DNA from: Polytrichum commune
Taxonomy: Eukaryota; Streptophyta; Polytrichopsida; Polytrichales; Polytrichaceae
Direction of reading: 5' to 3'
DNA length: 64,000 nt
NCBI GenBank assembly: GCA_950295325.1
Contig: OX485807.1
Coordinates: 186,501 to 250,500 of the forward strand
This document shows, piece by piece, positions 1 through 64,000 of the stretch. Positions within the stretch are counted from its first letter, which is position 1; every line of letters starts with the position of its first letter. The translations under genes and the position numbers were made by a program. The notes beneath the pieces are model-generated. The model searched no databases, was not told the DNA's origin, and worked only from the letters and a program-made list of their open reading frames with translations.

Positions 1-1843
1 GATGCGTACCTTAGCCGTGCTCCCTCCAATCCTAAATGGAAGGCTTAAGGTTAGTTAATTTACCTCAATTTTCCTCGGTTGATTTGGGCTTGATGTAGGC
101 CGAGCCGCTACCTCCTTCCTTGCTCCACTTTCCGAGCGTCGACCTTGTCTCCTTCTTTGTAACTAGTTTGGTAGTAAGCGTACCTTAGTTAACAATTAAA
201 ATATAAAGTGTTATTCTGCCCTGTAATTTAATCCTAAGCATAATATTTATATTTAGTGCACCAAATTATCTTTCCAATGATCTAAAAATCACTCTAATCG
301 GATAAGAAATGCAAAAGTTATGAGGGTTGGAAGTGTGAGGTCGATTCAACCGACCCTTCCAACCCACCTATCTACCTTCTAACTTCAAGAATTCATAGCA
401 CATTCCTTACTACTTGGATCTAGGCTTTCCTTATACCATTGGAAAGCTATGAACAAGCTCTAACTAGAAAAATTATGACATCAGCAGGTTAAGCTAATAG
501 AAATTCAGCGGACTCCTTGTAACACAGCAGTCAATCAAGAAGGCTTAAACTATGTATCTCGCCTTCAACAATTCATATCTAATTCAAATCTTAGTCAAAT
601 CAAACGTTCTATATGACCCTGGAGAGATATTAAAAATATGTATTTGATAAAAATATGTGATTAGAAAGGTAAGCCGAAGTGAACCCAGCAGGTCCTCTGT
701 AATGCAGCAGTCAACCAAAAGTTCTCAAACTATGTGTCCCATCTTGTACAATTCATATCTAATTCAAATCATGCTCAAATCAAATGTTCTAAGCCATTTT
801 GGAAAGCTACACAAAAGTTCTACTTGGGAAAAATATAATTTCTTGGAATTAAAATTCCTATTGGGCTCGCAGGTCTGATCCAGCAGCCGCTACCCACAAG
901 ACCACCCAGTTTTTCTACTCCATCTTTGAAAATCCATAACTAATTGTCATCTCAACCAAATCACAAATGGGAAACGGCTATGGATACCTATATGAAATCT
1001 CTCTAAGAGAAAAATGATAAGTATCTTGTTCTAGCTTTTGAACTAAGCCTTCAGGGCATTGGCAGATGAGGTCTATAATGCCTCTACTCAAAACTCTACC
1101 ATCCAACCTACCTCTACAAAGGAAGGAATAATTTTGTTGGTGTGTTAATAAACACACAACCTAACTAGGAGAGAGAGAGTAGAGAAGGTTCTCAAGCCTT
1201 TCTTTTAGACCATTGAGAATACATGCTAAAGGATTTTTTCCTAACTACATTGAAGCAGGGCTTCGCCCAAAACTAAAGAAAGAGAGAGAGCTACAAGGTG
1301 GAAGGAGGGGTTTTTAAACCCTCTCACAAAAGGGTTGGACCCCTCCTCCACCGGATCCATTTTTCAAACCCTTTCCCGAAATTTTGGCTCGGGGGTTTTC
1401 CCGGTTGAGGTTGCCACCCTCTCGCCGAGGTGGTTCCGACAAAAAACCTTTAGAAATCTTTCTAATTTTTCCGCCATCGAGTTGGCAAGGGGGCAAGTGG
1501 GCAAGTATCCCCCTTGCTCTCTTTCTTTTTTTCTTCAAAATTCTTCACGCCGATTTTATCTTCTTACGTAAAACACCTCCAATAATCTTGTGTGCCTCAT
1601 ACTAACTAATAAACTAACACTTGCTTAGCTAGCATTTACTAACATTTGCTTAATAGCTAGCATCTACTAATATTTGCTTAGCTAGTTGTTTTTACTAGCT
1701 AGCACATTTGTTCTACTTTGCTATCTTCTAGCACTACTTAGTTTCATTTTGACCTTCCTTCTTCTAGGCTAAATGCTAACTGAACTAATTTTTCCTAAAT
1801 TCCCTATCAATTCTAACTTTTAATGCTAACATTCTAACTAAAA
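1..1843. repeat. Retrotransposon-like non-coding debris
   Basis: I found no credible gene here. Between about 300 and 1030 there are three to four diverged copies of a roughly 165-bp block, each carrying variants of AATTCATATCTAATTCAAATC followed by GGAAAGCTA and AAAAATTATGA. A GC-richer block with long C and G runs lies at 1290-1560, and short AGCTAGCATTTACTAACATTTGCTT-like direct repeats at 1610-1700. This texture is typical of LTR or untranslated parts of plant LTR retrotransposons, and it directly precedes a copia coding remnant. Assignment to a particular element is inference; no terminal repeat pair could be defined. Confidence 0.4.
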
Positions 1844-2548
1844 GTGATCCCGCAGAGTGGTGGACCACTCAAAGGGTTCACATTCATCTCCCTCCTCACC
1901 TATGCGGTCAACCATGCTACTAAATTTTGTGAGAAACCCATAAGCATGCACTGGACATCGGTTAAGAGGATTCTACGATATTTACAAGGTACCTCAGATT
2001 TCAGCATTGTCTATCAACGACAATCCTCTGCCCCACAACTCAAAGGTTTTTGTGATGCTGACTGTGGAGGGGATATTGACACTCGTAGATCAAGATCTGG
2101 TTACATTTTCAAACTTGGGTCTGGTCTTATCGCCTGGAGTTCTCAGGGACAGAAGTGCACGGCGCAGTCCACCACTGAAGCATAATACATTGCTGCATGC
2201 ATGGCCACCAAAGAAGCTATTTGGTTAAGACGCTTATTTCATAGTATTGGGTACACACAAACGGCTCCCACACCGTTGTTCAGCGATAATCAGAGCGCCA
2301 TCCGGTTAGTAAAAAACCCTGAATACCACAAACGCACCAAACACATTGACATTCAATATCATTTCATTCGAGAGAAGTTTGAGCATGGAAAAATAGACAT
2401 TTCCTACATCTCCACCGATCAACAGCTCGCAGATATTATGACCAAAGCTTTACCACGTGACAAGTTTGAAAGATTTCGCACTAACCTCCCAATGGCCTCA
2501 CTTAAGGACATACAAGCTTTACCAGATCTCAACCAAGGAGAGGGTTAG
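1844..2548 (+). pseudogene. Ty1/copia polyprotein remnant: end of reverse transcriptase and RNase H
   Basis: The reading frame encodes the C-terminal part of a copia polyprotein. The region after reverse transcriptase includes W-T-S-V-K-R-I-L-R-Y-L-Q-G-T, and RNase H follows with F-C-D-A-D, the R-S-R-S-G-Y block and the S-T-T-E-A box. The frame continues through the D-N-Q-S-A-I and H-I-D-I-Q-Y-H motifs to the usual D-I-M-T-K-A-L-P end. A TAA at 2183-2185 interrupts it where the conserved glutamate after S-T-T-E-A should be. Everything upstream (gag, protease, integrase, RT palm) is missing on this strand, so this is a dead, 5'-truncated copy. Confidence 0.9.
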
Positions 2549-3378
2549 AAGACTTAGCTCTATGGACACTACAACATTAGCACAGATGAGGTTTCGACGA
2601 TTTCGATCTACAGACACACCGACATCAACACAGCAGCGGCTTCGACGATTCAGTTCTACACTCATTTCAACATGAAGCAAAGAACTCAACAAAGGAGAGG
2701 TTTCGGCAGACTTAGCTCCAAGCGTTCACAAACTTAGCTATTCACACACCACAACTGGAAGCAGTACGAGCTGTGGAAGCAGTGGGAGTTTTTACATCAT
2801 TCTCACTATGTATTTTACTTACATGCTTACTTTAGTTACTACTTTAGTTGGGTTTTAAGTCCTATCAGCTTGCCGTCTTTCTTTTTACCTATTTTTCTTT
2901 CACCTTCACCGTCTTTTTGGTTTTCTCCAGTCCGTTCCATCATTTTAGGTTTTCTTTCATCATTCATTCTGGAGATTCTGTCATCATTACTTCATTTTGA
3001 TCTTATTTTTTTTCCATCATTAATTGTAATTGACAAGGGAGAGTTTTACGGCAATGCAACCACTTAATTAATTAGCAAGTGGGAGTATTAGTTTATTGTA
3101 ATTAATTGTGATTAGTAACTAGTAAAACATGCCACGTCAGCAACCTTCATCTCCGAACATCTGGAACCTTCATCCCCGGACTTCCTTCGCGAAGCTTCTG
3201 GACACCTTCACCCGGCGATAAGAACTCAGGCACAAAGAAAATAGAGAGGTAGTTATTGCTGACATTATCTAGGTTACACAACACATTGTAGAGACTGACA
3301 TATTACAAGTAGATAGTTAGTTTTTAAGCAGATAGTTACATACACGTGTTCTACTTATATTGCAATAATTCTGTATTA
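2549..3378 (+). repeat. 3' untranslated region and probable LTR of the plus-strand copia remnant
   Basis: No coding signal is seen. Short tandem variants of TTTCGACGATT and ACACACC occur at 2590-2710. A polypurine-like AGCAAGTGGGAG ends near 3085, the position expected for the plus-strand primer just before a 3' LTR. The sequence from about 3085 to 3378 is therefore the likely LTR. It stops abruptly where the oppositely oriented copia coding remnant begins. The LTR ends are not proven, because the partner LTR is absent from the window. Confidence 0.45.
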
Positions 3379-5415
3379 CTATGTGTGAATACAAAGTGTT
3401 TTGTGTCTATCTTCATCTTGATTCGATTCGTGAGGTATATAGTCCCTTTGTGTATGATTAGAACCGTCACTCAAAGATGGCATGCTTACACTTGGTTTGT
3501 CAGTTGATGCTGCTGGTGCAATCTGAGAATGTGGGATAGAAACTGCAACACTTTCAATATGGGGTTCTATGGATTTAGGCATGATGTCTACGGTTTGAAT
3601 ACCCATAGTCTCATGTATAACAACATCCACCCCAACATAAATCCTCTTGGTACTGGGGTCCCAAAGTCGATATGCTCTCCTTTTTTGGTCATACCCGACT
3701 AGTAGAAGCTTCTGACTCTTAGCATCTAACTTGGTTCTGTGTTTTTTTGGAATGTGAAGATACGCATCGCTACCAAAAGCTCGGAAATAAGACACATCAG
3801 GTACCTGTCGGAACATTTGTTCGAATGAAGCAGTGTCTGTAAGCTGCCTGTTGACTGTGCGATTCCAGACAAACACGGCTGTGCTAGCAGCTTCGGCCCA
3901 GAGGGTCAAAGGTAAGTCTCTGGAGTGTAGCATACTCCTTGTGGCTTCCACAATGGTCCTATTGTTACGTTCTATGAAACCATTTTGTTATGATGTATAT
4001 GCAGCCAAAAACTCATGTATAATACCTTGCTCTTGGGTATAACTTTCAAATTGATGATTCTTAAACTCTCGCCCTTGGTCTATCTTAATCCTTTGGATAT
4101 CAACCTGAAGCTTTTGCTTCATCAATGAATATAGTTGCTTCAAATAGGTTAGAGCTGCTGATTTTGTTTTCAAAAAGAAAATAACCATGTAGCTTGTATT
4201 GTTATCCTTACATAGCATGAAATAGGATGCTCCTCCCAAAGATATAGTACTCATGGGGCCGCACAAGTCTATGTGAAAATACGTACCAGGTGCAGTATCT
4301 CTTTCCTTTTCTGGAAGTGTCGGGTAAGTGTTTACTTGTTGTTTGCCAAGTACACAACCTTCACAAAAAAAATTGTCAGTCTTCTTGTTTGTATTAACAT
4401 GCCATGAACTGCCTTCTCAGTTTGCCATAGTGTGTGTGAGTTGATGTGACAAAAACGATGATGCCATAACTCAATGTTGTCCATCTGTGGCCGTTTGGTA
4501 AAGTGTTTCTCTCCGTGTTTGCTGTAGTCTCCGGCAGTTTATGTAGGCTTATTGGAATCAGACGCTCTGGTTGAGACTCAGTATGCATATGATGTTTCTT
4601 CATCCATAACTATTGCCTTCATCTGTAATTTGTATAGACTGCTCCCTGTGCGTATTCTTGTCAACAGTATGTCTCCATTTCCATTGTTACCAATCATTTG
4701 ACAAGTGTTCTTCATGTAGATAGTGACTACTCCTCTGTCTACAGCTCCTCCGATGGAAAATATATTAGTTCTGAGGTCAGGTATATATAAGACATCATGT
4801 AGAGTTCCATCTAACCATTGGTCATGTGCTTTTCTCTTGATTTTGATGTCTCCCTTTCCTAATACCCACAGGCTCTGTTCATTTGCAATGGCAACTGGCC
4901 ATGTACCCTTGGGTATCTCCTTGAAGTTAATGAAAGCGGCGCGGTTATCTGACATGTGTTCTGTGGCTCCAGCATCAGCATACCATACTTCTTCACTATT
5001 GTCTTTTGCAAGTAATGCTTCCGACAAAAGAGTTCGCAGCATCGACTGTGTGACGAGAGCAACGGTATCTTTTGACTCTATGACTCTTGCTGCACTCTTG
5101 CTTGTCTCAAGTCCTTTGTGGCCATATCTTTTGAAGTCTTTTCTTGAACATATGCCATCCTGCCACCAATGTCCAATCTCTCCACAGCCATGGCATCTAG
5201 ATTTTTTCTTCAATTCTTTGATGCGCTCGCTATTGTATTTGTTTTTTGTGTCTGCTCGTGTGTGTTCATTTCTTCTTCTCTTTCGTACTAACAATGCACT
5301 CTCAGTTTCTTCGCGCTCTCTAGTTCTGATCATATTATATGTTTGGATTAACAATACCTCCGCACATAGCTGTCATCAACCATTCATTCCAAGCACGGTT
5401 GCCTTGATTTGTTGA
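3379..5415 (-). pseudogene. Ty1/copia gag-protease-integrase remnant
   Basis: Read on the minus strand, the order is gag tail, protease, integrase. At about 5200-5130 there is a degenerate zinc knuckle (C-H-G-C-G-E-I-G-H). At about 4990-4950 comes the protease motif W-Y-A-D-A-G-A-T-E-H-M, with alanine where serine is usual. At about 4440-4330 lies a gag-pre-integrase HH/CC-like segment, split by frame changes and stops. The integrase core follows, with K-I-D-Q-G-R-E-F and then W-A-E-A-A-S-T-A-V-F-V-W-N-R at about 3880. A TAA replaces the residue before Q-N-G near 3988. Reverse transcriptase and RNase H are absent beyond 3379. The many lesions show it is dead, and its orientation is opposite to the neighbouring copia piece. 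Confidence 0.9.
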
Positions 5416-6240
5416 GATTTTCTTCTAACGATTGGCCGACTGAGTTGTTGTCCACATTTTGAGGTACAGTCTAACACATACATCTAGTCCTTAAGTTTCA
5501 TTCTATGTAATTATTTGAAAGATGGCTCTGCATATTGGATCTTGAAGTGAGAGATCATAGCACACTAATTTTACCTAACCTGAAGCTTTAGTACAATTTG
5601 AGATTGGGCGTTGATAGACTTGCAATTTGTTGTAGGAGCTACATCATTTCTTCACTTGGGAGTGCGTGAAGGTAGCAAGTGGTGTCCTTTGTGGTGTCCA
5701 AGTATGCTTTTCACTAAAAGGAAACAAATCGCTTCTCACTGCTATTTTGAGCCATTCTAGAGTTGGTGAGTGCTTTTGATCACATAGGACAAGGGTTTCC
5801 TCGATTTGAGTAAGTGAATATTGACGTGTCCACTTGTAGTGCATCAGAGTGCCTTTGCTTGTTTCAAGATGAGTCAGTAGCTTACATAAATTCAAATTTT
5901 TTTGAATGTATATGGCCAATTGTAATCTTGCGATGTGAACATCGTTTACGGTGGTATGGATACTTGGAAATAATTGTCTTGTGTGGCTTCTGGACACATT
6001 GTACATATAGTACACTTAAAATCTATTGCTAGCTAAATGTGCACTGTGAATGATAAACAAATATGCCAATTGGAGCCATTCCTCCTAGCTCACAATTTCA
6101 AACTCTAAATGTTTGTTTTAGTTTCTTCTCAAGGAATGGATCCCAAAGCAACAAGGATGTAGCTCCAAGCAACAAGATTGATGTTGGAACAACAACTAGC
6201 TAACGTGATGGAAAACACGGCTTCTTTAAGCCAAGGGTCT
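5416..6240. other. Intergenic, nothing recognised
   Basis: AT-rich sequence between the copia remnant and the ankyrin-PGG relic. Open frames here are short and show no family motif or codon structure. Confidence 0.5.
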
Positions 6241-7446
6241 GATTTTTTATAGAGATTTGCAAGATGAAGGTTTTCTTGAGGTTGTTAGACGAGTTGTGGA
6301 AATGCTTCGGGCTATTCCAAACCGTACAAATGTGCATGCCCTTCCAGAGACTTAGTGCAAATTTTTGAGAAGTGGAACTTCTCTGCACTTGGCTGTGAAA
6401 ATGGGGGATATAACAATGGTCGCCAAGATCTTGGTAGCAAGAATAGTGGATTTCCATGCCTGCGATCATAGCTATTGGGAAGTCATTGTCGTTCATTATG
6501 GACTTAAGTTTGGAAACATGGACATCGTGAAATTAATGTTTGCCAAACACTTGGAATCAAGGAAGAAGGATGTCAAGGATAATAGGGGTCGTACGGCCCT
6601 ACATTGGGCTATAAGAAGTGGTCCACATGGGAATATTGATATAATGGAATTAATGGTCGTCAAACACATGGAAGTTGGATGTTAATGCCGTGGATGACAA
6701 AGGGAATACAACCCTGTATTTGGCTACAATAGTCGGATGGAGAGAACATATTAACATGGTGAGAGAGCTTCCGAAATGCAAAGACACCATGAGATTGTCA
6801 GAGGAATATAAAAATGGACATACTCCACTTCAAATTGCACATGAGAAGGACGACAAAGATGTCCAAAAAGCATTGATGGAGGATGAATCAGTGCGGCGGG
6901 TATGTTGAGGAGCTCTACAAAGATTGACAAGTGTATGTGGATGTAGCAAATGCCATTCTCGTGGGAGCAACTCTAATTGCAAGTGTTACCTTTGGCTGAT
7001 GGTTGCAACCACCATTGGGCTTAACATCTGATCATGCGGATATTCAACATAATATAGGATTAAGGGCGTCTTGGATCTTCAACAACTCTTCATTCTATTT
7101 TGCCATTGCAACGGTTGTTTTTGGTGCGAGGAGTGTGTTGCCAAGGAGTGTGTATTTTATCAAGCAAACAATGGAGAACCTCCGCAAGAATCTTTTGATA
7201 ACGGCTTTTATGTTGGCATGCACTGTGTTCTTTGTTATAACAACGTTTGGAATAGTAGGGTGTATTGTATTGATGCCAATACTGAAATACCGGTGGTGCA
7301 TGATAGTTCCTACCATTATTGGAAGGCTAGTGTGTTCAATTAGTCTTGGATTCCTATCATGGAATATGTGGGAAGATAGCTTCGGAAGAAATAGTATAGC
7401 ATCTAGAATTAAGTGTAAATGGTATTGTTTAGAAAGTTGGGTGTAA
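6241..7446 (+). pseudogene. Ankyrin-repeat / PGG-domain membrane protein, decayed
   Basis: Plant ankyrin-PGG (ACD6-like) proteins carry N-terminal ankyrin repeats and four C-terminal membrane helices, the first starting in the PGG domain. The relic shows ankyrin signatures in two frames: G-T-S-L-H-L-A-V near 6376 and G-R-T-A-L-H-W-A-I near 6590. A frame change near 6680 leads to G-N-T-T-L-Y-L-A and G-H-T-P-L-Q-I-A. Another change near 6905 leads to the PGG start (V-A-N-A-I-L-V-G-A-T-L-I-A) with a TGA inside the F-G-G-W box near 7000. Three hydrophobic segments follow at 7085-7400. At least two frameshifts and two stops (one near 6356 upstream of the repeats) make it a pseudogene. Confidence 0.8.
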
Positions 7447-10400
7447 GACGGGTGTAAGATGGGTGTAAGTTGGGTAAAGTATCCAAAAAAAATGAGCTCC
7501 TTCTTCTAACGACTTGGCTATTTTAAGTTCTAAGAAAAAATACATTTCAATAATTTGTAGGTTATTTTTATTTATGTATCATTATCATATGTATCATGTA
7601 TTATATACAATGTATCATATACAAGTGTGGAAACCACTGCAATGAAGTACATTGATGAGGGAGTGATTTTTGAAAGTAGTTTTGATGTACTTTATACTCG
7701 ATCAGCAAATGCAAGCTTTTAGAAAGCACACTTAAAGTGCTAGAATACACCTTGAGCATTGACAAAACATGAATCCTCTAGCAGCAAGTCCTTGCTTGTA
7801 TCAATCTATGGTAGGGAGCCTAGTCTACACCACAAACACGAGACCTAACAGCTGCTATGCAGTGAATAACGTTGGCCGATACCTCAAGAATCCCCATGAG
7901 GCCCACATGAACATGAACGTGGCTAATAATGTACATTTAGATGTGTAAAGGGGACTACACATCTTGCCATATGCTACAAATAAGTTATGGGGACAATCAA
8001 CAATTGATATCATTTGTTGATATGGGCTATGCTCGTGACTAGGGACACGAGAATATGAATCTCATGCATAATACACAAATTAGGGAACCCATCTATCAAA
8101 TGGAGATGTAGATGTTAATCAACCCTTGCCATGTCAACAACAGAGACATAATACAAAGTTATGTTTGAAGTAGCAAAGGACATTTGGATACGGGTTCCAA
8201 AAAGGATTGTCTTATTAAAACAATTGTTGTCATTTAAGATAGAAACTTCGGTACTCTTCGAAGCTAGTTTTTTCTTTTCTTTTCTTTTCTTTTGAGTCAT
8301 CTAATTTCAGGCTACAAGGCTCGCATGCAAGTAAACGAGGTAGTTTTTTTTATCCTCTATTTACTATATCTTTATTCGAAAAACGTGTTGATGGATCTTC
8401 TTTTTTCATACAATATATTGGCCTTTCGCAAAACCCATCATAAATCATGTATTTTTCATCCGACATTTTGGATTTTTCATCCACAACTTGTTCCTCATGA
8501 AGTCCCAACCTAGCTTGCAACCAATGCAACCTATTGCCTTAGTGGCTACAAGAGGTGGCATTTTTCTCATTATGTTTCCATATGGTGATTCTCCCAATGG
8601 AATATTGTAGCAAACTAGCCATAAAAAAAGAAAAAATCAAAACCTTGAGGTCAGTGTGAATAAAGTGCATGTCCATGGTGTTACTTTACAACTCATTTAA
8701 TGTGTTTTAAAATTTAATGTTTTCAATTTACATGATTTTAAGCCCTAATTGCCTAAGCGTCCATGTTCTGAATAATGTATAGAATCACTGCTCATGTTCT
8801 CACCCATTGTGATGTATTTGCATTTCTTTTCTTTACATTAATTTTTCAAGTAGTTACCTACTTACCTACACACAAGTGAAGTCGGATTGGGGAATAACCT
8901 AAAATTGAATTTACTAGGTCCTTCCATTCCATGTGGGCTTTCTGTTTGACACAAACATTTCCACAATTTTGAGCTATAAAATGCGCACTAAATTCAAATC
9001 TTTGAGGCTAACATACGAATGAAAGTTCAAGGTGATGGCTCTTCAATGACATCCATATGGTTGGATAAAGTAAGAGTGTTAGAATATGTTTGAATTAAAT
9101 TTAAAAATAAATTATCCTTTTGATTTTATGAAAAATACAAAGTACTCATTATCTTATGAATTTTGGAATGATTGGCCAAAAGTGCACAATGTACAACATT
9201 GAAACATCTTTTGCATAATGTGCATTATTTCAAATGAGCAACTTCACCACTATTGAAGCATGATAATTTCAACCAATCACAATGAAACACTATAAGAGAG
9301 TATAAAAATAATAATTTAAGTGAGTTTTAAAAGAGAAGTGTAAATCCAGTTGAAAATATTTAGGCATTTTATTTCAAATTGAACGGTATGGATGTCTTTT
9401 AATAAAGATGTTCTACATATGCTCTTTAGAGTTGAAACTCAAAAAATTAAAGAAAAATCATTTTAATATACACCTATGTGTTGCCCAAAAGCTCTACATA
9501 TTTAGGGGTTAATAAAAAGTTTATGAGAAAGTTGTAATAATCCATCCAAAATACTATTGAGCATGAAAAATTGAACTAGTTTGATATTACTTTTCATTCC
9601 TTTATACTTCAAATTTGGAAACCATTTGTTACTATAGAATGTTCAGTTATTTTAGTTCTAGATTTCAATCAAAAGAAACATTTTGGAATACCAATTTATA
9701 CTGAAGTAGTTAAAAAACATTAAATTTGACTAAAACAATGTTAGAATCATATCTATATTTATTTTAACTCTTAATATGGTGTATTACTATAATTATGCAA
9801 AATTTTAAATATCATATATGTTTACACAATACAAAGGGATTATGATGAGTTTTAATAATATCCTTGTCCTAAAACCATATGATTTACTAAATTACAGACT
9901 TAATAACATACATGACTATTCATTTCAAGGTAGGGTGCACAAACTTTGGTGGAAATTTGGGCGTGCATTGAATGCACAAGGTGCATAGTTGTCAGATTTT
10001 TTAAAACTTTTTTTAACATATTAAAACTCATTGGTGATATTTTAAAGTATAGATTAGACCAATGGTAAGATTGATGTATATAAACTCTAAAGATACATTC
10101 ATTTTTCTGTCTATAGGGTTTATATTGACAAAAGTACCCTTTTAAACAAGAAGACACAATGAACATGATGAAAGTATGATGATGAATATTGTGCTTGGTC
10201 TCTGTATGTTTTTACTATTTTTTGCAATTTCAACTCAAAGCTCATGTGTGATATCTTAAATAAATTACTGTAATGATTTGAATATATCCAAATCTTCTTG
10301 TACGTGCTTAAAATGCCTAAATGCTAAAAAAAATCCATATTACATAAAAACACAATGTGGAAAATAGTTTAAAACCAAAAATTGCTCAAGAAGTACAATA

Positions 10401-12964
10401 AATGAAATTCTTCTTACACTAGAAGTTTGAAGTTTAAACTTCAAAAATAGTGTTACAAACGGAGTGCATTTGTCAAAAAACAATGTTTATGTGACACCAA
10501 AAAAATATTACAAATGCACTCCATTCTCTAATCTAACAACTTATGTTTTGAAATTAAACATTGTATTTTTATTTTAAGCCCTAAATGCATGGAGCCCTCT
10601 CAAAATATGGCAGTTTTCCAAAGCATACATTATAAAATGCAACTAAGAGGGATATTTTGCACTTGATGTATGAATAAAAATTGTACATTTGAATTTTAGA
10701 TTGTATCTATACGGTTAGATCTATGATTGGGGTTTAGGACATATTTTCATGCCTACATTGTCCATTGTCATGGTTAAACATGTTTTGCGGTAAGAAAGGC
10801 AAAAAACGTTCACTTTCAAAATTTTAATCCTTTTTCTTTTTCTTTTTGGTTGCCAAACGTTACTCAAATTAAGAGGAAAGAAGGGAAGAAGAGAAGGTAA
10901 AACATGAAAAAATAAAATCCCAACTTTTTTCTTTTTTTGCCTATATTAACAACAATAAGCACATCCACTTTTTGGTGCATGATCACTCTTCTTGGTCCAT
11001 GTTTGGTTTACATCTAAGGTACTGAGGCCTTAATGCGTCACCCTCCCTTTGGTGACACCTATTTTAAATCCCTAAGCCATCAAAAAGTGAGTACAACAAG
11101 GCCATCAAGTATGTCATTGATAAAATCAATTAATCATATGCGGCATTAAGTATAAAACAATGCCAATTTGGTCATTCATGATAGTGGTGTAAGAAGGATG
11201 CAAGAACAATTATCTAAGAGCACCGACTTTGGCAAATCACAATGGCTAAATCCGATCAACGAGGTGGTGTCAGAATTGATCCACAAAAGGAAGACAACAC
11301 CTTCATATAATAGAAGGTCCTCACATGTAATAGGGCTAATTTTGTGGTCATTCTCACTTAGCAATCCAACATCACTAGACCCCCTTAGTTAACAATAAAG
11401 GGCTCTTACCTTAAGACAACTTTGAGAATTTCTCTAGGTTGCATATAAATTTATTATTTTCAAATTTTTTTTGTAGGACTCTATAAATCTGCTAATCTAT
11501 GGATTTTTTTTTGAAAATTTAGCAAGCTATGAAGTAGAAAAAGTGTCCCAAAGTGAAGCTTACACCATGGTCACTTGCAATTTTCAGAAATCTGACCATG
11601 GAAATGTGACCTTGAAGTTTGACCGTATTAGAATGCCATCTGACATGGGACAATTTCATGGTCCATGATGTAAACAGCCCTTAAAAGGATACAAATCCCA
11701 ACATTTTGCAGTCTTCAAGCTTAAGACGGTTAAACAGTTAACCTGTTCATTAGTGATGAATTGCAGCTCCCCTACTATATATGATACATTATGTTATTCC
11801 ATTATTGCTCATGGTCATCATCCCTACCTCAAAATATGAAAGAGAATACATGTCCTAATTATATCAAAACTTCTGCTGAAAGCAGGTACTACCACCAAGA
11901 GATAAACAATATTTTGATAACCACCATGAATCCATGATGCATTCAGAGACAATGTCAAAAGCATATTTATTTCCAGTACCATACAGCTGTACAGATGAAT
12001 GTGCATAAACATTTCCAGGACACTCTGCTGTAACCAAAACATCTGAAAGCTTCATTCATTTTTGGAGATTTAAATCTGAAAATCCAAAAAAAGAAATCTG
12101 ATGTTGACTCTTCACCATGTTGAGACACACTCCATGTGTGAGCTTAGTGAAGATTTTCCTTGGAATTAGGGTTTTCTATTTGCATCTGGAGGATGAGGGA
12201 AGGCAGGGTATAAGGGTTTAGGGGTTTAGGGTATAAATGGGAATAAATTTGGGACAGGACTTTTCACTGTACTTCAGATCTGCTAATTGGAACATATCCA
12301 CATATCATTCACTTGTGACCATCAATGACTTGGAAATGAATGCAAAGAACCCCCTCGCTCACCTAGTTCTAGATTGTCCAAAATGTACACATCACGGGTA
12401 GTTTGGAAAAATGTCTGAAACCTATGCTTCTTCAGCTGCTCATGTAAAATATGGACCTTCACACCATTATGTACAAAGAAAAGTAAAGTAACCTGAGTTC
12501 AGAGAAAAGTAAAGCCCTGAGATTTTGTATACATTTAATAGCAAGTGGTGTAGAAACCATTAAGACTCCCTGCACACGGTAGTGACAACTGACCAGGACG
12601 AAAGTATATCCCACTCTGTTATCCACTGACTTTATATCATTGCCACCATTTTTTCACAACTGTTATCTTGGGATGAGGCAACGTCAAGTACATCGACGAG
12701 CATCAGAGCTAGACAACTACTAACTGTAAATTACACAATTCGAAGTATAACCACAAAGGGACCATCTGCTCCAAAAATTTGCTGGTTGTAGATGCATGAA
12801 ATTTCCATAAGGAATATCATCCAGCAATTTGCAAGTTTAAGTATCCAAAGCTGGAAGTGAACATGAATGCACCCACAGGTTTGCAGACGATTTTGTTGGT
12901 TACCTTTCTAAGATGCTTGATTGAATGAGAGTATTGTTTTAAGTGCCCAAGGATAAACAAATTA
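7447..12964. other. Long AT-rich intergenic region
   Basis: About 5.5 kb without a credible gene on either strand. Only short chance frames and homopolymer tracts occur, including a TTTTC tandem at 8270-8293. Text near 12120-12240 includes GGGTTTAGGGGTTTAGGG, a short telomere-like run. The last part, from about 12100, is the 3' flank of the AAA ATPase gene and probably holds its untranslated region. Confidence 0.6.
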
Positions 12965-15900
12965 TTACATGAAATAACTCAAAGTGGTCTTTTTACGGGT
13001 GCCACCCTCTCCATACTGTTCATTCCACTGCTGAAGCTCCATCATGCTTCCTGCATCTGATGCTACACTAGAGCGCACCTGCAATAGGCAAAGGAGAAAA
13101 ATGGTCGGTCTCTGAATGAACCAGGAACAAACCTACAAGAAACAAAGTCTAGGAGACTCCTCCAGTCAGACATCAATAAAACAAGGTGAGCTTACAATAC
13201 ATTTCTTCAGGGACGTAGATCATTTTCTTCAGCTAAAATTGCAGCTCTGTTCTACAGAGTGCAGGAGTACCTTTTCCATTGCCTGACGCATGTCAGCCAT
13301 AGTCAAGGGTCGAATGTAAGGTGCAACCCCTGCCTCAGCTGCCGGCGGCTCAATGCCCTCGGCTGTAGCTTTCTCCTTATCCTGTTCACAGCAACATCAA
13401 GCAGAATACTACATAAAAAAAGCCATTTAAGAGGACTAACGAAAGTTGAGTTTCACCTTTATAACAAATAGAATCAAATAAATGCCAACTTGTAGAATAA
13501 CAATGAGTGTACTTGCTAATAGCAGTTCATGAGCACAACAGACTGCTTCACCTTTTTTTCCTGATCTAGCAACTCCCTTATTCTCCTGTATGCCGCAGTT
13601 GTGCACAAACTCTGTTCCAACACCACAAAACCAAGCACATTGAAAGGTCAGTGCCTGCACAATTAATTCATACTGGCTTTTTCAGTCTCCGTAAACCTCT
13701 GCTGAGGGTTATTGTTCTGCTGAGGGTGCATGTAAAAGTAGCCATCTTACACTTGCGAACACTCAAATTAATTGATCCCATGCAGAGTTGTTATATACAA
13801 ACCTTCAAGTCACTGCCTGAATACCCATCAGTGGCAGCAGCCAGCTCCTCTACATTAAAATCTGGAGCCAGGTCCTCCTCTGCCAGAATGACTTTCATGA
13901 TTTTGGCACGATTATCTGCATCTGGCAAGTCTATCATCAATCTGCAGATAGACAATGAATCATCAGACATTGAATATCTGAAGTAGCCTGAAATACAATA
14001 GAAAGTACTGTACATATGGCATCTAGCTCAAAACATTTGACTGATTATGACACAGTACCTGCGGGGAAACCTCCGTATCACGGCTTCATCAAGGTCAAAT
14101 GGTCGATTAGTCGCACCCAAAACCAACACTCGCTCCCTCTCTCTAGTACGTAAGCCATCCCAGCTACCCATGAACTCATTCTTCAACTTCCGCATAGCTG
14201 AGTGCTCAGTGTCTTTTCCACGCCGCCCAAGCATACTGTCCACCTATATAAAGCAAGATTAATAGATTCCTGGAAAGTGCCATATTCCAGAAGCACGCAG
14301 AGGGCTTGAACACAATATTGCCAATAACCCCTCAAAGGAAACGAACAAGACTTAATTGTCACTCCAGCTACTGCAACCTCAACTGATTGAACTCACAAAT
14401 TTCACATCAACTTACTCCCAAATATGTGAATATTGCAAACCTTGGTTTACAACACCCTACGTTGAAGAAACTGGCTCCTTGACATGGCCAACTACTTCAA
14501 GAAAAAGTCCAAAATTTATTTAAAAAGATATGTTTTCCTGGGACATAAACCAACAGATGAATACCTCGTCAATAAAAATGACACTGGGTGATATCTTGCT
14601 AGCCAAGGTGAAAACAGCCTTCACATACTTCTCGGCTTCACCAAACCACTGCAAACACAAACATCAATGTGAGACACATAGATTTGGCATCAGAAGCATT
14701 TATTAAACAAATGTGCAAATGTAACACTTCTGACTGTCAAAATAAAGCCATCTCTGTGCGTGTGCTCTGTCGAAGTAAAGGCACACAAGAGGACTAGAAA
14801 AACAATGAAGCTTAATCTATCCTATGTATAAGAGTTGTCATGGATAAAGCAATCACCTTGGAAGCAATAGTGGACATAGATATATTTATGAAGTTGGCTC
14901 CTGCTTCCGTCGCCACAGCCTTGGCCAACATAGTCTTGCCTGTCCCTGGAGGCCCAAATAACAGGAGTCCTCTGCATGGCTGCAGGACGGAGATATAAGG
15001 TAACCAGAATCTTAAGACTTTTTTTTTTCTTTTTTCCGTTTAACTTCCTGACTGTCAGCATTTTGTTAAATGGAAACTACTGCAGTTTCAAAACACCAAT
15101 CTGAAAAATTCGTAAAATCTATTTAAGGACATCACATTCATATCTACTGGTGTGAGACACTTAAGTCACTTTGCCAATATTTCTTAAAAATTGGCTACCA
15201 ATTTGAGTTTAATGGATATGTATGACTGAAAAATAAGACCCAAAGCACAAGGTATGCCATTTATACTTTATAGTGCGCATCGACATTCAACATTAATAAG
15301 ATGCATGAGTGGAAATTTAGCATTATAACTTTGGTATTTACTCCATCATAATATCAAAAGAATGTTATCAAATCAGATCTGAATATTATTTTGAATGATA
15401 ATAAATAGGAATGAGTATGACATCTGCCTTTCCTAAGGAATTTCACACTACCAATATACACAAAAACGATTGTGAAAATAATCATGAATAAAGAATGACA
15501 AGTTGAAGTAAAGTTCAAGAATATCATAATGTGCATAGATTATAGCAAGCAATCAAAAGAGTCCGACCAGATTCAAGTTGAGGTAGAGTCTGACCTTTGT
15601 CAGCTGACCTTTGACAAAGAGTTCTGGTCGCTGCAAGGGAAGCATTACCAACTCACGTAATGTTTCTTTCACATTGTCCAGGGCCCCAATGTGGTCAAAA
15701 GTTACTCCAAGCTCATCAGGAGGAATGACCTCAGGTAACAGCATCTTCTCAAACTCATTCTCACACACAACATCCTAGTGCATGTCACACACTTGTGCAT
15801 GTCAGTACTCTAGTATCATTCATATACTTCTCAGCACAAACATCTTGACACATAGTACTAGAATATCTAGATAACAGCAGATTGGAGGATACCACTTACA

Positions 15901-18900
15901 CTAAGTGAAATCACTATCCTAAGGATCAGATAGAATCACAATCTATACGGTTCTATTCAGTCGACCACTAGCAAACCGCTGATTCCAATGTGAGATACAA
16001 CGTGCAGAAACCAAAGCACAAGAGCAAAGGCAGGATATGCACAGTAAAGACCAATGAACAAGGAACCAGAATGCAAAAAGATAGGAAACATTTTGTGACA
16101 TATTCATGTTATCTTCTTTGACAGCACTTAAGATGCCTGCCCTTTTCAATCTACCATTGGTTTTTAGAGGTCATTAATCCATTAGCCCACAGCAACTTCT
16201 TCTTGTCTGCATACTAAACTCCTGATGAGAGGTGCATTGAGCTTTACGTTGGTGTTTCAAAGGCAGGGTGAGATGAAGACCTTCAAACTCTTCTTTCGTG
16301 CAGCGGAACCTCGCTGCACAGACTGCAATTCTGCCAAGCTATGCTGCAGACTGGCACCATGCCCCAAACAAGCAGTATTAATGTTGTTGTCTGCAGCTAT
16401 TTCAAGCTACACCAATATACAAAATGATTGCACAAATTTCTCCTTGATATCACAAACATACACACCAATAAGTTCTAAGTACCAGAGATTAATTAGGTCA
16501 ACCAGATATATATATACAAACAAATATATAGACATACATATATTCAGATCTAGTGGAATGTACAATATTAGTCTAGGTCGCAACACCTCGACTAATAGTG
16601 AGTGTGCAATTTTGATTAGTGTACATAATGATACGAGGTGAACCACACTAATTTCCAGATACTTAAGGATTAGTTGGTGCACATAAGGGTGCCACATCAG
16701 GAACAAGTGGAGTGGTGTCTCCCAAGGCTTGGCAAGACTCACACGGTAACAACAGTGCCACCATAAAAAGCGGCAAGGTGCAATATAAACTGATGATCAT
16801 GGTGGCACCAAGATAGACAGAATTCCTTCCAATATTTGACTTCAAACTACACACTGAAACTGGCGCAAATTGTGTGATACACACGTCTGTATAAACAGAC
16901 ATGTTCATGAAACTTGTGTCGTCCACCCTATTTAATATAGACAGTGATAAGCCACAAGGATTCTGAGACCAGAAACAACAAACAAGCATTCTGATACTGA
17001 CCTTTCTGCATCAATTAGAAGTTTATTATTCCGCAGAACAGGTTCTGTCATTTTTTGTAAGTGGTGACTGATGCCCCACCCAACAACCTTCTCTGTCACT
17101 GCATATCCAGACAGGAAAATGGTCAGACAAGACAAATAACCACTGCAAAAAGAAAAGTGAATGACAACTGATCCCAGATTACATTGTTTTGGATGAACTG
17201 TATAGATGAAGTATCAGTATTTCTCAGCCTTGAGGTATATATACCTTGCACAAATATACAATAAACAAAACCACTCATAGATTGTACACATATGGTGAAA
17301 TGTATTAGTTTATATGATTTTGCAACTGCAAAAGTATTCATTTTATACAAGTGAGATCAAGGTAGCATACTTTCTTTTGTGAGGAGATATGTCCGTATTT
17401 CAATGCTAGCAAGATCATCACACTCCACATTAGAAGCTCCCATAATCTGAATAGTCCCAATAAGAGCCACGTCAAAGTGGGACACTTGTCAGCATGTATG
17501 CATTTGAAACTGGAGTGTAACCAAAGGATGTGAGACATGAATATGTGTGACAGCAGTCTGCAAAACTTCACAAAAGATGCTAGTAAATGAGTGAAGTGGG
17601 CACACTTCAATGGTTATAATGTGGAAATACTACCTACTACCAAACATACAATTTTCATCAACACTGCTACTACAATTGCAGTTTCTCCACTGCAGTGGAT
17701 CTGTAGACAAAGACAAATAAACCCAATAATGTACACAGCTTCAGATAATGAATAGAAGTCAGACCATGCGCAGTTGCTGCCTATTTGCTTCTGCTTTAAG
17801 CTTCTCAGTATCTTGCTCCAACTGCCTGCTCCAATCTGTTAGCTGTGTTTCCTCCTGAAAAAGAATGTCAACTCCATAAATAATACTGGCCTAATACCTT
17901 GCTTCAAGTCTACCAAATTTAAAGCATTCAAGACAGCTCCATCAACCCCACATTAACGATGTAAATTTAATAAGATGAAAATTTTCATCTCACAAGACAC
18001 AACTTAGTATCTGCCTATTGTCATCAACCAAATTTAGATATTTACACCAACTTGCAATGGCATGTACTGGCTAATATAAGATATGTAGACCCCTGGTACA
18101 GCTCTTAGACTGCAGAATCAAGGACCCCGATGAGAAATGTATTCCCAGAAAATTGATCATCATGCAAAATATTAAAGTCACCTGAGGTTGCTGTAAATGA
18201 ATTTTAGTGGGGAAAAGTTTGACAAGCATTTTCGAGGCTTTTGGGCCTTCCCCTTTGAAGTCCTCCATACGAGATTGCAGATGATCCTGGTACATTGCAC
18301 AGAGTGACATCAATACAACTACTGAATGCTGAACACGCTTCACAGGTTCAGTGAGTCCACAAAATGAACCATTCAAGATCACTTCAAGATACTTCTAGTA
18401 ACAATGGACACATATATCTGAGTGTTATTAACTGAACAGTACAAAAGGAATCAGCAGAAAAAGGATGAACACATAAATCCCAACTGGTGTTCATCTATGA
18501 CTGCACTCAATTTTGTAGGGTGTGAAATATTCGATAGTGCTATTCCCCCAAGCATTCTGAGTATCATCAATATTAAGCGACCTTGTTCATATCCAGCACC
18601 TCAAACGACATTCTTGAAGCATTGAAAGACCAACATTACAACCATATATCCAGTCACACTTTTGCTGAATTGCGATTGTTACATCTCTAGTAAATTATCT
18701 ACTTTCCATTAGATGGCCTTGTCAGTTTGTTATTCAGACAAAAAACACAGTTACCACTAACCAGACAACAACAAAATAATGATTAAAAAAGATAGCCAAT
18801 TGAGAGATCTGGGGGTACATACTCAACTTAAAGCAAGTAAAGGAAGCAACCAAGAACAAGAATAAATCAGAGCGAAAACTATCATGCAACGATAGTCAAA

Positions 18901-21900
18901 TGGTGGTTCTAAAATATACAAACATAAATAAGGATAAATTGACATAAGAACATCAAACATCAACTACAATATAGATTTTCATAATCAGACTCTTGTTCAA
19001 GAACTTAGTCCTACCAACAAATCAAGGATCTTTGGAACAAACTTGTTTCAACACAATATCAATGTTTTTAGAAATATGGCTGGACACATAAAACATTGTG
19101 ATATAGATGAATGTGAGGGGAAAGGGTTCCGCTAATGTAAGACTTGTCAGACTCTTTGATAAAGAGGAGTTTCATTGCTAGATATAATAACTTGATAGAA
19201 TCCACCACCCATAATCCTAGTATATACTTCTACTATCCTTTCAGCATAAAACGTTTCCAACTCCCAAACCAAGCTTGTAGTGAATAAAGAACTCTATAAA
19301 GATGCATGTCAAAGAGGGAGTACAGTACATGCAACTCTTCCTTACCAGAAACGACAGATCCAAAAGAGCAGTGAAGTTGTTGCCCAATTTCGTAGAGCTT
19401 GCAGAAGTTGGATTGCCCTGCACATCCATACAACACTCATTTAGCAACTAACCAATCTTATATTCACTGACTCTCTGCAAAATTGACAATAACAATTTAA
19501 AATTTTGGTCAGTCGTTCACCAAATTGTAGGCTACACAGATGACTAGTCTTTCATTAGATGACGGCAGTATCAGAAACAGCTAAAGAAAACAAGGCCCAC
19601 ACCTTTTCCTTCTGTTGGTCTGTTGTATGTGACCCAATTACTACCAGTCTTATGTCTTTCAGGGTCTCAAGCTTGATGTAGCGTTCAAAATTTCCAAGTA
19701 TGGACTTTTCTACATTTCTTATAAATAATATCAATGGTTCTCTCTGAGCTTCTGTCTTCAGCACCTGCCAGAATATGGAAGACATTTCAGAGTTAGAATA
19801 TTTTTAGTACTTGGCTCCAATATGAACCAACAAAAGATGAAATTAGAAATTTTGACGAACGCTTTGCTTGAAATACAAAGATCAATCATTCTAGAATGGA
19901 CCCAGAAAATGGATGATCAGCATCTAGACTAAGCTGGTGATTGGTAAGAAGGTGATGTGCAACTCTGCAATAGTCAAGGCCACCTTCTACATGATGCAAA
20001 AAAATACTGCAAAAGTTAACATGTACATTCTTCGAAAGAACTGGCTACCCAAAAAATCCTCACAAATAGTGTGCAAGAAAAGCACACCTCAAATAATGAC
20101 TCCAATACCAACTTGTCTACATCTTCCCCAGGAGGCTCCAGCCTTAGCTCAGTCACTGCAAGAAAAATAAGTTTTCAGCTGTGAAGCACATCAATGGCGA
20201 CTCCAAGAAAGCAGTGTCCCGCACACCTTATCCTCACAACTCTGTCCCCTCTCTCCAATACATCAAAACTGAACTGCAGAACAAATTAGACCTTTCAAAA
20301 TAGCCGAGATACAATATGGATCCTCTAAACCTAAACTCAATTTGTCCTCTGTATGTGCCACTAAAGATCAATATTAGAAAGTCACTGCATTCTTCTACCA
20401 TCCTGTGAGTTTGGAATGTTCTTGGTTACTACAAGCCCTACAAAAGAACAGGATACAGTACCATTACAGAAGAATCCATGACCATCTTCACAAAGATCAA
20501 CCAGATTGTTTCCACCGTACACAGGCTTATCAAACCGCACCCCAACTTTGTTGAGGTTATCTTCCAGAACCATGAGTACACGTCCTTTTGAACCGATTGA
20601 AGGTCCCCTGCTTCAAGAACAAACATGTGTCATTGCAAGTACTAGATACATGTACATCAACTACAATTCATGTTCATGCAGATATTTCCACCTCATCCAT
20701 CCAGATTAATACTGTAGTACATTCATGCTCCACAGTGCTCTTACTTGAAGAGCACATAGTTTTAATTCATGCTCAAGGAGGTGCTGTGAAATACCCAGAA
20801 GTAGTAGCAGGACTAATAAGAGCAAGGCCTCCAGCTAAACCAGCACTAGAGGCTCCAACAAACTTCACACGATCACCTGCATTTACATCACATCAACTTC
20901 TCAGCTGCTAATATAGCAGAAGAATGGCGAGCTTGATAAGAAATACTTGCAAGCAGAAGTGAATATCCCGAATTAAGCTCATGGAAAGCAAACATGTGAA
21001 GCAACATTCACAAGCAAGGTAGTGTGTAAGAACTGCAAGAATTCATAAAAGTGGATCTGGTGGTCAGACTGACCTTTCTTTAGGCTGCGACGAGACTCCA
21101 CAGTAGTGGCAGTAACAGAAGCAGCAGCTGCAGCTGCAGCTACAGCATTTGCCAAAGCTTTTGAGTCTACATTAGACTCTCCTTTACTTTTGGTCCGCAA
21201 CTGTGCCAAAGGCCCCAGACCAGTAGTTTCTGTTCCAGACTCCTTGCTTCGACCACTAGATGATGTTGACCTCACAATTTTTGTACTTTCTGTAGACCTT
21301 GATTCATGAGGTGAAGGACGAGAAGCCACACTAGCCTGCACACAGTTCTAACAACACAAAATGACCTCTCTGCAGATTTGACGTACATTAAGACTACAAA
21401 TTTGGTCCCTCACACAACCTTTGTGTGTGCGCCTACCCAAGCTTACAGACTCCTAGGATTTAGCATAGCACTGACAATCCCTGTTTTTTTTATCATGCCT
21501 CAGATTACCCATTCACCTAAACTGTAATTGTCATGTGAAAGAGCCTCATATAAAATGCTTCAACTTTGCTGTACGTAGTTAAGACTGCTAGGAATTGATC
21601 AAATTCCATGGTTGTGCTAACTTCCCAGCAATTCAAAGAACAGACAACATCAGACACAATCTACAAAACAATGGACAGTAACCTTGGCACATATGCACCA
21701 CAGTGTTATGTTACTGAATCTAAATAGGATGTCCTTGTACACTTTCATTGCTCAAAGTAGAGAAGGGAACTCTCAGGGTGGAATGACTACAGTCTGCTTA
21801 TTCAGCACAAAAGAAAAGGAGATAAAAATTCTCCATGGAAGTACAAAATCTATGAACTGCATGACCCTCTTTCAATGATCCAAAGCCATCAACAACTTGA

Positions 21901-24671
21901 AACTGACCAGTCCACATCATTACATCCCCACAAATTGGATCCACTCCTCACATTGGAATCCAATCGACTAATTTAGTGCCACATCTACTCAAAACACTCA
22001 AGACAATACAGAACACAGACTCGTTGGCTACAATGAGTGACGACTTTGACAAAGAAAACACAACCACCAAACAGCAGCCAAAACAGCCAAGGGAGTAAAG
22101 AGAAAGTGAAAGGACCACAAAGTTGTTAGTGGAGATAGTCTTGAACTCTCAAAACCCAAGCTAGTCAATTATTGCACCACTTGTCCGAGCATCTTACTAT
22201 ATGAACTCTATGCTAAGGTATCAGTTCTTTGGGATTTTTCATTCAAATGCCTACAAGGAAGTTGATAATTTTCATGAATTCCAGTCCATATTGAGCAAGA
22301 TATCAACATCACAAGAATGCACTTTGGAAGCTCATTTTATTCAAATGGTTAGATGGATCCATCGCTATGGTTCGTTGAACTCAGCATAACATAAGTATCC
22401 CAATCTCGTGTTACTACATGAGACTGCCTCCACTACAACACCCAGATGGGGCTAGCTAGATCACAAAGTAGGAAATGTACTAGAAAGCTTGCAGGAACGA
22501 CTAGATAACTCACAATCACATTCTACGCATCAGCTGTGATTTGTGCACCACAACTTCAAATGCCAGATCCATGGAATCCTAAACCCTTTCAACATCAAAC
22601 TATGGATGTAAATAGTACAAGAATGACATGCATAACAACTTCCTTGAAAAACCAAGGAACTCATCTAACCATACACAAGAGTTACTGATAGGAAGCACTT
22701 CGTAAGGCATTTGATCTTATCCATGTGAGCTAAAACTGATTTGTAAAGAAGACCCATGAGAAATATGATCTCAAGAATTGAACGCTGAGTTGAAGCAAAC
22801 TATAGGACATTTACACAAACCAAAAAACATATGCTGGGTGTCATTTTGAAGTGTTCAGTACCGTTTCCTTGAAGTCACCATTTGCACCATCCAGAAGCTG
22901 AAGAGTAGATGCATCTGAAGAATGTTGGTTTGCAGCTGCAGAATCTTCCGCCACCCTCTCCAGAATTGCAGGGACTGCTTCACTTGCCTGCAGCCCTATC
23001 CAAGTTCATGTCACTTATGACACTCAATTTCTAAGTTCTTGTGAACAAAACCCTGCCTACTACTAGTACACCGAATATGGGAATTAGTGTAGGTCACACT
23101 AATTGCAAGGACTTTAACCATTATGATCCATCATTTGGTGCACTTACCAATCCAATCATGGCACCTCATACTACATCCTCTCAATAATTGACACACAGAG
23201 AGGTTCAGAATCAGTTTTCATCCAAAAATCCACCCCACTCAGTGTTGTTCAATCAGATCTTATTTCCATTATTGGCACTAAAGTTGTCGGAAAAACACGG
23301 ACGGTTTTCAGAGACACACATATGAAATCACTGTCATTAAATTTCAAGCTCCAGTGCGGTAAGGTTCACAATCATGAGGCTAAAAGGCATCTGTAATATG
23401 CAAAATGGTTGCTCCAACACAAGTGGTCAAACATTGGTCTTAGCAAGTGTCAGGCTACATAAGCTATTGCAAAAATGCAGTAATTTTCCTACAAGGAGTA
23501 ACTCCATCCTATGTGCAAGAAACCTAGGCTGCGCTCATGTTCATTTCTCCCAATGAAGCCTCCACCCATCATTCTAAGAGTTTAAGGAAGAGCCTGAAAA
23601 TGATGTGCTTAACATTGAATAGAGAAGAGTACTGCACCTCCAAGTAGACACGAGTGCTATCAAACACTAGAATGTTGACTTGCAAAAGGTGTGCCAACCC
23701 CTTTACCAACGTCTCTTGATAAATTTCTGAACCTGCAAGGCAGCATAAAGATTTGGAGGATTCTCGTTAACATTTAATAAACCCTCATAAATACAGGGAA
23801 ATCTTACTATAAATTAACTGCTGCTCACATTGGTCCTCCTTGCTGTTCTAAAAATTTGCATTGAGCTTTGTTCCCCATCACAGGCCTCTCATGACTAATA
23901 TTAACACTTGTGAGACAGTGCATAGTCTACTTAGAATAAACTGTTGATTAAGGTGGAAACTGCTAAATTTGCAAAAGCAATAGATTACATTTCGTAGATA
24001 CATGTGATGATGTGTGATTGGGATCACGAACAGGGTTCTAGGTTGGCTTTATCAGGTCAGAAGAAACTTCGTTGTTTAAGAGTGGCAAACAAGTACATAC
24101 CAGGTGGGCCAGTCAAGAGAATCCGAGGGCTCACACTCCCTAACTCATTTGTATACTTGGTGAATTCTGGTCGTTTGAGAAAAACATACATGGAATCCAA
24201 CAATGCTGTTTTTGTATTCTCACTGCACCACCCAACCACATTATAGGTCATTAAGTAAGATAAGATGGGACACTTGCAATGGCTGATAAGCACAAGTGAT
24301 ATTCTGCTAAATAGACATGCTGAAATAACATCACGCAATGCCAAAAGGATGTGGATATACTTGAGAAAATAGGGGAAGGACTCGAGAGAAACATCAATGT
24401 CCTTCCACTCCAACAAAGATCGTCGAATTGCATCCCTGTACGCCTGGTCTTCCTTTGGCTTACTGGACGACCTCTTCGTTTTATCTGACTTGTAGCGATG
24501 AGAGCGATGCTCTCGATGTTCTTTCTTCCTCTTGGACCTCAGGGCACTGAATGCTGCACCAAATGCATAGGGAAATGCACTAGCTGTTACTGCTGCTGCT
24601 GTTCCAGCTGCAACACCGGCTGTTATGGCCAGTGCCACCCACAAGGCACGGTCCAAAGTACTCCCTTCCAT
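12965..24671 (-). CDS. AAA ATPase with N-terminal membrane segment (meiotic/spastin-like clade), 23 exons, 959 aa
   Basis: Coding exons in transcription order: 24671-24361, 24222-24101, 23732-23638, 22987-22862, 21335-21074, 20876-20795, 20607-20462, 20155-20088, 19764-19603, 19417-19346, 18286-18182, 17854-17765, 17446-17371, 17098-17002, 16350-16281, 15774-15595, 14979-14857, 14648-14565, 14243-14059, 13941-13803, 13611-13552, 13381-13271, 13078-12965. All junctions are GT-AG and phases agree, giving 2880 nt. Residues about 8-45 are an Ala-rich hydrophobic segment, followed by a basic stretch. Near residue 140 a degenerate P-loop reads G-P-P-G-S-E-I-Y-Q. The C-terminal AAA domain is complete: Walker A GPPGTGKT (697-704), Walker B VIFIDE (752-757), sensor GATNRP (about 800) and arginine fingers RRFPRR (814-819). 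It ends W-N-E-Q-Y-G-E-G-G with a terminal S-Y-F-M. From family knowledge it matches plant AAA proteins of the Arabidopsis At4g02480/At1g02890 type, but has no FHA domain and starts with a membrane anchor instead. Cellular role is unknown. No lesion is seen. Confidence 0.93.
21120..21153 (-). repeat. Alanine-codon repeat inside the AAA ATPase gene
   Basis: A GCAGCT-type tract encodes a run of eight alanines flanked by A-N-A-V and S-V-T-A in exon 5 of the AAA ATPase. It sits in a low-complexity Ser/Ala-rich linker between the degenerate N-terminal P-loop region and the conserved middle domain (G-D-R-V-K-F-V-G). It is in frame and so probably tolerated length variation. Confidence 0.6.
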
Positions 24672-25218
24672 ACTTCAGCCCTGCATTGACCCAGTCTGAA
24701 GTGTCGTGAGATACATAAGAACCCTAATTGAGAACTCTCACACTTGACTCTTCACAAAATTCAGCACACTACATTTCATAGACCGAAGCCCTGCCTGCCA
24801 AGTGTTATGCACCGGAAAGAAAATGTAGAAAAAAACGAAATAAACAACCAAAGAAATCACTCTGTTCAGAAAATCAAACAATGGAATTTAAAAAAGGATG
24901 CAACTGATCTGGGAGAATCATCGCACAAACTAGAGAACTTCATCCTGGATAAACATAGATAGGAAACAAGAATTATGACAAGAATTATGTGCCCGTCCTT
25001 CGTTAAGTCGGCAGGTAGTCACTTCAACAGATGAGTGGCAGTGCAATCTTCCTTGGAAACTACGAAGGCGTAGTTAACATTACCTGCCACCCTGATGACG
25101 TTGTTGCCCCCATATACTGTCCCACTGCGTCCTCTGCATGCCATGGTCAGACAGATCTCCGGCTTAGTATGTGAATACGCATTAAAACCGGGTGACAGAC
25201 ATAAAGCACCCAGACACA

Positions 25219-25254
25219 GAGAGAGAGAGAGACACACACACACACACATACAGA

Positions 25255-25281
<27 letters not shown>
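25219..25281. repeat. (GA)n/(CA)n microsatellite
   Basis: A short GA run passes into a long CA dinucleotide run interrupted by one CATACAGA. The Thr-His and Cys-Val open frames across it are artefacts of the repeat. Confidence 0.9.
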
Positions 25282-25285
<4 letters not shown>

Positions 25286-26010
25286 TCGTAAGCTAGATAG
25301 CAGAACTAGGACATCAACCTATCGCACGCCTAAGTGCATAAAGGGAGCCTTTGTTCAATTTAGTTGCTGACCGCACATAAACAGAACTGTGAGACTGCAA
25401 ACTCCCCGGCAAGTTTACCCTAAATTGGACAATACTTGAGAACCAAGCCATGAAGTTTCCCAACATCCACTTCCAGTCTTCCATGCATGGATTGATACTG
25501 TTTCTACACACCAACCCCGAATTGCAGCCTTGGTACACTACTGAAAAAGTGCAACGGCAAAATAGACCGACAGGTGAGAAACACTCAAGACGCTAACAGC
25601 TCCCCCCGGCCGTCTTCTTTGTAGGAAGAAGCTGAATTGAATTGTAGACCCTAATGGCTTCCTACTCCATGGAAAAGAAGCAAGCAACCCCCAATTGGTG
25701 GCCAGCGATAAGCGATTGAGATCGGATGGTAGCGTACCAATTAATCGGATGACAGGAGAATCAACCAACCCTAATGCCACAACCTCCAAGGCGCGTGAGG
25801 TGGAGAAGAAGAAGAAGAGGAGCAGCAGCAGCAGCAGGCTGCTTGAGGAAGTGAGGAGCGAGCGAGAGAGGTAAGGTAAGTTATGTAGGTAGGTATCCCT
25901 GGAAGGAGGAAGGGAGGGAGAGAGGGAGGAAGTTGACTCGAGAGAAAGAAAGGCCAAAAGACAAACAGACAGACAGCCACAGACAGACAGATGCAAGAAG
26001 AAGCTTAATT

Positions 26011-26051
<41 letters not shown>
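26011..26051. repeat. (CT)n microsatellite
   Basis: An almost pure CT dinucleotide run of about 18-20 units ending in CGCGCG, upstream of the AAA ATPase gene. Confidence 0.95.
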
Positions 26052-26052
<1 letters not shown>

Positions 26053-26084
26053 GCGCATCACCCTTGTCCAAGGATGTTTCTCTG

Positions 26085-26580
26085 TGCAGGCAGGCTCCAG
26101 GCTACACTACTTACCTAGGTATCTACGAAAGCACTCATTTCCTTCACATCTCCACCATTTGAAGATGTTGAATTCATGGACATTGTATATTTATTGAGCA
26201 TCATGGGCATTGGTAATCCAACAATTGTTTAATCACAAGGTCATAGTGTCATGTAGGCGGGCGAGCTCCATGTTTCACTACCCCCTTACTTAGGTGTTAA
26301 TGCAATAACTCGTTCCTCAACATCTTTGAAATGCACTTGAGGGGCTAATTGAAGATGTTGATATCTTGGACATATTGAACATGTGCAATGGTGATCCATG
26401 AATTGTTTGATAGCAAGTTATTGGTGTTATGTTGGCAAGCAAGCTCCAAGTTACACTACCCACTAACTTAGGTATCTATGTAAATAACTCAAAATATTTA
26501 CATCTTGAAATGCACTTGAGGGGCTATTTGAAGATCTTGAAATCTTGGACATAATGAACACGTGCATTGGGATTGAGTGC
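26085..26580 (+). repeat. Degenerate tandem repeat of about 180 bp
   Basis: Three consecutive blocks share the same ordered landmarks: GGC(A/G)(A/G)GC(A/G)(A/G)GCTCCA, a CACTAC box, ACTTAGGTAT, a decayed AACTC, and TTGAAGATGTTGAA followed by CTTGGACAT. They begin near 26085, 26255 and 26430. A fourth partial copy with CACATGGTGAACATGTGCATTGG appears near 26820. Divergence between units is substantial, so the array is old. Confidence 0.65.
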
Positions 26581-29158
26581 AGTGCTTACATGCATGTTAG
26601 TAGTGCCATGTAATATTTTACATGTACTTGGATGCTACGTAGTGTTGGTCAATGGCATGTGGATGCCCAAGACTTGTTGTTTGATGTATCTATTTTACAC
26701 CCCAAACACAATCTTATACAAGCATGTCCCTTCGAGCACACATGTCAACAAATTTTATATCACAATACATGCTTAGTATTCTTAATGTGCTCTTGTGTAT
26801 TCGAGGCATTGGAATTTTCCACATGGTGAACATGTGCATTGGTAGTGAGTGAATAAGTTGATAGTGCCATGTAGTATTTTTCATGTACTCCAAGAAAGTT
26901 GATTCTATAGAACAAGACGAGGATGGAAGTTGGGGTGCAATGTAGTCAAGGACAAGTGTCGAAAACAACAAAAGATAGACAAAGCAAGAATCTCTCTCTC
27001 TCTCTAAAGTTTGTACACCTATGCTCCAAACAATAATACCTACTAGCTACCTATATCACTTTCATATTGCAATCGCATGAAATGGATGTATATTCTAGCA
27101 TGTTCCATAACAACTTACCTTCATAGGTTGATTGTTGCTTGAAGAGTGTTCTCTATGGAATGTGGCGTGTGTGCACACTCTTGGTGAGTAATATTGATTC
27201 AAATCTCCTTTTGATGCTTGAGAGAAATGTGTTCCTTGTATATGCTATTCGTTGTGGCAATTGGATGAATATTCTCAAGAATGAGATTTTTGATGAGTCA
27301 TCCTCGTAAGCTCTTCTTGGTGCGAGTATATACTAACAAGGGTCTTTTGACATATGTAATCTAATAAGATCTTTATTGCAATGTATGTGTTGTCCGAGTG
27401 GACAACCCACATATAAAATACATTGGTATACAACATCAGTACATGGGACACACTGTACATATTGTACTTAATGTTAGATTATACAAATAAATAAATACAC
27501 CAATAATCTAATAAAACCAAAAACGCCTTCAACCTTTGTTAAATAAATAAAAATTTAATCCTTTCAAATATGCCCTACTTGGTGACTCTAATCTAGCTAA
27601 GAAGTTCATAATTATTATAGAACTTTAACCTAAACTTTGGTCCCTAGCCCAAAACTACTATGAAATAGGCTTAAGCTTCTTAGACAAATTGCCTCTCAAT
27701 AAAACTAGAACCCATGAACTTGTTAATTTTTGCTGAAACATAATTTTAAAACGAAGGCTCCAAACTTGCCTAGTTTCCTTTGGATACTTGAGTTAAATTT
27801 AATCTTACATTTAGTTATTAGCACTAATTTTCCCATATCAAAACAAGATGAGTTTCTTCTTCAAATTATGTTATTGATTTTTCTACTCAATGGCTACAAT
27901 ATGTTCTTACACTAGAACAAATCAATACAAATCGATACAACACCATAATGCAATGATATATGACATCAAAACTTGGCCATATAATAATAGGAGTTCCCTA
28001 CCTAGGGTGTCATTCTTGAAGATTATTATTTGATTGTAATTAAATAAAATAAGATGTAATAAAGGCATGTTTATTTCATGATGCATGTTTTGTATATGTA
28101 TTGGATGCAATTATCATATTTAATTGAAAAATCTAGTATAAATACCTAAGTCCATTTTCTAGCATGGTATCATTAGTATACGTTTGTGTTTCTCTATGAA
28201 ATTCTTGTATATAAGGGGTTTTATTTCATAGTCATCCATGCACATTATTTAGGTTTCCAATGAAGAGTCCATCCTTTAGGTGGACAACAAACACAATCTT
28301 TATTTGGATCACTCTTCTAATTTGGCCTCATTAATTTTAACTAATGTTTCTTACAAGGGTCTCTAGTTTGTTTAGGAAATGTAGTTTGCATTTCATTATA
28401 AGCATACTAGAATATTTGTTCCGATATTGAATCGAGATCACGAGAGAGTTTTTTGGAGCACAGTTACGTTGTTCATCGTATTGTGTTCATTGGACCTAGA
28501 GCTCTCCCAATGAGATATTTATGGATGAACATGCCTTTTACAATACTAATGTAACTTCCACAAGCTCGTGAACATCAAGTGGTCTCCAGATATTTTTGAT
28601 TCAATATTGAAATTTACAATACTGACACTCACAAATGGAGACATGGAAAGGCCTCTGGAAATTTCAAGGGTCATTTTTAATTTACACTCATAGACCACAT
28701 ACACAACATACATATAGCATTGGGAAGCTTCTCAATGGTCCATGATCAATTAATTTCCAAGCTCAAGTGGATGCCTCCCAATGTTTGAATAATATTTTAT
28801 GATTCTACATAGACACCACATGCCCATTGCATACATCAAGATATATCATGGTGCTTAAACTTGGATTCAAAAATCCCAAACCATAAAATAAGACATCAGG
28901 AGGCCTCCTAAAGTCATTTCTTCAACATAGTCATATAAACTCACCTCATTAACGTCCTCTTGTACCTTCTCCCATGTAAGATGAGATGGGAGAATCTTTC
29001 ACATGTTTTAATGTCCATTTTCAGTGGCTTTCATTCGGCGTGGCATTTGATCAATGTTCAAGTGAATTATTGATTTCATCATTGTATGGCCTTGAATGGT
29101 TCTTGCCCTGGGCTTCCCTATTCTCTTGAACATAAGTGGCGTCAAATGTGGCTACATA
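26581..29158. other. Intergenic, no gene recognised
   Basis: AT-rich DNA with a short CT run near 26991-27006 and no conserved frame. Nothing beyond the satellite tail is interpretable. Confidence 0.5.
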
Positions 29159-30092
29159 CCGTAGGTTCATAGCTGGTTTGACATAAAATAATTCTAAAAA
29201 TAGATGCCGAAAAATTTGGAATATTATTGGCATTTTTCGCCGAATATGAAATTAATTATTTTTCAAAATTGCCGAAAAGTAAGAAATTTTTACTTCTCAC
29301 TAGAGTTTTACTTACAGTGGAAGCATATGTGAATTTTGAAAGAGAGAAGGTGCTCCTTTTGTAATCGAGCTCACTTACATTAGTCCACAAAGAATATGGG
29401 TTAAGAAGTAGCAAGACTCTATGTGAGGCTTTTCAAATGTGTTGTACACAAATTTTTGGAGTCCAATTGAGCATAGAAGATGAAGTTTTATAGAATTTTG
29501 TTCAACTAACAAAAGTTGAGAAATCAATCCTTCTTCCACCTCCAACAAGTTTTGTGTCAAAATAAGTCTTTATGCAAAAGATATGGACAAAACATTGCAG
29601 CCGTGTAAAGATCAAAAAAGTAAAATGCGTTCATAACAGTTTTTCGGAGCTCATTTGTGCATAGAAGATCAACTTTTTTGGAATTTTGTTGGTCTAAGAA
29701 AAGTTTAGAAATCAAGTAATCTTTCACCTCCAACAAATTTTATGTCATTTGAAGACTCTATGCAAAAGTTATGCGTGTTATAAAAATGAAGTCTAACTCG
29801 GTGCTTCACCTCAAAGTTTACATATCCCATATGCATTGTTGAACACAACTCCACTCTACTTGCATAAAGCACAGAGCATTCTCAACACTTCACTCACATC
29901 TTACTTGTCATTCAATGCAAGAGAGATGTACAAGATATAAACTTAAATAGGAAATGAATTTAAGCCGAATTTTTAAAATTAAAAGAGAAAATTGTTGAAA
30001 ATATGAATATTCCATTTTTAGGTGCCGAATCGACTTTTTGAAATTAATTAATTATTCGGCTAACATGTGTCGAACCAGCTATGAACCTACGG
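29159..30092. mobile_element. Non-autonomous element with 25-bp terminal inverted repeats
   Basis: The left end CCGTAGGTTCATAGCTGGTT matches the reverse complement of the right end, with one mismatch over 25 bp. The element is about 934 bp and has no coding capacity. Inside, two diverged direct copies of a 187-bp block begin near 29458 and 29645. Each carries GCATAGAAGAT, an ACCTCCAACAA box and TATGCAAAAG(A/T)TATG. I could not identify a clear target-site duplication, so the superfamily is undetermined. Confidence 0.75.
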
Positions 30093-33000
30093 CAGTGAAT
30101 GAGGTGGTTGATGTCTTCCCAAAGGTCACCATCTCCTTTATGGGTTGTTTCTAACATCTTCTTTGAGCCCCACAATAAACATGTCCACTTTATCACAAGT
30201 GGAGATAAGAAACTTAGTCATTTTGAAACTCATTGGTGTACTCTTCCACATACCCAATATGAGAAAGAAGAAAAAACTTGTTATGTGCAACCATCAATGG
30301 ATTAACACTACCATAAGAACGGATAAAAGTTTATCTGAAATGTTGCCAATCCAATGGGTCCTTCCCATCAAATTGTAGTTATTTTGCCAATATGTCCCAA
30401 TGTTGGGCCACATTACTCTCCAAGTAAGTGGAGGTTGTGTTGACCTAGTTATCCATAGAATGTGACTTGCAATGAGAAACTTTTGAATTTGGGCCACCCA
30501 TGCCAAAATTGTCATTTTGAAATGCTATCTAATTTTTTTAGCTTTTGCTAAGGCATCAACACCTTTACCATTTTTAGCTTCTTGCATTGTTTCCAAGAAA
30601 TGAAACTTAAATCCTTGAAAATTTTGGCATTCCTCAAGCTTTTTCATGAAATTCTTGAGCTTTTCATAATTTAGTTCCAACGTCACAAACTAATCATGGT
30701 CATCAACCAACTTACCTTCAAAGTATTCCTATATCTTCCATGTGAGCAATTTGTCCACAATTTCCTCATCCATCTCAAATGTTGGGTAGGTAGAAATGGG
30801 TTAACCATGGAAGGAGAGGCCTCATCACTAGGGCCAAAGATGTCTATATACATTGCCAAAGTGTCCCACAACACATTTGGAAACATTACCCTAAAACCAA
30901 AGAGTCCCAAGGACTTAATTCTAAAGCTTGATAAATCCCAACATGTTAAAGTAAAAATAAAGGAACTCGAAAGGAAGCACTTGAATCTCCTAAAAAAACC
31001 TTGAAAACACTTGCAGAAAACCAAAATCTACAGATGTCATCCTAGTCCAATAACCAAAAATTTGCAACAAAATTTCTACCAAGCTTGCCTTAAGCGCTCC
31101 TCTTGACTCTCTTAAACTAAAATTAAATACAAGTCTATTCCTTATACTTCAGGAAGCAACTAACTCATTTCCTTCCTTCATAAAACAACTCCAATTGTCC
31201 CCCAACTTGATATATTATATGTTTACGCAAAGGAAAAGTAACAACGCCCAAAACTCCAAGGTACAAGATCTTGGAGCTTTGGTACCAAAGTAACGACTCT
31301 CAAAAAAAAAAGGAAAAAAAAAAAGGCACGATCCACCCAATCTTGACCCTTATATACTTGTAGGAACTAAGAGTTGATGCTCCCCTCAACTAGTCCTCAA
31401 GTATATAGTTTATTGGCTCTCCCTCCATGCCTTTGGGGTCAGTTCAATGTTCTTTACTAGCATTTGTAACTTACGAGGTGAGAACATCTTGGAACACCAT
31501 TATCCCAACTCATGGTAACTCCCCTCGACCTTTTTAGAATTATTGGATCTGCCAAGGTGGAGTCCTCTAGTCTTACAAATAGTAGAGTCAAGTGGAAATT
31601 AAAGTCCTCTAGTCTGACATATAGTAGAGTCAGGTTGGAATTAAAGCTAATGGAGGTAATAGGTGTATAGACACATGTTACAATGAGTCTACAAATTAAC
31701 TCATTGAAGTGGTCATCACATAATTTATAGTATAATTAGTTAGGGCCACCAAACCCCACCCATTTTGTCTTCATTGGTTATGCTTTGCTATTGCTCTCTG
31801 GCCTTCTTTGATGACCATAATAAAGTTTGTGAGTTCTTTAAACCCGACCTTCCTTCAATGACCCTCATATGATCATGCGAGTTCTTCAAACATTGCATAC
31901 ATGAGTTCAACAAACCCTACATTTTTTGGGATGACTATGTTGCTTTGAAAGTTTTGTTGAAGTTTAGAATAAGTCAACAATTTGGTGGCCCTTGCGTGGG
32001 TGCTTGTGTTAATGAAAAACATGGTCATCAAAGAGAGAAACAAAACCTTCAGTTTTTGAGATTTCAATTAATGTCATAAAGTCATTTGTAAAGTAAAGGA
32101 GACGAAACCCTGGGTTTAGTTCCAACCCTTGAGTTTATGAGAATTAACACAAAGTCACCCACCATTTGTCCTTTTTGAGAGACATTAAGTTGGTAATGAA
32201 TAAGATATTTATATGAACTACAAAAATCAAAACACAAATGGCTACAAACATGATTTGGATAATTTGCTAAACATCTTGCATTAATTGCGTGTTTTATATC
32301 TTATGAGAAGTGCATGCAAAGAGAAAAATAAATTCAAATAACAAATGCATAATTTAAGGGGAGAAGTTGGAGTTTCAAGCCATGTTGGACACATTTGCTA
32401 TAGGACATGTGCTCTACTAATTGTTTATTATGTGTTTAGTTGCAACATTAGAGCTCAAAGTGTGGGGGTGATAATGTAGGACATTATTTAAAATGTTCGG
32501 GAAATTGCCTTCACTTTCAATTAGCTAGATGGAAATCTAGGTGGTGGAACAACATCCATTGTTGAGTTCAACACATATACAATATGTTTATTGTCACGTT
32601 CCTTGCATAAACTTTATTATTGTTCCAATTTTTAAACTTTATTATATTCAATCCACACACACACAAACCTACATGCTTTCTTGGATGTTGTATCGTTATT
32701 TTTTCGAACAACATAACCGTATACATTGTAGCTCTATGCATTTGAGTTTTATGCGTTGAGTCTATGTAATGATTAGTATGTGCTATGATATATCTATTAT
32801 ATACAATCATTATTTAATACCATTTTAGTTTATATTTAGAGCATCCAAATTTTTAACTCTACATATACACATCATAGCCCCTAAATCAAATTACAATGAG
32901 TTCAACAAGAATTTCACATGTTTGTTAGTGGAGTAGTTAAACCGCTATCTATGCACCTAATACTTGAAATTTAGAGTTGAGTGGCTTTGAAGTTATGTTG

Positions 33001-36000
33001 ATTTAAAATGCATTTCTTGAAAAATGATACTCCACACCTTAACTCATTTATATTGTCGTACTCCATTGTTGATATTGTAAATCCTAATGGTGGTTTTATG
33101 TATGCAGTGGAATCCCCACAAGTTGTTGTTGTGTTCCATGAGGCTCCCTCATCACAACTGCCAAACAACATCAAAGAGCGATAAGAATAATCAACTACAA
33201 TTATTATGCAATATCAAGGCGTGGTTGAACTCCTTAATTGCAACTATTGAGTTCCATCAAGGCACCGTCTTTGCGAGGGTTCATTCCCTTGAGTCGGCGC
33301 CGACCAAACACCATTAGAATTGTAGGGTTTCATTCTCTTAGAGCTTATTTGTATGGGAAGTTAGTAGGACTCGAGATGAGATTACACGAGTACATACACA
33401 TATACAAAGGCATATGAATAATGCTTGGAGTGAGATGGTCTCATGCTCTCTTTGGTTTGCCTTTTATTGCTTTTCTTCTTTTCCTTGGTTCATACAAACA
33501 ATATGGGATAACTCTTATCCCTCTTGGACCAATGTTGTGGCCTTACTCTAACCTTATTGTTTCTCATGTCTCTTCCATTACATTTCTATTGACTACAAGC
33601 AATCTAATGCTCTACCTTCTACAATTCCTTCTAGTATTACATTTCTATTGACTACGAGCAATCCAATGCTCCACCTTCAACAATTCAAAGTTGCAATGCC
33701 TCGCGGATATTCATCTTGGAGTTACATTCATGTGGTTTGCCTATCTCGCGGCCAATTGATGCTACCATTTTAATCAACGCTCAAAGCAATCAACATACAA
33801 GGGCATAAACATTGAGATTTTTGTCAACCAACCCACAAACGCTAGGGAATTTGGCACAACTTGACTTCACTCATAAAATATTGTATGCGGGGAGATGAAA
33901 GAGATACTATTGTTTTGGAGCTCATGTTGGGGGTATTGTAGTGATGGAATGAGCAAGGGAGGTTCCTAAACTAGGCATAATTTTAACTACTATATGATGT
34001 TTATCCAACCAATAGAGCCAACATGAAAAATTGTTAAAGGGCTAGACTTCTCCATTGAAACCCCCATTGTTTAGAGCATGGTAAGAATATTTGTTGGTTG
34101 TAGTCATGAAACATGTATATGCAACAAGGCTCTTAATAAAAAAATTAGGACCTCAAGCTTATGACAAGCATATGCATGGAAATTTAAAAAATGTAGGGTT
34201 GCACCATTCCTCCAACACTCGTTTGCAAATCAAATGTGGTTTGTTGCGATCGGGTATCACCCATTAATCCATCCACGTGGGCTTTGAAATTCATCACTTT
34301 TCTCCCTATGTCACAATAAGTATGATTTCACTATTATGCTAGATATTGCAGCTTGTAGAAGTGTTCATCTTTGAGGCCCATGTGATATACTCCCATTTTT
34401 TTGTCTTCCTTGCTCAGAATCGCCTCTTTTGTTAAGGGCGACAATCGGTTCAACCAATGACTAAGAATCTCAAACATAGAGGAGAGGGTATTGTCAATAC
34501 TAATGAGAATGCTTTTCAATGAATGAATTTAATGAGGAATGTGGGATGGATGTGGTGAAGACACTCTAGATAAACATGCACATAATTTGACTAGACAAAC
34601 GTAATCTCTAGACAAAATATAGTTGTAACTCGTTGTGATTTATAAATGAAATGTTGTTGGATACAAACATTGACCACACGAAGAAACCAACATAAATGGG
34701 AAGTTGCAAGTTATTGCCACCTTTCCACAAAGAAATTCATCTTAAAAAGACATAAGCCCATGTTTTTCCATCAATTTGCAATCATTGACACGTTGGTTAC
34801 GAGCTCAAGAGGGAATTCAAACTAAAAAAATATTTCTTGTTACAATATCCAAATCATTGTTACATAGGATAACTTGACTCATACCTATCCCAAATAATAC
34901 CCACTGAATTCGCAAGAGAATGCCTCCAATTGAAGACATGATACCATAATACGGTATTTATGGATATAAGGGCCTACATGGAAGACATCCTTATTTCATC
35001 TTAACAATGCCGGAATGTATTTTCCAAATAGGATTTGGGTGGGTCTTAATCATCATTATGGCCCAAAAGTCACCAAAATGTATATCTCTATACAATAATC
35101 TAGGAACAAATCATATGTTGCAACAAATAGCCAAGTCAAACATCCATCACTAATAAGTCTAGTTGGAAACAATTGAGCCATAGGTTTTCAATGCAACCGC
35201 TAAACCAAGGGACATCCATGCCTTGATGTTGAAGTCTTGGATCTCGGTAGCTAACATGACATTTCATATTAAACACTAATTGGAGCCTCTTCACATTACA
35301 CCTATTGCAACTTATTGTGTTTTGTGGATTACAATGCCATTACATCAAGGTCATTTGGAAATGGATTCACCAATGCCAAAATGCAAAGGCATATTATTAT
35401 GATTGAAAGTTGCATGGAAGTGTTGTGATGGCTTCCAAAGTGAAGGTCGATGGTAAACAATTGGACTTGAAAGCAAAAGGCAAACGGCCCACAAATATTC
35501 CCTCACAACAAGTAAACTTCAAATCCTCTTCTTTTTATTGGAAAGCATTGAGACCATTTTCATTTTACAATGGTATTTGATCTTTGTTTTCTGACCTTAA
35601 GCAAACCCTATCCACAATAATATCACTTGAATTAACAAATTAGGTTTATGTTAACAAACTAGGTTATGACCTTTTTATAGTCAAACATGTACTTGAACCT
35701 ATTTCAATTGGACAACAATTGGAAGAACTAGCACATTGTGTTGGATTTGGTATGAAATCTAAAGTTAAAATACAATCCATTTACAATAAATGAAATGAAA
35801 AAACTATTTAAATTTATTTAACATGCATACTATGCATTAGGGTCATGCCCAAGTTCATAGTTTTCTTGAAGGGTTTTCTTGCTAGACCACACTTGTCTAT
35901 TTGCACATTGCATGTCCTTTAAGAGTGAGAATCCCAAACGATCCCGTTTCAATTCACACATGTAATACAATTTGGTAGGTATTAATAATGTATTGGAATA

Positions 36001-36750
36001 GTGGGTGAGTGTTGGTTACTTCGAATGGACGAAGCACAATGGGCACTTAGGCACGCTATTCTCATTGATGTTTTGTGCAAATAAGGAGAATGGGGTCCGC
36101 GTTCTCAGCAAATCCCATGGTATGCAAATTGTTGAATAATATCACTCCAATTTTTGTTTGTTGCGTCAATTATTTAACAATTTATATAGGAGCTATCCAA
36201 AGTTGCATGAGAGAGACAAAATTCTATTCTAGATATTAAACTTGACCTCATATTTGATTCTTATCATTGATTCATCCTTGAATATTCAAGAGTTTGTCAT
36301 CCCACACAACTTGTTTAATCGACTCTTCTTAGGTACCTCACTTGTCAACGTATAGGTACAATTGATCATTCTACATATTTGAAATTGGTTTCCATTTAAC
36401 CTAAGAGTGAGCTATAATATGAGAAAGAGAATAATATGGGCAACAGAATTTGTTCCCACGTTGCCTTATATGCATAATTTGTATTAAAGAAACTCAAATT
36501 CAAGACAAAATTAGGTTGAGTTTCCAATGTGGTCATCATACAAGTAAAATTTTAGTGAATGATCCACAAAATGGGATCCAATGGAATGAATCTCCCATAC
36601 ATTGCACATTAGTTTATTGTATTTGGCAACTTTTGAAGTTATCTACAAAATTATAAAGGATGTGGTTATTATGCCCCGAGGGTATAATACCAAGGGTGGG
36701 TCGAACGGCCATTTCAATCACGCTGACCTATGGTCAACGTTTCTTCTCTT
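30093..36750. other. Long intergenic region with transposon-like traces
   Basis: About 6.6 kb without a credible host gene. A minus-strand frame at 30294-30515 rich in Trp (I-L-W-I-T, M-W-P-N-I-G-T-Y-W) and neighbouring broken frames up to 30100 look like a decayed element protein that I cannot name. Short tandem duplications occur at 31562-31645 (TCCTCTAGTCT...TAGTAGAGTCA twice) and 33580-33680 (ATTACATTTCTATTGACTAC twice, about 66 bp apart). Confidence 0.45.
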
Positions 36751-36755
36751 CTCTC

Positions 36756-36761
36756 TATAAA
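36756..36761 (+). promoter_or_regulatory. Candidate TATA box of the PKA-R gene
   Basis: TATAAA within a pyrimidine-rich TTCTCTTCTCTC context, 97 bp upstream of the proposed start codon at 36858. An in-frame TAA at 36852-36854 supports translation starting downstream of it. Position and sequence fit a plant core promoter, but this is inference. Confidence 0.4.
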
Positions 36762-36857
36762 GTGTTGGGTCAATGCAAAAACCTTGTTTACGAACAAAGC
36801 ATATTACTCCATTCTCTCTTTGAAAAGTTTACATTTTATTTTATTTTATTGTAAGTT

Positions 36858-39800
36858 ATGAGCAATGGCCTTATTCGACTTGAAATGGAATACCTTCAAG
36901 TTGTAATATTGGGGTGCAATCAACCTCAAGATGCAACAATGTACTTAATACGATATATTTATAAGTATGTTGTTATAGGCTTGTTCACATACTATTGTTT
37001 TGGAACAATCACTATATACTCACTTTTTAAAAAGGATATTATATTAGAACATGTTTATCTTCACATGGCAATTGCTATGACCTAAAGTGAAAGTTCTTGA
37101 AAAACTAAGACCATTGTGGTTACAAGCCATATTATTGTCATGTATCAATTGGAATGATGGCCACATTGGTTCCAATTGCCCCAACCAATTCGTAAGTTGA
37201 AAGAAAGATCCAACATAAGCATCAAAGAGGAGTCACATTTGGTTCTATATAAAGCACCTAGACCATGTGCACTTGAAATCACATGAAATATGCATTTTGA
37301 AAGACGGTGCTCCATAATAAAGTTGATGTGCAATTCAAAATTGTTATGTAAACTAGCAATCTATTTAGCAATAACCAAGTCATTTTAGATATGTCACCAA
37401 ATGTGATTTGTTTTGTAAGTTATAATTTTTGTAAATTCCGGATTTATGTGGCAATGTGGCAGTCAAAAGATAGGCGCAAGAGAACATTGTCATTTCGTAG
37501 GACTGGGGTGAGTGCCGAGTGTCGGCGTTCAGATGATATTTATGTGCCCAAGGTAACAAGTTGATCAATGTGCAAGCTTGTCGTCAATTCCCACAATATT
37601 ACATTCCATATGTGCACAAATGTTAGATTTTACAACATTTGATGTTATAGAAAGAAAATTGCAGGTCATCCACAAATCAGAGGATGCACGAAAGCGGATC
37701 ACTCGTGCTATTGAGAAAAGCTACATATTCAAAGGGCTTGACAAGGAGCAAATCAAAACAGTAGATTCTCATCAACCATCCCTTGTATGATAATAATGCT
37801 GCATTCACGATGCAAACACAATCAAAATAACCATTTTTTTCAAATGAAACAAAAAGGTATATTTATGCATGTTTTTTGTACAAATGATATAGAAGATCAT
37901 CAATTTTGGCATAATATTATATACATATGCTTAATGAGAGGTCCCCACATCGATTTCAAATTACATTTTTACAAGTTTTATCTACATAAGTGTATTTGAG
38001 TCAATATTAGATTACATATCATACCTTGAGCATTGTATATAATATTAATATATAATACTAAGCATTGTTCATACTGCGTGATTAGTATATTCTAAGTGAG
38101 AGTAAGAGATTCAAATGTGATTCCACATGAATGCATTATTCATCCTCCATAAGAATAATTGTGTGATATATTAGGTTGTCGTTATCACATGTGATTTGTG
38201 GCTATTTTTATGTACTCATTGAGTTAATTAAGGTCAATTACCATCAAATCATTTCATATTCTAGTAATATTGTGATTTATTAAACAATTAAGCTTTGACA
38301 CAAAAGATTGCAGTCTCCTCTCACCTCAAGCATGATTGTAACCATTTTTCTTGTAGCCCGCATGTGGGTGTCATTTTTATGTCAATTTTGATAGATTTTT
38401 GAATTTTCAAAGAAGTAGATTGAAAATTTATTATGACCTTTAACAACTAATATCAATATCTAAATTATGTGGAGAGGGTTGTGAAGGTTATAGATGCGGT
38501 TGAAGAAGAAAAACATTACAAAGGTGATACGATAATCAAACAAGGGGAGTCAGGGACCAGTTTCTACCTTATTGAGGCAGGGTCATGTGAAGTGTGGTTG
38601 AAACGACAAGAAGGGCAAGATCCACAAATGGTGCATCATTATTCATCGGGGGATAGCTTTGGAGAATTAGCCCTCCTCTATGATGCCCCTCGTGCAGCCA
38701 CTGTTAAGGTCCAACATCTCCCAAGAAACCACATTACTTGCCAGCCGGATTGTGTTGCAATCTCTCTCTCACACACACCCACAGTTGAAGAATATTTGTT
38801 TCCCAAAAGTATAGTGCCATTTAAAAAGTTAGGTTTTTCTCCAATGGTTAAATTAGGGACCATCTTTTCCCATCATTGTTCCCTAGTTTGTATATTGACA
38901 TCAATTTTGTGTTTATCATAATTTATAATATGACATATACTTGACCTATACATCAATTGGGTGGATTGTTGCGGGCAACATGACATTCTTTTAGATAATA
39001 GTGCTTTGACCCTTAGCAAGGAGCAACTTGAATCAATTGGATATATTTGATAGCACAAGGATTGACATGAATGTGGAATCAAAATACATTGAACTCGAAG
39101 GATTACAACATTTAAGATTTTTTTTTTCTTTTATTTTTTTGGGGGGGGGGGGGGCGGAGAGAAAAAAATAAAAATAAAAATGTGTAAGCAAAACAATCAA
39201 TAACACATGAAACCTTCATGTGATATGTAACATGTGACATGAAACCTTTGTGTTGGGACTAATGCACTCTTATTTATTGTATATATGTTCATGAATTATA
39301 ACTTCATAGAATAGTCTTTTGTACCATTTTCATTGTCAAAGGATGCAACAATGCTTATATTTTTATTGTGTTACCATGCTTTTATGCACTCGATTTTGTA
39401 GGCTAGTACAGATTGCATCTTGTGGGCTATGGACCGTGGAACTTTTAGAGCAATCCTGATGACTTCAACAAGTCAAAAAAGGGATTTGTATGAAGATTTC
39501 CTACAAAATGTCCCGCTTCTCAAGGTCCCTCCTTGTTGCAACCAAGAGCCTTCTTCATTTCATCATTTAATTGAGATACAGCAATAAAATTATTGAATCT
39601 CATGCAACATGTTTTGTGTCATTGAACAAAAAAAGATGATAAATTTATAATTTCTCGAGTGATACATGGTGATTCCACCAATGCATAACATCGCTAAGCT
39701 CCACCAACTGCCACTTATCATGCTAGACAAGAGAATAATTTGGCCAAGGATTGGGATTAAACAAGTTGTGATCCTCGAAGTTAAGAACTTTGGCTTGAGT

Positions 39801-42255
39801 GTTGGGACAAGGCCCCCATGGAATATGACTTCTTTTTTAATTGAATGGGCGAGGCATCACAAGGCTTAGTAATGTTATGTGCAAGACATATTACTTGGGA
39901 CTTATATGCTTGTATTTAGAGGAGTACAAATAAATTAGAATGACATTGATTCGTTTTACAGACCCTAGACAAGTATGAAAGATCGGCCATTGCAGATGTA
40001 TTGGAGGCTGAATATTTTGACCAAGGTGCCACTATCATAATGGAGGGCGCACCTGGTGACAAGTTTTATTTTCTAGAAGAGGTGACTTAACACTTATTAA
40101 CAATGACAACATTTCTATGGCATAAAAAAGCACGTGGCTTTGATTTATTATATGCATGCACCATTCTATATTGAGAAGTGGGAGGTGAAGCAAGGAGCAA
40201 GGTGCCAACTTAAGGTTTAGCATAGTTTTACTTATTAAATAAGTTTTTTTTTATATTCATGATTATATTTTTAATGGATGTAATCATAGCCAACTACGTA
40301 CATTGATATTAATGGCCCCACTTATAGAAATGAGATATCTAAACTCATTCTAGGTTGTTTTTATTTAAATCTTAGATGTCGATACATATGACAATAAGCA
40401 TGTGATGATAAATAATGTTGATGTTTTTTGGCTAGTGACACTAAATACAATGATTAATGCAATATTTTTACTTGTTATTAATGTTGCATATGGTGCATTT
40501 TTTGATGTGTTTATTTTATTTCATAAACAATAGTGAATGCGGGCAACAAATTAAGTGCATCGAATATGTAGGGAACAGCTGAAGCACGCACGAAAGGTCA
40601 AGTGGTGATGAGATACCAAAAAGGTGATTATTTTGGTGAATTGGCACTCTTAAACAATGAGCCAAGAGCAGCAACTGTGTTGGCATCTAGCAATTGCAAA
40701 GTTGTGTCTATTGATGGTGAAAGCTTCAAGGTTGGTCTTGCACTACTCGTGATATATTCGCATAGGGTGCATTATACTTCTACGTAGACGATCAATTGTC
40801 CTTAAAATTAAATTTTCCATATTTGATGTATTTATCATAAGGTGCCTTCTTAAATCAACTTTTCTTGATCCAAAAATGAAGATATAGAGTAGATGAATTA
40901 TGAGTTATAAATGCCATGAATTTGTAAGGTTTTAATCCTTTCATATTATAGGAAATAAGCATGGGCATGTTGCTACACTATCCACCTGCCAATTCATAAC
41001 ATTCAAAATAATCGAGTTGTTACATACAAATGCATTTGGATCTATTTAAATTATAAATAGGGTGTCAACAACATGTTTCCTCCATGAATGTTTGTTTGAA
41101 GCAAAAGCAACCAACCTATGAGCAAATTATTATGCAATGGTTGGGACTCCTTGTCTAAGCTTCTTTGTAAAGACATTGAGGATTTGGCTAGCAATTTGAG
41201 TGGCTTGCATTCTTATCCATCTTGCAATTGTCACTAGCCATACGAAGATGACAAGCTATGTTTCACCAAAGTATTGTCCAATGAGCATGTTGGTGTCATG
41301 GACTTTAGAACCAATTTCATCTTATTTCATTGTGGGTTACCAAGCCACCAAAGGTGTGTTGTGTCCTTGGCAAGTTTAGTCACGAGGGAGAATATAGCAT
41401 TTAGATAATCACGCATGCCTTGAATAGCTTTCTAATATTAAGTTTTTGGTTCATATAAATATTGTAAATAGGAATTGGTACAAAACATGTATGGATGTAA
41501 ACTACTAAAACAAAGGGTCCCATGATTTTTTCATAAATCCTTCATCATCCGTAATGCAGAGGTTAACTTTCAAGATATTTCCTCATGTTGTGTGATTCAA
41601 ATACTCTTATCTATATTGCTTAGAAGAGTTGTGTGCCCTTATGTTATATATTACAAGTCACATGTGTGTCACTTTTGTAGTTCAACATTCCATGTATGGG
41701 TTGGAATTGATGTGGATGTTTGGAATTAGAGTGACCCAACACTAATGATAGATTGGATGAAATGACAGAAGTAATATTTGACTACCCAATCTAAAATACA
41801 AGCATAATTAACTATTCATGTCAATGACATTTCCATTATTTGGCTCCATTGTGATGTTTGTGAGAGCATGTACCGATCATTAAATTATATGTTGGACAAG
41901 TAAAATAATGAAAATGACATTAAAACATTGACGGAGTATCCTCAAGCAAGATTACATCTTTAGTATGGGATTCGTTAAAACAACCACAAAGACACATTGC
42001 ACGGTCACATGATTTGTCAAAATTTGAACCATTATAGTTGTAGGTAGAAATGTAAAGGAAGAGTTGACAAGTTGGCCTCACGAAGAACATAATTGTTTTT
42101 CTTTGTTTTAAGTTGCCTTTAATTCATACATGATGTTAGATTTTTTTTACATGACTTATGTGATTGATGATGAACAGAGGTTGTTGGGCAAGCTCGAGGA
42201 CATCCTTCAACGGAAGAAGGCTGAATATGCAAATGCATCTTCAAGTTGTGATTGA
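36858..42255 (+). CDS. cAMP-dependent protein kinase regulatory subunit (PKA-R), 8 exons, about 327 aa
   Basis: Proposed exons: 36858-36964, 37474-37552, 37665-37760, 38487-38708, 39402-39524, 39962-40081, 40572-40730, 42178-42255. All introns are GT-AG and all but the first lie between codons. The protein has the classic R-subunit order. Exon 1 is a short helical docking-like segment (Q-P-Q-D-A-T-M-Y-L-I-R-Y-I). The inhibitor site F-R-R-T-G-V-S-A-E (44-51) has Gly at the phosphorylation position, as in type I R subunits. Two cyclic-nucleotide domains follow. Both phosphate-binding cassettes are intact: FGELALLYDAPRAATV (E154, R163) and FGELALLNNEPRAATV (E272, R281). Alanine after the arginine favours cAMP over cGMP. 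The end, R-L-L-G-K-L-E-D-I-L-Q-R, matches the R-subunit C-terminal helix. No kinase or membrane domain is attached, so it is neither PKG nor a CNG channel. Family knowledge: R subunits inhibit the PKA catalytic subunit until cAMP binds. Exon 1 and the first junction are the least certain; from 37665 on I am confident. Confidence 0.88.
39121..39163. repeat. Poly-T / poly-G homopolymer tract in a PKA-R intron
   Basis: A long T-rich run passes directly into about fourteen consecutive G and then a purine-rich stretch. It lies within the intron between the two halves of the first cyclic-nucleotide domain and does not affect coding. Homopolymers this long are prone to length error. Confidence 0.85.
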
Positions 42256-43996
42256 CCTAATAGAGAAGGATGCTACTTAAATCTACCCAAGTTCTTCCTC
42301 TATTGAATTCATACATTATATTAAATCATAAATAGATCACCTCATCAAACAATTGTGTGGGGGAGAAACTTGATGCATCCTTTGCATTGTAGTTTATTTG
42401 AGAAATGTTACCTAGAGAAGTGCTTATAGTGACGTTGAGAAATGACATCCAATTGTTGTTGGCTAACATCTTTATCCCTAGCAATGTCAACATGCAATGT
42501 TCTTGTGCAACATTGACATGCACAACTTCTACAAATAAATTCCTCGTTGTCCAAAAACTTTGTTGTTGGATTTTTTATGCTTGAATCATAAACTCTCAAA
42601 AGGTTTGTGACCTTGTTTATTCACAATCAATGTCAACACCGATATAGCCTGTGATCAATTTTTCTTATTTACATTACTATACAACTCCCATTTCCTCTAT
42701 AGGCGGACATTAATATGTGATGTATGATATATCTTTGAATTATTGCATTATAAAAAAAACCCTCTTGTGACCACTCATTTTGTTGAATTTGCGTGGACAT
42801 TACAATAGCTTGCACAATAATTGACGTCTAAGCATATATAGTCCAACCACAAGTATCAATGGGCATGGCTATAATAATAATTTATTTATTGCGATCAAGT
42901 AAATAAAAGAATAAAAACCAAAGTTGGAGTGTACACCCAATTATTTTGTTGTTAAAAAGGTGATGACTTAAAGTTTGTGTGAACCACACAATTATCCTCA
43001 ATATGGATGCTCATAATTGATTTTCCAATAAGAGAGCGTTGGGACCAACTATAGGTTGACCTAAATGAGAGGCATTTGGTAATATGTTTGTGCCAACTTT
43101 TGGCTTCAAAAATTCATAGTAATTTCAATTTAAGGAATAAAATGACCTTAAATTTGCAGTCCTCATGATTTCTATCTTCCTACACAAGAAAAGTTTGCAG
43201 CACCTTATGCTTCTTTATATATGGTTATAAGTGCCTCTACTCTATATTGAGTATAATTTTCTACTCAACCTTTGGGTGTTGTCAGAGTTTTGTAGTGTGG
43301 ATGTGGGTGTCATACTAATCAAGGGATGATAGGGGTTTGGTGACTCTCTAGGTGACATTTGTTTAGCATTAGAATGGCAAAGTGTTTGAGTGCAATCATG
43401 TTCATTTGTTTTAGACATGTATGCATGTTTTTCTTTTTCTTTTTCTTTGGCACAAATTGAAAAAATTCATGTATGTATGTCTTGAAGGGAATATGAAATT
43501 AGTTGCGAAAGGCATGGATGCCACCTTGGACCTTGGTGGTGATGATACTATTAAGTGGGTGACCAACGTTTATCTTCAAGCGTGTCGACAAGGGTTTGGT
43601 CCAGTGCCTGGGAAGTTTTTGAGCACAGTCGGTCAAGATCCTAGTGATTCTAATTCCAGCCGGTTACATGTTCACATCTTCCAGTTTTGCTTTATTCATT
43701 TGAGGTATAGAATCTACAGATTCCTCTCAAATGATAGGTAATTCTCCTGAAGTCTCGAACCTCAACCGGTTATTTCTCAAACTCAACCCGTTCATCTGTA
43801 ACTAACTGACAGTTCTCCCCGGACAGTGGTTTGGTCATTGTCTTTCAGGCTTGTGTATTGCTACTGTACAGTACTGTATACCATAGAAAAACGTGAGTTC
43901 AATGAACTGGATTTTCGTGCTGTTTTTGGTTGTTGGTATGATGATTGAAGTGGAGGGTTGAAAACTTTGCAAGGAGGATGCAGGGTTTGAGGCATG
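42256..43996. other. 3' flank of PKA-R and intergenic sequence
   Basis: No gene recognised. A plus-strand frame at 43421-43741 holds a more protein-like stretch (M-D-A-T-L-D-L-G-G-D-D-T-I-K-W) that I cannot assign. It may be a decayed exon or chance. Confidence 0.4.
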
Positions 43997-44193
43997 TAAG
44001 AGCATCCCTAATGGGACCCTCAACGGGTCTCGGCAACGGCCCTTGGCGGGCCCGCGGCAGTAAGTGGGACCCAACGGCCACGGCACAGCCCCCGCATTAT
44101 TTATGGGCCTCGCCAGACTTGGCCCTCTCTCGCCAATTATTCGCGTTTTGCAGGGAGATAATTCCGGGACGCCATCATCGAGTCAACGCCAGG

Positions 44194-46184
44194 ATGGCAA
44201 CGGGGGAGGCGGGAAAGGGGAAGAAGGGGAAGAACTTCAGCGCTGATGAGGAGAGGGCCTTGTGCCGGAGTTTTTTGGCGGTTTCGCAGGATCCTGTCTG
44301 TGGCAATGGCCAACGCAACACGGCATTTTGGGAGCGCATCACAACAAATTACAACCACAACAAACCAAGATCATGTCCTATCCGTCCTGCTAGGTCTCTA
44401 GAATCGAAGTGGAGTCACATCAAACACGATGTTGCAAAATTCAGTGGTGTATTCAAGCAAGTCTCAGATTGTAGGGAGTCCGGGGCATCTGCTGAGGATG
44501 TTTTAGAGAGGGCGCTTGAGTTTTACAAGGATCGACATCCCAAACAGCAGGGATTTGCATTTCTACATTGCTGGCACCTCCTTAAGGAGGTGCCGAGGTG
44601 GTGGCAGTCGGCCCAGGATATTCAACGTCGTGGTTCCGGAGCCGGTGCGGCGTCGCCGGTTGCCATGGCTAATGCCACTGCTGCAGAGGTCAATGGTGGT
44701 TTACAAGCCGAATGCGGGGAAGCAGGCGAGGAGGATGACGTGCAGGTGGTGAAGCAGGTGAATTTCCCGAGCCGGCCCACACGACCCCAGGGAAGCAAGG
44801 CGGCGAAGGCAGATCTGGTTGACCAGACCAGGCGGGATTCGATACTGCGATCCCAGGCTCTAGCGACGGAGCAGATGGCGAGAGCAAACATGCGGAAGGC
44901 CGAGGCAATGGGGGACCACGCCGCGATGTCCCTGTTCCGAATGCCCATCGAGGATGTCGACGAGGAGGCTCGGGAATACTTCAAGCTGCGGCGCAAGGAG
45001 GAGCTGGAGCGCATTAAGCGCCGGATGGAGCAAGAGCAGCGAGTTGCGGAGCGGGAGAGGATCGAACACGAGAAGCTGCTTCGGGAAAGGGCCGCCGACC
45101 ACCACCGCACCAAGCGACCGAGGGTGCAATCGAAGACACCTGTGCTCCCCCAATCTGAACCAGAACCCACAATGTCGCCGAATGTGCCCCGCTCCGACGC
45201 CACCCCGGCTCCCCCGACCCCAGGTCCTCTTCCTGCTGTGGAGGAGGATTCCCCGGTGCAGCCAGATCTCGGTGAGTTTTTGTTTTTTTTTGTGGCATCT
45301 ACTTAGGGTTTGGGTACATTGCTAGTTCGGTGTTTTTTTTTTGCAAAGACTGGTTGTGAATGCTGGGATGAGGCTGCAAGTTAGGTTAGGTTTTTTTTTG
45401 CAAAGACTGGTTGTGAATGCTGGGATGAGGCTGCAGGTTAGGTTAGGTTTTTTTTTTGCTAAGACTGGTTGTGAATGCTGGGATGAGGCTGCAGGTTAGG
45501 TTAGGTTTTTTTTTGCTAAGACTGGTTGTGAATGCTGGGATGAGGCTGTAGGTTAGGTTAGGTTTTTTTTGCAAAGACTGGTTGTGAATGCTGGGATGAG
45601 GCTGCAGGTTAGGTGTTTTTTTTTTGCAAAGACTGGTTGTGGATGCTGGGATGAGGCTGCAGGTTAGGTGTGTTTTTTTTTTGCAAAGACTGGTTGTCAA
45701 TGCTGGTTGTCAATGCTGGGTTTATGCTGCAGGTTAGGTTAAGGGTTTTTTTTTTTTGCAAGCAGTGGTTGTCAATGCTGGTTGCTAGGCTGCAAGTTAG
45801 GTTAGGTGGTTTTTTTTTTTTTTGCAAGCACTGGTTGTCAATGCTGGTTGCTACATGTAGGGATGAGGGTGCAGTTAATGGTTTTTTTTTTGTAAGGACT
45901 GACTGAGTGTGGTTGCTGGTTTCTGTGCAGATGATGCACAGGCTGATCATTGGGATGACTCGCAACCCATCCCGGATACACAACCTTGCGGGGAATCTCC
46001 AATACCCCAGCTGAGATTTGGAGAGAATAGACCCCCTGTTTTTGCACAACAAGGGTCTATGTTTAGTTTAGGGAATAGCTTTGGTTTAGATGCACATCAC
46101 TCACCCATTGTAGAAGGACAAATGTATGGATTCAGAAATTTTGGGCAAGGATTGAACCTTAATGCCCGATTCTTTACACAATAA
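44194..46184 (+). CDS. Harbinger-associated SANT/Myb-like DNA-binding protein, 2 exons, 443 aa
   Basis: Exons 44194-45271 and 45931-46184; the GTGAGT donor and TGTGCAG acceptor restore the frame (1332 nt). The start was chosen at the first ATG after the TIR region in this frame. It is followed by a basic G-K-G-K-K-G-K-N segment and the SANT-like fold F-S-A-D-E-E-R-A-L-C-R-S-F with tryptophans in the F-W-E-R-I and S-K-W-S-H-I positions. A long charged coiled-coil region rich in E-R-I/E-E-L-E lies around residues 260-310, then a Pro-rich linker. Such proteins carry or recruit the transposase to TIR DNA in the nucleus. The transposase gene lies tail to tail, 23 bp away. The intron contains a minisatellite. 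Confidence 0.88.
45329..45900 (+). repeat. Intronic minisatellite, about ten 55-60-bp units
   Basis: The unit is TTTTTTTTGCAAAGACTGG followed by TTGTGAATGCTGGGATGAGG and CTGCAGGTTAGGTTAGG. The first six or so units are nearly identical and the last four have diverged (GCAAGCAGTGG, GCAAGCACTGG, GTAAGGACTG). It lies entirely inside the intron of the Harbinger DNA-binding gene, so copy number can vary without changing the protein. Confidence 0.92.
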
Positions 46185-46207
46185 CGAGTTACATTTCATT
46201 GTGCAAT

Positions 46208-47518
46208 TCACAATCTTCTCCTTTGCCCTTTAATCATCCACAAATGGTCTATCAAATCATTTTGTAATGCAAAATGGGACTCTACATTCTCAACCTCTCT
46301 AGTGCTGGCTACCAAGTCCCTGAATGAGAAAGGAATGGGTGTGGTCTCCACAGGTAATCCCCAATCGGGAAATGGCTCTAAAGTTAGGCCCTTCTCATCT
46401 TCCAAAATCATGTTGTGCATAATAATGCAAGCGATCATGATGTTCTCAATAATACCTAAATCCCATTGCCGTACTGGATTCTTGATAATTTTCCACCTTG
46501 CTTGCAGGACCCCGAAAGCCCTCTCAACATCCTTGCGGGCACCCTCTTGACACTTCGCAAAGTGCTCCTTCATCTCACCCACAGGCTCGTGTATTGGTTG
46601 CACGAAACAAGCCCAGGCTGGATATATACCATCCGTCAACAGATAATAGCGGGGGTACACATGCCCATTTACCTGGAATCTAATGTCGTGACCTGCTCCC
46701 CGTAGCATGTTCAAAAGAAATGGAGAGTTATCAAGGACATTGATGTCGTTGTTGCCTCCTGGCAACCCAAAAAATGCATGCCATATCCACAAGCTCTGGT
46801 CGGCAACAGCTTCAAGGATGATGCTCCTGTTCTTGTCTTTGTCTTGGAACTGACCCTGCCATGCCACTGGACAATTCTTCCAAGTCCAGTGCATGCAATC
46901 CAAACTTCCAAACATCCCTGGAAATCCACGCTTCTCATTGATGGACATCTGCTTCTCTATATCATCTCTAGTAGGCTGTCTCAAATACGTGGCCTCAAAA
47001 CAACCTCGAATGGCAACTACAAACCTCTCCATGCACATCTGAGCAGTGGATTCTCCTAATTTGCAGTACTCATCACATGCATCAGCAGCTACACCATATG
47101 CCAACATACAGATGGCGGCAGTGCATTTCTGCAAGGAAGATAATCCCATACGACCTGTGGCATCAGGACGTTGTTTGAACCACGGATCAAAATGGACAAC
47201 GGTATCAACAATGCTTGTGAATAACTCCCTCCTCATCCTGAAACGTCTTCGGAACTTAACTGGCCCATACGTAGGACTCTCAGAAAAATAATCCTTGTAT
47301 AGGAGATTATGACAATGCTCCCTATCACGCCACACAAATTCTCTACCAACCGTACTCCCACCCACCTTGGGCCTGGTGGATGACTCACCCAATACCTCAG
47401 TAGAAAAAGCCTCAACCATCTGTAGGAATAGGTCATTCTCAAATTCCTCTTCCATGTCCTCATCAAACCCTAATCCAAACCCAAGGCTCCTCTCAAGCTC
47501 ATCCTCCCAACTCTCCAT
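46208..47518 (-). CDS. PIF/Harbinger DDE transposase, about 436 aa
   Basis: The transposase cuts and rejoins the element ends in the nucleus. The frame is open throughout; I prefer the ATG at 47518 (M-E-S-W-E-D-E-L) over an upstream one at 47560 that would add a hydrophobic leader. The DDE_Tnp_4 catalytic triad is visible: first Asp in F-G-S-L-D-C-M-H-W, second in G-N-N-D-I-N-V-L-D, and Glu in K-D-V-E-R-A-F-G-V-L-Q-A-R-W. Helical residues N-terminal to it (F-R-R-R-F-R-M-R) match the usual DNA-binding part. Length is typical of plant ALP1/Harbinger-like transposases. No lesion is seen. Confidence 0.93.
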   Translation of the reverse strand: MESWEDELERSLGFGLGFDEDMEEEFENDLFLQMVEAFSTEVLGESSTRPKVGGSTVGREFVWRDREHCHNLLYKDYFSESPTYGPVKFRRRFRMRRELFTSIVDTVVHFDPWFKQRPDATGRMGLSSLQKCTAAICMLAYGVAADACDEYCKLGESTAQMCMERFVVAIRGCFEATYLRQPTRDDIEKQMSINEKRGFPGMFGSLDCMHWTWKNCPVAWQGQFQDKDKNRSIILEAVADQSLWIWHAFFGLPGGNNDINVLDNSPFLLNMLRGAGHDIRFQVNGHVYPRYYLLTDGIYPAWACFVQPIHEPVGEMKEHFAKCQEGARKDVERAFGVLQARWKIIKNPVRQWDLGIIENIMIACIIMHNMILEDEKGLTLEPFPDWGLPVETTPIPFSFRDLVASTREVENVESHFALQNDLIDHLWMIKGQRRRL

Positions 47519-47891
47519 GACTAGAACAAAGTAGAGAAACAAAAAACTAAAAGTCCACACCCCTCACTCACCAATATTCACAGCAGCAGGAGGAGTAGCT
47601 AAAAATTCACAGCAGCAGGAGGGGCAGGTAAAAATTCACAGCAGGACGAGGAGCAGGTAAAAATTCACAGCAACAGGAGCTCCGGGAGAGAGAAGGAAGG
47701 CCACGAGGCCAAGAGAGGAAGGCCACGAGGACCCGCGACCTGCCAGGTAAGTGCTGCTTTTTCCTTGCCGGGGTCTCTTCACGGGCCACTGTTGGGGCAC
47801 ACGCTGGCCACTTCTCCCCGCGATTTTCGAGAGACCACGCCACAGCCCCTTGGCGAGTCACTATTTTGAGGGATGATTGGGGATGCTCTAA

Positions 47892-50553
47892 GTTATTGCA
47901 TGTGCATTTGGTGGTGCACATGCATATGTAGAGCCATGTGAGGATGATATTGTATGGGGTTTGCCCATGTTTGAATCATGTTTTGCATCATATATGTAAA
48001 TTTAATGAAAAGAACATATGCAAAAATAGATTTATAAATTATATATGACTTCATCGTTGTATGTTGTTAGTGGGCATTTGAAAAGTCCTAAGCCTTCAAA
48101 CACATCCTCAAAATTGTCTACAGACATCAATTATATGATCCGTTCTATATTCATGAATTTTGAAGAGAATGTTGTACATTTTTACTACAAAAGTTGAAAA
48201 TAATAAGTCCATGTACATGTTGAATAGGGACTATGACCCAAGATGTGTAATTGCCACAAAAGTCCCCTATATGGTGTAAACATTTGGTAAGACAATATAT
48301 CCTCTCTAAAGCTCTTGGTGTTAAGATTATATCATATACACGAGTCATACTGTATATGATGTTAACAACATTGATTGTAGGATTTATTGTAATTTATCAA
48401 TGGGTTGTAAAAATTGCAACGTAACATCAAAATAAGGACACTTTGATTTTCTTGCACCCGGGTAGTTGCACATACCAAGCATGTAGACCCATGTGTTTTA
48501 CCCTTCATGGGTATTACTATTTAAGGTGACATGTTATGGTGGGTTGTTAATTTCATATGGGGATTGATTCTTTTCTTGCTCTGTGCATGTGAAGGGCGCC
48601 CATTGGGACATGTTTGAGTTTCAAGCTTTTTGTAAGTTTGTGCATGTGTGCATTATGAGGTAGTCCAAATGTACTTTGAGAGGGGTTCATTCAAGGTATA
48701 TATGGCTGATTCCAATCACCCCTATAAATTGGACACCTATACTTGAGTGGTATATGAATTGCTCGTAGTTGTGAACGGACACCAAAATTTGACACATGTT
48801 TAACATCACTATAGGTACAACGTTGAACATAAGTGGGAGGACCTATGAGATTGTTTTTAAGAAGAAAGAGAATCCTCACTTTGACATTTTCACCTTCGCA
48901 TCTCATTTCCAATTTCAACTATCTTTGTGATTCACAATTACTCATTGGATGAGACAAGCCCTGATCAAATCCAACGTTTATATTGCTTGTGGAGTTGAAA
49001 ATGTCCACAAGAGCCATGTCTACCTTATGTGGGGTTGATGCTCCATTTCACAACATATGGATATGTGAAGATAATGTGTGTCACGGGGTTTTAATTTTGT
49101 ATTGATCTCGAATGTATGGTTGTTGGTGGAGGTTGGAGTCAATTCTATAGTGCAAGAACACAATTGTCTAGGTTAGGTTTCCATTAATCACACATTGTGC
49201 ACATTTAAAAACAATTGTATGGTATGGTGGAAAAGATGGATCAAATATTTGGTGTAGATTGGATATCCTTTTAGAATATATTACAAAATTGTTCAAATCA
49301 TACCTAGGAGGTCTTAAGGCCTTTGACAATAAGGGTTTTTGAAGGCTTGGAGTTTCCTCTTTTTTTGACGTTCTTTGGGCAAAACTTAAGAAGACACTCA
49401 TTGGTGAAGGTAGCCTTAAAGGCTTGCTTTGAGCCCAATCACATGACACCAAAATGTACAAAGGCCATGAGAATGTGCTTGAACTATGGTATCTTTGAGC
49501 ATGTGTTCAAGGTATATCTTGTATCTAGAGTTTGAGGTCCGGACTTTAAGAGCTTCACAAAAATTAATGTGGAAAATAATAAACGGTTTGGAGACTTCAG
49601 AAAATTATGCCATGGGAGCAAATGTCACATGGAATGCATCAAAACATGGATGCTACAATATTTTTGTTGCCCCTTTATCACAATGATGGTAAATTTTGAA
49701 CTCGTGCATGCGGTGTTGCCTCACAAAAAACTCCATTTATTTGAATTTTGTTGTTAGAGCTACATAAAAAATTTATGGGTAGCAATATACGTGCGAACAA
49801 ATGATAGGGTATTTTAAAAACATGGGGGCAAAAAATTATAAATGGACTTAAGAGTAATATAGGGTATCAAAAATGACATTGGACATCTTTAAAGTACTAT
49901 AGGGTATGGAATAATAGGTAATTTGGAATTATAAGTAATGCAAGCCATTTTTCTATTAACCCAAAGTAGAAATTTACATAATGATAGCATGTGAAAAAAA
50001 GAAGAGAATTGAAAGTAATACCCCCCTATAAAATAGTGGTTGTTCGCACTTATATCCTTAACTTTTTAACACACTGCCCCCCCCGAGCATATTTGACAAG
50101 GGTTAGGGGCAGTTGGGATGATACCAATTCACACTACCTAATGTACAACAAAGGTGTGGTGTTACCGTTTATCCCATTCAAATGAAGCATTTCTAGGAAG
50201 AAATGAGGCACATGCCCATGATTCTTTCCCAAAATAAGAAAGGGATGTGGAAAGATGGGGAGGGGGGGACTATAAGCCAAGAAGCGTCAATGCAAGCCTT
50301 TCAAAATCTACAACAAAATTGCTAACTACAACACAATTGCTATATATGAACTAGTAACATCATCAAACTACTTCGGTGAAGGTGGTGCAATGTAGTATGG
50401 TAGGTCCATTCCCAAGAACAAAATCAAACTGTTTACATAGAAGAGACTATTGAATTCCTAGGGGGTGGACTCCTCATTGGAATCCTAAATGATGTACGTG
50501 GGTGAGTATGAGATAATATAGAGACCCTATATACAAGATATGCATATTGCAAA
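47892..50553. other. Intergenic, nothing recognised
   Basis: AT-rich DNA between the Harbinger element and a foldback element. Short frames at 49323-49757 and 48691-48918 have no recognisable motifs. A C-run at 50079-50086 and a G-run near 50260 are low complexity. Confidence 0.5.
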
Positions 50554-50917
50554 ATAAATGTATACATACTAACAATAGGCTAAAAAATGGACTCATGTAT
50601 CTATACTAAGCTTTTTAGTATAATGCGATAAATACCTTCACTACATACACAAAATATAAATTATGAAATAATAGGCCTTTCTTACATATACAATTCACTC
50701 TCACTTTCCAATGAGAAAACTATTGAACATTTTTTTCATTTATAGAACTCATAAACAATTTGATCCTAAAACACATGAAACTAGCCCATCTATTGTCAAT
50801 TATTTCATGATTTATATTTTGTGTATGTAGTGAAGGTATTTATCGCATTATACTAAAAAACTTAGTATAGATACATGAGTCCATTTTTTAGCCTAATGTT
50901 AGTATGTATACATTTAT
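50554..50917. mobile_element. Foldback MITE with arms of about 118 bp
   Basis: The left arm (50554-50671) starts ATAAATGTATACATACTAAC. The right arm (about 50799-50917) is its inverted copy with few mismatches, ending GTTAGTATGTATACATTTAT. Both contain the distinctive TAGTATAATGCGATAAATACC block or its complement. The central spacer is about 127 bp and non-coding. The near-complete hairpin with no coding capacity is typical of a MITE, but I saw no clear target-site duplication. Confidence 0.85.
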
Positions 50918-51296
50918 CAATTCTTGCTCTAAACCTCAGGGCCCGCCTTTTGTACATCTACCTTTACTTCAAGATACTTAATAGCTTTTTCAAATGTACA
51001 CACTAAAGGAAAATAATACATCTCCCTTATGTATAATATGTACGCAAATACCTCAAATTATACCTATTTCTACACTCATGTTAGTTCATACGTGGTATGA
51101 AGAGTCCACCCCCCGGGGTTGAATTATACAATTGGAAAGATTTGCTTTGAAATTTGTGTCACTCATTGAAGTGTTGGTAATAACATGATATTCAATATTT
51201 TGAGAGAGTGGGATCCTCTCAAAATAATATTGGCCATTTATCAACCTAAAAGTCATGTTAGGTTGATAAATACTAGATTATACTTCAGACGTGTAA

Positions 51297-51574
51297 TTTC
51301 CATTAAAATGAGAGTATGTTAAGCTGGGAAATCGACTCATTTAGGTTGAGTCGACCTAAATGAGGACAATTATGTTAGTCAATTTAGGTTGAGTCGACCT
51401 AAATGAGGACAATATGTTAGTCAATTTAGGTTGAGTCGACCTAAATGAGGATAATTATGTTAGTCAATTTAGGTTGAGTCGACCTAAATGAGGACAATTA
51501 TGTTAGTCAATTTAGGTTGAGTCGACCTAAATGAGTCGATTTCCCAGCTTAACATACTCTCTTTTTAATGGAAA
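51297..51574. mobile_element. Inverted-repeat element built of five 43-bp hairpin modules
   Basis: The ends form an inverted repeat of about 50 bp (left TTTCCATTAAAATGAGAGTA, right its complement), with GTTAAGCTGGGAAATCGACT inside. Between them lie five copies of the palindrome CATTTAGGT-TGAGTCG-ACCTAAATG, starting near 51341, 51384, 51426, 51469 and 51512, a strict 42-43-bp period. The spacer reads AGGACAATTATGTTAGTCAA with small variants. There is no coding capacity. Confidence 0.85.
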
Positions 51575-51827
51575 CTACGGCGGAATTTACGGCTGGAAAA
51601 TCAAATGTTATTTTTTTACTTGTACTCTACAACTTTCCAGTGGTTTTCGTTTCATTCTTGGATTAATAGTTTGCTTTATGTACTCTCAATTCACTGGAAA
51701 ACTCTCATTTTAGTGAATATTGTGTTTAATGGGGTCGATCGTCCCAGATTTCTTATTAGTTTTTGCCAAGTTGGTTTTTGAGCCCTTCAACAACATCATG
51801 AGAGCCTCAAATATGCTTCCTCTTTGG

Positions 51828-53300
51828 TCAATACTTGTTTGAGCCTCTTGTTGCCGACAAATGGCACAAGTGCACGTTCATGACCATCACATACCTACAT
51901 AAGATTACAGTGGTTACCAGCAGAAGCTGGAATAAGAACAGATTGGTGAGCACCAAAAGACTTAACAGTAGCAAGATGGTGAGCACCAAAAGCCGTAACA
52001 ATAGCAGAACGATCATCGAAACAAAAGATGAAGAAACCATAGAAGTGGCCATCGCGGAACAATGAAGAAGCTTTAGATGGCCGATCGAGGAGCAAGAATG
52101 TTTGCCGCGCCTACCATTCCATGTGTGTGCTTGTAAGTTAGTGCTCATGCTTATAGTGCAATGCAACTTCCCAAGAGTTATCTCTGTCAGTGCCAGACAC
52201 AAAGCTCGCAACATTTTGAAGTGCCTCACAACTTTTCCAGTAACGTAGTGTGTGGCCGTCATGAGATGTATGGCCTGCCAATGCTGCCATTCTCATCCCA
52301 AGCCCATGGATAATAGAACCCTGGACACTCTTATTTGTATAATATCCATCCTCAACACCTGGAATATCACCCAACATAATCGTCGTCCATTTTAAATATG
52401 CTTGAGTCCTAGTCGGGACTTCGCATTCCACAAACCTGGCTCCTTGAGGTTGTTGGCAATTGTCCTTACGAAACAATGATACGGACGCCCCACTTTCAAA
52501 GATGTCTTGTGTGAGTTGTCATACGTTGCCACCAAAACCTTGTAACGGTAGGTGATTGCCTTGCGCACTTTCTCTAGCTGACAATGCAACAAACAAACCT
52601 TATGTTTGTGCTCTCTCTTTCATTAAACTTCACATATTTCCCTTGGACAACGTACTCAAAACTTTGGAAATCCACGTCACATATGCTATACAACTTTTTG
52701 TGAGTTTTGATGCACAAATTACAAATCACATAGTTAGCAATGCGCATTATGCAACCCTTTCAATCACTGTGGCTCATACTTGGTTTGCTTGTCAATCCGA
52801 GCGCGGATGATTCAACCAATTGCATGCAATAAACAAATGCATGTACATCTTGGATGAAACTTTGCGTCTCTCTGTTGCGTTTGAAGAAAGAATGTGGCAA
52901 GCAAATCCATACATAAAATTGAGATCACTATGAAAAAAATCCTCTAAAATATGTGTGCACAAAATATATTCAATAGTCGCACTAATGCCTTTTATGCCAT
53001 ATTGCACTCAATCATGATCAATATTGAGAACATCGAAATTATGGATGTCATCAAGAGTTGGTGCCAAAGAAGCAAACAATTGCAAATTATTGTAATCAAT
53101 GACACAAAACAATTCATCATCGAAGGGCTCATCATAAGCAACAATCCCGTCGTCAAGACCATAAGAACATGAGAGCAAAAATAATACCCATGCTTTGAGG
53201 AAACATGTCTTAAATAACCCCATGGTAAACAAAATAGGCTTATATGGTCTAGGGAACGTGGGAGAGACGACATATAGGTGTAGCTCCAAGTTTATAAACA
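51828..53300 (-). pseudogene. Unrecognised decayed gene or exon set
   Basis: Several minus-strand stretches look protein-like but are interrupted by stops: a signal-peptide-like start (M-G-L-F-K-T-C-F-L-K-A-W-V-L-F-L-L) near 53225, a Cys/Trp-containing segment at 52800-52990, and a longer clean frame at 52138-52476 (G-L-G-M-R-M-A-A-L-A-G-H-T-S-H-D-G-H-T). I could not join them with consistent phases or name a family. It could be a degraded secreted-protein gene or a decayed mobile element. Confidence 0.3.
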
Positions 53301-54092
53301 TATATGCTATATGTACATTAAGCATATATGTGTATGGTTTATGTGTATGTACCCTTGCTTTGAATGCTTGTGAACATGCACCTCCCTTTTGAATTTGCAT
53401 CATGTGATGCAATAGGCGAGCTGCTTACAGTGCAAAATTGGCAAGGGGGCGCTTGTTGTCTAGCAACATCCTCCTATAAGCAACATCGACTAGTCTCAAA
53501 ATTGACATTGACTAGATCTTAGTCTACATGCATTGGGAGCCCTACCTGTGCTACCGTAGGCTCCTAAGTTACCCACTAATTGCAGTGTCCAATCATAGTA
53601 TAGCAACTATGAGTTGTTGTCGACACTCTTTTTGGTTGCAATAGAGCAAACTTCAGTATAAAGCCATGAAGTGCTTGTAGCTTCATGAAGCTTAATAACC
53701 CACCGCATTTTGAAGCCAACATGCTAGGTAGAGCTAACAGTAAACCACAACGCCTAAATCAAAAGTTAGCCATAAAATCGTTGAGACATGCATAAGTATT
53801 GAATACAAATCAAATCCGAGAGGGACTACATAACCATCGAGAGGAGAGTAGATGAGGATTCACGCTTACAACAAACCATCCACCTACTTGAGTTGTTTAT
53901 GGGACATAATTGATAAACTCATGAACATAATTTGAAAACTATGAATGATATTGTTTCATAAATGAAAAATTGTGACAAATTTTGCTAAGCCGTTTGCTTT
54001 TGGATGAGCGATTAGTTATGATGTAGATAACCATTGAAAGGCGAATATAGATGACGAGCCGTGAAAGCGGTGAATCATCCATCTCCTTGAGG

Positions 54093-54467
54093 TACACTAA
54101 ATATGATATTTAGTGTCATATGGTATTTAATGTCACTTTGGTAAATTTTTGGATGACACTTCTTGTGTATAAGTGAGCAAATATTGTCATGCACGATGGA
54201 TGAGTTCATTCATTGGCCAAAACCCTACCCTCTCTTGTTTGCAACTTGTGATGAAATATTGTCATGGATGATTGAAATTTGGATGAGAAATCACTTGGCA
54301 AGTGATAATAATTGCAACATTGTTAACCTCACATTCCCCAAATTTTTTACAATGAATGACAATAATGTTGGGTTAACATTTAGTGTTGGTGACACTATAC
54401 CGCAGTTTACAATTTGCATTGACCAAGACAATTAGAATTGGTGACACTAAATATCATAATTAGTGTA
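54093..54467. mobile_element. MITE copy 1 with palindromic CACTAAAT termini
   Basis: The left end is TACACTAAATATGATATTTA continuing GTGTCA. The right end is TGACACTAAATATCATAATT continuing AGTGTA. Each terminus is itself almost a perfect palindrome, and the two are inverted copies. A flanking TA on both sides fits a TA target site of the Tc1/mariner type, which is inference. The 375-bp copy is longer than the second copy at 59.7 kb and contains one chance open frame. Confidence 0.75.
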
Positions 54468-55080
54468 GTTATCGGTTATAAAGCCATACCCTCATGGATG
54501 TAGACTATTGGTTGTGGATGGACTATAATGTGCGTGGGTAGAAAACCCAAGAGAGTTGTTAGGAAGCGCCCTCCACTTGGATGAGCGATCGGTGGTGTTT
54601 AAAAAAAGATTTTAAAAAATAAAAAATGAGGCTCTAACACTTTGTAGTCATGAGTTTGACGATCAAAGATTCAATTCGAACCCAGCTATCTCCTTGATGC
54701 ATGGGGTGGCATTTACCTATACGTCATTCGGGTGCATTCACTTCGGCGACCATTGAGCGTCAAACAACTTCTTCGATTCCTTCATCTTCAACTTATTCTT
54801 TTCCTTTTTCTGCAATTCATTCTGCAATATATGCCCCGGCCCCCCTCGAAAAGAAGACAAGACAAAATTTATCAAGGCCTTAGGTAGCTATTCGCCCCGA
54901 TGATGAAGATTTTCTCTCGCATGAGATAGTCCGCAGTGCCACATGATTGTTGAGGAGGCGATGGGGTGTTGGTGATAACTTCACATAGTTGCAATGCTGA
55001 TGCCGACTGAACAGCAGCACTTAGAAGTGTTCATGGTGATGCATAGGCCGGAGTGGCAACTTATGTAATGCATCCAAATC
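54468..55080 (+). promoter_or_regulatory. Upstream region of the SWSAP1-like gene
   Basis: No gene seen. This 0.6-kb stretch separates the MITE from the start codon at 55081 and must hold the promoter. No TATA box or other element could be assigned. Confidence 0.35.
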
Positions 55081-56819
55081 ATGGGCATTAGCGTACTGGA
55101 CTTATTCGACCATTCTTCAGCCTCGACTTCGGCCTCGCCATCGTCTTCCTGTGCTCTGCTGTGGGGCCCCCCTAATTGGTTTGTTTTTCATCTTCGTAAA
55201 GCAATGTGACGCGCATCTGCATTGCATTGCGATTTCATCTGCCGAGTTCTTACAATTATTCAGACTACGTACAATTTGACCAACAATGCTGCACCTGTGG
55301 CTTGCTTGCTGGTCTGCTTGCAGTGGCAAGACTTCGTTACTCTTGCAATTTGCATATAATTGCGCCCTCCGCAGCGAAGGCACCGTTACCTTCATGTGCA
55401 GACCGCATACTTTTGACCTCGATCCACCCTGTCTTTCTCAGGTCACACCCTAAACCCTAAACCCTAATTCCCAAAACCGTACACCTTAAAGTCTTCCGGC
55501 ATTTCTCTTTCTTCATTCCTGCTACTCTTGTGCAAGAATGTTTTCTCAAAGGTTTGGGGAGTGGAATAATATGTAGGGAGTGGATGTGGAGTCGGAAGCA
55601 TTTGCAAGAGTCACGATCAAGTAAGTAGGCTTTGGAATTCTCACCAAATGTCTTCCAAGTGTTTAATGAAATGATTTGAGATTATGCTGACATGAATTCT
55701 GCAGACTGTCATCATATGACCATGGCATTTTATATCCGCGAATGCCAACAAGTTTGCCAGTCTAGCTGTTTTTTGGCGGTTTCTTCTGTCTGATGATGAT
55801 GGCTAATCTGGACACGTGTACAGATACATACAGGATGATGAACAGCTTCGGAAACATTTCGCTGCGTTTCATGTTCAAAACGTGCTTCCTAGAGCAGTCA
55901 TAGTTGATGACTTCTACGATTTGTTCAATGAGAGGTGGGTGTCTGGAATATAAGTAGTTTCTTCCTGTATTTCTTGGTGATGATATGCGCTCTAAGGTCT
56001 GATATCATGTGATTTTGCAGATCATGTACTGAACGATTTGGACACACTCGTGCTCGTGAAACGGCTATGGTCAAAACACTAGCGCTTTGTCATGATGCCA
56101 TAAACTATGCCAAGTAAGTCCTAACACAGGAACTTCTTTTACATCTGCCTCTCAACGAATCTCGAATAATTTACAGAGTACGACACTGCCTTGCAATATT
56201 TTTCAAGGGTGCAACTTGCTGCTGTAGCAGACGTTTGGTGTTTGCCTTCTGTTTCTTTGTTCTTGCAACCGAGGGTTACTGAAGGAGTACCCCTTCAGGA
56301 GGAGTGGCGTGTAATAATCTGCATGTAAAGAAGCTAGGACAGTAATGTTGCCGTGGTTTCTATGTGCAGCGAGTGTTTTGGGCCAGAGCAAAAGTGTCTT
56401 TTGCTGGTTTCAGATTCTCATGTGGGGGAGACACCTCGGTTGCGATTTATATATCAAAGGTGGCTTTCTCAAATTTTCAGTATCAAAGGTTAGAATTCTT
56501 TCAGGTCTATTGATATTACAGCTCAAAAGATACCCAAGACATCTGTTGTCTACTCGTATAACTAAATTATTGGCAGAGGCCAAGGTAGGAACTTCACCTA
56601 CGATGTCATTTTCAGCACCTGGTTTATTTGGCATTCTGCAAATTCAGCATGTCCAAGACAAATGATCCAACGCTTGTTGATGCAGCCTTAGACTTCTCCA
56701 GTTTTTCTGTGTCAGATGGCAAAGAGGATGAGGGTAATGCAAACAAGGTTCTGCATGCTAAGTACTCATTGCAGCACAACAGACTGCACCTAGAAGCGAT
56801 TGAATACAAATGCACATGA
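55081..56819 (+). CDS. RecA-fold ATPase resembling SWSAP1 (RAD51-paralog-like), 7 exons, 238 aa
   Basis: Exons: 55081-55178, 55324-55441, 55577-55620, 55824-55934, 56021-56113, 56370-56488, 56686-56819; all GT-AG with matching phases, 717 nt including TGA. The Walker A motif GPPNCGKT (29-36) is created by the first splice. It is followed by T-S-L-L-L-Q-F-A and the strand T-V-T-F-M-C-R-P. Walker B is A-V-I-V-D-D-F-Y-D-L-F (111-121). A later strand reads C-L-L-L-V-S-D-S, then F-I-Y-Q-R-W-L-S-Q-I-F. The C-terminus is A-K-Y-S-L-Q-H-N-R-L-H-L-E-A-I-E. Length, motif order and spacing fit SWSAP1, the partner of SWS1 that supports RAD51 filaments in homologous recombination; that role is known in mammals and only inferred here. 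The exact acceptor of the last exon is the weakest junction. No lesion is seen. Confidence 0.85.
55446..55467 (+). promoter_or_regulatory. Telomere-like telo-box run in intron 2
   Basis: ACCCTAAACCCTAAACCCTA is three units of the plant telomere repeat, just inside intron 2 of the SWSAP1-like gene. Short telo boxes near the 5' end of plant genes are often linked with expression in dividing cells, which would suit a recombination gene. That regulatory role is inference. Confidence 0.6.
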
Positions 56820-58215
56820 CGATAGCCACAATCTCAAACTTGCGTGTTAAGTGGCTTTTGGAGGGGTTTATGTGAAGGCAGAATGCAGCATCATGTATTA
56901 GAAGATATGTAATCAGGTGAACCTGTACACATTTATTCTACAAGATTGAAGTAGGTCAAAGTTGGCATTTGTAGAGGTATAGGTATTCGCTTGCACTGTG
57001 GCTGCTTTTGGGTTCACCAAGCCTAACTGTGACACCTATTTTTATGTTGCAGTTTCATGAATTATGAATGCCAATTACATCATACAAACATCCACAAACA
57101 TCATCATCAAAAGTTCAACTATGCTTACCAGCCGCTACACCACACTGAACTGGAGGTTGTGAAAGATCGATGAAGGCTTGATTTGGAAACGTAAAACATT
57201 CCCTCCAATCTGTGATTGTAGACTTCGGATCGGAAATTATTACCAAGGCAATAAACAACAGGTGCCATGCTTTTGAGCTAGGAACTATGGGAACAAAGGG
57301 GGTCTTTAAAGGAATGCATGGGACAACATTGTCTGGATATCAAGATATCCTGCTCTCTTTACCATACCAGAAACTTCTTTCATAATACTAGTTTGCAACC
57401 AACAGAAAGATGAACTTCAAGTGTCAGTGTGGCCATGGTGATATGAGGATGAGATACCCTTTATATGTTGGATGTTTCAATAGTTCATAAGTACACCAAA
57501 ATATCTATTAGGTGATATCTATTTGAACTGTGGTTTGTGCTTTGTGTCTTGCTCTGCATCTCCCACGTGTCTGCTCAATGTTTCAAACTTAGGTCAAATT
57601 TTCATAGTTGTTTGCATTGGATACCTCACCTACTGAGGTACATTTGAGAGAATCTGAACACAAATCTGAACACGAATTTTTTGGAACAAGAGTGGATGAT
57701 GTAAACTCAACTGCACTAATTTCCTGTTGCCAGAATCTGCTATGGTATGGGATGAGCATGATCATTGTCTCAAATGATAAGGTGAGAGAGTATTAGTATT
57801 TAGTATAAAGTAGCATATAAAATCTTCCTCACTATGTGTAAAATCCACGTCTGTTGTATTCACTTTCGTAGGTACAAACCAGCTGAGCAATCAGTGTAAC
57901 TTCAATATCAACAACCACAGATTACCAAATCAGCAATCATGAAACCATGAGGATATTCACCTTCCTCAAGTCAAGATGACGAAATGCAAATAACTCAACA
58001 ATGCTTCATTAACATTAAGTACATGTTTATTGCACATGAAGAAATCTGTGCCAATATAAATCACTATGAGGACACCTTAAGAGTGCATCCTTTTCATAGT
58101 CAAATCATCAATCAAATCATCAACTTGCTTCTAACACCTGATTTCTGAGAATGGTCACTACTGCAAAGAAACAACACATACCATACAGATGACAATCTGA
58201 CCTACATTAAACCAC
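56820..58215. other. Convergent intergenic region
   Basis: Lies between two stop codons facing each other and should contain both 3' UTRs. A short frame at 57608-57796 shows no motif. No other gene is seen. Confidence 0.6.
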
Positions 58216-61200
58216 TTAGCCACCAGCTAATACACCAGCAAGGACATCTCTTTTTCCCTGTGCATAAATTGTATACACCAACCGTATTGCATCCACCCAA
58301 GCATCCATGCCCTCCCAAGTATCTGCTATCTGCAAAAGGGAAAGGCATCCTTATCACTGTCAGATCCGTCTTCATCATCAACAGGGTGACTGCAAAATCC
58401 CATCTACACATAAGCCAAGGTACTATCGCATGAAATCTTGTATGCCAACCTGAAGCAATATTTAACCCCTAAAATTGGAGACTAGTGTGTTAAATGATTA
58501 AGCAACAAACTAAAAGGGGCGACCAAAAACTGCAGTCAGTTGAACATAATGAAACTCAAATACTGAAGGAAGCCCAGATATAATGGGCAGAAGAATGGCC
58601 AGATATAATGGCCAACAAAGCAGAAGAAAATGTACCAGATATTGTGGGCCAGACTCGGTGTCAATGCAAAAGCCACCGCCAGATGGCAGACTGAGATCTG
58701 CACTCGGGGCAAGACACATAATGTCCTCCATCTCGATTCTTAGAGCTGATAGTCTTGCCGATGAACTGCCAGTGCTGCCGCTTTCTGCATTGACAGTGCT
58801 GGAGCGGCTTGAATAGCTGTGTGCAAGCGACTTCCGATCGAGTTTCTCAACCTGGACAACATGGGAGGATCAGTACAATTAATGCTCTCCACACTAACAT
58901 GTATTGAATGCCATGAAAGATTTTAAGCCCACTAAAGAGGGTTCTAAACTTTTCAAATATTGATCGAATATTGCTTAGGTTTCAACTTTATTTTTGGATT
59001 TCCCAAAAAGCACAAAACTAGTTCTTGGGCTTTGAATGACCACAAAGGCTTCCCCATGTTTTGTATATGTGTTGGTTTTAGATGTGCTGGTTTTCACGCA
59101 GATACTGTGATGTTTTGTACAACTTGGTTGGACAAGACAGTAGAGATGGAAATCATGACCTTGAACCACATTACAATAAGGAAATGAATCAGAAAACCAC
59201 TGAGTACATTATTATTATACCTCATAAAGTGCTTCATGGTCAAGCACAAACCACAGTCGTAACCAATCACTGTGTGGAGCCAGGGAGTCTCCTTTTGGTG
59301 GGATCCTCAGCCACCCAGCTCTTAAGTAGGGTAAAGGCAACTGTAAAGTGAAACAACATAGAATGGCTTCAGTGGACTTGGAGTTAATCTGTAACTTTTA
59401 TAACGTGAGGATGCTTGTATGTTGTATGTGGATGGGAAACAATGATTGGTAGGTGAGGTGTCTTACAAATATCCGCACAAGTCGCAAAGCACCTTGATAT
59501 ACCTGCATTTTCCATCCAGACATCAACCACAAATACAAAACAACCAATCAATCATTCAGTCTGAAGGAATCTAAATTTGGAACCTTGTTTTTCTTTCACA
59601 ACCAGATTTTCAGATCTGGGCTACCAAATACATGCATGATATCCAAATCAAAACCCCAACAGGATGATAGGTTTTTGTTCCTATAAGCTGATCTTACACT
59701 CTATACTACACTAAATTTGATATTTAGTGTCACTTACTTTTTGGATTTACATAGTGCTATATCTTTTGACTATTGATGAAATGTTTTACCAAGTAAAGTT
59801 GTTAGTGTTCTATAATGTCCAACCAACCAATTTAACATTTTTTCGTAAAATATGAGATATACAGTAAATAAATATAGCATTGCCTAATTCTGAATAGTCT
59901 GTGACACTAAATATCATATTTAGTGTAGTTAAAATGCTCAAAAAAAAATTGAACAAAGGCACTTCTTGTTCTTGTTACACTAAATCACAAAGACAAAACA
60001 AAATGCAGGGATTTAAGGGTAGTGTTATACTGGGTAGTCAGGTTTGAGAGCATGTGCAGCAGTTATGTAAATAGCTGACAAGCTGTTCAATTCTGTAGGT
60101 GTTGGCTCCTTTGTACTCAATCGTCGGCCACTTCGTGATATATCCTCCGCCAAACCATACTGCAATAGAAAGAGAGAATACATGCCCATAGAGTTGTGAG
60201 AATTTACATTTTGAATGAAGCAACAAATGATCAGCGTATAAAGTAAATTGAAGAAGTATTCGCACTACATACTAACATCTCAGTAGATTAGTATTATGTG
60301 CATTACATCACCAAGTGCAAGGAAATATTTGATCATCTTCCTCAACCACATGTGCAAGATATAAGGACATGTCTAAGCAGGAGACTGCACAAAGAATGAT
60401 CTAACCAAGAATGTCCTGAGGAGTCCTTAAGGAAAGAAGCATCCTGATTACATTACTCTGCCTATCCAGTTTGTCGGGCTACCACAGACTATAACAATGG
60501 GGTTGGCTGGACATTTGCATGGTTTAAGTGGAGGTTGTAGAACTAGTTTGCCACTGCTTCCTGGACGTACCAAAACTGTTCCCAAGTTATAAACAGCCCG
60601 ATGAAAGTCGAAGCGGAGTCTGATAGCAGCACGAAACTGCACATAAATCATTAGCACCTTAGCCTGGAGATCCAAATACTTGAGAAGGAAAGACTACCTC
60701 CTGTAAGCAATAAGACAACCTGCAACCTCCAACCTTCATCATGCAAGGTAGTGACATGTCAGGGAGCTGGAAACTGACTGAAGACCTTATATTATTCCCT
60801 GTGTATTAAAGTACTCAGAATCAGGCACACACAAGGGAGGCATCCTATGCAGGGGACTTGGAAGCTTCAGATTGAGTGACAAACATTAAAGATTGTGTAC
60901 CTTTCTGATAGCTTTCTTCACAATGGCTCGTTTCTCCTTCATTGCAACAATTGCTCCCAGTTCCTATTCACCAAGTTGAGATATCATTAATACTGAACTG
61001 CTGATTGAGATTTTAAGCCAGTTCATGCCCTCCAGCAGCAAATAGTCTACTCAACTTTAGTTTGATGGAAGTCTAAGAACACAACTCCAAATTAATGGTA
61101 AAATGAGATAGTGATCAGTATTGCAAGTAGGCAGTTTCACCTGAAGAGCAAGGCCCCAATTGTTCAAAGCCTGCCATATCCATTTATTTTTGTAAGAATC

Positions 61201-62594
61201 ACATGAAGAGGTAAGGAAGGTAAAGAAGGCTGAGTCCAAAATCTTCAAATTAAAAAATGCACAGATCGATAGATTCAGTAAAAGCTAGTCTGAGGTTGAG
61301 CCTGATTAACTTGATTTCAATTCAAGTTCTTCCTACACTTGGGTATTCATGCATAATGAAGTTCTAGTAAACACAGACTTTCACATCCTCATTCACAACA
61401 TAATCGGCATTGAGAAGTCAATTAATGTTCTGGTGGAACCTGAGGACTGTTCCAGTTGAGTTGCACAGCCCACTCATATCTGTCACATGCCTACATCAAC
61501 AAATTTGAGCTTCAGATCCTCTGCTGTGATGAATCTGAGATATTTGATACATGAGAAAAAGGTCTTGGGACAAGTAGAAGCAACTTCACAATGAGGCTGT
61601 TGTTACATAGGAGCACAAAACTCAGAACTTAGACTGACCTACAACTGGCATCTCTAGTAGGTGAACAGTTTCCAATGTAAGGTAAATTCACTTTGTGTAC
61701 CTGCTTCCAGAGGTCCTCAGCCTCCTTTGTGCGACCTCTGATCTTGGCCCGGTCAGATATTGCTATCGCCCAGTTATAATAAGCCTGAAAAGAAGATAAT
61801 TGTCTTCAGCAACTAACATGATACCTGTGGTGTTTGGTGCCTCCTGCCCAGTTAACAAAGCTGAGATGCAGCTGATGATGGTAATATTGCTGAGCTATGT
61901 AACTGATAGGTAAAGTGGATATATGCATCTGAAGCTCCATACTATGGAGAAAGGCCACACTGTAAAATATCAACATGGGAGATGTGGTCCCAAATAGTGT
62001 ACCTCATGTAGAGTGGGACATAATTGGGTGGCAGCCTCATATTTCTTGCAGGCTTCCTCCAGCAGAGCATCCTTTCCTGGAGGACCCATATCTGGTCCTG
62101 CATTGTCTGCACTTTCCTGCAAAGAATTACACTATCTACTGTTGTAAAGTGTTCCTGGACGCATCTCCAGGTAAATACCTCTAGGATTGACAGTGCAGGT
62201 ATCATGATGAAGTATATCTGACTCTATGGCACTTGGCTCATGAGCTCACACACATACATATATACAAGAATCTGCATCCAATGCCATTCTACGTATTTTG
62301 AAGCTGACCAACGAACCTGTAGAACCAAGGCCCAATTATACAAAGCATCATGGTCCTCTGGATTTCTCTCCACATTGGCAGCATATCTGTTACGAAAATC
62401 AAGGAAATCTCAAAACAAGCAGCAGTGTAGGCAAGACCAAACGCCCTTGATTAGGAGTACAGATCAAATCCTTTCTTATGCTCATACAATTTACAATTGA
62501 GTGGTTGTAAAGAATGAATGATCAAAGGCCAAAGTGTCAAAATATCAGTCAAGTAATTCTTTTCATCTTAAATCACACTGAACCTAACAAATAT

Positions 62595-62629
<35 letters not shown>

Positions 62630-64000
62630 TATATTCCTATTATGCTTCGTGTGGCAAATGTTAAAATCGTTACATAATATCTCAAGATTTGACAGTAATT
62701 TGCTTGCTCCAATATAATTTGCTGCTGGTTGACAGTACTGTGAACTTTAAAAGTAATGGCTTGAAAAGCTTCACCTCAATTTCCAGTAAGATGTCACAAA
62801 CTGCTGAGAAAGTTCCATACCTCTCTACTAGGGGTAGTTCCTTAAAATCTTTTGAAGAACCAGTTTGTCTTAGTTGAATAGAGTTGACTTGATTGAAAGT
62901 AAAAAATTTACACTTTAAAATGTGTAAGGTGTTGCAAGTTCAAGGGATAGCATTCTGAACTATGAACTTAACATGGAATGATGACAAGAAATGACATTGA
63001 GTGACAACTGAAGTGTAAATGTCCTTCTAAGTGTGCAAGGCACAGACAGTAATTGTACTGAGCTTTCTGAAACTTGGAGATTCATTTAGCGTCTCAGAAT
63101 CTCAATACTCTTGAGTTCTTATTGGTCAAATTAACAGTTGCACATCAAGCATCCACAACCTTTTAAAAGATGGTCTGCTTATAAACAATGATCCTTTAAG
63201 ATTAACATGCCATTCTAGTTGGAGATGTAGACACAGCAGCTGAACATTCATACCGCTTTGCTGCAAAGGCAAGGATTCTCTGCCGTGATCGGCCTTCCTC
63301 ATCTCCTACAGCAATATTGTACAGGATGTCCCCTACTATGTTTGTGCCACTTGTGGATAATCGGTGACTCAAAACCTCACTGCTGCAACAGAAACATTGT
63401 TGATGGTACATAAAATGCAGAATTCAAGTTCAAGCTTTTCTAGACACAAAATTGAAAACCTACAAAGTTGGACATAGACTTATAAAAGATCAAGCATGTG
63501 ATCCTAGCTGATGTGAGGACAATATCAAATTGTCTTCACCGTCCAGACGAAAACCCTTCGACAAGTACATTTAAGACACAAAGATAGGAATCTCAAAGAA
63601 AGGAAAAACTTCTCCAAATGACCTCAGAAACAAATCATTTAACTCTATTTAAAGAACTCGTATTTCAGGAATTCAATTCTGTGCAACTATATTCAGCAAC
63701 TCAAGATATGTATTATGTCACTTTAGGATATAATACATATGATGCATCCATAATATCTTCTTAATGAGTATCAGACTAACCACTCAAGTCTCCAGTGCAC
63801 CTATGCTAAAATGGAGAAAAATAAAGAACCAAAACAAAATAACCAACTGCGTTGGTATTAAATTCTGGAACATATACTTACCCATCAGAAGTGGCTGCAG
63901 GTGGTCTTCCAATTCTCAGGGATGCGGCATCCCCATTGACTTGCGGTCTCTTTGAAGTGCTCCCCATATGCATAGGCACACTTTGTGCATTGTGATCTGA
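58216..64000 (-). CDS. TPR protein with PH-like C-terminal domain, 5' end outside the window
   Basis: Exons in transcription order: 64000(partial)-63882, 63382-63254, 62386-62317, 62116-62003, 61784-61701, 61490-61440, 61170-61141, 60963-60901, 60636-60571, 60159-60031, 59502-59467, 59340-59221, 58851-58636, 58329-58216. All are GT-AG with consistent phases, giving about 447 codons here. TPR-type helices carry [28 protein letters not shown] and V-Y-N-L-G-T-V-L, followed by A-A-H-A-L-K-P. The C-terminal part ([19 protein letters not shown], then [14 protein letters not shown]) has the strand pattern and closing Trp helix of a PH domain. I recognise this as a conserved plant TPR protein family of uncharacterised function and do not assign a symbol. 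A 30-bp microexon (61141-61170) is notable. TPRs suggest protein-binding and the PH-like domain possible membrane association; both are inference. Confidence 0.9.
59707..59927. mobile_element. MITE copy 2 with palindromic CACTAAAT termini, inside a TPR-gene intron
   Basis: The left end TACACTAAATTTGATATTTA and right end GACACTAAATATCATATTTA match the element at 54093-54467. This 221-bp copy lies in the intron between 59502 and 60031 of the TPR gene and does not touch the splice sites. Interior sequence differs from copy 1, as expected for related non-autonomous elements. Confidence 0.8.
62592..62630. repeat. (GATA)n microsatellite
   Basis: About nine tandem GATA units ending in TATATAT, in an intron of the TPR gene. 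Confidence 0.95.

Follow-up and report, generated by a model that had tools for sequence, protein, structure and literature searches.

The window, the whole 64,000-nucleotide stretch of Polytrichum commune DNA analyzed here, carries a gene that, with a probability of about 0.87, is a plant gene for the regulatory (R) subunit of cAMP-dependent protein kinase (PKA). The original prediction of such a gene is upheld by the domain order, the ranking of PDB matches, the sequence identities, and the LEAFY and flagellar radial-spoke genes found in the same genome. All eight proposed exons are present at positions 36858 to 42255 of the forward strand, and their joining at GT-AG introns yields a 984-nt frame of 327 residues that ends with a TGA stop and contains neither frameshift nor internal stop. 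Together, the exon structure, the domain order and the residue matches go far beyond chance.

Exon 1 (36858..36964), an open frame closed by a GTATGT donor, supplies the initiator ATG and encodes a docking-like helical hairpin (MSNGLIRLEMEYLQVVILGCNQPQDATMYLIRYIYK), with the final codon completed by exon 2. Exon 2 (37474..37552), placed by the splice scan and the joined frame, harbors the predicted inhibitor site as RRTGVSAE, in which both the P-3 and P-2 arginines of RRTGV are present, P0 is Gly and P+1 is hydrophobic. The helical start of cyclic-nucleotide domain A sits in exon 3 (37665..37760; splice scan, alignment with RI and 5kbf), followed by the β-barrel with the cassette FGELALLYDAPRAATV in exon 4 (38487..38708; Pfam cNMP_binding E 1.1e-15 for the exon alone). 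Exon 5 (39402..39524) contains the end of domain A and the linker helix ASTDCILWAMDRGTFRAILMTSTSQKRDLYEDFLQNVPLLK, and exon 6 (39962..40081) the start of domain B, both assigned by PDB alignment, splice scan and frame. The domain B cassette FGELALLNNEPRAATV is encoded by exon 7 (40572..40730; cNMP_binding E 1.9e-11, exon alone), and exon 8 (42178..42255; splice scan, frame, residue comparison) ends the protein with a C-terminal helix. A TATAAA at 36756..36761 (+), some 100 bases before the ATG, resembles a TATA box by consensus match only; a second TATAAA is found further upstream at 36652.

The splice-site scan was confined to narrow stretches at each expected boundary, and the choice between competing pairs was made by the length of their alignment with known R subunits. 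Within these stretches, introns 2, 6 and 7 each have a single phase-compatible GT-AG pair, introns 4 and 5 have two each and intron 3 has four, in addition to 14 fitting pairs for intron 1, for which the GTATGT donor was picked and the exon 1/2 junction is uncertain. The Pfam, phmmer and genome-search E-values given here refer to an earlier join, with an extra Val at exon 3/4 and another exon 1/2 join. A decaying or unexpressed copy with a non-working product is a very unlikely alternative reading, to which the uncertain first junction, three donors that start with GTCC or GTTG, a record consisting of genome sequence alone, and the finding of no second copy in the genome all lend something. 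Against it stand the 984 nt that are intact across eight exons, the conservation of the tested ligand-contact residues, and the retention of CAPE-like and PKA-C-like genes in the same genome.

Pfam analysis of the joined protein revealed two cNMP_binding (PF00027) stretches (E 1.1e-44); at E 0.1 it matched nothing else, neither RIIa nor a kinase. The equivalents of E200, R209, A210, E324, R333 and A334 are all kept, and the two cyclic-nucleotide domains stand as predicted, with both FGELALL...PRAATV cassettes intact. The residue after each cassette Arg is Ala, compared to Thr in PKG1; an Ala at this place is a marker of cAMP preference. The equivalent of RI-alpha Y371, in exon 8, is kept as Tyr, whereas the position of RI-alpha W260 is occupied by Tyr, likewise in Bcy1, 5kbf and 5j3u.

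For the hairpin of exon 1, AlphaFold2 predicted a helix-loop-helix of residues 3-18 and 23-35, at a pLDDT that ranged from 69.6 to 89.6 across five models. Pfam RIIa did not match the protein even at E 10, nor did exon 1 match any PDB sequence by phmmer at E 10. In local alignment of exon 1 to the RI-alpha piece, 1143 of 5000 shuffles scored equally high; an ungapped register, which was picked afterwards, was matched by 34 of 20000 shuffles. Foldseek and VIA-align gave no significant match for the 36-residue exon 1 model, among rows that contained no docking domain. Altogether, of the expected profile matches, the two cyclic-nucleotide domains were recovered and RIIa was not, and the docking-like helix proposed from the DNA holds, weakly, as a modeled hairpin and not as a Pfam or PDB sequence match. 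A docking/dimerisation domain at this position is plausible but unproven.

Among the best 60 of 165 phmmer matches in the PDB, PKA R came first (5kbf, E 7.4e-67), whereas mammalian PKG1 reached 5e-38 and channels no better than 1e-14. The protein shares 42-45% identity with RI-alpha, RI-beta, Bcy1, 5kbf and 5j3u, compared to 37-38% with RII and 35% with the one PKG row, PKG1. As presumed apicomplexan PKGs (5e-49) score above some presumed trypanosomatid R subunits (2e-39), E-values alone divide PKA R and PKG uncleanly. The nine-row tree did not place the protein with PKG-like or CNG-channel domains, with three of its six inner branches open and PKG1 set apart by midpoint rooting only. PDB ranking and identity both put the window gene closer to PKA R than to PKG1; the tree, with its open branches, places it only loosely.

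The genome does contain genes of the kind that combine such domains with a kinase. The gene at C1:6.51-6.53 Mb has cyclic-nucleotide and kinase exons, and that at C5:50.675-50.688 Mb has a PP2C domain as well; together with the position of PKGs as the second-best PDB group, they give some room to the reading that the exons in the window belong to a PKG-like or plant PP2C/cyclic-nucleotide-binding/kinase gene rather than to a stand-alone R subunit. We regard this as highly improbable, given the inhibitor site, the Ala rather than Thr in both cassettes, and the low identity to the C1 gene (26-42% in the five leading aligned pieces). Moreover, the stop follows domain B in exon 8 with no kinase joined to the frame, and a tblastn search of the whole window with PKA-C alpha and with the C2 kinase (see below) as queries found no real match (best E 0.13), so the fusion to a kinase named in the original prediction as a refutation was not found. 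A genome search with PF00027 gave at least 10 matches (17 of 17 candidates scored), two of them being the window gene and two the C1 gene; this count is a lower bound, as the C5:50.68 Mb gene was missed by the profile search.

The window gene is the only strong match in the 408-Mb genome searched with the R-subunit protein. R subunits are best known from fungi, animals and protists, any of which might have contaminated a plant assembly. Such an origin is, however, extremely improbable because the window sits inside a 52.9-Mb contig, and the plant-type transposase lying 4 kb downstream of the gene has full-length, 100% identical copies elsewhere, three on C1 and one on C4. In addition, the identity of the protein to the eight non-plant rows does not exceed ~45%.

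Two PKA-C-like genes are located at C4:14.907-14.914 Mb and C2:22.263-22.268 Mb. Both share 55-58% identity with mouse PKA-C alpha, compared to 45-47% with PKG1, and their top PDB match is PKA-C alpha, with E-values of 1.5e-106 and 3.5e-94 compared to 2.8e-73 and 9.6e-67 for PKG1; the C4 join that was scored lacks one exon identified later. The catalytic Lys, Asp and DFG and the T-loop Thr are present in both by eye, in approximate exon joins. A genome-wide search for the pattern GTPEYxAPE gave no match, which is a false negative for both genes because they read GTPDY and an intron interrupts the motif. Neither gene was recovered by the whole-length PKA-C genome search, in which 116 of 660 candidates were scored and which is thus unsuitable for claiming absence. 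By contrast, a search with the PKA-C C-tail gave 11 matches, with the C4 and C2 genes ranked second and third; seven of the 11 places were inspected, the other four lying at C7:41.79, C4:11.99, C7:6.24 and C7:6.01 Mb. From their sequences, the two genes are read as PKA catalytic subunits.

The same genome has a CAPE-like locus, in which PDE and cyclase exons lie on one strand within ~13 kb. Its cyclase exon scores 26.1 bits in Pfam against a cut-off of 21.9, and neither the preceding exon nor the first half of the cyclase domain was matched by a Pfam family. A genome search with PF00211 gave one match, a separate cyclase exon at C3:1.893 Mb, without recovering the CAPE-like exon. Judged from these genes, a whole cAMP-PKA module, comprising CAPE-like, R and C-like genes, appears to be present.

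Some R subunits of trypanosomatids answer to other nucleosides. A comparable departure of the present protein from the cAMP-kinase pathway draws on the fact that its ligand and partner specificity are read here from sequence only, and is very unlikely, since the cassettes and inhibitor site are canonical and two PKA-C-like genes share the genome. The favored reading makes this protein the R subunit of a cAMP-dependent protein kinase in a plant. We propose that two R chains would pair via the N-terminal hairpin, each keeping one catalytic subunit inactive with RRTGV in its active site. With Gly at P0, the site would be an RI-type pseudosubstrate, which could not be phosphorylated at P0 because of this residue. 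Once cAMP made by the CAPE-like cyclase/phosphodiesterase fills both cassettes, the C4- and C2-encoded catalytic subunits, the putative partners of R, would be freed. Judging from Marchantia, the gene probably serves to control sperm flagellar motility.

Plant cAMP-PKA signaling is disputed. A 2023 review states that typical PKAs have not been found in plant genomes (PMC10952583), and kinases with PKA-catalytic-like motifs, Solanum SBPK and tomato PKV, appear in another report (PMC6174285). In Marchantia, a "cAMP-dependent protein kinase", R or C unspecified, is described as expressed in antheridia (PMC5159850). The novelty implied for a plant R gene does not survive, as MpPKAR of Marchantia polymorpha has already been described as regulating sperm motility (PMC13190419, citing Yamamoto et al. 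2024 PNAS). The gene is thus known in kind from Marchantia, and R alone is a further plant example, not a new principle. In the plant PKA literature searched, we found no pairing of PKA catalytic and R genes in non-seed plants, although Yamamoto et al. 2024 PNAS may describe one. The two catalytic genes, as kinase candidates open to testing, offer a better lead; if correctly assigned, they would supply the kinase that has been missing from the plant cAMP module, contrary to the statement of PMC10952583. CAPE also occurs in Marchantia, according to two reports (PMC5159850, PMC8115329), and its distribution tracks motile sperm with one exception (PMC8115329). That CAPE-like, R, C-like and flagellar genes co-occur in one plant genome supports the view that a sperm cAMP-PKA module is ancestral and has been retained by plants whose sperm swim. 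Such land plants probably keep a full and dedicated PKA holoenzyme, built from one R gene and two genuine PKA catalytic genes, alongside CAPE.

Among known systems, MpPKAR is, by its description, the same kind of gene, likewise in a plant with motile sperm. The abstract of the Marchantia study reportedly gives two PKA-R genes, compared to the one found in Polytrichum commune. The protein resembles mammalian RI-alpha and RI-beta in domain order, the RI-type pseudosubstrate (Ala or Gly at P0) and 43-45% identity, but differs in a docking domain without profile match, the Tyr at W260 and, in the preferred model, the lack of a linker between hairpin and inhibitor site. The best PDB match 5kbf, which we take to be Plasmodium PKA R, shares that Tyr, yet is 42% identical and was not grouped with the window protein in the nine-row tree. 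The structure 3of1, presumably yeast Bcy1, also has the Tyr and 42% identity; the Bcy1 inhibitor site, outside the solved chain, has Ser at P0 instead of Gly. Finally, PKG and the plant PP2C/cyclic-nucleotide-binding/kinase proteins have cyclic-nucleotide domains in common with the window protein, but unlike it they are fused to kinases, in the C5 gene also to PP2C, and carry altered or Thr-containing cassettes.

The R gene, encoding a PKA regulatory (R) subunit, occupies window positions 36858-42255 (+) and comprises eight exons, as defined by direct reading, open segments and a splice-site scan confined to short intervals at the predicted exon ends. The joined exons (984 nt) form one frame of 327 residues that ends in TGA, with GT-AG at 7/7 introns and a TATAAA ~100 bases 5' of the ATG; the eight-exon gene of the original prediction is confirmed. 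In the preferred model, intron 1 is of phase 2 and the other six of phase 0. Intron 1 is uncertain, having 14 phase-compatible pairs in the scan, among which donor 36965 (GTATGT) with acceptor 37474 is preferred, while the pairs at introns 3 (four candidates), 4 and 5 (two each) were chosen by alignment length.

Pfam analysis (E 0.1) of the R protein revealed two cNMP_binding domains and no other family. A phmmer search against the PDB (E 0.001) yielded 165 distinct sequences, the best 60 of which are topped by PKA regulatory subunits: 5kbf (7.4e-67), RI-beta (1.8e-63), 5j3u (1.9e-62), RI-alpha (9.3e-62), 3of1 (4.8e-61) and RII (2.3e-53 or weaker). We take 5kbf, 5j3u and 3of1 to be Plasmodium, Toxoplasma and yeast Bcy1, respectively. 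Next come apicomplexan PKG (at best 5.1e-49), a pair of entries presumed to be trypanosomatid R subunits (at best 2e-39), mammalian PKG1 (at best 5e-38) and channels (at best 1.3e-14); the family split by E-value alone is imperfect, because apicomplexan PKG outranks the trypanosomatid-like R entries. Over aligned positions, the protein shares 42-45% identity with RI-alpha, RI-beta, Bcy1, 5kbf and 5j3u, 37-38% with RII and 35% with PKG1. A 9-row tree, in which PKG1 is a long branch, does not fix its position among the R types (3/6 inner branches open).

The equivalents of RI-alpha E200, R209, E324 and R333 are all retained, as is Y371, whereas W260 is replaced by Tyr, likewise in Bcy1, 5kbf and 5j3u. 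Ala after the cassette Arg marks cAMP preference; it follows each cassette Arg here, as in the PKA R rows except Bcy1 (Gln after the domain B Arg), compared to Thr in PKG1. The inhibitor site RRTGVSAE has Gly at the phospho-position, like RRGGVSAE of RI-beta, so it would act as a pseudosubstrate, not a substrate.

Exon 1 found no match at E 10 in either Pfam or a PDB sequence search. Its local alignment to an RI-alpha piece, covering the docking domain's second half only, was equalled by 1143/5000 shuffles, and its ungapped score in the expected register, picked after inspection, by 34/20000. AlphaFold2 predicted helices at 3-18 and 23-35 of these 36 residues alone, with a mean pLDDT of 89.6 (best) to 69.6 (worst) among five models; Foldseek and VIA-align were uninformative at such a short hairpin size. 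The predicted fold is that of a docking-like hairpin.

The window (C5:186501-250500) lies on a 52.9 Mb contig of a 407.8 Mb assembly (64 contigs), whose matches to LEAFY (4, best 7.1e-33) and a radial-spoke protein (5, four at one C1 locus, best 2.6e-38) indicate a plant that has flagellate cells. A genome search with the R protein gave 14 matches, and only the R gene itself matched strongly: its exons account for the best eight, and the next, on C1, has E 7.4e-6. At 43945-47560, a NAM-associated ORF (+) and a Plant_tran transposase (-), presumably Harbinger-like, place a plant-type transposase 4 kb downstream of the R gene. The transposase has at least 46 genome matches (40/146 candidates scored); among those listed, four full-length copies on C1 and C4, besides the window copy, are 100% identical, which links the window with the remaining assembly. 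Such identity suggests recent activity of the transposon. Retrotransposon pieces with SH3_retrovirus and Pol_BBD domains lie at 3379-5354 (-).

No kinase was found in the window by tblastn, whose queries were PKA-C alpha and the kinase encoded on C2 (best E 0.13). The candidates from a genome search with the PKA-C C-tail include two intron-rich PKA-C-like genes, read exon by exon, at C4:14.907-14.914 Mb (+) and C2:22.263-22.268 Mb (-). Both carry LGTGSFGRV, YRDLK, PENLLLDEKGN, DFGFAK, TYTLCG, GTPDYLAPE and a D(T/L)SCF(D/E)DY tail, and are read as putative PKA catalytic subunits. The top PDB match of both approximate joins is PKA-C alpha (C2 1.5e-106; C4 3.5e-94, compared before one exon was located), with PKG1 weaker (2.8e-73 and 9.6e-67). 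The two products share 73% identity; with PKA-C alpha the figures are 58% (C2) and 55% (C4), with PKG1 45-47%, and with an S6K-like kinase from this genome 40%. A 5-row tree groups them with PKA-C alpha (support 91/95, below the starred level). The passages found on plant PKA hold no text on catalytic genes in non-seed plants beyond an antheridial remark (PMC5159850), and these two genes leave more room for novelty than the R gene.

Cyclic-nucleotide and AGC-kinase exons lie at C1:6.51-6.53 Mb, and PP2C, cyclic-nucleotide and kinase-like exons at C5:50.675-50.688 Mb, where the kinase part reads YRGISPD, DFRFAK and CGMADF and is perhaps a pseudokinase. Both presumably fit the Arabidopsis PP2C / cyclic-nucleotide-binding / kinase family; membership of the R gene in that family was rejected, as it is distinct from both. 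A separate class III cyclase exon (C3:1.893 Mb; 6883-7533 of the piece L004) has a GDA1/CD39 phosphatase ORF nearby; its 500-base bin reaches 59% GC, against 32-51% for other full bins.

At C3:45.2627-45.2759 Mb, two class I PDE exons (45.263-45.264 Mb) are followed on the same strand by hydrophobic-looking stretches, judged by eye, and an exon of a class III cyclase; the initial half of this domain was assigned by eye to another exon, which had no Pfam match. We infer that these exons form one gene. Yamamoto and colleagues reportedly describe CAPE, a combined PDE and adenylyl cyclase protein, and two PKA-R genes as forming a cAMP module that serves sperm motility. The CAPE-like C3 locus shares the PDE-then-cyclase order given for CAPE in PMC8115329, where the distribution of CAPE tracks motile sperm with one exception. 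Excerpts elsewhere term plant cNMP-dependent kinases controversial while mentioning two angiosperm kinases with PKA-catalytic-like motifs (PMC6174285), state that no typical PKAs were found in plant genomes (PMC10952583), and report a cAMP-dependent protein kinase expressed in Marchantia antheridia (PMC5159850). The original reading of the molecule as a PKA regulatory subunit stands on Pfam, PDB ranking and residues, but its novelty was overstated, as Marchantia polymorpha MpPKAR is already named a PKA regulatory subunit and sperm motility regulator in an excerpt of PMC13190419 (citing Yamamoto et al. 2024 PNAS, PMC11032487). The moss R gene is therefore an added member of a kind of gene already known in plants.
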